A stretch of 64,000 nt of DNA from Tridacna crocea (taxonomy: Eukaryota > Mollusca > Bivalvia > Cardiida > Cardiidae), in assembly GCA_943736015.1 (NCBI GenBank), contig OX031063.1, forward strand, positions 5,251,001-5,315,000, in the 5' to 3' direction. Made by a program: the position numbers and the translations under genes. The notes beneath the pieces are model-generated. The model was not told the DNA's origin and did no database searches. It saw nothing but the letters and a program-made list of their open reading frames with translations. Below, piece after piece: positions 1-64,000 of this stretch; the first letter of the stretch is position 1, and every line of letters begins with the position of its first letter.

Positions 1-234
1 CATTTGCGTAAAGTGTCGTCTCTGATCAGCGTCTGCAGTCTGCACAGGCTAATCCGAAACGACACTTTCCGATTTTATGTGATTTTCTGTTCTACGCAAG
101 TCTACTGTAGCACAAAATCTAATGTCTTCGTAAAGTGCCGTCTCGGATTAGCCTGCGCGGACTGCGCAGGCTAATCCGAGACGACACTTTACGCAAATGT
201 CCGAATGCACCTTTTCGCGTGTTGCACTCCATAT
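1..234. mobile_element. GC-cored palindromic MITE, family F (truncated by window edge)
   Basis: Two inverted arms built on the AAGTGTCGTCTCGGATTAGC motif meet at a GC-rich core (about 150-185), and the right flank ends in the family's CCTTTTCGCGTGTTGCA terminus. Related copies lie at 15567-15625, 26780-26998, 39727-39971 and 56927-57195. There is no coding capacity; the short ORFs across it are by-products of the palindrome. The left end is outside the window. Confidence 0.8.
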
Positions 235-569
235 CAGACAGTGTAGATACAAGATTAGACTGTGCAGAACAAATATTCTGCTGTACCAAACTACAGTAGT
301 GTATGGACAGGAAGTTTTACAGAACTTACCTAAAGTGCTGTACAGAAAGGACATCAGGTTGGTACAGCCACAGATTGCCACATCAAACACTGTGGTATGT
401 GGACACGGCATATGTATAAAAGATTTCTCAAAGTCCGGTAAATCAGCGAACTCTGTGGGGACCGGTTGCGGTACTTTATACCAGTCAGGGCCGAGTTCTG
501 AAGCTTCTAGATTACATAGATCTATGGGATAAAAATAATATTCGGTCGTGGTAGCAATAGTTCAACCAG
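235..569. other. Unassigned spacer
   Basis: AT-rich sequence with no convincing gene, splice-flanked exon or repeat match inside the window. An ORF on each strand crosses it, but both run into the flanking palindrome and neither looks like a known protein. Confidence 0.5.
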
Positions 570-905
570 TAAAAAAAAGAAAGAAAGAAAGAAAGAAAAA
601 AATAAAAAAAAAGAAGGAAAGAAAGAAACGAAGAAAGACAGACAGAAAGAAAGATAGAAAGACAGAAAGAAAAGAAGGAGAGGAAGAAAAAGAGAATGAA
701 AGAATGAAGGAATAAACGAACGAACAAAAGCAAGAAAGAAAGAAGGAAAGAAAGCAAGAAAGAAAGGAAGGAAGAAGGAAGAAAGACATACAGGAAGAAA
801 GAAAAAAAGAAAGAAAGAAAAGAAAAAGAATAAAGGAACGAATGGAAGAAAGAAAAAAAAAAGAAAGCAAAAAAAGGAAAAGCAAAACGAAAGAAAGGTT
901 GAACA
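570..905. repeat. Polypurine (GAAA)n-rich tract
   Basis: About 330 bp of almost pure A and G on the plus strand, a degenerate GAAA/GAAGG tetranucleotide repeat. On the minus strand it makes overlapping Phe/Ser/Leu-rich open frames that are low complexity and not genes. Such a homopurine-homopyrimidine stretch can form triplex DNA. A mirror-like tract of opposite strand bias lies at 27083-27430. Confidence 0.9.
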
Positions 906-1769
906 CACTTTGAACATAAAAGACTTTATGTACAAAATGTGCTCTTTATTTTGTAGTAATTTCACCCGTTTACAAAAATACTTTTAAAAGAAATTAGATA
1001 AAAAAACCGTAGGATAACGATAACTTACTAAATTCCATGATGAACATACATGGGATTTCCTTTTGCCAGCAGAGTGGCTAATTTTATTATTATCTTTTTT
1101 TTTTTTAATTTTATGATTACTTCTTTCTAATCCTATGCCTCGATTTTCTTAAAAGATATTTAATGTTGTTGCCCCTACTTTTCAGTCTTAAATCCTTCAC
1201 CATGGCCCTGTTGCTATATCGATTAAGGTGTTAAGTCCATTCAAGTGATAGAATAAGATTGATTATTCTAATTTTTTTGTTCAACAGGCGGTTTGAAAAT
1301 GTGTGGATACTCTCAAGTCCTCTATGTACAACAGCCATATGTAGTCGGATCTAGAATTTATGCCTAGTCCGTGGCTTGCAAAGAAAATTGTGCAGGGGAC
1401 TTGTAAAACAGATCCCATGACGCATGGATAAGTGCTCTTGGCCTTTCACTAAATATATGCATAGATTAAAAAATCATTTTACCCTTATGGTTTGGACTTC
1501 CAGCTTCAACTAATTGGTAAACCTCTAATAGAAGTTTAAGTAGAAGTAGTGACAGTACTTTCATCCTAAAGACTCTTTGCTGAAGACTCGGGAACTTTCA
1601 ATCAATTATGGTTATAATTAAAAACACACAGGCCAAATATCGGTAAAGTTCATTCACAAAGGTCGCTCAACGTCATGATACTAGGCTACACAATATCCAT
1701 TGTCTGAAAAGAAACACCAGAACTCTTACCTGTATGAATCTTATGAATCTAAAAGCTAATTGAATAATT
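906..1769. other. Unassigned AT-rich sequence
   Basis: No ORF of note, no clear repeat partner in the window and no splice-flanked coding stretch. I see nothing specific here. Confidence 0.5.
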
Positions 1770-2405
1770 CGACTTGCGGTCGCAACAAGTGTATGCTTCA
1801 GCTCGTGGTCTCACCTTAGGGTCGCAAAAAATGTTTGTCTTAGCTCTTAATTGCAACAAATGTATGTCTCAGCTCTTAGTCTCAACAAATGTATGTCTCA
1901 GCTAATGGTCGCAACAAAATATGTTTCACGTCATGGTATCAATAAATGTTTGTCTTAGTCTTTGGTCGCAATAAATGTTTGTCTCAGCTCTTGTGTCGCA
2001 ACAAATTTTTATCTGAGCCTATTGTCGCAATTAATGTATGTCTCAGATCTTGGTTGCAACAAATGTATGTCTCAAATCTTGGTCGCAATGAATGTGTCTC
2101 TCAGCTCATGGTCGCAATAAATGTATGGCAAAGCTTATGGTCGCAATGAATGTATGTTTCAGCGCATGGACAAAATAAATGTACGTCTAAGCTCATGGGC
2201 GCAAAAAAAAGAATGTCTCAGATCATGGTTGCAACAAATGTATGTCTCAGATAATGGTCGCATAAAATGAATGTATAAATCATGGTCGCATTCTATGTAT
2301 GTCTCAGATCATGGTCGCAATAAATGTATGTCTAAGATCATTGTCGCAATAAATCTCAGCTCATGGTCGAAATTAATGTGTGTCTCAGCTCATGGACATG
2401 CACAT
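1770..2405. repeat. Degenerate 27-28-bp tandem repeat
   Basis: About 23 copies of a unit like CATGGTCGCAACAAATGTAT followed by GTCTCAGCT, with substitutions and small indels throughout. The units read as Met-Ser-Val-like peptides in one frame, but stops break the frames and nothing suggests coding. It is an old minisatellite with no visible terminal repeats. Confidence 0.85.
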
Positions 2406-2600
2406 GTAAATTCCAGCTTGAAAATGCTTTGGATTTGGAAATGTCTTAACTTTTGTCGTGTGGTAAAAGGTTCTTAAAAGCTCTAAAAAAAACAAACGTT
2501 TAAGTATACCATCATGGATAAAGCAGCAGGTTGCTGTTGCTATAGTAGTAATAGTTACTCTTTATTTGAAAATATGAAATGTATCATCTGTACTTAGCCA

Positions 2601-3300
2601 AGACATTATTAGTTGTAACGTCAGTTGGCAGGGGACTTGGAAACTTGTTCACGGCTGTGGTGAATCATGTCGCCACATCGCCTTTGTGAACAAGTTTCCA
2701 AGTCCCCTGCCACCTAACTGTACAACGAATTTATTTTACTGCTAAGTTTTACCATTTGGAAGCGCGTCAAGCGAATTTTTCCTGTTTTATATTTCTCACC
2801 AATCGAGTATGCTGACGAAATAGAAATTCCCTTCTGAGTGCCCCTGTTTCAATAAAAAACTGGCGTCACTGGAAACTGACGTCACTAAAACGTGCAGTTT
2901 GGTGCATAAATGTGCAGTCTGGTGATCGATCGGCGCCGCCATATCGGATGTTGTGTTGCAAGTGTAGTGAAGTTTACGGGGCACTAAAAAGGGAAACTGG
3001 CTTTACGTGGTTTTTGCCAGGGAACATGATATATGTTCCCGGCATGTTAACCCTTTGGCTGCTTATCGCAACTCACAGACGTTTTGCGGACAGCGTAGAT
3101 CAAGATCAGACTGCACAGAACGTGCAGTCTGATCTTGGATCCACGCTGTCCGATCTGGAGATTTTATTCTCTACAACATACCTTTGAAATAACAATTTTT
3201 GAGTTTTTAATATCGCATTGAAAATTTCATTTTAGTAATTTAGCAGGATAAGAATTAACCAATCAGATCACGAAAAATTTCTTTGCAGTATAATAATATG
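2601..3300 (+). mobile_element. Family D fold-back element, interrupted by a TTAA MITE
   Basis: Begins near ATTATTAGTTGTA and then has a fold-back whose arms carry GGGGACTTGGAAACTTGTTC (about 2632-2712). The body has two TGACGTCA-like sites near 2866-2886 and the end is TTTCTTTGCAGTATAATAA. Other copies are at 22038-22511, 24543-25036, 31190-31645 and 42878-44410. A family C element (3047-3258) sits in the body at a TTAA. It is non-autonomous. Confidence 0.8.
3047..3258. mobile_element. TTAA-flanked hairpin MITE, family C
   Basis: Bounded by TTAA at both ends, with TTAACCCTTTGGCTGCT at the left and GCAGGATAAG before the right TTAA. It contains a hairpin whose arms are GATCAAGATCAGACTGCAC and its reverse complement. 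Uninterrupted family D copies show the empty site (GCATATTACCCAATCAG near 24990), so this is an insertion with TTAA target duplication, as in piggyBac-type elements. Confidence 0.8.
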
Positions 3301-4275
3301 ATGATTCTACCAAAACAATACGTGCAGTAAGCTTTCGTTACTGTCTATTTTCATCGGCACTTCCATCATATAATGGATATAAATGATCACAAATATTTGA
3401 ACTAAACATAAAAAACTATCATGCACAAAGTTTTATCGAATACTAATTAGCTAACTTTTTCAAAGCTGAAGATGTAAACGCGACCTTTTTCGATGGCTAA
3501 AATACAGTTCAGTGAAACTCAGAACGACTTTTTTTGTTTGTTTTGGCTAAACAAGTGGGTTGAAAAGCTTCAAGATAAGGTTGCACGTCTTGTCCAGTCT
3601 GATCTTGATCTATGCCGTCTGTCCATGACATGTTTTAGTCTTAAAGCTAAAGCGGTGAACCGATCACGATTTTTTTTCGTCAGTTAATGATCTTTTGAAC
3701 GCCATTAAAGTCACTGGGACCGAAATGGAAGATTATTTAGAGCCACCATGTTTGATATACACATGAGCTGTGCTCTGTGAAAAGGGGGCTTAATGCATTC
3801 GCCGTCAGCTTCTAAATTCGAACTCGTGACAAAAACTAAACCATCTTTCTTCGCTCGCAGTGAAAAAAAAAAAATTTTCCCGAAAATATTAGTAAGGCCG
3901 CGGGTTAATTACTCGAAGTTTTTTTGTCATGCTAAAAGATATTAAAATGGTAAATGAAATGATGACGTCATGAAAACATGCGATGTCACCTTCGTCAGAA
4001 TTTCAATTTAGTTGAGATTTTAATTCTGACAAGGGAACAATGAAAGACCACAAAATTACCTAAATAAACAACTATTTTGCCAATTTTGAGTCTAGTCATG
4101 AGCTTTATTCATATCCTTTACAGGTATTTATTACAATTCGGTTTCATGCAGTCTTTTCATTGTATTAAGTTTGAACAAAATGATAAAAAAATATCACGTG
4201 AAAAAAGTATCATCACTGAATACTGATTCCTGATTATTCGACGTATGTTACGTTGATGACCTTGCAATGTACAGG
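3301..4275. other. Mostly unassigned; short family E terminus at 3765-3808
   Basis: An AT-rich spacer with no gene signal. At 3765-3808 the sequence GAGCTGTGCTCTGTG with GGGGGCTTAATGCATTCG matches the outer end of the GC-hairpin family E seen whole at 41480-41880 and 47701-47950. Confidence 0.5.
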
Positions 4276-4510
4276 TAACCCCTTACCACAACTTCAGGAG
4301 TTTTAGTGACCCTGTGGAACAAAGCTTTTGAAGACATTGTTGGAAAAGGAGAAAATGCTGGTAACCAGCATTTTCTCCTTTTCCAACAACGTCATCTACC
4401 TACTCTAACCATTGCTAAGTACATCATTTTGATCCACATTTATTTTCCATCTGCAAATACTTCAATTTTGAGCGGGACTTAAACTTGCACGGTCGTATGG
4501 TAAAGGCTTT
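4276..4510. mobile_element. Hairpin MITE, family A
   Basis: Begins TAACCCCTTACCACA and ends near ATGGTAAAGGCTTT. The centre is a fold-back of GGAAAAGGAGAAAATGCTGG with its reverse complement around 4346-4388. The terminal TTAA is degraded. It belongs to the same family as 6026-6253, 16435-16663, 35701-35929 and others. Confidence 0.75.
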
Positions 4511-4574
4511 ACCTTTTGGGACCCAGTAGACGGTTTCTAGAGATTAGACCCCGGTAAGTGTACTTTCTTGTGTC

Positions 4575-4672
4575 TTATTCAGGACTGAGGTGAATCATGT
4601 CGCTACCTAACCTTCGGCTAGACATGAATCACCACAACAAGTTTCCAAGTCCCCTGCCAATTGACTGTACAC
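4575..4672. mobile_element. Family D fold-back fragment
   Basis: Contains TGAGGTGAATCATGTCGC and AAGTTTCCAAGTCCCCTGCC, the two fold-back arms of family D, without the body of the element. Confidence 0.65.
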
Positions 4673-5175
4673 CAAAAAATGCATACCTGTAGGTCACTTG
4701 AAATTGAAATTGGATGAATTATACTTCTGGCCGCTGACTGTAGGTACATTTACATGTATTTGATTCATGTTCATTGTTCACACATAACAAATCACCAATC
4801 GAAACAACAAAACTTTTTATAAAGAGCGTTTTTTTTTAACATAAAAAGTAAGCCTAACAAATGTAACACATGTACCTATTCATCAATAATGTAAAATGAG
4901 TTTATTTGTCCAATAACCCTTTCATAAAGAGTTACACTTTTCGACTGATAAATAATTATAGTGGTATATTTCTGCCGCATGATACACGATACATTTTGCT
5001 ATAATTTATGAGAACTAGCACGATAAAATAGTATTTCCTGGAAATAATATTTAGATAATAAAAATGTTCACAATGAAAATATCACGATAATTCTGTAAGC
5101 ATGTTTTTTTTCTTTCTTTCTTTAGTGCCCATTACTGACATTTACAGCACCTATCATTAGATATGCTTTCGGAAC
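4673..5175. other. Unassigned AT-rich spacer
   Basis: No gene or recognised repeat, apart from a short T/CTTT run near 5105-5125. Confidence 0.45.
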
Positions 5176-5184
5176 ATCTTCGTC

Positions 5185-5547
5185 CATCCTCGGATACCCC
5201 GGGGTCTCCCTATTTGCTACGCTACATCGACCCCTGGGACAATTAGTTGAATTTCCTTCGCTTTACCGCTGGCCGAATGCTGGCTTTTCATTGGTTCCAT
5301 CATCATTTTGTGATGGGCGAGTGTACTGTACGCTATGACGTTTCGTATCGATTTTCGGCGGCTCGCTTTACCGCTGGCCGAATGCTGGCTTTTCATTGGT
5401 TCTATCATCATTTTGTGATGGGCGAGTGGACTGTACGGTATGACGTTTCGTATCGATTTTCGGCGGCTGATTCAAAGTTTTATTAGTCAATTGTCCCAGG
5501 GTCGATGTAGCGTAGCAAATAGGGAGACCCTGGGGTATCCGAGGATG
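5185..5547. mobile_element. Mutator-like TIR element with 9-bp target duplication
   Basis: Terminal inverted repeats of about 58 bp (5185-5242 and 5490-5547) begin CATCCTCGGATACCCC and differ by about one substitution and one indel. The 9-bp direct repeat ATCTTCGTC lies immediately outside at 5176-5184 and 5548-5556. Long TIRs with a 9-bp target duplication fit the Mutator (MULE) superfamily. The interior is a tandem duplication of about 104 bp (starting near 5259 and 5363), which explains the two similar ORFs. No transposase is present. Confidence 0.85.
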
Positions 5548-5574
5548 ATCTTCGTCTACAGCCTTATTAATTCT

Positions 5575-5680
5575 ACATTGTAAATAAAAAATCAGACTGC
5601 ACGTTCTGTGCTGTCTGATCTTGGTATACACTGTCCGCTAAAGGTTAGAGATTCGCGCTCAGCATCAGTAGGGTTAAGCC
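5575..5680. mobile_element. Family C hairpin fragment
   Basis: Hairpin arms AAATCAGACTGCACG and GTCTGATCTTGG, followed by ACACTGTCCGC and an end at AGGGTTAA. The left half is missing. Confidence 0.7.
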
Positions 5681-6025
5681 GTCAAAAGATTAGATTTTTT
5701 TTACTATCTGGCGGCGAAAAATGTACTTTATTTTTTTGCCAGGCCTAATTTATTTATCACAAATTAGATTTATGGCCCCTAGCAAATGAGGCAGGTTTGC
5801 AGAAAAAAAACAGAGTCATTGTCCGGGCCATTTTTTTGAAAGGGTAAATTTATTTGACCTCTTTATCATATTAAATAATACTTTTGAAACACCTGTCCTG
5901 AATTTATTTCTAAAAAAAAAAATCAGAAAAGGAGCAAGGTTCATTCCTTTTTTAATTTTCCACACGCCGTAATCTTAGACTTGTCCAAACCGTTAACATT
6001 AGCAGTTAGCAAATTTATGAGGCTC

Positions 6026-6253
6026 TTAACTCATTACCACACGAGACAATTTTGGACTGATCCAAATTGAAAGCATTTGCAGACGACAAAATAAAGGTGA
6101 CTGAAAATAGAAATTTGTTCTGGAAAGGGTAGAAAACACTGTGGAAAACGGAGAAAATGCTGGTTACCAGCATTTTCTCCTTTTCCCACAGTGTTTTCAA
6201 AAGGCTTCTTTCTCAGGGGCGTCAAAAGTAGGGACTGAGTGGTAATGGGTTAA
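6026..6253. mobile_element. TTAA-flanked hairpin MITE, family A (near full length)
   Basis: TTAA at both ends, termini TTAACTCATTACCACA and TGTGGTAATGGGTTAA, and a central palindrome of GGAGAAAATGCTGGTTACC with its reverse complement near 6147-6190. A subterminal AAAGCATTTGCAGACGAC block is shared by most copies. Ends and target resemble piggyBac-type MITEs. There is no coding capacity. Confidence 0.88.
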
Positions 6254-6402
6254 AATGGAATTTATGTTTGAATTCTTAGAAAGCATTATGGGAAAATTGA
6301 AAATGCTGGCTACCAGCATTTTCATCTTTTCCCATAATGTTTTCAAAATCCGTCTTTTACAAGATCGTTAAAAACTGGAAATTATGCCGTAAAGGGTTTT
6401 TA
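6254..6402. mobile_element. Truncated family A hairpin MITE
   Basis: Second hairpin (AAAATGCTGGCTACCAGC) with the right part AAAATCCGTC...AAAACTGG and a degraded end GTAAAGGG, directly abutting the copy at 6026-6253. The left half is absent. Confidence 0.65.
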
Positions 6403-7190
6403 AGGTAATATGTTGAATATTTAGCGAGTGTGATGGTCCTCTGGTTGATAAAAAAACACAATTCTCGTCCTTTGGCTCTCCTAATTCGATACCGAAATGT
6501 CCGAAAATTTAACCTTCATACTACCGATACATTTTCCAACCTTAGCATTTCAAGCGAGGTCCGTGTGGACCCAAGTCATACACATGTATCATTCTTGATT
6601 TCTTGTGTACAGATGTTCAGAACATTGTTTGTGTAAGTTCAGTAAATGAAAACCAACTACTCCAATTATTTATTGATTTTTCTACCTAGGAAAAAACAAC
6701 CGAAATGCACTGCTCAAAAGAATTAAAGGATTACATAAGTGCTGAATTCCAAATCTTTCACTTTGCTAAAAGCTTGACCTTTGTGCTCTGAAAACCATCA
6801 GCTTACATTCTTACTCAACAGAATGTCTCAATATTGTTCTTGTTTGTTTCATTTTAAATGGTGATAAACCATGTTAAGAAGAAAATAAGAAATTTGTTTT
6901 CCTTGTTCTTTTGTCAAACAGCTGATATTTGTTTTTCCAATCGTTTGTTCATATTATTGTCAAATCTCACGAAACAACAGGACTAGATGTGAGTTGAAAG
7001 AAATGACAAGTCCGATTCTCCGAAAAGCCTGTGTGAAAAATATAAAACAGAATTCAAAGCGTTGAGAACGTTGGAGTGGTATTTGTAAAAGAAGCCTTTC
7101 TGTGGAATTAATGATTTGAAAAAAAAAAGAATTAAATGTTAGTTTGAAAGTCGAGCTATTAAGCAAATGAATACCCTTTCGATTGAAAGT
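6403..7190. other. Unassigned spacer
   Basis: AT-rich sequence with no gene signal and no repeat partner noted. Several short ORFs lack recognisable domains and splice context. Confidence 0.45.
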
Positions 7191-7199
7191 AGAGTACTC

Positions 7200-7600
7200 T
7201 TGCCAAAGTTAGGATTATTTGTGTATTGATTGTCTTCCTTTGATCATTAGTAGGAGCCAGGAGTAACGTCCCTTTACAGTATGATGCATGATGGATACAG
7301 AAAAAAATCATGCGAATATATCGAAAAGAATTAAGCATTTACCTGAAAACTATGATGTTGAAATATCTTTAGCCGCTAACATTTAATTTACAACATAACA
7401 ATCAATTATTTCGATCTACAAATATCCATGCCCAATCAAATGGGAGTAACGCGCAATCATGGGACGAACAAGCCACAGGACGAATTAGTCTTAGAACGAA
7501 AAAGCCCAACACCAAGCGATCAGTAGACATATTTTGTATCATTGCACCAATAGAAGGCTATGAGCGATTGAGGTTATTTTTTTTAATCAAAAATCAATAT
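7200..7600 (+). repeat. Dispersed repeat I, copy 1
   Basis: Matches the reverse complement of 12860-13260. Shared blocks include CAATCAAATGGGAGTAACGC with CAATCATGG, GATCAGTAGACA and CACCAATAGAAGGCTAT. The two copies are diverged and inverted relative to each other. The class is unknown and no terminal repeat was found. Confidence 0.6.
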
Positions 7601-9242
7601 TTCCACGATGGATGGCCTCTCCTAGTGTGTTTTAACATGCCATTTCCAATTACATACCTGAGTACTACCAAAAAACTCATTTGCTTGAGAAAAAAAGGGT
7701 TTAATTGGGTTTATATCTATCGGCTTTACACAAAATACGATACATGTTCTTCAAAATTCATTATTGAACTGATTGTGATATTGTTTTCGACAAATACCAC
7801 AAAAACGGCTTTGACAAGAATAACCCATACATCTTTGTGCTAAGCAAATTGTTTTGTCTGTTCTGAAACTTTATAGTGTTAAGACTAAATGACCTTATGA
7901 GCAGAAGATTATTTGCATTGTCGCGTACTGGAAAAAAAATATCATGTGATCGAAGTCGAGGACATGTGATCCTTTAAGTTTTTTGAGCGGTGTATGTGGG
8001 TATTAGGTGAACATAGCATTCTTGATAGGTAGAATGATCTTGATATTACCTGGGATCTGCACGGAACCAATCTGATTTTGGGTTTTATATTCCTGCTCTG
8101 CTCTCAATCCACCAAAGTTTCTGTGTAATTTCAGGTTAATAATAGGCCTAGGTTTAGTAACAACCTCCTAAAATGACAGTTCCTTGTTTACATCATAGAC
8201 AAACAGAGAACCATGTTGGGTCCATACGGACCTCACATGATATGATTAAGGTTAAAGGTGCACTGTCCATAAGTTCACCGCTTAGGTCATGTATTGCGGC
8301 ATTAAAATACTGGCGTAATAATCGTTTTATGTTAGCTGAGTCATTAAGAAAATAATTGTAATTCATTATGCAAATGTCACAATTCATAAACACAAAAAGT
8401 GAAGTGCTCTCCTTAGAAATGGTACAGATTTGAAGGGAGGCTGTGTTCAACATCTATTCGCCGAGACCCCATTCCTCATTCGATATGAATAAGGTGCTTA
8501 GTCCCTAGGTTCACCGCCTTGGTGCTATATTTTGGGGTTAAAATACTGACGATAATAATCATTTTTTTTGCTGGTCGAAAGACCAGTTTACCTTACAATT
8601 TCGTCGATTGTTAAAAACAATGGAAGATAGTGATTTTTGATTATACGACGATTTGCTTGGTATCATGAATCACGGAGATGCATTAAGCCCCTTTTTGCCA
8701 ACGCATGGTTAATATTTAGAACGTTATATGCTAGTGTCTGGCTATTTTTCCATAAAAACGAAGCGGAAAACATGTTCAGTAAAAAGGGAAAATTAACCTT
8801 CTAGCAATCAATATCAACAAGGCCCGAAATTTGTTCTCTGGGATTTGAGTACAAAACCACTCAATTAATAGCAAAAGTGAACAGAAGGGAACATGATAAC
8901 AGCCCCGAGCCTTACTTAACCACTTTACTTACTAACTTAAAATGAAACAAACATGCTACCTTGCAAAGTAGGTGATGTAAAAACGAACGCAATTGAATAT
9001 AGAAGAAAACGATTAAAGTACAATTTTTGCATGAAAAAATGAAATTTCAAATATCGTCATTACACTCAACTGCATGCTTTAAATAAAATTGATAACTGAT
9101 TAAATTTCAATATTTGAAAGAAAAAGCAAAAGCCTGGTTACTTTAGCTTGCAAAAAATTAAGGCTATTTGAAATTCCATTCAAAGTTATTTGTCCTCTAA
9201 GGATTGTTGTATTTTCATTAAAAAAAACAAACTCAAATTGTA
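7601..9242. other. Mostly unassigned; family E half-copy at 8575-8716
   Basis: No gene. Positions 8575-8716 hold the right half of a family E element (AAAGACCAGTTTACCTTAC ... GCATTAAGCCCCTTTTTGCC then CATGGTT). A duplicated AGGTGC...AGTTCACCGC motif occurs at 8255-8282 and 8490-8517, suggesting a further degenerate repeat. Confidence 0.5.
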
Positions 9243-9485
9243 TTCTATACATAGTAGCTCAGTCGGTAGATCACGGGAGCCACAGGTTTAAATCCCAACT
9301 AGGCCAAATTTCTTTCAAAGGATTGATGATATTCATTGCTACATAAATCATTATTCTCTTTTCGTTGACTATTGTTTTCGAAGATATTAGCATGGAGAGC
9401 AGCCACTGGCTTGAAAAGGATATAGCACAAAGTGCTGTTAAAAGAATCATTGGCAGGAAATTGATTAGTGTATTGTCCACCGCGG
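9243..9485 (+). mobile_element. tRNA-derived SINE, degraded
   Basis: Starts with a tRNA-like head (GTAGCTCAGTCGGTAGATCA as A box and GGTTTAAATCCCAAC as B box). The body matches the SINEs at 35240-35565 and 30546-30795 (AGGATTGATGATATTCATTG, GCAGCCACTGGCTTG). The head is followed by an unrelated body, so this is a SINE and not a tRNA gene. Confidence 0.7.
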
Positions 9486-9514
9486 TATAACTAAAATGTG
9501 ACCCAAAACGGAAA

Positions 9515-9735
9515 AGGGGCCCTTCTGGGAACCGCGAAAAGTGTCAACCCTGGTCAGACTGTGCGAATCGCGCAGGCTGACCAGTGTTGACACTTTTCGC
9601 TTTAATGACATTTTCTGTATGAAAAGTGGTCATTGTACCTAGTTATACAATCATTTCTGAATTATCAACTGAAACTGACCAGCACTATCGTTGATCTGTT
9701 ATCATCTAATTGGTGTACAGAATTCCCAGACGGTC
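9515..9735. mobile_element. GC-hairpin element, family E2
   Basis: Palindrome GCGAAAAGTGTCAACCCTGG ... CAGTGTTGACACTTTTCGC around a CGCGCAGG core, followed by a right flank shared with 24239-24470 (AAAAGTGGTCATTGTACC, GATCTGTTATCATCTAATTG). Non-coding. Confidence 0.75.
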
Positions 9736-10261
9736 CCTTTTTGCATGACAGGTCACAAATATTTTGTAATGAAACGTCTGACAAACAATCAATGTATTCT
9801 CTTATAATGATCATAAGATTCATAGAAATTAATAATCTTATCAATAAACTTAAGATATTACCTTGCCAAACATTATAGATCCAGTTTATATAAGACTTAT
9901 TTTGTGTATGGATTACTGCAATTTCAAATATCGCCTCCTAACTGCTTTACGTTATAATTATAATAAATAAGATCTCTAATTTACAAAGGAAATGAATTAT
10001 TCATATAGATCTATATAGCAATATTGACAATTAAAAATACCATTTACATTAAACAAAATTTGTATAGATACATGTATCAGTGCGATTTGAAATATTGCCC
10101 TAAAATTGCAATTAAATACCGATGATAAAATCCCAAGAACATAAATATGAAAGTAATAAACATATTCATTTTACCTTTGTAATAAAAAAAAATCCCTGTT
10201 TATATTTCACGTTATTGTAAGACAATGTAGCTGTTAGAATACGCTTGTAATTTTGCCGTTG
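9736..10261. other. AT-rich spacer with no recognised feature
   Basis: Strongly AT-rich with scattered homopolymer runs. I see no gene, repeat pair or splice-flanked exon. Confidence 0.5.
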
Positions 10262-10478
10262 GTTTACCCTTTGAACGGCGATATAAACCGGACAGATATT
10301 TTTTTAGTGTAAAAGTAGGAGCTAATCAATTGCAATTTGAAGGTTGCTCTTGGTTGGAATGTCTCTACAAACAGACAGTGAAGATCAAAAATCAGACTGC
10401 ACGTTTTGTTCAGTCTGATCTTTGATCTACACTGACCGTAAAGTTAATCAAAGTTACGAGAGGTGCTCAAAGGGTTAA
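10262..10478. mobile_element. TTAA-type hairpin MITE, family C
   Basis: Left end TTTACCCTTTGAACGGCG, hairpin AAATCAGACTGCACG with its complement around 10386-10432, right end AAAGGGTTAA at 10478. The left TTAA is degraded. Confidence 0.75.
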
Positions 10479-10526
10479 TTACACTTGAACGTCTGTAAAC
10501 GTCTAATAACGTCATTTACGTAGGTT

Positions 10527-10950
10527 TTTATAACCCTTTAGAGTGCCTAACGCGTATATAACTGCGTTATGTAGAAATTGTGGATCGAGATCAGACTGCG
10601 GAGAATGCACAGTCTAATCTTTGGTTCAAACATTCCGGTCTTTATAAGATTTATGAGACAAAATTTTGTCTACGTAGCTTACTTCAATTCATTTTGAGAC
10701 TAAATTGTCAATTTTATTCAATTCAATACTGTACCAAAACAGTCTTGAAGTTTTTCTACATCGAGGAAGGAGGTCTTTTAAAAACACAGTCGGAAAAAGA
10801 CAAAAATGCTGAAAAACAGTATTTCACTCTTTTCCAGCAATGTTTTCTACCCTTTTACAGGCAAATTTCAATAACCGAACCGTATTTGATTTGTCGTCTT
10901 GAATACCTTTGAATTTAGACCGGTCTAAAGTTTTGTAGTTTGGTTATAAG
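10527..10950. mobile_element. Degenerate family C copy followed by degenerate family A copy
   Basis: Positions 10527-10640 have the family C head and hairpin (GATCGAGATCAGACTGCGG). From about 10770 to 10950 a worn family A copy follows (GGAAAAAGACAAAAATGCTG, then TTTTCCAGCAATGTTTTC and the TTGTCGTC...TTTGAATTTAGACCGGTC block). The hairpin arms no longer pair well. Confidence 0.6.
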
Positions 10951-10962
10951 TTACGGATTGAG

Positions 10963-11173
10963 CTCTTAGGCTTCTAAGTGTGACTTACTGACCTTTTGTG
11001 GACAGTGTAGATCAAGATCAGACTGCACAGAACGTGCAGCCTGATCTTGAATCTACACAATGCGATAAGGATGTATTTTTAAGCCAAAATTAATTTTGTA
11101 ATGGCAACAATTAGGATTTTTTTCTATGGACTTTAAAGTGTCAAGTGAGTTTTTTTACTGGATAAGGGTTAAA
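10963..11173. mobile_element. TTAA-type hairpin MITE, family C
   Basis: Left end CTTAGGCTTCTAAGTG, hairpin arms GATCAAGATCAGACTGCACA and its complement at about 11004-11056, right end GGATAAGGGTTAA at 11173. Confidence 0.75.
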
Positions 11174-11374
11174 TGCAATTCTAACGTTTAGATTTTAAAT
11201 TGATCTAAATAAAACGGTTTTACATGTACGCATACCACCTCATAAATGTTAACTTTTTAGCGAAACGCCTTCTTTTAAACCAGAAATGTGTGTGTGTGTT
11301 TGTTTGTTGTTTTTTTTGTCTTTTTACAGACGTCGTTTTAACATATTTTAACTCATCTTATTTACTGATTGCGA

Positions 11375-11905
11375 AGAGGACACCTTTTGAAAACGTTGTG
11401 AGAGAAGAAAAATGTAACTAAGCAGTATTTCTCTTTTTTCATCAATGTTTATTTTTTTCTATCGTGTTCGAGACAAATATCATGATGTAGACCAAATTCA
11501 GTTTTGTCAAATCTAAAACGTTGTAGCTCTGTATGTAGATAAGGATGTAAACGGAGTTTTAACGTATAGAATTTGAAATAATCTCAATAAAACGGACCAA
11601 TGAGTACATGCATGAAAACCAATTCATAAGCGTTAACGTTTTTATCGAAACGCTCACATTTAGATAAAAAATAAAATGTTTTGTTATTGGTTTGCTCGCT
11701 TCTAATTTGATGTCGTTTTAATGTGGTTTATCGAATCTGAGGAAGAGGCCTTTTGGAAAACATTGAGGAAAAAGACGAACATGCTTGTAAGCAGCAATAC
11801 TTTCTTTTTTTCCACACACTATTTTCTATTAATATTGTGACAAATTTCTGGACCGCGTTTAATTTTTCAGGTTTAAAACTTTGTCATTTCTTAAAAAGTT
11901 ATCTG
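11375..11905. mobile_element. Two degenerate family A-like remnants
   Basis: Around 11385-11450 (GAAAACGTTGTGAGAGAAG) and 11750-11825 (GGAAAACATTGAGGAAAAAG) are old hairpin halves. Two flanking blocks are themselves duplicated (GGTTTTACATGTACGCATAC near 11217 and a similar one near 12178), so this stretch seems to have been locally duplicated before it decayed. Confidence 0.5.
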
Positions 11906-12134
11906 TTAACCCTTTACCCCATAAGGCATTACTGTGGCATCTCAAATGGATCCTAAATAACAGCAAGGATGAAGCCGTTTCTTATGTGTATATGACACCT
12001 TTTGATAGTGAAGAAAACATTGTGGCAAAAGGTGAAATTGCTCGTCACGAGCAATTTCGCCTTTTGCCACAATGTTTTCTAAAGGCTCCTAAAAGCAATG
12101 TGTAGAAATGAGTATCTATGGAGTAATGGGTTAA
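11906..12134. mobile_element. TTAA-flanked hairpin MITE, family B
   Basis: TTAA at 11906 and 12131. The terminus is TTAACCCTTTACCCCATAAG and the right end is GAGTAATGGGTTAA. The central palindrome TGAAATTGCTCGTCACGAGC has the same outer stem as family A (AAAACATTGTGG) but a different apex, and its arms outside the hairpin are unrelated to family A. Other family B copies are at 25459-25694, 32470-32697 and 51075-51303. Confidence 0.85.
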
Positions 12135-12417
12135 GTAATTCTAACGTATAAATTTTAAATTGATCTGAATAAAACTGTTTTACATGTACGTGCACTACCT
12201 CATATACGTTAACGCTTTATCGATTTTATCGAAACGCACACCTTCAAACTGTTGTTATTGTTGTTGTTATTGTTGTTGTTGACTATTTTGGTTGATTATT
12301 GTTATTATCTTGTTTGCTTGTTTAGAATTTCAGGTCTTTCCAAAGTAGTTTCAGTCATCTGATTTATCGAATTTTGCTTGGTTTATCGTTTGTTTGCCTG
12401 GTATTTAACGTCGTTTA

Positions 12418-12490
12418 AACCCCTTAGCTACTCAGTGCGACTTTCAAATCTTTTGCGGACAATGTAGATCAAGATCAGACTGCACAGGAA
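12418..12490. mobile_element. Truncated family C MITE
   Basis: AACCCCTTAGCTACTCAGTG through GATCAAGATCAGACTGCACA; the right arm is missing. Confidence 0.65.
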
Positions 12491-12639
12491 GTTCCAAACA
12501 CTAATGAACTACAAAGCTCGAACATTATAGAAAAGCAGTTGGATTAGGCATAAAAAAAGGAGACAACACATGTAACGCAAAGTAGGAGAAAATACTGATA
12601 TCTCTCAATTTGTCTGGAAAGTACATGTACTATAAGCTT

Positions 12640-12800
12640 GGCTCTGCAGTGCAGTCGGTGGCGTACTAGACCTGAAATCAGGGAGTTGCCACTTCTAATT
12701 CCTAGCTCGTCCATGGTCGTTTAAGGGATTGATCATAGGTTACTAAATTCATCTTCATATTCCATTTCTGTTGCATTAAAAATTTTGTCGAAGACAATGC
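12640..12800 (+). mobile_element. tRNA-like SINE remnant
   Basis: TTGGCTCTGCAGTGCAGTCGG with a degraded B box-like GCCACTTCTAATTCCTAGC about 50 bp on, followed by a body block (AGGGATTGATCATAGG ... GAAGACAATGCC) also seen in the SINEs of this window. Too degraded to be a tRNA gene. Confidence 0.45.
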
Positions 12801-12859
12801 CACTCTGAGTTCAATAACAAATGTTCAATATTGAATTCTGAAGACCATATATCATATTT

Positions 12860-13260
12860 TGTACATAATCGAAAAAGTAAATAGCCTTCCATTGGCACAA
12901 TGATATACCCAAAAACTTGTCTACTGACCGCTTTGGTTCCAGACATGTTCATTTCGTTCTCATGCTTATTCGTACCATGATTGAACGCTACTCAATTTGA
13001 TTGTGCACGAATATTTATAGGTCTAAAAGTATTTTATTGTTTGGAATTCGATCCTGACGGCAAAAGGTATCCCAAAATCATAGTTTTCATCTGTAAATCA
13101 GAATTAATTCGATGTATTACATTGTTTCCATCTCAACCAATCATACACCCTTTAGTCAAGGGACTTTACTCCTGACTCCCCCTGAATAATCAATACACAA
13201 CTGATGCAAACTTTAGCACCTGTACTCTCTCTTTAACGGAAAAACGTGTGTTAATTTGCT
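12860..13260 (-). repeat. Dispersed repeat I, copy 2 (inverted)
   Basis: Reverse-complement match to 7200-7600; see that entry for shared blocks. Diverged and non-coding. Confidence 0.6.
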
Positions 13261-13464
13261 TAGGAGGTGAATTTTCAAATTAATAATTTGAAAAAAAAAG
13301 GAAATCGCCACACCAGCGTTTTCAATGCTTTGATTTTCTACGAATTATCATTTATTATGGAAGTTCGAAACAAAATTTACTTGTACATAAATGCGCACAA
13401 GGATACTACCGATCAAGGTGACTAGACACTCAATCAAACTTCCCAAACTCCTCAAAGTTTCCTC

Positions 13465-13905
13465 CTTAACCCATTCCTTGTCGATAAATTCTAGACTCTT
13501 TCAAGTTTAAAGCATTTGCAGACGACAAAAATAAATGTGACTCAAACGCTGATTTTCTTTTCTCTTTACTTTGGGGGATAGAATTAGAACACGTTGTTGG
13601 AGGGAAAAAAATCATATTACCAGAATTTTTTGTACAGTCCTTTCAAAAGTAATCTTCTTTAGTTCGTGTCCGACATATATTAGTTGGTAAAGAGTTAAAT
13701 GAATTTATAAAGAAGATTTTTTTTTACAAAACTGAACCTTGATTTTATATAGTTTTACATTGTACAGATACCAATAAAAACGTCGTCATACAGGGAGATA
13801 TTCCTCATTACGAGTAATTTCTCCTGTTGGCATTTATGATTTTAAAAAAGTGGCCTGTAGGACGAAATAACGAAATAAGTTTTCTGTTAATGTTGAAGGG
13901 TTAAA
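13465..13905. mobile_element. Degraded family A MITE plus a second hairpin remnant
   Basis: Positions 13465-13696 run from TTAACCCATTCCTTG to GGTAAAGAGTTAA with the internal AAAGCATTTGCAGACGAC block but a ruined hairpin. From 13697 to 13903 a second remnant keeps a hairpin-like GAGATATTCCTCATTACGAG and ends AAGGGTTAA. Confidence 0.6.
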
Positions 13906-13950
13906 TGTTCAGGCAGATGCGCAATCCATTGTCATTTTATTGGCAATATT

Positions 13951-14183
13951 TTTAAACTCTTTACCAACCTACAAAATTTTGACGCATCGAAATTAAATGC
14001 ATTCGCAGACGACAATTTAAACAAGTCTAGAATACCTGAATTTGTTTTTAGAGGGTAGGAAACATTGTGGGAAAAGGAGAAAATGCTGGTGACCAGCATT
14101 TTCTCCTTTTCCCACAATGTTTTCTAAAGCCCCTTCCCTCACATCAAGGCCATCAATACTCAAGAGGTGTGTTCAAAGGTTAA
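13951..14183. mobile_element. TTAA-type hairpin MITE, family A
   Basis: Left end TTTAAACTCTTTACCAACC, internal AATGCATTCGCAGACGACA, a perfect central hairpin with apex GCTGGTGACCAGC (about 14066-14121) and a right end at AAAGGTTAA. Confidence 0.8.
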
Positions 14184-14284
14184 TACAACTGTTTTATAAC
14201 ACTTAATGCGCTAAATAAACTTGCAACGGAATTTTAATGGGGGGAAAAGACACACTGCAAGATTTATATACCTTTCAGCTAATT

Positions 14285-14412
14285 CGTCTCTCCAAGTATG
14301 TTAAAAAGAGTAGATTCTAGATCAGGCTGCAAGTTTTGTGCAGGCACATCATTCATTTAAAGTGTTCGCAAAATTATAATGGTCTATTCTAGATTTTCAA
14401 GGGTTAGGTTTG
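14285..14412. mobile_element. Degenerate family C remnant
   Basis: Contains AGATTCTAGATCAGGCTGCA and GTTTTGTGCAGGCA, a decayed hairpin, then TCAAGGGTTAGG. Weak but consistent with family C. Confidence 0.45.
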
Positions 14413-14615
14413 TGTACTTTGGCGTGTAGGCATGCATCCATTTTGTTGTTAGCAAGTTTTTGCACGTATCACTTACATTTCGCTAATTTTTTGTATCATT
14501 AACCCTTCTTTCCTAGGACGAATTCAAACATAACGTTACCAGTAATGCATAATAAAACAGTTGAAATGTATACGAACATCTTTGCTACAAGCATTTTAGA
14601 GACCACCCCAGGGAC

Positions 14616-14718
14616 AATCATCATTATCATCATCAGCATCATCATTGTCGTCATCGTCATCGCCATAAGTATCATTAATATTATAGTAATCATAATCATT
14701 GTCATTGTCACCTTCTTC
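14616..14718. repeat. (ATC)n / (CTT)n microsatellite
   Basis: An interrupted ATC/ATT triplet repeat that yields Ile/Val-rich frames on one strand and Met-rich frames on the other. The frames are low complexity and I do not call them genes. Confidence 0.85.
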
Positions 14719-14812
14719 TTCTTCATTTTCCCTTTTATAGTCGGCTCCGTGTTAGGTAACTTTGTGTTGTATTTTGTGTCAGGTCAACCTGTAGATGTAG
14801 ATATCTAAGGGC

Positions 14813-15560
14813 TATCCATAGTCGGCTCAGTGCATTGAGTCGGCACAGTTTTAGTACGTCAACCGGTCATTGTTATCATATGGTCGACGCAGCTTATCAT
14901 ATTGTCGGCTGAGTGTTTCCATAAAGTCGGCTCAGTGTTTTCATAAAGTCGGCTCAGTGTTATCATATAGTGGGATCAGTGTTAGCATATTGTCGGCCCA
15001 GAGATTTTTTTCCGATAGAGTTGGCCCAATTTTATTATATAGTCGGCTCAGTGTTATCATATAGTCGGCTCTGGTTTTCTTTTTCGATATAGTCGACTCA
15101 GTGTTGTCATATAGTCGGCTCAGTGTTATCGTACATACGGCTCAGTGTTATCATACATTCGGCTCATTTCTATCATACAGTCGCCTCAGTGTTGTCATAC
15201 AGTCCGTATAGTGTTGTCATATAGTCGGCTCAGTGTTTTTAATATGTAGTCGACTCAATGTTATCACATTGTCGGCCCAGTTTTATCATATTGCCAGCCC
15301 AGAATGTTTTTTCGATATAGTCAGCCCAGTGTTATCATATAGTCGGCTCAGTGTTATCATACATTCGGCTCAGTGTTATCATACAATTGGCTTAGTGTTA
15401 TCATAATTATAGTCGGCTCTGATTTTTTTTCTATATAATCGGCTCAGTGTTATCATATAGTCGGCTCAGTGTTATCATACATTCGGCTCAGTGTTATCAT
15501 ACAATTGGCTCAGTGTTATCATACAGTGGGTTCTGTGTTATCATAATAGTCGGCTTAGAG
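14813..15560. repeat. 21-bp satellite array
   Basis: About 35 units of the type AGTCGGCTCAGTGTTATCAT plus A, with variants (ATTCGGCTC, AATTGGCTC, GTCGGCCCAG). Higher-order order is visible: a block with CATACATTCGGCTCAGTG, CATACAATTGGCTTAG and TTTTTTTCTATATA spacers recurs near 15330-15440 and 15445-15545, so whole multi-unit blocks were duplicated. Confidence 0.9.
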
Positions 15561-15566
15561 TCGTGA

Positions 15567-15625
15567 TCTGAGACGACACTGTACACAAATGTCCGAATGC
15601 CTCGTTTCGGGTGTTGCAAGCCGTA
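15567..15625. mobile_element. Family F terminus fragment
   Basis: TGAGACGACACTGTACACAA then ATGTCCGAATGCC and CGGGTGTTGCAAGCCGTAT, the right end of the GC-cored MITE. It abuts the end of the satellite. Confidence 0.75.
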
Positions 15626-15790
15626 TAGTCCGCTGAGTAATATATGATCGCCTGTGGTTCATTACATACCCAGTTTAGAGTTGTTATGGGCAGCAAGGAG
15701 TTATATCGTCGACGCAAGTTTAGCATGTGGTAAACTCGGTGTTATTACTTATAAACCATGATATAACCTCTTCTTGAGATATGTAACGTT

Positions 15791-15980
15791 TAATTATAAA
15801 ATAAACACAAGCTTTCGGCGGTACAACCGCCTTCTTCAAGTGTGATCCTGTGATAAAATGCCTGCAGTAATGTTCAGTTGTTTACCTAAACAACTGAACA
15901 TTACTGCAGGCATTTTATCACAGGATCACACTTGAAGAAGGCGGTTGTACCGCCGAAAGCTTGTGTTTATTTTATAATTA
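15791..15980. repeat. Near-perfect 190-bp palindrome
   Basis: Arms 15791-15884 and 15887-15980 are reverse complements over 94 bp with a 2-nt centre (CC at 15885-15886). I found no mismatch by eye. The arms contain CTTGAAGAAGGCGGTTGTAC followed by CGCCGAAAGC. That layout recalls a degenerate hammerhead-type core (GAAG, short stem, CGAAA) found at the ends of some Penelope-like elements, but it lacks the canonical CUGAUGA. No coding capacity. Confidence 0.9.
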
Positions 15981-15984
15981 TTAC

Positions 15985-16430
15985 TTAAACATGGACGACT
16001 CCTTGTCATCAATTTTTCGAATTAGAGTCTAAATTTATCTTTCGGTGCAATCATATAAATTTGACGATTATAATAATAAAAAAAGCTGCAATTTTTGTGC
16101 GTTTAAATAACAGAACGATTGTTTTGTAGTTGGTAAAACTGTCTTTTCATTGTAAATTTGGTATGCGTTCATCAACATGATTTGAATATGAATCCTCATA
16201 ATAGATGTCTGTTATTTATCACGCTACGTTTGCACAAGTCTACGCGATACTCTGGCGTGATGTCTAAAATACATTAAGATACTACGTAGCCCATTAGGAA
16301 AAAAGCATTGGAAAAAAGGTTTCCTTTTCTTTGCAATTCTTATATCCTGACAATTTACCAAATATCGGCTTAGTTAATTCAGTGATAACTCACCTTTTGA
16401 AGTTTGGTCCGATCATGAAACCTGTAAAGC
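15985..16430. other. Unassigned spacer
   Basis: AT-rich; no gene, no repeat match noted in the window. Confidence 0.45.
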
Positions 16431-16434
16431 TCTC

Positions 16435-16663
16435 TTAATCCATTGCCACACATTCCCTACTTTTGACGACCCTTAGAAAGATACCTTTAGAAAACATTGT
16501 GGAAAAAGGAGAAAGTGCTGGTAACCAGCATTTTCTCCTTTTCCCACAATGATTTCTACCCTTCACAAAACAAATATCGAATTTTCAGTCACTTTTATTT
16601 TGTCGTCTGCAAATGCTTTCGATTTGAACAAGCCTAAAATATTGTCGTTTGGTGATGGGTTAA
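16435..16663. mobile_element. TTAA-flanked hairpin MITE, family A
   Basis: TTAA at 16435 and 16660. The termini are TTAATCCATTGCCACAC and GGTGATGGGTTAA, the apex is GCTGGTAACCAGC and the TTTTGTCGTCTGCAAATGC block is in reverse orientation compared with 6026-6253. Confidence 0.85.
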
Positions 16664-16755
16664 GTGGAAAACTAGCAGCAGATAGAACATTTATCATTAA
16701 CACTTTCGGAAGTTACCTACATCATGTAAAACAAACAAAAGAGAGATAAACAGAT

Positions 16756-16890
16756 ATGAGACACGCTGTTAGAACCATTTTTGAAATAAAATCCATTTTT
16801 GAAATAAAAATTTCAAGAGGTCGAAATTTTTATTTAAAAAATGTGTCTTTTTTTTTTATTTCAAAACTGGTTCTAACACACTCTCTGTAA
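16756..16890. mobile_element. Fold-back element with adjoining poly-G
   Basis: Inverted arms CTGTTAGAACCATTTTTG and CAAAACTGGTTCTAACA enclose an inner inverted AAATAAAAATTTC pair, giving a long imperfect hairpin. A run of 16 or more G's follows at about 16900-16926. Confidence 0.65.
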
Positions 16891-16991
16891 AGGGGGGAAA
16901 GGGGGGGGGGGGGGGTGAGAGGGGGGTTATTGAATTTCCGTGATCCATGGTACCTGGCGATCCATTAACATACAGATAGACAGATAGATAC

Positions 16992-17175
16992 ATGATAGCA
17001 ACTTATTTTTAACAACAGATTTAATCATGCATGTGTAGTCTTGTCCTAGGACATACAGAAAATTGACAAATAGCGAAAAGTTTCGGTCCAGGTTAGCCTG
17101 CGCGGAATGCGCAGGCTAACCTGGGTCGATACTTTTCGCAGTAGCATTAAGCCCCTTTTTCAAAGAGCATGGTTC
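16992..17175. mobile_element. GC-hairpin element, family E
   Basis: Palindrome AGCGAAAAGTTTCGGTCC ... GGTCGATACTTTTCGC around GCGCGGAATGCGC (17077-17140), then the terminal GCATTAAGCCCCTTTTTC and GAGCATGGTTCATA. Confidence 0.75.
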
Positions 17176-17200
17176 ATACATTTTTTGCTCTGTCATGTTT

Positions 17201-17415
17201 AACCCTTAACCCGCTAAATAAGATAAATCAAACTTTAAAGCGGACGATGAAAACGTAGATGTTGTTATTTCAAAGTTATTTTTATTAAAAAAAATATCTC
17301 CCCATCGGACAATGTAGATCCAAGATCTGACTGCATGTTTTTCGCAGTTTGATCTTGATCTACATTGTCCACAAAAAGGTCCTTGGGTCGCACTTAGAAG
17401 CCAAAGAGTCAAATA
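17201..17415. mobile_element. TTAA-type hairpin MITE, family C (full length)
   Basis: Starts TTAACCCTTAACCCGCTAAA, has the hairpin AGATCCAAGATCTGACTGCA with its partner GTTTGATCTTGATC at about 17306-17366, and ends GCACTTAGAAGCCAAAGAGT. Same arrangement as 55180-55378. Confidence 0.8.
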
Positions 17416-17747
17416 TCTTTGTATTACTCGAACAAAGTAACATGAAATTAATGACCTCTATTGCCATTAATTTCACGCTTGAATTGGTGTCCGAACCTAG
17501 CTTCGGCCAATCTGGTCTGCATTCGGAAATATGTGAGAGTTTTCAACTCTTTCGGCTGCTGATAGATTCGTCTTTAAATGATACTTAAAAAACCCGAAAG
17601 AAACATTATTTTATTGGTTTAAATTGGTAAGAAGTGGGTGGCACAGATTTAAGATGCACTTTGTGTACAACCCGATCTTGATCTATGCAATCCGCAAAAG
17701 CTTCTTATTTTGACTGTCACTGTAAGGATCGAACCCGACATTTACTG
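17416..17747. other. Unassigned; family C fragment near 17640-17710
   Basis: A short plus-strand ORF crosses 17416-17588 without a recognisable domain. At 17640-17710 a worn family C piece remains (CCGATCTTGATCTATGCA, CCGCAAAAGC). ACTG at 17744-17747 is the right-hand copy (in element orientation) of the TRIM target duplication. Confidence 0.45.
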
Positions 17748-17955
17748 TCTTACGAACGAAGTCCGTAACAAAGAAACAAATGAATAAATGCATGGCAGAG
17801 AAATAAGGATCGGAGCGGGATTCGAACTCCGAACTCCCGGACGCAAAGCCAATACCCTAACCACTGAGCCAAAGAGATATCTCCCTGACGCAGTAGCCAG
17901 GCATTGTATTTAAATCGGGAGTATACCATGCAGGAAGGAGTGGTCTGTCGTAACA
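17748..17955 (-). repeat. TRIM 3' LTR
   Basis: 208 bp, identical to 18072-18279. Pol III A box at 17861-17871 and B box at 17818-17828. ACTG flanks it at 17744-17747. Confidence 0.88.
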
Positions 17956-17966
17956 CACCCCCTCTT
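17956..17966 (-). promoter_or_regulatory. Polypurine tract of the TRIM
   Basis: Minus strand AAGAGGGGGTG ends exactly where the 3' LTR begins, the position needed to prime plus-strand DNA synthesis. Confidence 0.85.
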
Positions 17967-18053
17967 AAAGTCATCATTTATTGATGACTCAAAGCCTTAT
18001 TAGGCAGGAAGTCCGATTTTGGACAACAAATGGGATTAATGGCTCAATGGCCA

Positions 18054-18071
18054 ATCCCGGACGAGCCCCCA
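18054..18071 (-). promoter_or_regulatory. Primer-binding site for tRNA-Pro
   Basis: Minus strand TGGGGGCTCGTCCGGGAT, directly after the 5' LTR. It is complementary over 18 nt to the 3' end of eukaryotic tRNA-Pro including CCA (ATCCCGGACGAGCCCCCA). This is the primer used by many LTR elements. Confidence 0.9.
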
Positions 18072-18279
18072 TCTTACGAACGAAGTCCGTAACAAAGAAA
18101 CAAATGAATAAATGCATGGCAGAGAAATAAGGATCGGAGCGGGATTCGAACTCCGAACTCCCGGACGCAAAGCCAATACCCTAACCACTGAGCCAAAGAG
18201 ATATCTCCCTGACGCAGTAGCCAGGCATTGTATTTAAATCGGGAGTATACCATGCAGGAAGGAGTGGTCTGTCGTAACA
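18072..18279 (-). repeat. TRIM 5' LTR
   Basis: 208 bp, identical to 17748-17955. Pol III A box at 18185-18195 and B box at 18142-18152. Start-to-start spacing is 43 bp, as in tRNA genes. The last 21 nt contain a small TTACG...CGTAA stem. Confidence 0.88.
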
Positions 18280-18283
18280 ACTG

Positions 18284-18760
18284 TTAACAGAATTTCCGTG
18301 CCATTCGATTATACCCGATGATATAAATATTCACTCTTTAATTATTGTTTGCATAAAGGTCAATTTAAGGTCAATTTGTTCGAGTAGTACCATATTAAAT
18401 GATTATGATGATTTTCTGTCAGACTATAAGCCACCAGCCGCGGATACAGACAATTCTTGCTCCATAAAGCAATTATTTGTTGAGAAGAGAGACTATTAAA
18501 TTCAAAACATAAATCTTTGAATTTAGAAAAATTATTGCTACATACAGTTGACTGCGTAACACAATCTATCACTGACAAAGGTTCGGATATGTGAAAGTAT
18601 AAAAGCACAGTTAACTTCACAGCTGACCTTAGAGAGCCAAATAAGTGACTGTAAATTTTCATTCAATAAGAGGGACAAAAAAAATGCAGTGTTCATGGAA
18701 AGTCCATTTAAAATGTCTGAATTAGTATCTAACAATGTAGATTTAAGATCAGGGTCCATA
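18284..18760. other. Unassigned spacer
   Basis: Two overlapping minus-strand ORFs cross here without recognisable domains or homologous repeats. I see nothing I can name. Confidence 0.4.
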
Positions 18761-18763
18761 TTC

Positions 18764-18942
18764 ACCAACAATTCTTAAAAACAGTATTTGTCTTGTTCTT
18801 CAAGATTTTCTAACCATGAAAGTAACAGAACTTCTGACTGGCTAAACCAAATGATTTAGCCAATCAAGAGTTCTCTTACTTTCAGACTGACAAAATTCTA
18901 AAGAATAAGACGAAGAATGTTCTTAAGAATGTTCGGTGCAAT
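18764..18942. mobile_element. Fold-back MITE
   Basis: Ends CACCAACAATTCTTAAAAAC and GTTCTTAAGAATGTTCGGTG are inverted repeats. Inside, GAAAGTAACAGAACTTCTGA pairs with its imperfect complement around a TGGCTAAACCAAATGATTTA centre. Confidence 0.7.
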
Positions 18943-18994
18943 CTGACCTTCATCTACGGTGTGTGAAAAAGTAAACGCAAGCTGTGTTTGACAC

Positions 18995-19224
18995 TTAACC
19001 CTTTCCCAAACAAGCCCTGGTTTTTACGTGTCTGCAGTACAAGTCTTTTGAAAACACTGTGGGAAAAGGAGAAATTGCTCGTAACGAGCAATTTCTCCTT
19101 TTTCCCACAGTGTTTTTTATCCTTCAGTAGAACTTTCTACCATTTTCATCTAATTAAAAAATTGTTGTCTCCAAACTCTTTCAGTTTAGGACAGTCTAAA
19201 ATTCGTCGTTTGGGAAAGGGTTAA
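18995..19224. mobile_element. TTAA-flanked hairpin MITE just 3' of the HSPA12-like stop codon
   Basis: TTAA at 18995 and 19221, termini TTAACCCTTTCCCAAACAAG and GTTTGGGAAAGGGTTAA, apex GCTCGTAACGAGC on the family A-type outer stem. It begins 35 bp beyond the stop codon of the minus-strand gene, so its hairpin probably lies in the 3' UTR or just after it. Confidence 0.85.
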
Positions 19225-19259
19225 TTGAACTCTAGGCCACATGTATCAGTCTTAAATAT

Positions 19260-20329
19260 TCATGACTTGTTTGAGCTGGTCAATGCGAAGCACTTTTGTG
19301 CAAACATCCCGCTAGTTTCGTCTACCCCTTCAACTAATACACTTGACCCTAGAAGGGTCATCCGAATCAATACTGTCGCCTTGCCATCCAGATCGTCGGG
19401 CACTTTGACGACAAGTTTACCAAGACAGGCACAACCGTCGTCTGTGGTGTACCTTGGTTGTCGCTGGATTGACGCATAAACAGGAACCGATACTACTTTC
19501 TGTTTCGATCGGTTCAAAACGAGGCGCTGTGTTCTCGAGAAATCTCCAATATTCACGTTTTTACCGATACCTACATGAGCATGAAATATGTCGGTACAAT
19601 ACCGTTTACCACCTGATATAAAAAGTTTATCAACTGAATGGTTGTTTTCGTTAAACGGAACCGCCATCCCGACACCAAGAGTATATTTGGTTGACACCGG
19701 AAGGTGAGAGTCTGGGTTATGGCCCAATAAAACTCCGCCTTTCATTACAATATGTTCAGAATCGTCCACCATTATAATGTTGGCGGTCGGGTAATAATAC
19801 TTTGCAGCCCCGACAACTACGGGCGAGTCGACGAACCCGCCGACAAAATATATAGCATCACATTGTTTAGTTTCTGGATCACGTGACAGATTGGCTAGGT
19901 ATCCCATAGTGCTTTTCACCGCAGGTCCAAAAATATCTTTCATTACTGTTCTGTCGAGAATAAGACTGTCTTCATAAAACTGGACTCGACCTACGTAATC
20001 TGTGTCGTCGATATAAAACTGCATGGATTGTTTATGTTTTGAATGACACAACTTCACAAAAGATTGTGGCAAATTGATTTGGGCTGCCATGTCACTTTCA
20101 AGAGAAAATTGTCTTTTCCTGATTTCAAACTCGTAGAGTAATTCCATAAAATCTAGTTTATATTTTTTCGCATAACTTTCAATAAAATCAGCGCCGAACA
20201 AATTTTGAAGAAACTTCATGAAATCGACGTCCACTCGGCTACCTCCGGAAGAGTTTCCGAGATTTTTTGAGAATTCCGTAATGTTTCCGTTTTCCGACAT
20301 TTCTTGTATTACTATATCACTGCTTGTTC
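19260..20329 (-). CDS. HSPA12-like exon 5 (aa 224-579, stop)
   Basis: The acceptor TATTCCAG precedes GA at 20329. With the G carried from exon 4 it reads GTSSDIVIQE. It holds VDVDFMKFLQNLFGADFI and FEIRKRQF (HSPA12 lid-side helices), YFVGGFVDSP and MKGGVLLGHNP, and ends SSNKS then TGA at 19260-19262. The long open frame continues upstream of the acceptor to a Met at 20375 only by chance. Confidence 0.92.
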
Positions 20330-23300
20330 CTGGAATAAAGTAACAAAAGTTCAACGTGAATATACAAGTATACATGTAGATAGAGGATTTTTTTTTCGGT
20401 GAAAGATCGAAATTTATTTCATCGAGTGAACATCATTGGTAATATTTTCACGAGTGGCGCATGATGTTCACGAGATGTAATCAGTTTCGATCTTTCACCT
20501 TAAAGAACAAATATTCTATTTATTTCATGCTTTTTACCCTTTTGGGGGGATTTACATCAAAACACATTACAGTTTTGTCCGTTAATTCCCCGTGGCGTAC
20601 CCTCTCCGCATAGCAACGCATAACAATATTACATAAAAAAACGAGAAATACAGGTTAAATTACGTCATCGTTAAATTACGTCATCGTTTCAATCGATTTT
20701 TAGCCATATCACGGCAACAGGTGACTCCATATAAAGCATAATCTGGCAAAAGTGTATTTTAGGCTGACCTGGGTCAAACCTTTTTTTTTGTGGGTCAAAA
20801 ATATGTTGGTGCTCTTGTTTTGTTGGGCTTGACACGATCACTTGAGGTAGCCCATATTTAAATTGTATGTTTTCTGCCGCAGCCAAAAATATTCTGCCAA
20901 AACAAATAAATAGGAAATGGTGTGATGTTTAGTTTATCTTTTGTTAGATGCGTCCACAATAATATTCAACTGTCTAAAATTGTTGAATAAAATATCTAGG
21001 CGAATCTGATTTACAATTCAGATTTTGTCCGAACATGTCAATAAATAATATCCCTGCCGAATGATCAAAGTGTCGGTACACGGATCGGACGTATATGAGT
21101 ACTTTATAACCATCTACAGGACGAACAATCGATTGACTACATCTGTTTTACTGACACGTCGACTCCATAAATAAATAAACGGATCACCTTAAAGGCCCAG
21201 TAAAGGCCAAAACATCACAGCAGGTGTCACCATACATTTAGATTTAAATCATACCATTTAAAAGTATGAACAAATATTGTGTTGATGACAGTCTGTTAAA
21301 TTGTGGTCGGGCCATATGAAAGTCACTGGTAGGAGAAAAAAAAATCTGGCAAAAAGTAAGCAAAAGACACGGCTACCCGGCGAAGTTTAACTTGGTTTTG
21401 ATTTTTTTTTTTCTGTCAGCAACTAATACTTTAATCGACAGACTGTCATCAAATGCATTTTAATACCTGCATTGTTTACTTTTTGGCTTCATTGAAACTT
21501 TCAGTGGCATTTTTTCCTCTTTCTAATAGCCGATAACTTTTGAAAATATTGTTGCAAAAGAAGTTATGGAAGCTATGAAAATATAATTCAAGCTGCCTTA
21601 TACTAGGCAAGTCCTTACATAATCATAGATCTTTCCATCATTTTCGTATAACAACTGATTAAATCATGAGATAGACTGGTCCTTGGACTTACAGATAATT
21701 CAACAATAGCGAAAAGTATCGACTCATATCAGCCTGCGCGGATTGCGCAGGCTGATATGAGTCGATACTTTTCGCTCATCCGTTATATCCACTTTTCAGA
21801 GGCCGTGACTCCTTAAGTAATCTTAACCATTCTACATAGAAAGGTCAGCCTTCTTACTTTCTTTCTGATGAGGTGATCTATGATGAAAGGGAAGTAAACA
21901 AGTGAATCATATTGCTTTTAGATTTATGAATTTCTCCAGTGGAGAATATTTCATCATATAGACTCCATTGTTAATGTAGCCATAACGATTTTTCTTATCT
22001 TACACACGATTGGTATAAGATGTGGTGACGTAATAGGAACATTATTAGTTGTACGGTAGCGGTACGACATGATTCACCACAGTCGTGAACAAGTTTCCCA
22101 GTCCCCTGCCACCTGACTGTACAATGAATTCATTATACTGGAAAGTTTTAGCATTCCCACGCCTATTAAGCAAATTACCTATTTCTTGGTTTAAAAGAAT
22201 TGAGTACGCTGAGAAAGTAGAACTTCCCTTCAAAGTGGCCAATTCAATAAAAACTGACGTCACTGGAAACTGACGTCAATGAAACCTTGGTCATACGTGC
22301 TAAACCGTACAGTTTGGCGCATAATCTTGACGTTAATCTTGATCGAAACCGCCATTTTGGATGTTTTGTTGATAGTGTAGACATGTTTACGTGGCTCCGA
22401 AAGGGAAACTGCTTTTACGTTGGTTTTGCCAGCGTACATGATATAATTATATATGTTCGGGGCATATTGTCCAATCAGATCTCAAGAAATGTCTTTGCAG
22501 TATAATAATGTGTTACGTAATCTATGAAATCATCATATTTCGTTCGTCATTTTCAAATCGCGTCAGAATCAATTTCACAGGTCAGTCTAACTGTAAAATA
22601 AGTGATCTTGAGTCAGCATAGTTCTTTTTATTATAATTTGGATTGAAAACAAGTTGTCAAAATATTCTTGTATTTTCTTTCGTGAATGTACACGCCTATC
22701 AAAGTCGTGAATCACTCTGATTTATAACCATAAGATTGTATACTACTCAACATTTGCTAGGGATCACCATATTAGATTCACTCTGGATCTATATGTGGCA
22801 TGTATCATGTATGGTTTTATAATATGTTACATTGCCACACTGATTAATAAAATCACCGGTGGAAATGGATCTTTAACCCTTTACCTCATAATGCCGACTG
22901 TTACAGACACAGAGAAAGACGCCGCTGGAAAACATTGTTGGAAAAGGAGAAAATGCTGGATACCAGCATTTTCTCCTTTTTCAATAATGTTTTCTACCCT
23001 ATGATAGACAGCACTTTGTATGTTGCATTTGGTTTTTAGTCAGCAAATGCTTTCAACTGAGACAATTCTGGAATTTTATATTGTGGTAAGCAGTTTTTGC
23101 AAAACTGTTGCGACATATACACCCATACTGAAATATGTAAGTGATCCCTATCAAATGGTGAGTAGTATATTTCATCTTCTCTAGTAAATTTGTACTGTTG
23201 AATAAAATATGTTTAAACTAACCATTAACGTCTTATCTCAAAAAAATTTTTAACGAACAGTTTCTTTTTTTTTTTTTAACTTTGCACAGAAAAGCTCATC

Positions 23301-26300
23301 CTTTCTCTAGGAGACTACATTAAAAACTAATTTCTAGATCCATTCTATGAAATTTCATATCAAGATCGAATTGATGTCTACAACTAATCCTAACATGACA
23401 CTTGAATTCGGCTATATAAACACGGTGCAACGAAAGCGTAGTTAATTCTGTTCTTCCATGTAGAGTGACGTCATTTCATAAAAAAGTGGCATAATTCTGT
23501 TTAAAGTAAGTTATTCAATACAATATAATCTGCATCCAAGTTTTCACTCCAAGTATGAACATGTTTTCCTTTGTTTAAGATTCGATCATGTTAGAATCAA
23601 AATAATCTTCATTCTATCGTGGTTTATCCTTTATAAACCAAAGTTGTAAGTTATGAGGCACAGTAAATAAACCACGAGGGCAATAGCCCGAGTAGTTTAT
23701 TCATTGCGTATCATAGCTGATTTAAAATTGACGTGGTTTAAAATTGAATGATAAACTACGATAGAAAGAAGATTATTTCGTTTCTAACATTACCAACAAT
23801 GAAAACGTGGATGCAGATTATATTCCATCGATAAACTTGCCTACTTACTTAATACAGGGGAAGGACCGATTCTAAGTTGGTAGAACTTGTGGTCCAACCC
23901 CATTTCACTTATGAATAAAATATGTTTAAACTAAACTACTTAATACAGAATGACGTCACTCTATATTAGAGAATAACGTAGACTTCACCACGCTTCCGTT
24001 GCACTGCGTTTATAGTACCGAATTTATGTGCCACATTAGAATCCTTAATATACGTACCGCCGACATTAACAATGGCGTGACGGCTCCTTGGTAGTTGCAG
24101 GTAGTACGCGGTCTGATCGTTGGCACGTAAAGGTACCACCCTGCAGTAACGTCCAATAGCCTCGCTCTCTGTGAATATCATCACTGGGTTCACACCAGCC
24201 TGGATATAGAGAGAATATATATGTGACACATCACGCAAAAAGGGACCTTCTGGTAACTGCGAAAAGTGTCAACCCTGGTCAGACTGCGCGAATTTCGCAG
24301 GCTGACCAGGGTTAGTACTTTTCGCTTTAATGACTTTTTTGTATCAAAAGTGGCCATTGTACCTTGTTATGCAATCATTTTTTTTAATTATCAACTTATA
24401 CTGACCTTCACTATCTTTGATCTGTTTTCATCTAATTGATGTACAGAATTCACAGCAGGTCAAATTCGCTTAACAAACTTTGGAATGGTAAAATTTTGCT
24501 GTGTAAAAAGTTCGTGGTATGGTCAGGTGGAAGAGAACTTTATTAGCTATACAGTCAGGTCACAAGGGACTCGAAAACTTGTTCACGACTGTGGTGAGTT
24601 ATGTCGCCCTGAGCCGAAGGCTTCACCACAGCCGTGAACAAGTTGTTCAGTCTCTTGCCACCTGATCATGTAACGAATTTATCATACTGCAAAGTTTTAC
24701 CATTCCAACGTTTGTTAAGCAGATTTTACCTGGTGTTTTTTTCTTCAAAAATTGAGTTCGCTGTCGAAGTAGAATTTTCCTTCCGAGTGCCCAAATTCAA
24801 TCGAAACTGGAGTCACTGGAAGCTTGGTAATACGTGCTAAAGCGTGCAGCTTGGTGGATAAGCCTTGATGGTAATCTTGATCGACCCCGCCATTTTGGAT
24901 ATTGTATTGATAGTGTAGTCATGTATAGGGGGCTCCTGAAAGGGAAACTGCTTTTACGTTGGTTTTGCCGGTGTATATGATATATGTTCTGTGCATATTA
25001 CCCAATCAGATCGCGATAAATTTCATTGCAGTATAAAATGGAAACTGATGCACGTCTTTTGTGAATCGTGTCGTCAGCGTGCCTTTGGCTCGAGATGACA
25101 TGACTCACCACTGTCGTGAACAAGTTTCCAAGAAGTTTCCATGTCACCTGCCACCCGACCTTACAACATTATACACACCTTCTTCGCCGCCGCTTTCATG
25201 CATTCCTTTGAAGCGTTGTCCCACTTTGTTGGTACTGTTATCACATATTTAATGGATGTGGACCGAATTAACAAATCCTTTGGTCCGTATCGAGCCGACT
25301 CGCCCAGGGAGTCGAAACAGTGATTCTTCAAGTATTTAAGAACGTTAGAGTAGACTGAGATTCCATTCATTGACTTCCCGCCTTCGGCTTCTACTAAAGT
25401 ATCTTTGCGAAATTGCTGGAAAAAAATTAAAACAAAAATTACACTATGGTTAATCCTTTTAACCCTTTACCCCATAAGGCATTTCTATGGTATCTCTAAT
25501 TGACCTTAAACAACAGCAAGGTTGAAGCTGTTTCTTGTGTGTTATGTGTATATGACACCTTTTGATAGCATAGAAAACATTGTGGCAAAAAGTGAAATTG
25601 CTCGTCACGAGCAATTTCACCTTTTGCCACAATGTTTTCCAAAGGCTCCTACAAGCAATGCGTAGAAATGAGTATCTGTGAAGTAAAGGGTTAAAACAGT
25701 ATCGTGTTAAAAAAGACCATAATCATTCAAAAGATCTTTGAAAAGAATGTGAAAAAAAGGAAAGAAGATGTAATCAAGCATTTTTCTTGTTTTCCCTTAT
25801 TTTCTACCCTTCTACCATGATGCAACCAACAAAAGTTTAGACTTATTTAAATAGAAAGCATTCTGCAGAGGACAATGAAAATGCGACTCTAAAATTGAAA
25901 TTCGATTTTTTTGTAAACCTGGAAAACACTGGAAAAAGGAAAAAATGTCGGTTATCGGCAAACGTGAGTACCGACGACTTCTCTCGGCAGATTCCCTGCG
26001 AATTTATGGTATGGATGACTTAAAATTGTCGGTATATTCCATACATGAATGTACCTAGGTGGGGACACCTTCTGTTTACATATTCCGCACAAAATTGTTA
26101 TTATTTGCGATCTATTTCGGTCTTCTCCGTACACAGAAAGGGCCGCTTTCTGTCGGTATATTCCGTGAAAGGTCGTCATTGCTGACGATCTTGTACGAGA
26201 TATGCCATGTGAAATTCGCGGTTAACGTCAGATCACTGGCCTTTTGAGATCTATTGGTCGATCACTGAACACTAAAAGTTTCCTTGGTCGATCATCGCAT

Positions 26301-29300
26301 ATCTATTTTAAGCGCATTGATGCATCGCTTGTGTATCACGGAATATACTCAACTTTTCATGAACACCGTTTCTATAGATAGAACATAGGTCACTCCCTCT
26401 AAATCGTATATATTAAGACAATGTGTGAAACGGAATTCCGTTTAAATCTTATTTTGACAGGGGTCGGGGATAAAATGTTCTTGTCTAGATATATGCAATA
26501 AAGATGGAATGGCCAATGTACTATTTATAGCAACGATGTCCGATATTGAAACTTTCATTATCCCTTTATTGACCAATAGAGTTTCAGGGGCCTATAGTTA
26601 GTTACTATGTAGACAGCGCTGTTTAATTACACTCCAGTAACCTTATCGTTCATTTGACATTGGTGTACAAATTCATTGGCGACACCACAAACATTATTAA
26701 CAACACACAATTAAATGAGCGTTATCCTGTTGACTTAATGAATAATCTATATCTTTAAACAGTGCACCAATTAGTATTATATGGCTTGGTCATGCGAAAA
26801 GGGGCATTTGGAAAATTTGCGTAAATTGTCGTCTCAGATTAGCCTGTTCTTCAGCAAATTTGCACATAAAAAAGAACAATATTAAAAAAAACGGAAAGTG
26901 TTGTTTCGGATTATCCGACACAGACTGCGCAAGCTGATTCGAGACGACACTTTACGCAAAAGTCCGAATGCCCGTTTTCGCGTGTTGCAGGCCATATTAT
27001 TGTAATGCCCTCTGTGTGGTTTGTGGTGTCTTCATTACGAAAATCACATTCACAGAAAGGGTTTTTGATAATCCATTTACATTTTGATGATTCTTTTTCT
27101 TTCTTTCTTTCTTTCTTACTTTCGTTCTTAGTTTTTGCTTTATCTCTTTCTTTCTTTCTTTCTTTCTTTTCTTACTTTTCTTTCTTTCTTTCTTTCTTTC
27201 TCCCTCTTTTTTTCCCTCTTTCACGTCGATTTTTTTGTTTTATGTATTATGTCGTTTTTGGTTCTTTTTGCTTTCTTTTTTCTATCTTTTTCTTTTCTTT
27301 CTTTCTTCCTTTTTTTCTTTCTTTCTTTCTTAATTTCTTTCTCTCTTTCTTTCTCTCTTTTTTTTCCCTTTCACGTCGAATTTTTTGTCTTATGTATTAT
27401 GTCGTTTTTGGTTCTTTTTTTTTTCCAAATTTCTTTCAAATTTCCTTTCGTTCAAATGTCTTTTGTTAAGATTTTCTTTCTCTTAAAAATTTTTAGCGTT
27501 CAATATCTTACAATTTTTTCTCTTGAAGACCCTTTCTGTGTTGCTGCCTGTTTTCATTTACTTAGTCTCTTTAAAACTTGCCCTCTTTTAAACGTTACCT
27601 CTGTTATACGACAATCAGAACGTATGATGGAGACCCAACTGTTTTTATACCTACTTCGCGCAATTCCTCATCGTTCAGTTTAAGGACAGGGTAACCTAAT
27701 AGGATTCGTGTAACATCGCCTTTCATCGCACGGATTCGGCTAAGACTCGGATTATTCGTAATCAGTGCGGGGAACCAGCATCTATCGGCTGATCGCTTAC
27801 GGATTTCCCGAGCCTCAGCCGATTCCGAAAGTTTCCTGGCGATGAAAGGCGATTTTACAGAAATCCGCATTAGGATGTCCTAACCTTAAGCTTTCTATTA
27901 CATTTCTTGTCTTTCAAGTTTTTAAAATGTTCTTAGAAGAGAAACGAATGAAAATGAAATAAAATCCGGTTAAAAAAAAGAGTTGAATTGATCAAGACTG
28001 GTAAGATTAAATAATTTATTTGCTAATTATGGCAAAATCAAATACTCATTCATACACTCGGGTCGTAAATAGGCGTTGTAACCTTTTCTTTCTGTTATGG
28101 CAGAGACGATGTCAAGAAGTGCTCTGAATTATAGTATCGTTTCTTGAACAATCTAATATTTTGAAAACATTGTGGAAAAAAGAAGCAATTGCTTGTAACA
28201 AGCAATTGCTTCTTTTTTCCACAATGTTTTCTGATCAGCTGCAGAGTTGTGAAAGACAAAATTCATTATGGTTATTGGTTACTTCTTAGAGAGCAGTATA
28301 TCTGGTAATTCCTTAGAAAAAAAGCAATTCTTTATGACATCGTCTTTATCATGTGCTTCTGATGACAAGGTGATTGTGAAAAATAACATACATTTTTCTT
28401 TAAAAGGGCAGCATAAAAAAGAAAAGGAAAGCGAGTGATATGTAATACTCAGAACCCGTTTCATGATTTATTGTTTTGTGTTTAATTCCGTTTTCAAAAT
28501 TATTCAGTTATATAGCGGTGGCCAGATCACCTATACCCGTGCTTTCCTGGAGTCTCTTTTACGTGTACTCCGCTCAAATCTATTTCAAGCCACGGGCTGC
28601 TTTCCCACATATCCATTGTCGAAACAATGGTCAGCGGTGGGAGAGGGAAGAATCCTGTCGCAGTGACAAGCATCAGTCCTCGGAAAGAAATCAGCCGAGC
28701 AAGAGATCGGACCCACGACCCTATGTTATAATCCTGTTTCACAATTGATGTAAACGAAATACCCTAGACCTTCATGACGGAAAAAGTCCCCTACAGCAAG
28801 CAAGGTGTTCATAATTAAAATTCACAAGCGTTGAGAAATATCTCAGAAAAATACAAATGTTTTTGAACTATTCGTTTTATAAAAAATAGAATGTTTGAGA
28901 GACATTTCTTTTTTAAAATACATTTTTTTTCTTTTCAGGGAATAAAGTTTAAAAGAATGAATTACGTCTTATGGAAGATATATTTGTTCAGTAGTGTTTT
29001 ACTATTCTATCAATATTGTCTAAGTGTTCGTCTTGTGTTTATTGTCTGTCGCCGCCGGTTGCCCACACGGGTGACGTTCCCAGAGTGCTATTGATCATTT
29101 CAGAGTGAGAGAGTGCGAGATATAGGACGATTGATTGATTGACTGTATGGTGATAAACCTTCTCAAAATCATTTCAGTTATATCACAGCGGCCAGTGCAC
29201 CTTTCCTGGAGTCTTTTAAACAGCACTCCGTATACTTTTCTTTCCAAGCCACAGGCTGCTTTCCCACATAACCATCGTCGAGACAATGGTCTGGGGTGAG

Positions 29301-32300
29301 AAAGGAATGAATCCTTTCGCAATGACTATCATCAACTCTGGTTAGAGAATTGGCCGAGCCAGAGATCGCGCCTACAGCCCCCAGCTCTCAAGTCCTGCTT
29401 GCTACCGACTGAGAAGTAATCTTTGCTGGCCAATGGGAATCGAACCCAAATATTCAGGTATAACGAGATAAAAAATCCCATGGTGTACCACTTGACTTAT
29501 CCGACTGACACCATCTATATACCACCACATGGCGCATTTCCACGGATTTTCAAATCCACTTATTGATGGATTTCGCCGAAACCAAACACTAGAAGTTGCG
29601 CATGCGCTCTACTAACTCTTCTTCCGGTTATACCTACACTTCACCTCAATGTGATAACACTCAGCTAAATTCCCTCAAATCATGGCTTCACCCTTCAGCA
29701 CAAAAAGAAAAGACCAGGTCCTATGCGGACAATTTAGACTAAGATCAGACTGCACGTTTTGTGCAGTCTTATCTTTGAACTAAGCATTTGGCTTCTGTAT
29801 TCAAGTTTGTGGGTTAAAAAAGATAAAAAAAAAAATCTTAATTTAAGAGGGATGTATTTTCAGGCGTCGATTGAGGTAGAATTTATATCTTTGAAGCTGT
29901 AAGAGTAATGCAGTCCACTTTAGGCCTATACACCAGAAAGAAACTGCGTTCAGGACTTACAGTACTTTGATTACATGTCTTCTCAGTTACATCAAACGAC
30001 GCCCCAACATGATTGGCGCCGATAACGGGGTAACAAATTAAGTTAATTCTTACTTAAGGTAGTAGACCCATAATACCTCTAGCGGGGCATAGCATAAGAT
30101 TTCTTGATAGCTGATAAATTCGGGTTTATACATATATAATACTTTTGCACATTTTAACCGACCAGAAATTCCTTCGATGTCCATCTTGAAATTATTTTTT
30201 TTATACTTTTGTTAGTTTCCAGAAAAGGGAGGTAATTATTATTTCCATTTGCTATGAGAATATAGTGATTTTAAATTTAAAAATGATAATTCTAAGAAGG
30301 ACAAAAAGGAAAAGGTAGCTCGGCGAAAGTAGCACAATAATACTCATTTTTAATAATAGAAAATTTCGTAGGATAATATCATATGGGAAATAGCTATTTT
30401 CTATTACGGGTCCACTACCTTAAAATCGATGCTAGTTGACTCATATGATGATTCCCTTAACGGGAAACAGAAGAAAGAAGAAATTGTTCGTTACAAGCAA
30501 TGTTTTCTTCGCGCATAATATCTCTAACGATTCACCAAAGAATTTCTGCCTAGCCCCGGTAGCTCTGTCGGTAGGCGTGGCTAACTTCTTTCCGCGGATT
30601 GATGGTAGTCGGGATTCCTTCCTCTCCCACCGCTGACTATGATTTCGACGATGGTTATGCGGGAAAGTAACCAGTGGCTTGGAGAGAAGATTGTGAGAAA
30701 TTCTGGTAAACTAGACTGCAGACAAAGCATTGATAGGTGCACTGGCCTTCGCGATATAAGTGAATAATTTTGAAAAAAAAAAGCGTTCAACAGAATACAG
30801 TAAATCAATAAACAAAATATTTTTATGTTTTAACGAGAGTGTATTTTGCAAATTTTGTAGGAAAAGGAGAAAATGCTGGTTACCAGCATTTTCTCCTTTT
30901 CCTACAAAGTTTGCAAAAAACTCTTTCCTCATGCGACGTTAAAACACTAGATTGTTAGGTATAAAGATAGGAAATCTTACCTTTGATTTCAGTTCTCCTT
31001 TAAACCGTTTAAAACAGTACCATGCTTCTTGCTGTTTGGATTCAATGAGCTGTGTAAACTTCCGTTCTGCCTCGTACCCGAAAGAATGTAAGGTTTTGTC
31101 TGGCTGTAACAATAGCGTGCTTGGAGCCTGAAATGTAGTGTGATAGTTTTGTCAGGGTCAAGAAACTGTATCAGGTTTCGAGAATTCGGCTCGAGGTGAC
31201 ATGATTCAACACAGCCGTGAACAAGTTTCCAAGTCCCCTGCCACATGATCGTACAACGAATTTATTATACTGCAAGGTTTTACCATTTTAAAGTTTGTTA
31301 AGCGAATTTTACACTTGTCTTTGGTTTAAAAAAATGAGTACGCTGACGAAGTAGAATTTCCCTTTTGGGTGTTCCAATTCAATGAAAACTGACGTCACTG
31401 GGAATTGACGTCACTGAAACCTTGGTATTACATGCTAAAACGTGCAGCTTGGCGCATGATCGTCATGGTAATCTTGATCGACCCCGCCAATTTGGATGTT
31501 GTGTTGAAAGTGTAGTCATGTATACGGGGGCTCCCGATAGGAAATTGCTTTTACCTTGGTTTTTGCCAGTGTGCATGATATATATGTATTGGACATACTA
31601 TCCAATCAGATCACGAGAAGTTTCTTTGCAGCGTGATAAATATATCTTACCCTGTGCATGTTCACTCATAGAAAACAAACGGTGACAATGGTGATGACTT
31701 TTTAGTGTTATGCATCAAAGAGGTGCATTTGATCCTCTTTTCAACAATTATAGTGGATTCTATCCCACAAAACAGCACATTCGCCAAGCCATGCTTCGTA
31801 AAGATGGTGTTAAGCACGCTTACAAAACATATCAACCCTTGTCAGTCTGTTTTCAGTCCGCACATAATTTGGGTCAAAACTTTTTATAATTGTTATTTAT
31901 GTTTTCTGCATCTCTAAGGACAAGTCTATTTCATTATTCAGTTGTCAAAAACAAAATGGATTTAAAGACGTATATGACAAATGTTGGCGCGCATGCATTT
32001 TTGACGTGGATATTAAACCAGAAGTGCCGATATGCATTTTTTTTGCATATAATGGTAATACTATTGGTGCACTGAAACAAGTAGCACTTTCTCCGGACAG
32101 TAGTTGTGAAGAAAAAAATGATGGATCTTTGAGCTATCACCGAGAAATGATAATAACTCTCCTGAGACGGCGTCACACATCTAATAAGTGTTAGGAAATT
32201 AAAAAGCAGGAAATTAAAATCTGAGGAAGTATAACGTTTACCACCTTGAAAGTTATCGTTTGAAAAGAATAAATCACTGTTATTTAGCAATTCATCCATT

Positions 32301-33831
32301 TTCCACCATGTAGCTGAGCTTTTATCCTTTTTTGTCCTTGAACAAAAAAAGAATTTTCATTGTGATATTCATCCTTGTTTTCTGACAAAACAAGCACGGG
32401 TATGTGCCAATTTTTATGTGCAAAGTTTTAAAGCATATCTGTCCACTAGATAATTTGTCATATACGTCCTTAACCCTTTGCTCCATAGATACTAATTTCT
32501 ACACATTGCTTGTAGAAGCCTTTGGAAAACATTATGGCAAAAGGTGAAATTGCTCGTCACGAGCAATTTCACCTTTTGCCACAATGTTTTCTATGCTATC
32601 AAAAGGTGTCATATACACATAAAAAACGGCTTCATCCTTGCTGTTATTAAGGGTCAATTAGAGATACCATAGAAATGCCTTATGGGGTAAAGCGTTTATG
32701 CGTCTATGGTTATGTGATGCCTTGCTTGGTACAATCCATCACAGACGATGCTGTTGCGGGAGACCACTCCTTCATACATGGCTTTAAATACAATACATGC
32801 GCGGATCCAGATATCTTTCTCAGGGGGGTCCCACCGAAAACGCACTCGTCTTATTATATGATACTTTGATTTCCGGATTTCATTGGATGTAAGCCGTTTA
32901 CAAGAAAAGTCAACGTTTCCAGTTCTAACCATGAGGAGGTCTCCACATTTAGAACCTTTTTTTTTTAAACTTATGACTGTATTTTACATAAATGCTGTGC
33001 AATATCAAACCAGTACCATTTCAAGAATCTGATGACCACATTTTTGCCAAAATTCCAGGGGGGATCCGGACCTCCGGTCCCTCCCCCTCCCCTCTGGATC
33101 CGCCCATACGATACCTAACAACTGTGTTGGGGAGATATCTCGTTAGCTTTGTGGTTATGGTATTGGTTTTTTGAACCTCGAAAAACGAGGATATTTGTCC
33201 GCATGAATTCGAATAACACCAGATGCAGTTTTTATTTCAGCTATGTATTTGTTGCCAACTTTAATGTTCTCAAGATGGCAGCTCGTTCAGGATTGGCCTT
33301 TATGCCCTAAATCCCATTTGTTGTCCAAAATTGGGCCTTCTGCCTGATAAGGCTTTGAGTTATCAATAAATAATGACATTAAAAGAAGGGTGTGTTACGG
33401 GAGACTACTTCTTCATGCATGGCTTTGTCCCGATTTAAAATAAGTACAGCACTTAACAACTGCATCATGGAGATATCTCTTTGGCGCAGTGGATATGGTA
33501 TTGGTCTACTAAAACAGGTAACATGTATATCCTATTTATCGGCGGTTTACTTCAAAAGCCTCGTAACTACAGCTTGGTTTCAAGCTGTAGTTACGAGGTT
33601 TTTGAAGTAAGCCGACGATATATAAAACAATACATTAAACCCCCCTTTTTTACCAGAGCTTAGCTTGATTAAAGACATTACACCCACCTTAAATGTATGT
33701 AAATTTGCGTGTCCCGACATCCACTCTTCATTAAGGTGAACATTCAACATATCCTTTTCATATTCACGTCTGGATGAAAACGCATATCCGGTACCAACAG
33801 TTCCGATGTCAAAGCAGACGATAATCTCCAT
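19260..33831 (-). CDS. HSPA12-like Hsp70-family protein (five exons, 579 aa)
   Basis: Coding exons in transcript order: 33688-33831, 30981-31127, 25179-25415, 24058-24199, 19260-20329. They have GT-AG borders and consistent phases (0,0,0,1) and total 1740 nt including TGA. The family is the divergent Hsp70 branch with an actin-like ATPase fold but no canonical substrate-binding domain, and it is strongly expanded in bivalves; roles in stress and immune responses are proposed for the family. Seen here: phosphate-1 loop DIGTVGTGYAF (aa 8-18), HSPA12-typical SFGYEAE (about aa 63-69), KYVITVPTKWDN (about 153-164), adenosine-side YFVGGFVDSP (374-383) and MKGGVLLG. The phosphate-2 loop, normally DCGGGTVD, reads NVGGTSSD (aa 221-228), so ATPase activity is uncertain. 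Length is close to invertebrate HSPA12-like proteins and shorter than the human paralogues. Introns are full of MITEs, SINEs and a broken TRIM. The start is the only Met just before the ATPase loop. A and B paralogues cannot be told apart. Confidence 0.9.
20380..20640. mobile_element. Family G element, partly degraded (intron 4)
   Basis: Contains GGTGAAAGATCGAAATTTAT with its inverted partner TTTCGATCTTTCACC around CACGAGTGGCGC, then CAAATATTCTATTTATTTCA and CCCCGTGGCGTACCC, all as in 44885-45320. The fold-back is shortened relative to that copy. Confidence 0.7.
20641..21650. other. Intronic sequence of the HSPA12-like gene, unassigned
   Basis: Within intron 4. No exon-like or repeat signal recognised; one inverted pair CTGTTAAATTGTGG/TCGACAGACTGTCATC region around 21285-21445 suggests an old fold-back. 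Confidence 0.4.
21655..21805. mobile_element. GC-hairpin element, family E (intron 4)
   Basis: Perfect palindrome AGCGAAAAGTATCGACTCAT ... ATGAGTCGATACTTTTCGCT around GCGCGGATTGCGC, preceded by the family's ACTGGTCCTTGGACTTACAG block. Confidence 0.8.
22038..22511 (+). mobile_element. Family D element (intron 4)
   Basis: Runs from ACATTATTAGTTGTACGG through the GTGAACAAGTTTCCCAGTCC arm, two TGACGTCA sites at 22255-22262 and 22271-22278, and the end TCTTTGCAGTATAATAATGT. The left arm of the fold-back is lost. Confidence 0.75.
22738..23170 (+). mobile_element. Composite TIR element carrying a TTAA MITE (copy 1)
   Basis: Outer inverted ends ATACTACTCAACATTTGCTA with GGGATCAC, and GTGATCCCTATCAAATGGTG with AGTAGTAT. 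Inside at 22873 a family A hairpin MITE begins at TTAA. The same arrangement, with the MITE at the same place, recurs inverted at 52851-53280, so the composite itself has multiplied. Confidence 0.8.
23195..23225 (+). repeat. Retroelement 3'-end motif
   Basis: GAATAAAATATGTTTAAACT; similar ends at 23910-23933, 36725-36752 and 43950-43975 are preceded by CTTGGCAATAAAATATG. Looks like the 3' terminus of a non-LTR family; no coding part is present. Confidence 0.45.
23590..23788. mobile_element. TIR element (intron 4)
   Basis: Inverted ends GTTAGAATCAAAATAATCTT and AAGATTATTTCGTTTCTAAC extend about 38 bp (to TTCTATCGTGGTTTA / TAAACTACGATAGAA). The interior has AAACCACGAGGGCAATAGCC. Non-coding. 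Confidence 0.75.
24058..24199 (-). CDS. HSPA12-like exon 4 (aa 177-223 plus 1 nt)
   Basis: The acceptor ATCCAG precedes GCT at 24199. The exon encodes AGVNPVMIFTESEAIGRYC to RHAIVNVG, and donor G|GTACGT leaves one base (phase 1). It completes AKK-AGV..., where the family has the 'AAxxAGI' and 'EPEAA' motifs. Confidence 0.88.
24239..24470. mobile_element. GC-hairpin element, family E2 (intron 3)
   Basis: Palindrome TGCGAAAAGTGTCAACCCTG ... CAGGGTTAGTACTTTTCGC with the same right flank as 9515-9735. It lies only about 40 bp upstream of the exon 4 acceptor. Confidence 0.75.
24543..25036 (+). mobile_element. Family D element (intron 3)
   Basis: Fold-back AAACTTGTTCACGACTGTGG with CCACAGCCGTGAACAAGTTG, body as in the other copies (CGACCCCGCCATTTTGGAT, GGGAAACTGCTTTTACGTTG), end TTTCATTGCAGTATAA. 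The paired CRE sites have decayed. It shows the empty TTAA site for the 3047-3258 insertion. A further arm fragment lies at 25060-25170. Confidence 0.75.
25179..25415 (-). CDS. HSPA12-like exon 3 (aa 98-176)
   Basis: A poly-T tract and CCAG precede CAA at 25415. The exon encodes QFRKDTLVEAEGGKS, then VYSNVLKYLKNHC and IKYVITVPTKWDN, ending KAAAKK with donor AAG|GTGTGT. The Val-Pro-x-x-Trp motif is the Hsp70/HSPA12 'TVPAIW' equivalent. A family D remnant comes to within about ten bases of the donor. Confidence 0.9.
25459..25694. mobile_element. TTAA-flanked hairpin MITE, family B (intron 2)
   Basis: TTAA at 25459 and 25691, ends TTAACCCTTTACCCCATAAG and GTGAAGTAAAGGGTTAA, apex GCTCGTCACGAGC. 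About 45 bp upstream of the exon 3 acceptor. Confidence 0.85.
25728..25975. mobile_element. Degenerate family A remnants (intron 2)
   Basis: Worn hairpin halves (GAATGTGAAAAAAAGGAAAG; GGAAAAAGGAAAAAATGTCG) flank an AAAGCATTCTGCAGAGGACA block. No intact ends. Confidence 0.5.
25976..26779. other. Intron 2 sequence, unassigned
   Basis: A GC-richer patch at about 25960-26240 contains repeated TCGGTATATTCCGT-like words on both strands (near 26030, 26080, 26150), suggesting an old local inverted duplication. The rest is featureless. Confidence 0.4.
26780..26998. mobile_element. GC-cored MITE, family F (intron 2)
   Basis: Ends TATGGCTTGGTCATGCGAAA and TTTTCGCGTGTTGCAGGCCA with TAAATTGTCGTCTCAG / GAGACGACACTTTACGC inverted blocks. 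The core palindrome is partly deleted. Confidence 0.75.
27083..27430. repeat. Polypyrimidine (CTTT)n tract with an internal duplication
   Basis: Degenerate CTTT repeat in which a block containing CACGTCGATTTTTTTGTTTT and ATGTATTATGTCGTTTTTGG occurs twice (about 27222-27262 and 27371-27412). It gives Phe/Leu/Ser-rich frames that are not genes. It lies within intron 2 of the minus-strand gene, where it reads as GAAA. Confidence 0.85.
27604..27870 (-). other. Unassigned ORF with a weak SAM-like segment
   Basis: An 88-codon minus-strand ORF. Its C-terminal part LKLNDEELREVGIKTVG resembles the last helix region of SAM domains (LxxLxEEDLKELGI...G), but the N-terminal half of the domain is not recognisable and no splice context was found. 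The DNA also holds an inverted pair ATCGCCTTTCATCGC / GCGATGAAAGGCGAT (27715-27729, 27840-27854), so it may be part of a mobile element. It lies in intron 2 of the HSPA12-like gene, on the same strand. Confidence 0.25.
28159..28233. repeat. Isolated hairpin module (intron 2)
   Basis: GAAAACATTGTGGAAAAAAG with its complement and apex GCAATTGCTTGTAACAAGC. It has the outer stem of families A and B with a third apex sequence; the usual MITE arms are not recognisable. Confidence 0.75.
28470..28740 (-). mobile_element. tRNA-derived SINE (intron 2)
   Basis: Reverse complement of the SINE body at 35240-35565: TTCTCTCCC / GCGACAGGATT, ATGTGGGAAAGCAGCCCGTG and GGTGATCTGGCC, ending near AACGGAATTAAAC. 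The head box region is near 28700-28735 (GGTCGTGGGTCCGATCTC on the minus strand). Confidence 0.7.
29100..29420 (-). mobile_element. tRNA-derived SINE (intron 2)
   Basis: Minus-strand head CAGTCGGTAGCAAGCAGGAC with GCGCGATCTCTGGCTCGGCC, body GCAGCCTGTGGCTTGG and CTGGCCGCTGTG, and the CAATCAAT tail at about 29125-29140. Same family as 35240-35565. Confidence 0.75.
29705..29815. mobile_element. Family C hairpin fragment (intron 2)
   Basis: GCGGACAATTTAGACTAAGA with ATCAGACTGCACG and its complement GTGCAGTCTTATC; ends are lost. Confidence 0.65.
30054..30423. mobile_element. TIR element K (intron 2)
   Basis: Ends TTAAGGTAGTAGACCCATAA and TTACGGGTCCACTACCTTAA are about 22-bp inverted repeats. The interior includes GACCAGAAATTCCTTCGATG and AAAGGGAGGTAATTATTA. 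A second copy in opposite orientation lies at 61118-61487. Confidence 0.8.
30546..30795 (+). mobile_element. tRNA-derived SINE (intron 2)
   Basis: Head CCCCGGTAGCTCTGTCGGTA, body GACGATGGTTATGCGGGAAA and CAGTGGCTTGGAGAGAAG, then GATAGGTGCACTGGCC. The B box and tail are degraded. Confidence 0.7.
30838..30917. mobile_element. Family A-like hairpin, 64 bp from exon 2 (intron 2)
   Basis: TGCAAATTTTGTAGGAAAAG with the GGAGAAAATGCTGGTTACC palindrome and matching right arm. It lies about 60 bp downstream of the exon 2 donor on the minus strand, so it is transcribed in the pre-mRNA. Confidence 0.75.
30981..31127 (-). CDS. HSPA12-like exon 2 (aa 49-97)
   Basis: The acceptor TTTCAG precedes GCT at 31127. 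The exon encodes APSTLLLQPDKTLHSFGYEA through the WYCFKRFKGEL block to KSK, with donor AAG|GTAAGA. The continuation TFK-APSTLLL matches the family pattern. A minus-strand ORF in another frame overlaps it and is a shadow. Confidence 0.9.
31190..31645 (+). mobile_element. Family D element (intron 1)
   Basis: GTGAACAAGTTTCCAAGTCC arm, two TGACGTCA sites (31390-31397 and 31406-31413), CGACCCCGCCAATTTGGAT and an end near TTTCTTTGCAGCGTGATAA. Confidence 0.75.
31646..32469. other. Intron 1 sequence with ORFs on both strands, unassigned
   Basis: At about 31925-32300 frames are open on both strands (plus-strand fragment with VPICIFFAYNGNTIGALKQV; minus-strand fragment with WWKMDELLNNSD). Neither matches the HSPA12 pattern, and exons 1 and 2 join without it. 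Possibly remains of a gene or element; no name can be given. Confidence 0.3.
32470..32697. mobile_element. TTAA-type hairpin MITE, family B (intron 1)
   Basis: Starts TTAACCCTTTGCTCCATAG, apex GCTCGTCACGAGC, ends CTTATGGGGTAAAGCG; the right TTAA has mutated. Inverted relative to 25459-25694. Confidence 0.8.
32752..33508 (+). mobile_element. Second, degraded TRIM copy with nested insertion (intron 1)
   Basis: Same organisation as 17748-18279. The 5' LTR starts TGTTGCGGGAGACCACTCC at 32752, is split by a nested element at 32801-33103, and resumes GGGGAGATATCTCGTTAGC to end at CTCAAGA. A decayed PBS TGGCAGCTCGTTCAGGAT lies at 33276-33293, the interior has CCCATTTGTTGTCCAAAATT, and the PPT AAAAGAAGGGTG (33381-33392) is followed by a 3' LTR at 33393-33508 that is cut short after the A box region. 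The A and B boxes are mutated. Confidence 0.75.
32801..33103. mobile_element. TIR element nested in the TRIM 5' LTR
   Basis: Inverted ends GCGGATCCAGA and TCTGGATCCGC (11 bp) with subterminal G-rich / C-rich runs (GGGGGGTCCC near 32823; CCTCCCCCTCCCC near 33080). It interrupts the LTR match. The target duplication is unclear. Confidence 0.7.
33541..33617. repeat. Hairpin close to exon 1 donor
   Basis: GGTTTACTTCAAAAGCCTCG with CTAACTACAG-type arms around CTTGGTTTCAAG give a ~75-nt near-perfect stem-loop in the first 150 nt of intron 1 of the HSPA12-like gene. Size and shape resemble a pre-miRNA, but nothing else supports that. Confidence 0.6.
33688..33831 (-). CDS. HSPA12-like exon 1 (aa 1-48)
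   Basis: Encodes MEIIVCFDIGTVGTGYAF onward to NLHTFK. The donor is AAG|GTGGGT at 33688/33687 and the exon ends in phase 0. It contains the phosphate-1 (DxGT) loop at the extreme N terminus, as is usual for HSPA12 proteins. Confidence 0.9.
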
Positions 33832-33901
33832 GTCCGCACCGGAAGTTCAAGTTTTCGGATATGTTCAAATGTTTCCGACAGCAATAGGCTACGCCATCAA
33901 G

Positions 33902-33909
33902 TTCTGGAA
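33902..33909. promoter_or_regulatory. Possible minimal heat-shock element upstream of the HSPA12-like ATG
   Basis: TTCTGGAA (an inverted pair of nTTCnnGAAn units) about 70 bp upstream of the start codon. Functional heat-shock elements normally have three or more units; here only two are clean, and chance is a fair explanation. Confidence 0.25.
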
Positions 33910-33964
33910 GATACGTTTCTGTTTTAATTTCACGTCACCGTTCTACTTAATGATTTTTCAAACC

Positions 33965-34138
33965 TGATGACGAATGATTTTGAAAACATTGTGGATAAAA
34001 GACTTTATAAAACGGAGTTTCCCGCATCGTTTTCTACTGTTTTGTACACAAATTCCATCATTTGACTTGTACTGAATTTGTCATCTGTAAATGTTTTCAA
34101 TATGAACAAACAAAAAACTTTCTCGTCTAGTAAAATGT
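33965..34138. mobile_element. Degenerate family A remnant
   Basis: GAAAACATTGTGGATAAAAG, ruined hairpin, then TTTGTCATCTGTAAATG with TTTTCAATATGAAC; abuts the next copy at TTAA. Confidence 0.6.
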
Positions 34139-34365
34139 TTAACCCATTACCACATAATCGCGAGTTCTAACGACGCTGTATGAGAGGGATTTTGAAAACA
34201 TGGTAGGAAAAGGAGAAAATGCTGGTAACCAGCATTTTCTCCTTTTCCCACCATGCTTTCTATCGTGCCAAAGAATTCCGATTCATTTGTATCCGATTTT
34301 CTAATATGTTGTCTGCAGATGCTTTCAATTTTGAATTCGTCTGCTAGCAGAGAGTTTTAAAATCG
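34139..34365. mobile_element. TTAA-type hairpin MITE, family A
   Basis: Starts TTAACCCATTACCACATAAT, apex GCTGGTAACCAGC in a perfect stem, TTGTCTGCAGATGCTTTCAA block, right end degraded near GAGTTTTAAA. Confidence 0.8.
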
Positions 34366-34554
34366 ATTTATATTGGTCTTGTTTTCATGGCTGAAAGGTT
34401 CCATTGAATGGTTCCAACCTAGTGATGGTGAAAATTTTACAATATTCTGTATGAAAGATACAGATGTTTTATTGATTTAACTCAATTTTAGAATATGATT
34501 TTCAACCGCTTTTAAGAATATCTCAGAAAAATGATGTCGTCAGGTTATAAATTT
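34366..34554. other. Unassigned spacer
   Basis: Short AT-rich stretch without a recognised feature. Confidence 0.4.
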
Positions 34555-35139
34555 GTCGTAGTCCAAACTGGAATCTAGGCAGACCCAGAATCTGCCTAGA
34601 CCTAACTAGAATTCTGCCAAGACCAAATTAGGGTTCCAGTTTGGCTAGGCAGCTCAACAATCTGCCTAAACCAAACTAAAATATTTTCTCATTTAATATA
34701 GTGCGACGATATACAGAGCGTCTTATTTAACTTAAATGACAAAATAAAAAAATGTTTTACTCAGAAATTCACAATAAGAATAAATTTTGGATATTTTACA
34801 CTTCAGAAAAAAAAAAAAAAATGTGGAAAATGCAGCAATTGAGGGAAAAGAAAAATAAATTGGTAATTCAAATTACCTCTCTGTTATAAACGTATGTGGA
34901 TCAATATCATTAAACAAATGGGAAAATAATCTATTTCAATCCTCACAAAATTCTAATTTTAATTTAGTGTAGGCAGATTCTGGATGTGCCTGGGCAGATT
35001 CTGGATGTGCCTGGGCAGATTCTGGATGTGCCTGGGCAGATTCTGGATGTGCCTGGGCAGATTCTGGATGTGCCTGGGCAGATTCTGGATGTGCCTGGGC
35101 AGATTCTGGATGTGCCTGGATTCCAATCTTGCCTACGAC
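34555..35139. mobile_element. TIR element with internal minisatellite (family L)
   Basis: Outer inverted ends GTCGTAGTCCAAACTGGAAT and ATTCCAATCTTGCCTACGAC. Subterminal blocks repeat GGCAGATTCTGG / CCAGAATCTGCC words in both directions, and an AT-rich centre lies between. The 3' side carries a seven-copy 21-bp array (34973-35119). The ends match the larger element at 57524-59200. Confidence 0.75.
34973..35119. repeat. 21-bp minisatellite, seven units
   Basis: Unit CAGATTCTGGATGTGCCTGG plus G, seven near-identical copies. It gives periodic peptides on both strands (AHPESAQ; WMCLGRF), which are not genes. The unit is a word from the TIR region of the host element. Confidence 0.9.
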
Positions 35140-35239
35140 ATATTCATTTGTCACCTTGGTCACACACGTTTAAGATTATGAAGACCCTTGCAAAATGGCA
35201 CAACGTCGGCTCCATATCGAACATGGAATCTATCGTGAC

Positions 35240-35532
35240 TGGCCAAGCCCCGGTAGCTTAGTCGGCAGGACTTGAGAACAGGTGGTCAAGGGTTCGATCC
35301 CTGGGTCGGCCAATTTCTCTCCGAGGATTGATGAAAGTCATTGCGACAGGATTCATTCCTTTCTCACCGCTAATCACTGTTTCGACAATGGTTATGTGGG
35401 AAGGCAGCCAGTGGCTCAGAAAGAATATTGTGCCTAGTAGTGGTAAAAATTAACATGATAGGTGCACCGGCCGTGCGATTTAATTGAAATAATGTTGAAA
35501 ACGGCATTAAACACCAATCAATCAATCGATCG

Positions 35533-35565
<33 letters not shown>
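35240..35565 (+). mobile_element. tRNA-derived SINE (best preserved copy)
   Basis: The head has A box TAGCTTAGTCGG and B box GGGTTCGATCCC, followed by GGTCGGCCAATTTCTCTCCG, the conserved body (GCGACAGGATTCATTCCT, GACAATGGTTATGTGGG, GGTGCACCGGCC) and a tail of about ten CAAT repeats (35512-35563). The tRNA head plus unrelated body and simple tail define a SINE transcribed by Pol III. Confidence 0.85.
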
Positions 35566-35594
35566 GACAAATTCTTAGCATTAAATTATGATCC

Positions 35595-35700
35595 ATTGAA
35601 TCCTTTCTGCGCCATTGGCCAAAGATCAAGATCAGACTGCACAGAACGTGTAGTCTGGTCTAGGATCTAGAGCGTCAGGTTTCTTGGTCAAGAGTACAGG
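35595..35700. mobile_element. Family C hairpin fragment
   Basis: GATCAAGATCAGACTGCACA with GTAGTCTGGTCTAGGATC arms; outer ends missing on the left. Confidence 0.7.
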
Positions 35701-35929
35701 TTAAGTCTTTACCAAACGACAATATTTTAGACTGGTCCAAATTGAAAGCATTTGCAGACGACAAAATAAAAGTGACTGAAAATTTGAAATTTGTTTTGTG
35801 AAGGGTAGAAAACATTGTGGGAAAAGGAGAAAATGCTGGTTACCAGCATTTTCTCCTTTTCTCACAATGTTTTCTAAAGGCTTCTTTCTCAGGGGCGTCA
35901 AAAGTAGGGCTTGTGTGGTAATGGGTTAA
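35701..35929. mobile_element. TTAA-flanked hairpin MITE, family A (well preserved)
   Basis: TTAA at 35701 and 35926, AAAGCATTTGCAGACGACAA block, perfect stem with apex GCTGGTTACCAGC, right end TGTGTGGTAATGGGTTAA. Confidence 0.88.
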
Positions 35930-38103
35930 AACAATCTTATTTATTCTAGACAATTCTAATTCTAACCAGCTTAGGTTGTGTCTAAATTTAATTTCTGACG
36001 CTGAAAAAAGTTAAATGTGTGATATCTAATGTATTGATTTACATTAAACGTCTGGAATTTTTTTTTTTCAAGCCAGTGTTGATTTAGAATCAAATCAATT
36101 CAAGTTAAACATTGTAACATTATTACAGATCCGAATCTAAAAACAGGGTACATTATTTTACATTAGAAATAAATGTATGACAGAGTTTTTAACAGATTAG
36201 ATAGAAATTCTTTTTGTGATAATAATTTACCCAGAAAAAAATATAAAGGTAGATTCTTAAATTTCTGCTTTCTGCTTCAGTTAAGGTCGAAAAGTCAATG
36301 CAGCAGCAAACGATAAATATTTAACCAGTTCGCCCGGATCTTGGGACCCAAATGACTGACTTACGATTAATCTACAAGTAATCATTTAGTTCAAATCATA
36401 AAGTTTTTTTTCTTTCACTTTGTTTTATTTTAATAAATATATTTTTTCTATTTTTTATTTCCACCAATAGAACTCGATTTATCAATTTATCAATTACCAT
36501 TACGATGTTAGTGTGTAACTGGAAAAAAATTGTCGTCAACAATTAAATTAAAAATCAGTGCAGTATTAGAAAGTCAAAAGTAAAAATGAGCGACTCTAAA
36601 AGAATGTAATTTCATAAAGGGAATGGCAAAATTTAAGTTGACAGAACTTGTTGTCAGACCCTTTTGCCTAGTTGTTTGATTATGTATATTGTTCTGTGTT
36701 TTAAGTCTTATTCTTGCAACCTAACTTGGCAATAAAATATGCTTAAACTAGAAAAGTCAATGGTAAGAGCGAGGGCTGTCTTTGCCGACCATTTTTATTT
36801 TGCGTCCTTTGTCTTATGGGGACTATTCCTCTTAATCAAATTGAATCCCTTTTGAGATAGATACTAAAGGTAACCAAATATCAGAATGGTCCTTTCACCT
36901 GTATTCCTTTGTTTTTATCCTTGATTCCTTTGGGGATGTTGAGATGAATATATCAATATATCTTTTATATATACGTAAGATCCCCTGTAAAATTCAAATC
37001 GACTTGTTTTCTCTATCATAGGGACTGCAAATATATAGAGTTATAACGCATTCCAACTAGATTTAAATGAACAATTATCTCGAAAACATAGCCATTCAGT
37101 GCAATAAAATCAAGGATAAAAACAAAGTAACTACATTATCAGGACCTATGTATTACCGGAGAGGAATCAAGGGAAACAACCTAAGAATAGCTCTCATTCT
37201 AGGTTTAGAAAGTAACACAATAAATGATTGTCTAAATAATTTGGTTTTGCCAATCAGAAATTGTGGTATTCTAAAAGTTGGAAGATTATTGAGACTAAGT
37301 CTTGGATTACGATTTTGAATTTTCGTAAAAACGAGCCTAGTATTTAAGAGAAACGTGACGTAACACTTACTGTGTAAGTATATAAATTCCAATATTGAAA
37401 AAGAAGAATTTATATTTCAAAATGAAATCCACTTCACAAATTTCGAAGTCTGAAGGTCGTAATAAAAAAAGTAATAATAGTAATAGTAATGTAAAAGAAA
37501 TTCTCACATTTTGTCAGTAACTTTCAATCTATATTTCATAGAGAATGTAAATTTTGGTCTACTCTGAAAAGACAGGAAAATAGTGAAAGATAAATTTCGG
37601 GAAAAAAATCGTACAACAATTATTTTGTCTAACAGCTCCCGAGATAACAGGTACATTAACAATCCTAATATTTCATCCTCTGATCTCGATCTTTTCCTTC
37701 TCACTTTAAACGGAGGATCAGATAAGTTTGAAATCAAAACCACTCCCTCTGATGCTCTGTTTAAAGATCCCTACATAAAAGTACAACAGACACAATATAC
37801 TCACTGAACTATACCAATTATTCCAATATATCTATGGTTTATCTACCAAAAATTCTTGACATCGAATAATTTCTATATACCGAGTTAGAGTTAAATTGAT
37901 AATGAACAAACGAATCCTGTGTTTATACCTCCATTACAAATAATCTCAGTATATCAGTGTCACCACGAGTGGCTTTATTCTGTAACTCCAGTCTCTATTT
38001 ATATCCTGGGTAAACAATGATCGCTGTGAATGAATCAACAACACTGCTGACAACCAATAATAACAGACAGCATTCGCGATCTATTAGTGATCTGCTGTAG
38101 GGA
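35930..38103. other. AT-rich spacer, largely featureless
   Basis: A retroelement 3'-end motif (CTTGGCAATAAAATATGC) lies at 36725-36752 with related sequence from about 36600. Two overlapping short ORFs at 37067-37318 and 37504-37807 lack recognisable domains. No splice-flanked exon noticed. Confidence 0.45.
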
Positions 38104-38186
38104 AGCTTTTATGGTGAAACCGTGGTCTGCTACCTGTATTGTAAAACAATACAGGTAGCAGAATACAGTTTCACTATAAAAGCTAC
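38104..38186. repeat. Imperfect hairpin, pre-miRNA-sized
   Basis: AGCTTTTATGGTGAAACCGT with TCTGCTACCTGTATTGT pairs with its complement to 38186, with a few bulges. A stem of about 38 bp with a short loop. No evidence of expression from sequence alone; a young fold-back MITE is as likely. Confidence 0.5.
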
Positions 38187-38332
38187 CCATTATGCGATTT
38201 ACCGGAAGTGGATGCGCATTACCCTCCGTGTGTTTTCACTATGTTCCGGACAGCCACGACAGCCCCTTACATCCGAAACGTGATGTGCCTTGGATTTGTA
38301 CGTTTTATTTCCCATGTACCAAGTTTAGTAAA

Positions 38333-38548
38333 TTAACCCATTACCACACAATCCATACCTTAGATAGAAGTCTTTAGAAAACATTGTGGGAAGAGGAGAA
38401 AATGCTGGTAACTGGCATTTTCCCCTTTTCCCGCAATGTTTTCTACCCTTCACAAAACAAATTTCAAATTTTCAGTCACTTTTATTTTGTCGTCTGCAAA
38501 TGCTTCGATTTGGTCAAATCTATAATTTTGTCGTTTGGTAATGAGTTA
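38333..38548. mobile_element. TTAA-type hairpin MITE, family A
   Basis: Starts TTAACCCATTACCACACAAT, imperfect apex GCTGGTAACTGGC, TTTGTCGTCTGCAAATGC block, right end GGTAATGAGTTAGG (TTAA mutated). Confidence 0.82.
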
Positions 38549-38599
38549 GGCCTGTTTACGGTACCTCAAGGTATGTGTGAAAGGAACCTTACGTTTACA

Positions 38600-39020
38600 T
38601 TATGAGCCCAGCAGCAACAGCAGCGGCGTTTTCGACAACCGTGGACAAAACAAGGTTGACCTATAACGCAGAGGAACGGGATAAGCAAACTTGTCAGACC
38701 GCGATAGCCGGGGCTACCATGACAGATTGTTCGACAGTCAAAATATTTGCCATGGTAGTCCCAGTGCTAATGAGAAACCTTACAGACTGGAATTGGTTGA
38801 TCGTTGCGTTCTACAACGGCCTGATCGATACTGGTGAAAATAAGACCTTCCACGCCCAAGCACGGATCGTATCTAAGTCTTGTTTACGGCTTGTCACGTG
38901 CTAGAAAGTTCTGATGGCATTAGGTTTGCTATCTGTTCCTCTTCGTTGTACTGCGCCAATCCCGTTTTGTCCACGATTGTCAGAAACAGGGCTGCCGTGG
39001 CTGCTGGGAACATTGTATAA
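38600..39020. repeat. Inverted duplication of a coding-like segment
   Basis: Plus strand at 38602 reads MSPAATAAAFSTTVDKTRLT and minus strand from about 39018 reads MFPAATAALFLTIVDKTGLA; the similarity continues for about 30 codons at protein and DNA level. The minus copy is preceded by a hydrophobic stretch and ends LMPSELSST then stop. It could be a C-terminal membrane-anchored exon and its decayed inverted copy. I cannot name the family. Confidence 0.5.
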
Positions 39021-39096
39021 ATGTAGCACAACCGGTACCAAAATGCACGGCCACCGTGAAAAGTAATCCTCGTACGCTTATAAAAATTGCAAAAGT

Positions 39097-39195
39097 ACGG
39101 CGGACCATAGGGATCAGTAGTTTGATTCCTTTCACCCATATACTATAATATATAGTCTATGGGTGCAAGGAATCAAACTACGGACCCCTATGGGG
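39097..39195. repeat. Palindrome next to the inverted duplication
   Basis: CCATAGGGATCAGTAGTTTG with ATTCCTTTCACCCATA pairs with TATGGGTGCAAGGAATCAAA and CTACGGACCCCTATGG across a TATAATATATA centre. Arms are about 45 bp with few mismatches. Confidence 0.75.
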
Positions 39196-39726
39196 CGGAC
39201 AGCATCCTAGCACTGGGGACTCAAACTTCTCGCGGACGATGTTTATTTTTCACATATTGGAGTGTCGAGTTCTTCGCAGGCAAGGTAGCACAAGGACAGA
39301 TGAATCTGGCTGATAGTGCTATGAGAGTTTGTTCTCTTAAACAACAGCACCAGAAAGTCGGCTTGCAGCTTAGCACACGACAGGAAAATTATGATGTAAT
39401 CATAATAATGATGTAATCATTGTAAGGCAATAGACGGTCATTTGAGTCATGGAGATGGTACCATTGGCCCTTGTCAAAAAAGACGTTGTAACACAAGGAC
39501 TGATGGCTCTGGCAGGCCCACTCGGGTGGCTTACTAGAAAGGTATCGTGGAGACAGAAAAACTCGTGGATGGCTCACAGGGGAACTGATCGGGGCCATGC
39601 AGAACTAGGCCAGGGAAAAATTGCAGAATTAGCAACGAGAGCAACGCATCTCTTATTTGATGTATCGTTAAAACTATACTTTCAGCTTTTTGTTCCACTA
39701 GACGCTACACCAAGGCAGCTCAAATT
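39196..39726. other. Unassigned, moderately GC-rich sequence with open frames
   Basis: Plus-strand frames are open at 39159-39416 and 39449-39838, but the first starts inside a palindrome and the second ends in a MITE. Base composition is more gene-like than its surroundings. No domain recognised; it may belong with the inverted duplication at 38600-39020. Confidence 0.35.
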
Positions 39727-39971
39727 GGATTGCATCAAACGAAAGGGGGCATTCGGGCATTTGCGTGAAGTGTTGTCTCGGATCAACCTGCGCTGTCCTC
39801 GCAAGCTGATCCGACACGGCACATCACTACTACATTAGATTTTGTTCTTCAGTAGACTTGCGCGGAACCGATTAAACGGAAAGTGTCGTTTCGGATGTCC
39901 ACGCAGGCTAATCTGAGACGACGCTTTACACAAATGTTCGAATGCCCCTTTTCGCGTGTTGCAGGCCAATT
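39727..39971. mobile_element. GC-cored MITE, family F
   Basis: GGGGGCATTCGGGCATTTGC to CCCCTTTTCGCGTGTTGCAG with inner inverted GTGTTGTCTCGGATC / TCTGAGACGACGC blocks. Confidence 0.8.
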
Positions 39972-40249
39972 ATTAGATGGGCTCTATTAGCGACCCAGCC
40001 AAGCTTTGGCTCCGCTTCTCACATCCTCGATGCTGTTTATACCCTTCTTGTCCAGTTAAATAGGAAATAAAGGATGTAGACTGGGAGGGAAAGGTTAAAA
40101 CCCAGGAACTAATCTGTCACGCGCCAATGAAACACGTGAATGAGGCTTATTGGCATCATTAGCCTGATTAAAGCTTCGATCTCTGAGTAAATGAGACAGA
40201 TACTATCAGTCAGTTTAGAACAGCAGAACTTTGGCGATTTCAGAGGTTA
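39972..40249. other. Unassigned spacer
   Basis: No gene or repeat recognised. Confidence 0.4.
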
Positions 40250-40350
40250 TCTGAGTCGTAAATCTAACGAATAAAGGACAATAAAGATCCAAGATTAGAC
40301 TGCACGTTCTGTGCAGTCTGATCTTGGTTCTATATTGTCCTCAAAAGCAA
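40250..40350. mobile_element. Family C hairpin fragment
   Basis: AAGATCCAAGATTAGACTGC with its partner GTGCAGTCTGATCTTGG and TATTGTCCTCAAAAG. Confidence 0.7.
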
Positions 40351-40664
40351 TGTCAATAGGCTGGCTTCAGTTCAATAACGGTTGAACGATTGTATTCAGA
40401 CAGAGGCCGATCGATCTTTCTGCACCGAGATTATAATGTTACAGAGCACAAAAGACGCTAAGAAATCAAATAAGGAACTCTTTGCGTTACTGAATTAAAT
40501 TCGACAAATGTAGAAAGGTATCCATGAATATTCTTTTATAGAGATACGCTATCAGTCTTGGTTCATGTAGCTCTAGAGCTTAAGAACTGCTTAATAGTAA
40601 TTGAATACATTGTTAGTTTCAAAGATGAATACTCGTGAACGTTTTAAATTTACCTCGATTTATA

Positions 40665-40800
40665 TAATCATCATCATATTCTTCTTCTTCTTCTTCTTCT
40701 TCATCATCATCATCATAATCATGTAATCATCATTATCACCATCCTCTTTTTCTTCTTCCTCTTCTCCTACTTCTGCTTTTGTTTCTGCTGCTGCTGCTTC
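40665..40800. repeat. (CTT)n/(ATC)n microsatellite
   Basis: Runs of CTT and ATC triplets, then CT-rich imperfect repeats. The minus-strand frame is Glu/Met/Lys-rich and low complexity. Confidence 0.85.
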
Positions 40801-40924
40801 CGAAGGACCTTCTTGAGATACAAGAATATGTATGAAGGAGTCTAAAATTCGTTGGCTTTTGAAAAAATTTATTACAATTGCCATGAGATTGTCAGTAAGC
40901 TTGCTGAAGGAAAAAGATATCTCC

Positions 40925-41026
40925 ATACCATACAGTGTTGATCTGCATGTTCTGTGCAATATGATCTTGATCTACTCTTTTCTTCAAAGGTCCTTGAGTC
41001 GCATTTAGCAATTTAGGGATTAAGAT
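40925..41026. mobile_element. Family C remnant
   Basis: GTTGATCTGCATGTTCTGTG with ATGATCTTGATCTAC, then AAGGTCCTTGAGTCGCATTT and a worn end. Confidence 0.55.
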
Positions 41027-41479
41027 ATTCTTGTCATGTAAAGTGCTGATTCCAACTTTTGACGACTTTTTCTTTGTCGTCTTGTAGCGGACAACAGTAA
41101 TTGTTGAAAACTTTGACCACTTTTAAAACATTTTTGCTGTGGGGAAAAAAGGACGACTATCCCAATTGTTTCGTGTATATTTTCAAAGCAGTATCCAACA
41201 ATCTTGTTTCTGCAGGTTACTGGCAGAGCTAAACAGTAAGAAGCTAATGGTGTGCGTGATAAACAGCCTCGAGAGCTAGCAGCAGATAAAGGTTGCTATT
41301 GTGAACCGAGAACAATACTCTAAACGGTACATAAAGACATATTGACGTTCCAAACTGCATCTTGTTGCCATAGCAACCTTGGCAGACCTTTAGTACAAAA
41401 GAAGACACGAGGATAAAGCAAAACCAGGATAAATAGAATCTACTGAATGATCTTAATGGATTTTCTTCCATAATAGAAA

Positions 41480-41880
41480 TGAGCCATGCTCTGTGACAAA
41501 GGAGCTTAATGCTTCTGCGAAAAGTATCGACCCAGGTCAGCCTGCGCACTCCGCGCAGGCTGACCTGGGCCGAAACTTTTCGATAATGGTCATTTTTCAG
41601 TCAGTCAAAGGACCAGTCTACCTCATGATTAAATCGGCTGTTAAAACAGGGGATTTTATAGATCCATAATTACGTGTTGACTATGAAGTCCGCGCAGGCT
41701 AACGGAGACCGAAAATTTTCGTTATTGGCCAATTTTCTGTAACGCAAAGGACCAGTCTACATTGCTATCAAGGCGATTATTTAAAAGTGACCATTATAGA
41801 TACATAATGATGTGATGACTTGGGCAGGTATCATGCATTAAGTAGATGCATCAAGCCTCTCTTTTACAGAGCATGGCTCA
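41480..41880. mobile_element. GC-hairpin element, family E (with partial internal duplication)
   Basis: Terminal inverted repeats TGAGCCATGCTCTGTGACAA and AGAGCATGGCTCA with GGAGCTTAATGC / GCATCAAGCC. A GC palindrome lies at 41516-41583, and a second half-copy (GTCCGCGCAGGCTAACGG, AAAGGACCAGTCTAC repeated at 41607 and 41746) indicates an internal duplication. Confidence 0.8.
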
Positions 41881-41889
41881 GATTATGAT

Positions 41890-42877
41890 GATGTTTTATA
41901 TTAAATGTGTCAGAAGCAATCAAACGATACTATAGCGGATAGAAATGTAATTTAGCTGGAAAAAAAGTAAATTTCTCTGTTTGGTGTTTTTACACCGTTT
42001 TGAAAAGAGCTTCAATCATAAGAAGGCGGCCATTGCACATCAACACTCACTTTTGATGCCAGGACTGTTGTAAAATTTCAGGAAGCAGAATCGAGGGATT
42101 AACTTAAAATAACAATAAAGGCTAAATGTAAATAAAGCGGATGTTTACATCCTTTAAAATCTAGATCATACCGTTTAAAAGTATGGGAATGATTTTGATG
42201 ATGACAACCTGTCGTTGTACGGTTGCTCCAAGTGTTAGTCGCTGACAGAGTAATTGATTGCAAAACTAGGTTAAAACCTGCCAGGCAGCTGTGTTTTTTG
42301 TTTACTTATTGACTGATTCCGATTTTTTTTATCTGCCAGCGCCTAACACATGGCCACGAGATAGTAACGCAGTTTGTAATCGGCTAGGGAAGCATCATTT
42401 AGCCAATCAACAATTGCGTTACTTTGAAGTTTAGAAATTTCTGGAGAACTAGGCTTATAATGCACTCTAGATATTTTGATGAATACAGACCGTCATAGGT
42501 CACAGTAAACTCTGACTTCAGAACATAACATGTCAATTATTGACGAAGAAATGATACGCTCTGAGACCGATAAGGACACTTAATTGGGTGATTACGTTTG
42601 TTAAATGACGTTTTCATTACCTTATTGACACTTTTCCAATTGCCCTGCACGGATTTTCAATAATTGATTGTAAGAAATCGGTAATGTGGTCGAGACTTGG
42701 AAACCTATCCTGAAACTTCTTTGATGAAAGAAAAACAAATAATAACATCGCCCTTCTAAATGTCGAGAGCATACAAGGAAGTCTTGATCTCAAAGTGTAA
42801 AGGAGTGTTTTTGTTTGATCTTTCGTGTCTCGGCATTATATTTCCATGTTGCCTTTAAGATTAGACGTAGTAATGTG
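41890..42877. other. Unassigned spacer
   Basis: No gene. Around 42280-42440 an inverted relation to 21340-21440 (TTTTTTTTATCTGCCAGC; CCAGGCAGCTGTG) suggests another old dispersed repeat. Confidence 0.4.
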
Positions 42878-43596
42878 CACAATACTAGTTGTACGAATGG
42901 CGGCTGGGGACTTGGAAACTTGTTCACGGCTGTAGTAAAACATGTGGACCCGAGCCAAAAAACCGTATGATTTACCACAGCCGTTAACAAGTTTCTAAGT
43001 CCCCTGCTACCTGACCGTACAACGAATTTATTATTCTATAAAGTTTTACCATTCCCACGTGTGTTAAGCGAATCTTACTTGTTTTTGATTTAAAAAATGG
43101 AGTGCGCTGACGAAGAAGAATTTCCCTTCTGAGTGCCCCCATTCAATGAAAACAGACGTCATTAGGTACTGACGTCACTGAAACCTTGGCAACAAACGCT
43201 CTGAAAAGTACGGATTTTAGCATAATCTTGATGTTAATCTTGATCGACACCTCCACAGTGTTGCTTCTAGGACGCGGGATTGCGGGAATCCCGCGAAAAT
43301 TAAAGGATTGGCGCAAAAAAATCATTGGTGTGCGCCCCTCATGCCGCACGATTACATAGCTTCCCGCAATTTTCGCCGTCAGGTGCGCCAGGCTAAAGAA
43401 AGATCGGTGTGCCACCATACTATGAAGCTATCCGCCATTATTGTGTATCGAGGACAGCGGTTGGTTTGAAATTTGATTTAGCTTCATTTTCAGCCAATCA
43501 CCGTCTTCGTATTATGATTCGATAACCTTGACCTCATGCGTCATTGATCGTGTTCAAGATTGTTGAGTTCTATCGTACGAATTTTCAAAAAATAAA

Positions 43597-43855
43597 ATGA
43601 AGCGGACATTATTTGATTTTAACTTCGGTAAGGCAACTGACTGTACATAGTGCCGAGGAACCACCGACGGTTTCTGAAGGAAATAATGGTAGTGTTGATG
43701 TGATTAATGAATCTGACAATAGAAAATTCGACACAAGGTCAAAATAATGATGGACCAAGCAAACAGAAAAAGATGAACTGTTTCAAGATTCCTGGCTGAC
43801 CGAATGGCCGTGGCTTGAAAATTATACGGAGAATGGTATGCAGTGCAGTCTGTGT
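43597..43855 (+). pseudogene. hAT transposase N-terminal remnant (BED zinc finger)
   Basis: The ATG at 43597 gives MKRTLFDFNFG, a start seen in ZMYM/BED-type hAT transposases, but stops and frame changes follow within about 20 codons. In another frame near 43767-43855 it reads DELFQDSWLTEWPWLENYTE and then MQCSLC, the first cysteine pair of a BED-like finger. The frame is continued beyond the nested MITE at 44155 as a His-Lys-Lys stretch. The catalytic domain (with its dimerisation helix) is absent, so it encodes no active enzyme. Confidence 0.7.
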
Positions 43856-44154
43856 TTAACCCTTTCCCAAACGACAAGTTTTTGGACTAGACCAAATTCA
43901 AAGCATTTGCAGACGACAATTCAACTGTAAATTCTATTCTTGTAAAACACTTGGCAATAAAATATGTTTAAATTAACTGACTAAACAATTCATCTCTTGC
44001 TGAAAAGATGATTTCTGTCTATGATAGGGTAGAAAACATTGTGGGAAAAGGAGAAATTGCTGGTTACAAGCATTTTCTCCTTTTCCCATAATGTTTTCAA
44101 AAGGCTACTCTTTCAGACCCGTAAAAAACCAGGGATTGTTTGGGAAAGGGTTAA
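43856..44154. mobile_element. TTAA-flanked family A MITE inserted in the hAT remnant
   Basis: TTAA at 43856 and 44151, ends TTAACCCTTTCCCAAACGAC and GTTTGGGAAAGGGTTAA. It has an extra segment at about 43920-43990 holding a retroelement-like end (CTTGGCAATAAAATATG). Removing it with one TTAA restores the BED reading frame across the junction. Confidence 0.88.
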
Positions 44155-44410
44155 GACACAAAAAGAACAATGCAAATTTGAGGCCCCCTTTCATGAGTGA
44201 GGTGCCCCTTTTTTGGAAGTGAGGGGGCCCCAGGGCCCCATTTTGGAAAATCCTAGAAGCAACACTGCCTCCATTTTGGATCTTGTGTTGATAGTGTAGT
44301 CATGTATAAGGGGACCCCGAAAGGGAAACTGCTTTTACATTGGTTTTGCCAGTGTACATGATCTATAGGCATATTATCCAATCATATCACGAGAAATTTC
44401 TTTGCAGTAT

Positions 44411-44884
44411 AATAAAGTTTAATGTGCACAAAGTTTGTTTTTAGAGTTACAGTCCATTCTTTTATCCCCCTTTTTTCACATACCACATTTTACAAAACTA
44501 GTTCAACATGTACAGACTGTTGCAATTGCAAAACTCCGTTAAATTCTAAAGTTATAAATTTAAAATTATCAATCATCTAAAATTACTAATAGTCTGACGA
44601 ATGAAACATAGAAACCGAGGTCCCAATGGGACGGTGTTATCTACCGAGCTCGCTGAAGTATTAGGCGTAAGGATGGGATGGGTTTTGTACTGTATCTGCA
44701 CAATCTCCCGTAACAATACTAACAGCCTTCAGAGGTCGTCGCCCATATGGGCAACCGGTGGCGACGATAAATAACACAAGCTCATTCAAATTTGTCAACA
44801 ATACTCCCGAAATTGAATACATCTGGAAGAAAGGCTAAGTTTCACAATTCAAAAATGAAGATATAGAGGATATTTGTTTTTTTA
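44411..44884. other. Unassigned spacer
   Basis: No gene. Includes a short stretch GTCGTCGCCCATATGGGCAA / CGGTGGCGACGA (44737-44766), an inverted pair also recalled by GTCGCCGCCGGTTGCCCACA at 29047-29066. Confidence 0.45.
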
Positions 44885-45320
44885 GGTGAAAGATCGAAAT
44901 ATATTTCATTGAGTGAACACCATCGGTAATATTTTCACGAGTGGCGCAGCCACGAGTGAAAATATTACGGATGGTGTTCACGAGATGAAATATATTTCGA
45001 TCTTTCACCGAAAAAAAACAAATATTCTATTTATTTTATGCTTTTAACCCTTTCTGGGAGGAGCTTTATCAAAATTCAGTACAGTTCTTTTCCCTTATTC
45101 CCCGTGGCGTACCCCTCCCGCATAGCAACGTTACGTCAAGCGCGAGAAATGTAAAGTATATGACGTCATATTTCCCATCTGGTTGTTAGGCACGCGCAAT
45201 TTGCCTAGGCAACAAGAACGTGAAAATCGGTATTTTCACTGGTGGTACCAGTGTAAGATCGAAAAATATTTTCACTGCTATTTCTCGATATCCTACCGGA
45301 AAGCATGAAATAAACATTAA
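44885..45320. mobile_element. Family G fold-back element (well preserved)
   Basis: A long hairpin at 44893-45008 with arms GGTGAAAGATCGAAATATAT and complement around CACGAGTGGCGCAGCCACG. Then TTCCCCGTGGCGTACCCC and a second GATCGAAAAATATTTTCACT region, ending GGAAAGCATGAAATAAA. A partial copy lies at 20380-20640. Confidence 0.75.
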
Positions 45321-45450
45321 TTCTACGTGTTACTAATGCCAGAGTCCAAGGTAAAGAAAGGTCATGTTTTGGTCGGTCTGGCAACCTCAAATTGTAGAAC
45401 AAAAGATTTAAAATTTCGAGAAAGGAAAAATGATCGGCTCGATTGCTATT

Positions 45451-45786
45451 GCCGGTGTAATGCAGAGAAAAAATCCTTGGCTACAAAATGACCCGTGGGT
45501 CATTTCACTACGTAGAAGAATGACCTGTGTCATTCCTCTACGTAGTGAAATTACTTCTGGGGTAATTTCTCTACGTACAATAATGACCTGTGCCATGCCT
45601 CTACGTAGTGAAATGACTTCTTGGGTCATTTCTCTACGTAGAATAATGACACGGGTCATTCCTCTCCTAGTAAAATTTCTGGGGTTATTTCTCTACGTAG
45701 AATAATGGCCCGGTCATTCCTCTACGCAGTTAAACGTCCCATGGGTCATTTTGTAGGAGAGGGTCATGTCTCTGCATTACACCGGC
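45451..45786. mobile_element. TIR element whose body is a palindromic minisatellite
   Basis: Perfect 18-bp inverted ends GCCGGTGTAATGCAGAGA and its complement. The body consists of about ten alternating units of 28 bp built on TCATTTCTCTACGTAGAAGA and TCATTCCTCTACGTAGTGAA; each unit holds the CTACGTAG palindrome. No coding capacity; ORFs across it follow the repeat period. Confidence 0.85.
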
Positions 45787-45949
45787 CTACTAAAATAACT
45801 GATAGCCTCTCTGGGCGAGCCTTAAAATCTAATTCCTGTGTGATGGGACCTGGCAGTTTTAAAGGTGTGTATTTAGATTTTTCACATATAACCCAAGTAA
45901 AAAATATAATCATACACTCGTATCACTGAATTTTATATGAAAAAACAAT

Positions 45950-46430
45950 ACAAATCATCAATAATTAAGAATCATAAAATTGATGGTGTTCCCTCAAAGG
46001 CAACGTAGCTTCTTAAGGTATTTTAAGATTTCGTGCCAGAAATCAAAAAAGCATGTGGGAATGTCGAGTGACTTGCACGTGACTAATGACGCTTAAATTC
46101 AATAATATAACAAACATGTAATTATTTTCCATAATGTCTTCTTCGGACGCTATGTTTGAAGCTTTGTGTGTTTCCGGTATGTACATGAACGAGTTGCTCA
46201 TGTAAAAATAGAACGCGTTTCCTGTCGGTGTCGACCTGGGCCGTAGTAAATCCGTAATTTCTCTTGTTGTCAGATAGTTTTCGACTACTGGGGTTTTATG
46301 AATGAAATTTAAAAGTCTTTGGGAGTATATATTATATATATGGGTGATCTTTTCGTATTTTTGTAAAATTTTCGTCCTAAAATCTGAAGGGCCACCTTTA
46401 AACCTAGTTTTGAAGTTAATCTTTGTCAGA
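45950..46430 (+). repeat. Dispersed repeat J, copy 1
   Basis: Matches the reverse complement of 62100-62580 over about 480 bp: ATAATTAAGAATCATAA, AGCATGTGGGAATGTCGAG, CACGTGACTAATGACGC, ATGTCTTCTTCGGACGC, GTCGGTGTCGACCTGG, CAAAATCTGAAGGGCCA. Class unknown. Confidence 0.75.
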
Positions 46431-46545
46431 AACTAAAACTTGGACCGATGGCACAACAATAGTTTCTATACTTTTGAATGATATGATATGAATTCAAATG
46501 CATTCAAACATCCGCTTTGCTTTACTCCTGGTCTTTATTGTTACT

Positions 46546-46774
46546 TTAACCCTTTCCCAAACGGCAAATTTTGGACCAGACCAAATTCAAAGCATTTTGC
46601 AGATGGCATATTAACAGTTGCTAAAAAGATTATTTTTCTATATGATAGGATAGAAAACATTGTGGGAAAAGGAGAAAATGCTGGTTACCAGCATTTTCTC
46701 TTTTTCCCAAGATGTTTTCAAAAGGCTTCTATTCCAGACCCGTAAAAACCAGGGAATGTTTGGGAAAGGCTTAA
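46546..46774. mobile_element. TTAA-flanked hairpin MITE, family A
   Basis: TTAA at 46546 and 46771, apex GCTGGTTACCAGC, ends TTAACCCTTTCCCAAACGG and TGTTTGGGAAAGGCTTAA. Confidence 0.85.
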
Positions 46775-47130
46775 AAATGATTAGTGAATACTGACCCTAC
46801 GACATGCTCCTGGTACAGGATATAGGGGGTGGCAAGAAACAGGAAATAGGCAAATATTTGCTAACAGCCACAGTCGCTCTGTAGTTCTAAATCAATGACA
46901 GATAACTCTATTGGCGTCATATAAAACTGTTCGGTTTTTGTCGATGGCCAAGACGTACAGTATTGTGGAAGTCATAAAAATCTTTTGTCTGGTAGGCTTG
47001 ACTTTAAAAACAGATGGCCGAAACACAAGATCAAATTTTGATCTTTCCCATTCCGAAAAGTTCAACCCTTTCACTAACAGCGCTGGAAAGGTTAAATATT
47101 CATGCCCTGAAGACTGTAATTTTCAACGTC
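46775..47130. other. Unassigned spacer
   Basis: Two antiparallel ORFs without recognised domains; no repeat match found. Confidence 0.4.
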
Positions 47131-47358
47131 TTAACTCATTACCAACGACGAAATTTTAGGTTGATCCAAATCGAAAGCATTTGCAGACGACAAAATAAAA
47201 GTGACTGGAATTTTGAAATTTGAGTTGTGAAGGGTTGAAAGCATTGTGGGTAAATGAGAAAATGCTGGTTACCAGCATTTTCTCCTTTTCCCACAATGTT
47301 TTCTAAAAGCTTTTTTCTCAAGGTCGTCAAAAGTAGGGATTGTGTGGTAATGGATTAA
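47131..47358. mobile_element. TTAA-flanked hairpin MITE, family A
   Basis: TTAA at 47131 and 47355, ends TTAACTCATTACCAACGACG and GTGTGGTAATGGATTAA, apex GCTGGTTACCAGC. Confidence 0.87.
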
Positions 47359-47700
47359 TTACATTTCAAAATACTTGAGTAAAAGGAAAATGTGTTCCAA
47401 CTGCAAAATTTCTGACAACCAAGCTTCCTTTCCAATCCCCACCCCATAACAATTTCAAAATCGCTTGTTACAAAATCAATATTTTTCTGTGAACAATGAA
47501 TTACTCATCGTCACGTGACATATTTTTCCACCGACTGGAAATGGCTGTTTTAATTGTTCAATTTACATACAAAGAGATTGGGAATGTTTGAATAAATAAA
47601 TGTAAACAGGCAAATACCTTGACGAGCAATAAATCGATCTTGTTTTCTGTGGCAAGAGGCCAACTATATGATTGATCCACAAGCTCGTGTGAAAAAAAAA
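47359..47700. other. Unassigned spacer
   Basis: No gene or repeat recognised. Confidence 0.4.
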
Positions 47701-47950
47701 GGGGGGGGGGGCTTAATGCATCTGCGAAAAGTATCGACTCAGGTCAGCCTGCGCGGATTGCGCAGGCTGACCTGAGCCGAAACGTTTCGCTTGGATTCAA
47801 TTCTCTGTATGTCCAAGGAGCACTCTACGTTATGATTTAATTGGTTGTTGGACAAAATAAATTTTATAGAACCATACCTATGTGATGATTTGCTTGAGAT
47901 AATGCATTACAGGGATTCATTAAGCCCCCTTTTGCCAGCGCATGGCTCAT
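47701..47950. mobile_element. GC-hairpin element, family E
   Basis: Perfect palindrome GCGAAAAGTATCGACTCAGG around GCGCGGATTGCGC with GCCGAAACGTTTCGC, left end with a G run and GGCTTAATGCATC, right end TTAAGCCCCCTTTTGCC with GCATGGCTCAT. Confidence 0.82.
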
Positions 47951-47989
47951 ACAGTTTGGCTCTGTGGCATGTATAGCGAATGAAAATTG

Positions 47990-48095
47990 CGGCTAATTGA
48001 CAATGCTACTTTTGATTGCTTTGTGTTTTATTAACGCCATTTTCAAGATTATTTCAGTTACACCGCGGCGTCCAGTGCATTTATTGTGGCGCCGC
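47990..48095 (-). mobile_element. SINE tail fragment
   Basis: TTTGTGTTTTATTAACGCCA with TTTCAAGATTATTTCAGTTA and CCGCGGCGTCCAGTGCA is the reverse complement of the SINE 3' part. Confidence 0.65.
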
Positions 48096-48785
48096 ACGAG
48101 CGTCGACACTATATTTTATTCGCTATTGAAAAGTACCTTTGGAGGCAGCCATACTGTTTACTCGGCTTCATTTCGTAATTAGATCATGTCGTACCTGGGC
48201 CATTTTGTCCAATTTTGGCCATTTCGGACCCATTCATTCTTTTATTCTGGTCATTTCGTGCCTACTTTGATCACTTCGTACTCACTTTGACCAATTCATA
48301 TCCAGTTTAATATCAATTTTATGATTTGGAACTTGGTTTTAAAACTATTTTCTTGTGTTGTTTCTCCAATGACAACTGCTTTTATGTATAGCTCCAAATG
48401 AAATTGTTAAATTTTGCCGAAAAAATGGCTATGACAGTGTCTTACCGTTTTAAGTTGCATTTTAAGAATTGTTTAGGACTTCTCAATTCATTTCTCTCAC
48501 TGAGTTCTGCAAATATTTACTCTGGTCAATTCAAAATGATCTAATGTACCTTCTTTTTATAAACAACTGATTTGCGGCGCCATTGATGTTATGCATCAAT
48601 GTTTTATTGTCCATCCTTTATCCAAGGCCTGAACACTACCGACTGTGTTACATGAGCTCGGAAATGAAGGTTCAATTGCAGAACCTCAATGAGTATAATC
48701 TATTAAGAGAGTAAACTCGTTTGTGTAAAAGACAAAAATATTCCACATTAATGTTGTAACCGTATTTGGGTTTTAAACTTTATAG
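48096..48785. other. Unassigned spacer with short tandem-like block
   Basis: 48200-48310 contains several variants of ATTTCGTGCC/ATTTTGGCC/ACTTCGTACC (a short degenerate repeat of about 20 bp). Otherwise nothing recognised. Confidence 0.45.
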
Positions 48786-48789
48786 ACTG

Positions 48790-48915
48790 TCAAATGAACT
48801 CCATGTAGACATGTAATCGTACAATGTAGATCCAAATTCAGACTGCACGTTATGTGCAGTCTGGTGTTGATCTGTGCTGTTCGCAAAAGGTCACTGAGTG
48901 GCACTTAGCAGAATA
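48790..48915. mobile_element. Family C hairpin fragment
   Basis: TGTAGATCCAAATTCAGACT with GCACGTTATGTGC apex and CAGTCTGGTGTTGATC, then GCAAAAGGTCACTGAGTGGC. Confidence 0.65.
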
Positions 48916-49104
48916 TAGGCCTAAAAAATGACAGAATAATCTGGTGCAACATCGTAAAATTATATCACAAGGATTCTGACTTGAAAGCCACAAATGTAGA
49001 CCCAGAGCATTTCCATCGAAATTTTTGTGTTCATCAGTTAAAGTAAGGAAATATATACATGGAAATACCTGTAATAGGTGCGAAACATTTAGTCCTATTT
49101 TGTT

Positions 49105-49240
49105 GTCGGATAGAAAACGTTGTGGGCATATATAGGAGAAAGAGAAAATGCTGGTTACCAGCATTTTCTCCTTTTTCCAAAATGTTTTCAAAAGCCTTGT
49201 TCCATATGGTCGGAAATATCCAGGATGGTTTGGTTTACGT
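49105..49240. mobile_element. Family A remnant
   Basis: GATAGAAAACGTTGTGGGCA with hairpin apex GCTGGTTACCAGC, right end TCGGAAATATCCAGGATGG. Left part missing. Confidence 0.65.
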
Positions 49241-49244
49241 TAGT

Positions 49245-50779
49245 AATCAAATTCTAACTTTTGTCGCGGTTCTGTCATAATGGAGGTCTTGATAAACAAG
49301 TTTTCTGCTATTGTCTCGTCAGCCGAGCAACCATCTTCGCGAGCCAAGCTTACGATCACCACGTGGATCTTACCTTGGCAGATCGAGCCCGATTTCGAGA
49401 TTCCCGCGGTACGCTCCCTATTGGATGCTAGTTATTATCCCCCTTTACATCATATTTCTGATAGCCAATGAAATATCGTTTTGCAAACCGATTACAGATA
49501 CAATAATTCAACATGAAGCAATAAGCACAAACGCCCTTCGACATTCCATCATCAGGTTCTGCAATATAGCCTAAAACCTCCGATAATTAATTAGTCATAC
49601 TGAATTTTTCTGTAAATACCGTTCGTCTATGTTTTTTCGCTAATAAATCATTACAGATCCTGCACACATCCAAAGAGGTAGTCATGTTTACCTTCTATTT
49701 TTATTCGGAAGGTCGCGACCCCGTTCTATTTTTATCAAAAATGAAATGCTACTAGCGATTTAATTCGCTGCATTTAGAGCTAGCTATAACCAATGAAAAT
49801 ACATATCACGGGAATGTCAAAATCAAGCTCGATCCGCCAAGGGCAGAGTAGCGTAGTGGATCACCACCTTTGGCTTGCGAAGATGCCGAGCAACTAGACC
49901 AGACAGATCTTATTTTAGTCGGTTTCCCTCTAAGCTCAACCTGTGTGTATAATATTGTATATTTTTTGGTGTATCTGAATGCGCTGGCGTCTGACCTACT
50001 TTGAGATACTGATGAAAAATAAATAAATAGAAATTTGTGATTGGTCAAAAAATGTAGACGTGTTTATTTCACGTGCCCTGACTATTTGCTGGCAAATTTG
50101 TTTATTTTACGGGACTCAGCGTATTTGCTGATAAATGTACGTCATTTCTTATTCTTTTAGGTAGATACATGTATTTCTTTTTGTTTGGTTTTGATTCCTT
50201 CTTGATTCAGTTGCCAAAATAATAGGTTAGAAATCAAATCTGGGAATCTTTGAGTTTAATTCTCCCCTTGTGTGAATTTTTCCCTGGTGTGTCCTTTAAC
50301 AAGGTACTGTGGAGCTCCAGTCATGCCTGTGTATCCCTGGTAGAAAGTGAAAAAGTGAGCTGGTGTCCGTCAGCTGATAGTGAACATGGCATGAGACATC
50401 AATTAAACGACAAATTCAAGAAAAATCATTCAAGCAATCTGCCTGCCTACCTGCCTGCCCACCGACCGACTTTGTCTACGTGGCCTACCTTGTACTTAAT
50501 AAACCATTTTATAAATATGCCATTCATTCAACCCATCGATAAATCAGTCACGTTCGATAGCTTTTTTTATGGCATATGCTATTGCTATCGTTACCAGATC
50601 CCTACCCTTGCAGTCACATGACTCTTTGCAATGCGTACCGGTGTCTATCAAAACCAATGACTGCATTCCACAGAAGAATACGTCTCGTTATTATAACTAG
50701 TATCAACTCGGAAGAGGGAGTTTATGCCCTCGAATTTTAGAATGTAAGGCTCCTTGATTGCAGAGTACGACCGATCCAC
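49245..50779. other. Unassigned; patches of GC-richer sequence
   Basis: GC-richer blocks at about 49280-49470, 49806-49945 and 50245-50470 have short open frames (the last with SWCPSADSEHG). None has a recognisable domain and I could not find convincing splice borders. A CTGCCTGCCTACCTGCCTGC simple repeat lies at 50440-50465. Confidence 0.4.
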
Positions 50780-50945
50780 CGATGTTTCATGCCGTTTTTA
50801 ACATAACCTCCATTATATCGCGGTGCCCAATGCACCTACTCATGCATCTCCACAGAATAGTGCTGAGTGGTTAGACAAGAATTAATCCTGTCGTAACAAA
50901 TAACACCTCAGGATGAATTCGGCCTAGCTTCAAATCGAACCAGGG
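50780..50945 (-). mobile_element. tRNA-derived SINE fragment
   Basis: GCCGTTTTTAACATAACCTC with CGCGGTGCCCAATGCACC and ATCCTGTCGTAACAA is the reverse complement of the SINE body and 3' part; the head is replaced by family C sequence. Confidence 0.65.
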
Positions 50946-50967
50946 ACCACTGGATTGCAAACACCGT

Positions 50968-51074
50968 AAGCGTGTAGATCATGATCAGACTGCACAGGAG
51001 GTGCAGTTTGATCTTAAGTCCACACTGTTCGATAGGGAGATTATATTTTTTGATATCGGCTTGAAAGGTTACGT
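50968..51074. mobile_element. Family C hairpin fragment
   Basis: GTAGATCATGATCAGACTGC with GTGCAGTTTGATCTTAAG and CACACTGTTCGATAGGGAGA; runs straight into the family B copy at TTAA. Confidence 0.7.
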
Positions 51075-51303
51075 TTAACCCTTTACTCCATAGATACTCA
51101 TTTCTACGCATTGCCTGTAGTAGACATTTGAAAACATCGTGACAAAAGGTGAAATTGCTCGTGACGAGCAATTTCACCTTTTGTCACAATGTTTTCTATG
51201 CTATCAAATGGTGTAATATACACATAAGGAACGGCTTCATCCTTACTGTTATTTAGGGTCAATTTGAGATACCTTAGAAATGCCTTATGGAGTAAAGGGT
51301 TAA
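51075..51303. mobile_element. TTAA-flanked hairpin MITE, family B
   Basis: TTAA at 51075 and 51300, apex GCTCGTGACGAGC, termini TTAACCCTTTACTCCATAG and GGAGTAAAGGGTTAA. Confidence 0.87.
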
Positions 51304-51599
51304 CTCAATAAACAGAATTAGGGTTAACGACGGAACGGCTGAACTATGCCAAATGAAAGTTAAAATGGTTGATAAATACTGACCGAGGGCTCAGCCATCA
51401 GAGTTAAGCTATAAAAAAAAATGGACAGAACTCAAGGTTAATGGTTTTATCATTTCCTTGTTGACGTTTCTGATTGTTGTCATTATCGCCACAGCAACAA
51501 AAAGTTCCGGTAGAACATCGATTATCCTTTGTGTTTATCGCTTTGTTGTTCGCCACCCTTTGTACCCTTTTCTAGAAATGACAGAGACTTCTTTTGCTT

Positions 51600-51670
51600 T
51601 TTACAGGGAGTGTTGGTCAAGATCAAATGACAGAGAATGTGCAGTCTGATCTTAAATCAACACTATCCAT
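51600..51670. mobile_element. Family C remnant
   Basis: TTGGTCAAGATCAAATGACA with GTGCAGTCTGATCTTAAA and CAACACTATCC. Confidence 0.55.
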
Positions 51671-51949
51671 TATGTTGTGATACATTATGTCATGAAACAG
51701 CCATGGTTTTAGGCCTTAGACTTATATGGTTATTCTTGTGATTTAATGGTTGGATTATTTTTTCTTCGCTTTTATGGCTTTGATTTTCAGTTTCGACATT
51801 TTACTTTTGCCAATAGAATAGAAGAAAAAAACGAACTAAAATTATTTCAGAACGTTACTCGATACTTGAATGAAATTTTCCCTTGACACTATTTTCTGAG
51901 TAATTGCACATTTGTTTTACATTATCAGCTTTACTAAACTAAGGCTAGC

Positions 51950-52795
51950 GAGCTTATTCATGATAAGGTGTCCGTCGTGCGTCCGTCTGTAGGAGCGTGG
52001 GTCGGTCAGTCAGCCTGTCAGTCCGTCCGACATGAGTTAACTATTACTTCTTGTCTGAAACTGCCGATCCATTTTTATCAAACTTATTAGATATTATTCT
52101 GCCATGACCCTCCTGAGGATTCCTTCAAAGAACTTGATTCCTATGCAAGCTCTGATTTCCACGGCAACATAACTGAAAAATGGTCACGATCTTTAAAACT
52201 CATCTTGCTTGAAACCATAAGGTATTTAGCGCTAGCAAATCTGTCATGTAGCTTTGTCTATTTACCTATCCATGAATTAACTAAAATTCTTGAATTATAG
52301 CCCTGGGATCAAAAGTGGTACCACCCCCAAGAGTCACAGCTTTACATGTGCTTTTATGATCATAAAATCGAAAAAAAAAACATACCCCCAGAAAAGATTA
52401 TACAACGATAAATCACGTATTAGCCATGCTTTGTTACGAGCTATCAAATTCATCTGATAGATCCCTTGTAAAAACTATCATCTTTATAGCCATGGGATCA
52501 AAATTGGTACCACCCTTGGGGGTCACAAATTATACATAGACTTAGTTCAAACATATTTATTTTACATAGATTGAGAAACAGTTTCCTACAACTTATACTA
52601 ATCTCTCTCGATCCTGCTTTGATTGGCTTATACAGTGAAAATTTCAAACATAGTTTGCACCTCAATGTAAGGCCTTGGTCTACCGATTTGGCATGCTGGT
52701 TCAGACAGAAGACCTTTATCTAGACGTCCTATTTATTGCCCGAGGGTCAAAACTTTCCCTACTCTGTGGGTCATAAGTTCCACAGGGGTTCATAA
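51950..52795. repeat. Probable dispersed repeat with GTCCGT head
   Basis: CGTCCGTCTGTAGGAGCGTG with CAGTCCGTCCGACATGAG, then ACTTCTTGTCTGAAACTGCC and GATCCATTTTTATCAAACTT. This phrase pattern is common in molluscan interspersed repeats, and a degenerate inner repeat (ATCAAAAGTGGTACCACCCC at 52310, ATCAAAATTGGTACCACCCT at 52497) supports it. Only one copy is in the window, so the ends are not defined. Confidence 0.45.
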
Positions 52796-52850
52796 CATGA
52801 AGATTGAAAGAACCATCTGGTTTCTGACCGTGCGGTCTAAGCTTACTACT

Positions 52851-53280
52851 ATACTACTCAAACTTTGATAGGGATCACTTACACATTTCTGTATGGGTTT
52901 ACAAGTTACAACAGTTTTGCATAAACTCTTTATCATACAGTAAATCTCTAGATTGGTCCAAGTTGATAGCATTTGCTGTCCAAAAACTGAATGCAACGTG
53001 CACTATGCTGGCTGTCATGCGGTAGAAAACAGTTTTGAAAAAGGAGAAAATGCTGGTATCCAGCATTTTCTCCTTTTCCAACAATGTTTTCCAAAGGCTT
53101 CTTTCCCAGTGTCTTTAACACTCGGCATTGTGAGGTAAAGGCTTAAAGACCCATTTCCAGTGGTCATTTTATTGCTCAGTGTGGCAATGCAACTTATTGT
53201 AAAACCATACATGATACATGCCACATATATATTTACAGTGAATCTTTTAGGGTGATCCCTAGCAAATTTTGAGTAGTATA
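52851..53280 (-). mobile_element. Composite TIR element carrying a TTAA MITE (copy 2, inverted)
   Basis: Reverse-complement match to 22738-23170 over its whole length, including outer ends ATACTACTCAAAATTTGCTA / AAACTTTGATAGGGATCAC and the inner family A MITE (52921-53146) at the same position. Confidence 0.8.
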
Positions 53281-53360
53281 TTTACATGCAGCTTTATCTA
53301 GGAGAATTGTCGCGAGATTGTTGAAATTATAGCCCAAGGCAAAAGACATTTTACAAAGGC

Positions 53361-53590
53361 TTAACTCTATACCAAACGACAAAATTCTATCTGGTCCAAA
53401 TTGAAAGCACGTGCAGAAGACTGATTAAAGGTAAAAAAAAAAGAAAATTGTTTCCAGCAAGGTAGAAAACACAGTTGTTAATGGAGAAAATGCTAATCAT
53501 CAGCATTTTCTCATTTTCCCACAGTTTTCAAAAGGTTTTCTGTCTCAGGGTCGTAAAAACCAGGGATTGTTTGGTAAATGATGAAATGGT
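53361..53590. mobile_element. TTAA-type hairpin MITE, family A (degraded right end)
   Basis: Starts TTAACTCTATACCAAACGAC, hairpin GGAGAAAATGCTAATCATCA with GCATTTTCTC (apex altered on both arms), ends GATTGTTTGGTAAATG. Confidence 0.75.
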
Positions 53591-53734
53591 GGAAACTTTA
53601 ATATTCTTAACCAAGTCATTGTGATTCAAACTGCTGTTGTACTGATGAAGAGAAATAAATGATGTTATAACAGACTTACAGTTTCTTATTATTAACCTCC
53701 CTTGATAATCAAACTACACTGTTACATGGTATGT

Positions 53735-53805
53735 GTTGGGATGTAACTTTTTTGGAGAGAAAAATGTGTGTGTTGGGATGTAACTTTTTTGGAGAGAAAA
53801 AGTTC
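53735..53805. repeat. Short tandem duplication
   Basis: GTTGGGATGTAACTTTTTTG with GAGAGAAAAA occurs twice, 39 bp apart. Confidence 0.85.
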
Positions 53806-54086
53806 AGTTTTCGATAACAAGTGATTTATTTTGATGTTAATAGTCATGCTGAAATGAGTGTCATAATTAGTATAGAGTAAGGTTTCTATCATTCAGTTTT
53901 TCCAGAACTTTGCCATTCATCCCATTTAAAAACATGATTTCTGGTTCCAAGACCAAGGACACATTCTTGTCAAAGCGCTTTTTGTTATAGCTCATCGATA
54001 TTAGGCCTATATGATACTAAATAAGACCTCCAAAATATTCTTAGATATAATATTTTCATTTGAAGAAGATTTGGATTTTGAACGAG

Positions 54087-54123
54087 GAGTGGGGCGGGGG
54101 GCGGGGGGCGGGGGGCGGGGAAC
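54087..54123 (+). repeat. G-rich (GGGGCGG)n tract
   Basis: Five or more runs of four or more G's separated by single C's. It meets the G-quadruplex pattern easily. Intergenic as far as I can tell. Confidence 0.85.
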
Positions 54124-54419
54124 GGCGTTTTTTCTCCATTTATTATTAAAAAAGAGAACATAAATGGTTTGCCCGTAGTATTTATTAGCCAAAACGTGTT
54201 AAAAAGAAACACGGATTACTGGTGAAGTTGTCATAAAAGTGATTTCTCAATTCAAATTTCCAGCCAATGTACCTTAAATAATCTCTTTTCAGAAGGAAAA
54301 GTCACAAATCCTTTTCAGACTTAGGCTGGTGTATACTTTTACACTAGACAATTATTCTACAAAAAAAATCAAACCAAATGTACAGTCCTTTTTCTGGGGA
54401 GCAGACTCAAGAAATTGTC

Positions 54420-54590
54420 TAAGAAGGATACTTTATGCAGGTAATACCGAGCCGGTCACTAGTATTTTCACCCTCCTTTTCCAAACTGTTTTCGAAATAT
54501 CTTCTTTTTTTATTTTTTCGAAATATCTTCTTTTTTTTTTAAATTCAGGGTCGTTAAAACTGGTGATTGAGCTGTAAAGGGTTGTCACAG
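54420..54590. mobile_element. Degenerate family A remnant
   Basis: AGTATTTTCACCCTCCTTTT with CCAAACTGTTTTCGAAATA, a duplicated TTTTCGAAATATCTTC, and the end AACTGGTGATTGAGCTG plus TAAAGGGTTG. Confidence 0.5.
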
Positions 54591-55179
54591 GACGAATATC
54601 ACAGAATCACGGATGTCCCGCAAGTTTCCGGTTAAAAGTAAGCTTACAGGTGTCATTATACAAAATATTTGTTATACTGCCAATTTAAACAGAATTTCTA
54701 ACACATTAATGTTTTGATGTCTTATAAAACCGTGATTCTGTGAAATTTTATTGTGACGTGTTCTGGTTAGTAGATATGGCATATCTTATAGATATAAACT
54801 ATCATACAACACGACAGAAAAATTGATCTTCATACTTACATGTACTTTTGTCTGGTTATCTCTGCAGTTTTATCAAGCAGATTTCATACGAGCATGTGAA
54901 TCAGTTATCTATGTTGTACGTGGATGTTCTGTTTAAATTAGATCTCTCTGTTTAAAAAGGCGGATTTAGAAGATAGTTTGTTTACCATTTTTATTATACC
55001 AGAGATGGCAATCGAATTAAAAGGTAAGTTTCCTCCATGTAAGTTGTAAGTAAGGACTGACGGATGGAAGAACTGACGGATGGAAGGACGGACAACGCTA
55101 AAACTGTATTCCTCCGCCTTCGGTGGGGAATAAAAAAGGAATGTAGGGTGAATGTCAGCTGATTGGTGATTTACATCTG
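54591..55179. other. Unassigned spacer; repeat fragment at 55010-55130
   Basis: 55045-55130 has ACGGATGGAAGAACTGACGG and CCGCCTTCGGTGGGGAATAA, a phrase common in molluscan dispersed repeats. The rest is featureless. Confidence 0.4.
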
Positions 55180-55378
55180 CATAATCCTTTTCCTGCTAAA
55201 TTGCTAAAATCAGATTTTGAATCCGATACTAATAACCCAAGTATTGCTGTTTCAAAGTAATATCTTGGGGACAAATATCTCCTTATCGGACAGTGTAAAT
55301 CAAAGATCAGACTGCACGATCTTGATCTACACTGCCCACTAAAGGTAAAGGAGTCGCGCTTAGCTGCTACAGGGTTAA
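55180..55378. mobile_element. TTAA-type hairpin MITE, family C (full length, short stem)
   Basis: Left CCTGCTAAATTGCTAAAATC, stem GTAAATCAAAGATCAGACTG with GATCTTGATCTACACTG, right GCGCTTAGCTGCTACAGGGT then TAAG. The apex of the hairpin is deleted. Confidence 0.78.
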
Positions 55379-56231
55379 GATAGCTTAACAATATCTCGGT
55401 CACGGTAAATGCCAAGTAAAAGACACAATACCTCTATTTGAGTAAATGTTAACCTCGAGTCAGTTGTTAAGTTCGATTAGATCACGGCTTTACGTAATGA
55501 ATGACCAGACATTCAGAAGAAAATGTTAAGTTCGGACCTGTTGATAAATAGGTCACGGCTTTATGTAATGAATAACAAAACATTCAAAAAGCAATTGTTC
55601 AAAAGAAAGAAGAGCAAAGAATAGCATGCTGCAGGGAAAGAGTGATGTCAAATACAACTTATCTTTATTAAGGCAGAACGCTTAGGTAAGGAGGCAAGGA
55701 TTATAAAGTTATTGTACATGCTTTGATACAATACTGTATTACATGGAATGAGTAAGCTGAAAAAAAAAACAGTCTATAAAATTATATCGGATGAGGCAGC
55801 AGCCGAGTCCAAAATAAAGACTGATACTCAACTGTATAAATTCAATTAAATTCAGTATTGCACAAAAGAATTTTGAATTACCTCATCATTTCACACTTCC
55901 AAACTGACTTTGAAGTAAACGACAGTAACGGGTGATTTCAATTTATATAATAATAAAAAAAGAAGTCAAACATGTCAAAAGAGAGTTTTTAATTTCTTTT
56001 TTTGAAAAATGGAATTCGATGGACTTCTCTTCCGGTCAAATATCGACATCGGGGACTCTGGCCTCTTTCTAAAAAAATCTATATTGGTCTCTATATAGCA
56101 TACACTCTAGAGTAAGATATTCTGTACCTACGTGATAGTATTAAAGTGATTTCATTGGACGTTAAATTGTTGGTGTAAAGTAAAGGATATTATCTGTTAA
56201 CGTTTCATACCTACATGCTTAAAAGCTCTGT
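55379..56231. other. Unassigned spacer
   Basis: A tandem-like pair TTAAGTTCGATTAGATCACG (55466) and TTAAGTTCGGACCTGTTGAT (55527), each followed by GGCTTTAYGTAATGAAT, shows an old ~60-bp duplication. No gene recognised. Confidence 0.45.
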
Positions 56232-56310
56232 TAACCCTGAGGCTATTATGCGTGATTTCGAGTTCTTTTTCGGACAGTGTAGGTAAAGATCAGACTGCAC
56301 AATTTTGAAA
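56232..56310. mobile_element. Truncated family C MITE
   Basis: TTAACCCTGAGGCTATTATG with GGACAGTGTAGGTAAAGATC and AGACTGCAC; the right arm is missing. Confidence 0.65.
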
Positions 56311-56677
56311 ACGTATTATATGGGTTCTAATTATAAAGTAGAAATTTTCATTTTATTCATTTAGAACTTCAATGATTAAATAAGTCCAGGCGATACACCT
56401 TTTCATACTAATTTCAATTCCTTTAATCAGTGTTTCGTGCATCTCTCTTACCATGGTATAATCGACTCTCTCCACATTGAAAGTTTTACTTAGTACACAT
56501 TAAATAAACAATATCGGTATTTAGACTCCAACTATAATATCAAAATTGATTTCGCAGTTACCAAAAGCTAGGACGTGGCTCCAAATTATAATAAGATAAA
56601 CTTTTTTCTTCTACTATTTCCTGTTAAAGGAAGCATTAAGCCACAAATATCTACGATACTGTGTGTTTGCTTCACAG

Positions 56678-56783
56678 AATGCTTTGATGAGGTAGCAGTG
56701 CTGATACCGATTGGTGTGGAGTTGATTTTTATCGTCATTCTTTCAATACTTGTACACTACTTGTGGCAGAAAGGCAGAACAAG
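56678..56783 (+). CDS. Membrane/coiled-coil gene, transmembrane exon
   Basis: The acceptor TTTGCTTCACAG precedes AATGCTTTG; donor is AACAAG|GTAAGTA. It encodes the transmembrane helix and WQKGRT. A second possible acceptor (CCTGTTAAAG, exon from 56630) would add residues SIKPQISTILCVCF in the same frame; I prefer the downstream one for its better pyrimidine tract. Confidence 0.6.
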
Positions 56784-59224
56784 GTAAGTACCACTCTCTG
56801 GACAGTTCTGTTTTTTGTCAAGAATGAACTATCCCTTAAACTTTTCATCTATTCAAAAGCCATTGAGAGTCAAAAACACCAATTTTACCCCAAAGGAACG
56901 TCGGTAAGTACCTTTGTTTATAAATCATATGTCCTGTAACACGCCAAAAGGGGAATTCGAACAGTTGCGTAGAGTGTCGTCTTGGATTAGTCTGCGCACT
57001 CCCCGAAGGATAATCCGAAACGACACTTTCAGTTTTTATGTAATTTTCTGTTTTGCGCATGTCTACTGTGGCACAAAATCCAAGGTAGTCGTAAAGTGCC
57101 GTGTCGGATCAGCCTGCGCGGACTGCGCAGGCTGATCCGAGACGACACTTTACGCAAATGTCCCAATGCCCCTTTTCGCGTGTTGCAAGCCATATAATAT
57201 TGTGTAATAAAATTCAAGATTCAAAACCAGACTAATTGTGCCTGTAAAATAAGATTTTTACTTTCTGTTTAGTTCTGGTACAAAAATTTGGTGTATGTAC
57301 TTGTTTGTAACAACAATGATTTTTACAATCAAATTTAGTCATTCGATATATATGGACCTATTTCTCAAAAAAGGGACTAAATAAAGTAATGCAGGATACT
57401 TATTCGACAAATTCAACTTTTTAGCGCCTTATATTGGTGCAATATATTCTACAATGGCGCTAGACAGAAGAACTTTTAATGAAAAATAACTTAACAAAAT
57501 TATGTAAAAAAATACATGTATATGTCGTAGGCCAGATTGGAATCTAGGCAGATCCGGAATCCGGCTAGGCAGATCTGGAATCTGCCTAGACCAAATTAGA
57601 ATTCTAATTTGGTGTAGGCCAAATTAGAATTCTTGTTTGGTCTAGGCAGATTCTGGATCTGCCTGGGCCAAATTAGAATTCCAGTTTGGCTAGGCAGATA
57701 CAGGATCTGCCTAGACCAAACTGGAATCGGTTTTATTTTTTAAAACCTCTTCAGTGGATTTGATAAAGAGAAAAGCAAAGTGTATTAATTATTTCAATTT
57801 TAATAATTAAACTTTTCACCATACATGTAATATCAAATAAAAACATTAATTTTATACATAAGAAAAAAAATGTTAGTTATGAAATTATCATGGTCATTGA
57901 AAAACCTTTGAGAAACATTGTAGGAAAAGGAGAACATGTTGGATATCATCTTTCTTTTTCAACATTGTTTTTCAGAGCTTTCTTTTGCATGGTTGTTAAA
58001 ACTCTGGATTATGTGTTAGTGGGTTGGACTGATTAACACTTTACCAAACGACAAAATTTTGGACTGAACGCATTTGCTGATGACAAATTAAATGAAACTG
58101 AAACAATGGTTTTTGTTGTTGATAGGGTGGATAGAAAACACTGTGGGAAAAGGAGAAGATGCTGCTTACCAACATTTTCTCCTTTTCACACATTTATCCT
58201 TCTTTTTTCAAAGAGATGAACAATAATTTTCCAAGAGTTCATTGAATTTATCCTTTTGTTCTGACATTGTTAGGCACTAGTTTACTGTTTGATTGAACAC
58301 TTGAAATGAATGAATTAAACTTGATCAGATGATCCAGTGTTTGACTTTCACACATTTTTGTCTAGCCACGCCTCATGCTTTATAAAATTATGACATATAG
58401 GTTCATTTCCCACATTCACACCTTCATAGCTAAAAAAATACTGCAAATTAACAATATCATGGCAATTAACAACTTTCATTAATCTTAAAGCATCATTTTA
58501 CCAGGTGGGCAGTTTGACCCTCACTTGTCATTAAGTGTCATTAATTGGCATTTATTGGATAAATTAAAGAATATGCAGTTTAAGCAAGTCTCATTTTCCA
58601 ACAATACTTTCTACTAGATTTGTGGATCATTTCTCTCACAGTAATATATCTGTAATCCTATCAATGTTAAGAAAACCACAAAAAAAAAAAAACAACCCCT
58701 CCCCTTCCACAAAAAAAAAAACAGGTTAACAACTGTATGGTAGAATTCTTGGGAAATTAATTTTTGTTTTCCTTTTTCTACAATGCATACCACTTAATAA
58801 TTGGATTATTTTTCAATTTTATCAGTCATAACAATCCACATGAGTTTTTTTTTTTAAAGCAATTTATCTTCTTCCCACAATTATTTTTCCACACAAAAAA
58901 ATGAAACTTTCAAAATTTATACTAACTCTGAATTTCTGATTGAAACCTCTTTTATTTTTGGGTTTCGATTAAATCAGATGGTTTATACTGTAAATAGTCA
59001 CAATGTAATGAGAAATTATTCCGATTTGGTCTAGGCAGATTCTGGATCTGCCTAGCCAAACTGGAATTCTTATTTGGTCTAGGCAGATCTGGAATCTGTC
59101 TGGACCAGGGTAGAATTCCAATGTGGTCTAGACCAAAGTAGAATTCCAATTTGGTCTAGGCGGATTCCGGATCTGCCTAGATTCCAGTTTGGCCTACGAC
59201 ATATATATATAAACCTCATTGATT

Positions 59225-59267
<43 letters not shown>

Positions 59268-62200
59268 CCTCATTGATTGACAAAATTAACTTCACTGACA
59301 CATAAACTGCTCACATCAAGGCATTTGCAAAATCAGTGACCTAACCTTGGAACATTTATTACAATCCCATAACTTGCCAGGAACTCCCAAAGATATTTAA
59401 TGGAAACTGATTTGTCTCCCTTTAGTTTTGCTACACAATACTATTGTTCAAAAACAGTGCCCGACATCCCTGATGGTATGCATTAAGAAAATTGCACGAT
59501 TACTGTTACGATTTTTTTTTTCAATGTTTGAATATCTCTACCTATGGATATGTATAATGTATATATGCATAGTATTTGCCTAAGGGCTAATAAAATTAAC
59601 AACTGTGCTTTTTGTTCTATTTAGTTTATTTATCCTCAATTCAGATAAAAGGCTCACAAAAAGTCTCTTCTCTAAAGACTAAAATTACTAAGTCCAAGGC
59701 CAAGTACAACGTATGATACATCTTTATTTATATAAAGTTGAGAGGAGAATTTTCATACCTAAGAAATCACATCCGCGACTTTTAGTTGTGTTACATGTTT
59801 CTGTGTTGTGTGGATGTCTGTTACCTCATAATGTTCTAGCAATGCTCCGAGCATTGCTTAGTTACGTCAAATTCATTTGGAGTACAACTTGATATGAATC
59901 AGCCAGTCGTAAAGCATAGTTTTTTTTTTCAAATTTACTTTGTCGTTTGGACATGACAATTTAATGACTGCTTTGAATGCTTATAAGCTAGAAAACATCA
60001 CCGACGCTGAAAAAAGGGCATAGGTAATACGAGTCAATGCTTTACAGCAAGCATCAGTAGGAAAGTAACAATGTTGGAACACTTAAATGTCCTAGCTTAG
60101 GCTCACCACATTTCCGATGTTACTTGCCTGGTATATATCTATATCGATGTACTTGTATGGAATACCACACGTGTCTGTAAGTGTGCACCCGTAGAAAGTT
60201 TTGTTCTAACAACAATAAGATGTATTCTGTTTATTTATTTTCAATCCCCCCCCATACAATTAAGGGATAGACACGATGAAGGTGAAGTCTATGAAAAAGC
60301 TTGAAAGAATGTTAAACGCGTTTTTTAGAAATGCAAATCCAATACTTTAATGTTGCAGTGTGTATAAAAAACTAAAGGTTAAGTAAAGTGATCTTTCTTT
60401 TTATCTAATAGTTCCATGATGAACTTTTACATTCATTTCAGGTCAAGACATACAGCTGTTAAAAACTTTCATGTTGAGGGAGAGGTCGAAGCAGGTGGAA
60501 CATCTTCAAGGTTCATGCTGCGATTATTGACGTTTCATTTAGTTTATTAATGGATCAAGAGGTTAACAAAGACAAAGGCAACTAAGTCTGAATATTATCA
60601 GATTGGTCAAACAACCATGTAATCCTTTTGTATATCAACCAGTCAAACCTGCATTCTAAACACAATTTACAAATGTTTACCCAGTTTAAATGTTTCTGCG
60701 TTTGCCGTTATCAAAAACTTTGACGTGCCATCTACAGTTTGTGACTATTTTTACACCACCATGTTTAAATTAAATGAGATTGTTATTGACGACACGTAAG
60801 TATTTGAATCATTGATGGCATTTGGTGTTTTTACGCCTTGTGGCGAAGTAACTGTTTTTACTGTTGATAGGGTCTTAAAATTGTTTTTGATATTGCAGTC
60901 ATTCGGTAGAACTGTTGCTAATTTGTGGATCCATATTCCTTCATTTAATGCCCTTCTATTTTTCTATTCCAAATTACTATCGATGTGTCCTTCTTTGAGT
61001 GAAATTTCATTCTAATGTGAATACAGATTGGTTTCTCATTCATTAATTATCCAAAACTAAATTGATAGAAAATAATTTGAACATTAAAGTAGGGGAAGAG
61101 CGTCTAGTTTAACCTACTTAACGTACTGGACCCGTAATAGAAAACAGCTATTTCCACTGTAATATTATCATAGAAAATTTGCTCAGACTAAAGATGAGTA
61201 TTATTGTACTACTTTCACCGAGCTACAATTTCCTTTTTGTCCTTCCTGGAATAATCATTTATAAATCTAAAACCACTACATTTTCATCACAAATGGATAT
61301 GATAATTACCTCCCTTTTCTGAAAACTGACAAAAGTATCAACAAATAATTTCGACATAGACATGAAAGGAATTTCTGGTCGGTTAAAAATGTGCAAAAGT
61401 ATTATATCTGTACGAATCCGTCTTTATCAACTGTCAAGAAATTTTATGCCATGCTGCACTAGGCCTATTACGGGTCCACTACTTTAACTTCTTTTTCGGT
61501 TTCTACATACCAATGATCGATAATGGTTGATCTAAAGTATTAGTAAACAAGAAGTATATTTATAAATTAGATAGACTGCGAAAGAGGTACTGAAATATTA
61601 GTATTTAGACATTTTTTTATGAAATGTAACGTTACTAGCCATTGCTTGTTTTGTCTTTTTTTTTTTTTTCATTTTTTTCAAAAGTAGTATTGGGTTTTAG
61701 GGTTTCGTATTTGAAAAGAAAATCTAAAGAACAGTAATAGAATTATTCTCTACTACATTACTTTGCGATAGTATGATTTGAGACCACAGCGTGTGAATTA
61801 GCGGTATCAATGCTTCTTGATAGTGGTTAAATACAATTTCAAGTAAATTTGCCAGCAGGCGTTGTTGGCACATATCATATTCTTCGAAGATTCGATCTGC
61901 TCCGAGACAATGGTATATTTTGAAGTACAGAGAAAGTTTGAATTCAGGTACTTTTCTTAATATTTCACATCCTGAACACTTCGATCAGTGTAAGAGATTG
62001 TGGTAAAGAAACATTTTGTTACTCTTGTGTTATATATCGATAAAGGTTTTAGTATTGCACGAGTAGCAATAGATTTACTGTTCATAGATATGTAAGATCA
62101 ATCTGAGCATTGAACTGTCGTCGGGATACGAGCTGCCAGGTTTTAAAGATGGTCCTTCAGATTTTGGGACGAAACATTTACAAAAATACAAAAAAGTAAT

Positions 62201-64000
62201 CTTCATACTCCCAAAGCCTTATAATTTTCATTTATAAAACCCAAATAGTCGAAAACCATCAGACTACAAGAGAAATTAGAGATTTGCTACAGTCCAGGTC
62301 GACGCCGACGGGAAACACGGTCTATTTATACAAGAGCAACCTATTCATTTATATACTGGAAATACATAGTCGAAGCTTCAAACGAAGCATCCGAAGAAGA
62401 CATTACGGAAAAAAATTATGCGTCATTAGTCACGTGCCAGTCATTTAACATTCCCACAATGCTTTTTTGCTTTTTGGCTCGAAATCTAAAAAATGCTTAA
62501 GGGGCTACGTAGCCTTTTAAGCGAATACCAAACAAAAAAATTGTAATATTATGATTCTTAATTATTGATGATTTGTATCTTAGTTTTCAATTTCCTTGAC
62601 ATATATATTTTTTTAATTTGGTGTGATGTGAAAAACCTAAATACCCACCTTTAAGAAAAAGCTTTTTTTTTTTCAAAATGACATAAATGAACATCTTTTA
62701 TGACTAAAACAAAATTACTTCTGGCCTTCTAAATTTTGAGACGTGGAGGTTCACTGTGGGGGATCTCTGTAGAGAGGCTAGGCTTGGTAAATTTCACACA
62801 GGTTTAAAGGTATCCGGCGTCAGCTCATTGAATAGTTTCAAAGGGACGTAACTTTTGAAAATGTAGTCAAATAGTTATCATTAAGACTTTTTTAATCGTT
62901 CGTTTATTGCAGATTAGAGGCAGAAGATGAAGAAAACCGGACAAAACACGCGGCTGAAGTCAACGAATTAGAAAGTAAAATAAAAATTTTGCAAGGAAAG
63001 CTAGATGTTACTTTACAAGAAAAGCATGATGAAGAGAAAAGGTAAGATTGTTTCTTCTGGGCACTCTTTGTTATTCACTTTTAACTGAAACAAGTACAAT
63101 TTCACAGAAAGGTACATAAGTTTGAAGTAAGGTAGACGTATCTTTCATTTCTATTCACTCCATGCAGCCATGCTTAAATGCTTTTTCTGGATAGGCAAAA
63201 TATAGCAGTAGATTCTTAGGAACTTTAATTGACACGGCTTCAAGATAGAGAGGAACTCAGATTTTACTAAGTAATATTTGTGCATGTCAGCTTTCATGCC
63301 TAAGTTGCTAGTGAAAAATTTCATTTTCAATGTGTAATATCCATTGGAAACTATTCATTGTTAGCCATTCTCGTATCTTGTCTTAGAGGAAGATTATTCC
63401 TTTAACATTACTCGGTAATCTTGGGGAATGTAGATTTGCTCCTATCTTTACATTACTGGGTAAAATATTAAAAATAAAAGTTAAAAAACAAGTAGCTGAC
63501 CATATGTCCAGAATACAGGTACTACAAAATACTTCTCGACAGGAAAACAAATATGCTGCTTTCTCTCGAATCTCGGAATAGTAAGAGAAGGGTTCTAATT
63601 TCTAAATAACACACAAAGGAGTCTATCTGGAGATTCGTTGCTCTTATATTATAGAACAGATTGTTTTCAGATATTCAATTACTATCATTATCACTGTAAT
63701 ATCAGTGTTATTTTCTTTAGATATAGTTTCATCACATCGTTATTGAAATATTGATCATTTCTATGTATGTAGTGTCTACATAACAATTTTAAGAGAAAAG
63801 TCCATATAACGGGTTATGACGGAATGATATAAAACGGAAACAATGATTAGCATATCTTGGAAAGGCTAAGATAGATACTAGGTTAATTGTTAACCTGTAG
63901 GATACTGAAAAGAATCATAATTCAGTGATTTTCGTTGGTCACTTTGTATTAGACCTACATATGTCTGCTGAAAATACACAGGAAAATCGCCGAAAATCTG
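56678..64000 (+). CDS. Single-pass membrane protein with coiled coil (partial, four exons)
   Basis: Exons 56678-56783, 60442-60510, 62913-63041 and 63982-64000 (continues beyond the window) all join in phase 2 with AG|G type junctions. Joined, they give ECFDEVAVLIPIGVELIF and more hydrophobic residues to VHYLW (one transmembrane helix), a basic stop-transfer QKGRTRSRH, an acidic linker with HVEGEVEAGG, then a charged heptad-rich stretch (EVNELESKIKILQGKLDVTL) that should form a coiled coil. The orientation is probably extracellular N terminus and cytoplasmic tail, but the upstream exon(s) were not identified. The family is not recognised. A known pattern that fits is a receptor-like type I protein with a coiled-coil cytoplasmic tail. 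Identical exon phases allow any exon to be skipped without frameshift. Confidence 0.6.
56927..57195. mobile_element. GC-cored MITE, family F (intron)
   Basis: Terminal inverted repeats ATGTCCTGTAACACGCCAAA and TTTTCGCGTGTTGCAAGCCA, tandem inner palindromes with CTGATCCGAGACGACACTTT. It is in the first identified intron of the membrane/coiled-coil gene. The best complete copy of the family in the window. Confidence 0.85.
57196..57523. other. Intronic spacer, unassigned
   Basis: AT-rich; no recognised feature. Confidence 0.4.
57524..59200. mobile_element. 1.7-kb TIR element, family L (intron)
   Basis: Ends GTCGTAGGCCAGATTGGAAT and ATTCCAGTTTGGCCTACGAC are inverted. Each end region (57524-57730, 59020-59200) is a patchwork of GGCAGATYYGGAATCTGCC and CCAAATTAGAATTC words in alternating orientation, capable of extensive self-pairing. 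The AT-rich centre contains two decayed family A hairpins (about 57895-58025 and 58030-58230). No transposase frame was seen, so it is non-autonomous. Shares its ends with 34555-35139. Confidence 0.75.
59225..59265. repeat. (TA)n microsatellite with duplicated flank
   Basis: About 17 TA units, flanked on both sides by AAACCTCATTGATTGAC (59210-59228 and 59266-59282), i.e. the flank is duplicated across the run. Confidence 0.85.
59283..60441. other. Intronic sequence, unassigned
   Basis: No exon-like stretch with matching phase and no repeat pair recognised; a short inverted CTAGCAATGCTCCGAGCATTGCT pair lies at about 59836-59857. Confidence 0.4.
60442..60510 (+). CDS. Membrane/coiled-coil gene, juxtamembrane exon
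   Basis: 69 nt, acceptor CATTTCAG, donor TCAAG|GTTCAT (a weak donor). Encodes SRHTAVKNFHVEGEVEAGG then TSS, in frame with both neighbours. Confidence 0.55.
60511..61117. other. Intronic sequence, unassigned
   Basis: A plus-strand ORF at 60812-61015 has no recognised domain and no splice borders in the phase used by the neighbouring exons. Confidence 0.4.
61118..61487. mobile_element. TIR element K, copy 2 (intron)
   Basis: Ends TTAACGTACTGGACCCGTAA and TTACGGGTCCACTACTTTAA. Matches the reverse complement of 30054-30423 (AGCTATTTCCACTGTAATAT, CCTTTTTGTCCTTCCTGGAA, AATTACCTCCCTTTTCTG). Confidence 0.8.
61488..62095. other. Intronic sequence, unassigned
   Basis: Nothing recognised; homopolymer T run at 61660-61675. 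Confidence 0.4.
62100..62580 (-). repeat. Dispersed repeat J, copy 2 (inverted, intron)
   Basis: Reverse-complement match to 45950-46430. The most conserved words are GCGTCATTAGTCACGTGCC and CGAAGAAGACATTACGG. Confidence 0.75.
62913..63041 (+). CDS. Membrane/coiled-coil gene, coiled-coil exon
   Basis: 129 nt, acceptor TTTATTGCAG, donor AAAAG|GTAAGA. Encodes LEAEDEENRTKHAAEVNELE and LDVTLQEKHDEEK; hydrophobic residues fall on a heptad pattern (V, L, I, L, L, V, L). Confidence 0.65.
63042..63981. other. Intronic sequence, unassigned
   Basis: AT-rich intron of the membrane/coiled-coil gene with no recognised repeat. Confidence 0.45.
63982..64000 (+). CDS. Membrane/coiled-coil gene, next exon (cut by window edge)
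   Basis: Acceptor AATACACAG then GAAAATCGCCGAAAATCTG; with AG from the previous exon it continues EEKR-KIAENL, keeping the coiled-coil register and phase. Confidence 0.5.

Follow-up and report, generated by a model that had tools for sequence, protein, structure and literature searches.

A young Helenus-type TRIM in the bivalve Tridacna crocea, with a candidate helper element, a variable position next to the primer-binding site and fold-back copies

How is an element transcribed and copied if it has no coding capacity and carries a tRNA-like Pol III-type promoter module inside each of its LTRs? This question is raised by a 532-bp repeat in the genome of Tridacna crocea (assembly GCA_943736015.1). 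The repeat lies in a stretch of 64,000 nucleotides on contig OX031063.1 (positions 5,251,001 to 5,315,000), referred to here as the window, and an initial annotation made from the letters alone had described it as an intact TRIM comparable to the plant Cassandra elements. Both its structure and the 21 loci examined support that description.

On the minus strand, the element runs from TGTTACG to TTCGTAAGA (Table 1). In most structural respects the initial annotation proved correct: the two LTRs are identical and start with TG, an exact 18-nt sequence that we take to be the retroviral tRNA-Pro primer-binding site (PBS) adjoins the 5' LTR, and a 4-bp target duplication, which reads ACTG or CAGT depending on the strand, is present at both flanks. 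The polypurine tract (PPT) was also found; however, it does not abut the 3' LTR as had been claimed, since 2 nt (TG) lie between them. The internal region comprises 116 bp, and the stop-to-stop frames inside the element all fall short of 130 aa. Each LTR contains the two boxes first noted, of which the A box (TGGCT..TGG) is an exact match to TRGCY..YGG, whereas the B box (AGTTC) is one base off GGTTC, the form found in the relative L049. A tRNAscan-type check of the LTR had been proposed. Relaxed ARAGORN indeed gives a tRNA-Asn-like fold at element positions 71-144, which is repeated in the second LTR; however, default ARAGORN finds no tRNA within the 64-kb window, and Rfam at the gathering threshold gives no match there, including none to tRNA or 5S (a sub-threshold fragment is possible). 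Because the match appears only under relaxed settings, the module should be regarded as tRNA-like and not as a tRNA gene. Insertion near Pol III genes was considered and rejected: although GGTTCGATCC is found at a distance of 12 bp from the insertion in the window, only 1 of the 21 loci has a GGTTCGA core no more than 60 bp away, and ARAGORN detects no tRNA in the reconstructed empty site. Elsewhere in the window, a B-box-like match (at most one mismatch, both strands) is located at 35291-35300, away from the element, and a 389-aa open frame at 19260-20432 (minus strand), Hsp70-like by eye only, has no Pfam match and a single weak, unrelated match in the PDB.

Table 1. Features of the element and of an older relative in the window (positions within the 64,000-nucleotide stretch).
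Feature	Position	Strand	Remarks
Complete TRIM, LTR-PBS-internal-PPT-LTR	17748..18279	-	532 bp; repeat comparison and copy alignment
5' LTR	18072..18279	-	208 bp, 100% identical to 3' LTR
3' LTR	17748..17955	-	208 bp; repeat comparison
PBS TGGGGGCTCGTCCGGGAT, 18 nt, tRNA-Pro type	18054..18071	-	directly 3' of 5' LTR
PBS+1 (nt 19)	18053..18053	-	opposite tRNA A58; most variable PBS-region position found in the family
PPT AAGAGGGGG and TG, followed by 3' LTR	17956..17966	-	sequence reading
9-bp hairpin preceding the PPT	17968..17990	-	-10.3 kcal/mol; contains the sole AATAAA of the element
A box TGGCTCAGTGG, 5' LTR	18185..18195	-	LTR nt 85-95; sequence reading
B box GAGTTCGAATCC, 5' LTR	18142..18153	-	LTR nt 127-138; sequence reading
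A box, 3' LTR	17861..17871	-	LTRs identical
B box, 3' LTR	17818..17829	-	LTRs identical
Palindrome GAGATATCTC, 5' LTR	18198..18207		LTR nt 73-82; in other copies, site of the fold-back junction; proposed RNA 5' end
Palindrome GAGATATCTC, 3' LTR	17874..17883		same sequence as in 5' LTR
TATA-like box TTTAAATA	18231..18238	-	LTR nt 42-49; ~30 nt upstream of proposed start
Target duplication ACTG	18280..18283		flank comparison
Target duplication ACTG	17744..17747		flank comparison
Older, truncated relative	33106..33504	+	internal region 85%, LTR parts 77-78% identical; degenerate PBS

A search of the source assembly (1.05 Gb, 31 contigs) returned at least 42 matches spanning all 532 bases at 98-100% identity (40 of 603 candidates scored). 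The loci examined comprise the window copy and 20 others fetched with their flanks, one of which is a tandem array (L026); because they were drawn from the best matches, these 21 loci are biased towards young copies. At 21 of 21, the LTR-PBS-PPT-LTR order, the TGTTACG...CGTAAGA ends and a perfect 4-bp target duplication are present, with 19 different duplicated sequences, so that the full copies anticipated in the host assembly do exist; the initial annotation had reasoned that lone SINE-like units, or the lack of any other copy in this order, would speak against it, and ordered copies are what was found. Of the 20 copies aligned (array L026 left out), 15 show no difference between their two LTRs and the remaining 5 a difference of a single base, and the window copy has a 2-bp insertion in common with L009. 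The PBS followed by any base and 12 internal nucleotides (GGCCATTGAGCC) has 1,746 exact matches in the genome, array units included. Since the same order and duplications recur at all 21 loci, and in view of the 1,746 matches, the element is not a product of chance; it belongs to a Helenus-type TRIM family and is very young. The initial annotation knew of no described family that matches, but elements of this kind had already been described as Helenus (Kojima 2024, PMC10886601), as the available part of that paper makes clear. The element belongs to this Helenus (TRIMp3) kind, a placement made by description.

Other arrangements of the family also occur. In L026 (4362-5533), a single AAAC duplication encloses an array that comprises four LTRs and three internal regions, and 13 of the first 100 PBS + N + internal matches listed lie 322-337 bp from another, whereas L009 contains, at 9156-9362, a solo LTR (~91% identical) flanked by ATAC duplications. 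At L013 (1-9901), a TRIM copy lies amid repeats ~1.83 kb apart that apparently form a tandem array. A dispersed repeat of ~230 bp, found at 11903-12134 of the window and in many places in L010-L028, often has GTTAA at its end, and its copies are commonly 80-90% identical.

From the structure, recent spread and target duplications of the family, together with reciprocal chimera junctions, a hot spot of variation at PBS+1 and fold-back copies, a single account can be assembled that we regard as probable when taken as a whole. Guided by the A and B boxes of the LTR, Pol III would start near LTR nt 71-75 and, in the absence of a T run, would read through the entire element into flanking DNA. The TRIM RNA would then enter Gypsy-like helper particles, in which tRNA-Pro would serve as primer, and integration would be accompanied by 4-bp duplications. 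Plus-strand strong-stop DNA would stop at m1A58 of the primer, where an occasional wrong or untemplated base would generate a PBS+1 variant. With both RNAs in one particle and the PBS identical in the two, strand transfer might sometimes join the TRIM LTR to the helper internal region, or the reverse. Finally, minus-strand strong-stop DNA, with its 3' end in the palindrome, might serve as a primer on its own strand or on another molecule, and the resulting product would act as strong-stop DNA at the PBS and integrate by its U5 end on the left.

Most LTR elements are transcribed by Pol II, and among the alternatives the one that survives best holds that Pol II transcribes the TRIM from its TATA-like box, the tRNA-like module being a relict of a captured SINE without a role in transcription. 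The box lies at the spacing needed for a Pol II start at the very place proposed for Pol III, and this was counted against the Pol III account, as were the non-canonical base of the B box and the T runs in older LTR copies. Nonetheless, we consider transcription by Pol II somewhat unlikely, since no TTTT is found on the sense strand at any of the 21 loci; under a dinucleotide Markov model, 4.7 would be expected in the 324-nt unit, and the chance of finding none is 0.043. Moreover, neither AATAAA nor ATTAAA is present in the LTR, whereas the LTR stretch of the candidate helper carries AATAAA. Because the only AATAAA of the element is internal and precedes the PPT, the element lacks a canonical poly(A) signal from which a terminal R could result. 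In a weak and indirect manner, the pattern of T runs and poly(A) signals would thus fit read-through by Pol III better than transcription by Pol II with a poly(A) signal in the LTR.

The older relatives speak to both readings. A search with the truncated relative in the window gave at least 78 matches (40 of 4,753 candidates scored), and 19 of the 20 fetched loci together with the window copy supplied 60 LTR candidates, of which one with less than 55% identity was dropped; some of the 59 kept enter the count two times, owing to the overlap of L031 with L036 and to array LTRs that are shared by two units. Their identity to the young LTR averages 70%; it amounts to 88% in the TATA-like region, as might be expected were Pol II at work, 83% in the palindrome region, 85% in the A box, 76% in the B box and 60% in the stretch 3' of the B box. 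The A box thus exceeds the LTR mean, which counts against a module without function, although its conservation is not promoter specific because LTR nt 1-111 are conserved as one block. At the non-canonical B-box position, the 59 relatives have A in 21 cases, G in 20, gaps in 17 and T in 1. In 10,966 bp of older LTR sequence, in which T is the commoner base, there are 86 TTTT versus 33 AAAA, and any given TTTT site is found in 10 of the 59 copies at most; 30 older internal regions contain 11 TTTT and 56 AAAA.

The second line of evidence concerns the nucleotide that follows the PBS, which we take, from tRNA numbering, to lie opposite A58 of the primer. A 31-nt pattern (PBS + N + internal) has 2,158 matches in the genome with at most one mismatch. 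Exact matches with T at nt 19 number 1,589 (1,746 - 157), and of the 569 with a single mismatch, 157 differ at nt 19 and 412 at the other 30 positions (mean 13.7); PBS+1 thus varies 11 times as often as its neighbours, a count that is inflated by copies related through descent, such as array pairs. Even in the extreme case in which the four CpG bases of the PBS accounted for all 412, there would be 103 at each, still fewer than 157. According to the accessible part of a review (PMC13191261), m1A58 is found in primer tRNAs, including tRNA-Pro, and in HIV-1 it halts plus-strand strong-stop DNA ahead of A58. The PBS+1 variants may accordingly be read as wrong or untemplated bases added at an m1A58 block. 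The candidate helper varies less at this position (3 variants among 100 matches listed, one of them a fold-back chimera, compared with 9% for the TRIM), and this was counted against the proposed account.

It could also be argued that the variants are subfamily polymorphisms that were inherited and amplified by copying, without repeated misincorporation. Among the 100 variants listed out of 157, C is indeed the commonest (64, with 19 A and 17 G), and the members of two C pairs, each 322 bp apart within arrays, were probably copied from one another. However, all three non-T bases occur, and L027 departs from the commonest sequence among the 20 aligned copies by its C alone; furthermore, the variant base is A in four TRIM loci and G in two with mutually different LTRs, although these differences may postdate insertion. 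The haplotype evidence for recurrent change comes from nine loci (L027 and eight others), and in its light we find inheritance alone an unlikely explanation, while misincorporation at the modified base remains the preferred one.

The third line of evidence bears on the source of the enzymes. A genome search revealed 210 places in which the PBS is followed by a base other than T, and eight of these were read. One (L052) contains the R-U5-PBS of the TRIM joined to a foreign internal region, of which at least 40 copies exist at 96-100% identity (40 of 832 candidates scored). In three other copies (L057-L059), this region is preceded by an LTR that differs from that of the TRIM and contains AATAAA, then by a 5-nt spacer and a PBS identical to that of the TRIM. 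A reading of L052 as autonomous, with a Pol III LTR of its own, was rejected since these three helper copies carry a different LTR; L052 is a chimera, and its 5' side is a fold-back. L056 was discarded as a second helper, given that its post-PBS sequence matches the genome twice, once at itself and once weakly; it is probably a broken copy. At 1.9 kb downstream, a 1.1-kb slice of another copy (L060) is a single open frame of 366 aa with matches to Integrase_H2C2 (3.3e-23) and rve (6.7e-13). Judging from this integrase and from the literature, the helper would be Gypsy-like. The initial annotation had suggested looking for an autonomous element that shares the ends of the TRIM. What was found agrees in part: the PBS is shared and the LTR ends are alike (TCGTAACA in the helper candidate versus TCGTAAGA in the TRIM, with the helper LTR end inferred as CTCGTAACA), whereas the rest of the LTR stretch differs.

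The PBS followed by any base and the helper internal sequence has 360 matches in the genome, chimeras among them. With patterns that demanded a junction at the PBS, a TRIM-LTR end joined to the helper internal region was found in 8 places and the reverse chimera, a helper-LTR end joined to TRIM internal sequence, in 5; these represent 12 loci because one locus on C17 holds both junctions, 325 bp apart. On their 5' sides, four of the eight forward chimeras have a TRIM LTR start beside other DNA, two lie in arrays and two are fold-backs. At C3:5771519, a helper-type LTR (L063) is located ~5.65 kb downstream, before the next helper PBS, an order that would be expected if plus-strand transfer at the PBS had joined TRIM strong-stop DNA to helper cDNA. 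The integrase-bearing element is thus a candidate helper, which probably lends its enzymes to the TRIM.

The fold-back copies may bear on the 5' end of the RNA. L052 begins with a perfect inverted repeat (GCCAAAGAGATATCTCTTTGGC), with the LTR mirrored from the palindrome onwards, and this 22-mer is present at 42 places in the genome (84 strand matches of a palindrome), whereas 6e-5 would be expected in random sequence; the pattern was fixed on this one junction, so that other end points would escape it. The distance from the centre to the PBS is 129.5 or 130.5 in the 7 arms that can be paired with the PBS matches listed, and a 206-bp LTR predicts 129.5. In three fold-backs (L074, L075 and L078), the left arm extends precisely to the U5 terminus (TCTTACG), where it meets other DNA with no PBS between them, and one fold-back, at C1:415929, has TTTT on both sides, provided that the last LTR base is counted as changed. 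At C1:22590564, one of the two fold-backs in the fully listed part of C1, no exact PBS lies beside the repeat and the right end is absent at the expected place (right ends of two fold-backs were tried). At C3:13874597, both arms, by their coordinates, pass through a PBS, one into the helper and the other into TRIM internal sequence; this copy, with a PBS on both sides and no left U5 end, was counted against the proposed account. The simplest account of these structures suggests minus-strand strong-stop DNA that was primed on itself or on a second molecule and then used at the PBS. Since the junctions fall at the palindrome, which sits upstream of the A box, they would place the RNA 5' end near LTR nt 73, and this suggests a start that lies ~30 nt past the TATA-like box, with the A box following ~12 nt later. 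It should be noted that the palindrome is embedded in LTR sequence that is itself imperfectly palindromic, and pausing of reverse transcriptase there may be an alternative influence.

Integrated LTR elements recombine with each other, and both the TRIM and the helper family are abundant; chimeras and fold-backs might therefore stem from recombination or inversion between integrated copies instead of reverse transcription. The two forward chimeras with TRIM internal sequence upstream, as in arrays, would agree with such an origin, as would the result that none of the four predicted chimera 3' ends examined showed an LTR end from which a target duplication could be read. On the other hand, all 13 chimera junctions fall at the 18-nt PBS, an obligatory site of strand transfer (to which the patterns were confined), three left arms of fold-backs meet other DNA exactly at the U5 terminus, and one of the three has matching 4-bp TTTT on both sides. 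Recombination thus appears quite improbable as the source, and reverse transcription is preferred. The idea that a SINE merely lies in tandem by chance has the tRNA-like boxes in its favour, but it can be dismissed almost entirely in view of the PBS, the PPT, the precise LTR ends, the 4-bp duplications at all 21 loci examined and the solo LTR of L009 with its own 4-bp duplications.

If reverse transcription is indeed responsible, the genome might preserve a side route of LTR retrotransposition, in which minus-strand strong-stop DNA of the TRIM, self-primed at the palindrome, replaces plus-strand strong-stop DNA, is passed to TRIM or helper cDNA by transfer at the PBS and integrates by its U5 end, so that the copies would map both the transcript start and the m1A58 footprint; we put this forward tentatively, as a possibility about which we are nearly evenly divided.

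Helenus comprises tRNA-bearing TRIMs, for which the term TRIMp3 was coined (Kojima 2024, PMC10886601). As far as the available sections of that paper go, there are 51 families in five orders of pteriomorphian bivalves, an origin by SINE insertion into an LTR is proposed, and helpers in animals are proposed from PBS similarity only, without transcript data. The present element resembles Helenus in its length (532 bp, within a total range of 311-1263 bp), two LTRs, PBS and PPT, and lack of coding capacity, as well as in the tRNA-derived A and B boxes of the LTR (here with box A exact and box B one base off), the 4-bp target duplications reported for animals (here at 21 of 21 loci), tRNA-Pro among the bivalve primers, and the tandem arrays. 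For Helenus, a Gypsy partner is suspected from PBS similarity; here, chimera junctions point to an integrase-bearing element and thereby name a helper candidate. The expectation in the same sections that LTRs need not be shared with a helper fits the sequences read here. In contrast to the present element, neither a helper indicated by chimeras nor fold-back copies nor a hot spot at PBS+1 appears in those sections.

Other systems share single features with the element. Cassandra of plants and Ajax of nemerteans are, according to the available part of PMC10886601, likewise TRIMs whose LTR contains a Pol III promoter module, but their module is derived from 5S rRNA, whereas the one described here is tRNA-like and has no Rfam 5S match at the gathering threshold. 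The bivalve biv-TRIM (Satovic 2019, PMC6934838, seen in part) has TDRs of 202-218 bp, tandem arrays and solo repeats; however, it is described there with a 77-80-bp internal domain, the PPT GGGGAGA, no clear PBS and a conserved TGATCCCAAAGGAC, in contrast to the 116-bp internal region, the PPT AAGAGGGGG, the 18-nt PBS and, by reading, the absence of TGATCCCAAAGGAC in the present element. Unlike tRNA SINEs, it has no LINE-type tail, variable 3' end or long target duplication, and it does possess a PBS and a PPT. In HIV-1, minus-strand strong-stop DNA also folds back and primes itself (PMC4668388, citing Guo 1997), although in the portion consulted this yields aberrant cDNA that competes with strand transfer, whereas the products proposed here are integrated in the genome. 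Complex LTR insertions in Triticeae have been ascribed to template switching (PMC1950507, in the part available); here, a Pol III-type TRIM is combined with a coding element, at the PBS. Among the matches listed by searches of the open-access literature of PubMed Central, there were no TRIM-helper chimeras for Helenus, no integrated fold-backs and no PBS+1 footprint. The helper candidate with its chimeras, the PBS+1 hot spot and the fold-back junctions appear to be new beyond the known Helenus kind. If the readings of PBS+1 and of the fold-backs are true, large young LTR families would reveal the A58 modification of a primer tRNA from the genome alone and, where a palindrome allows, the RNA 5' end could be read in the same way, which would make the Pol III question for Helenus-type elements directly testable.
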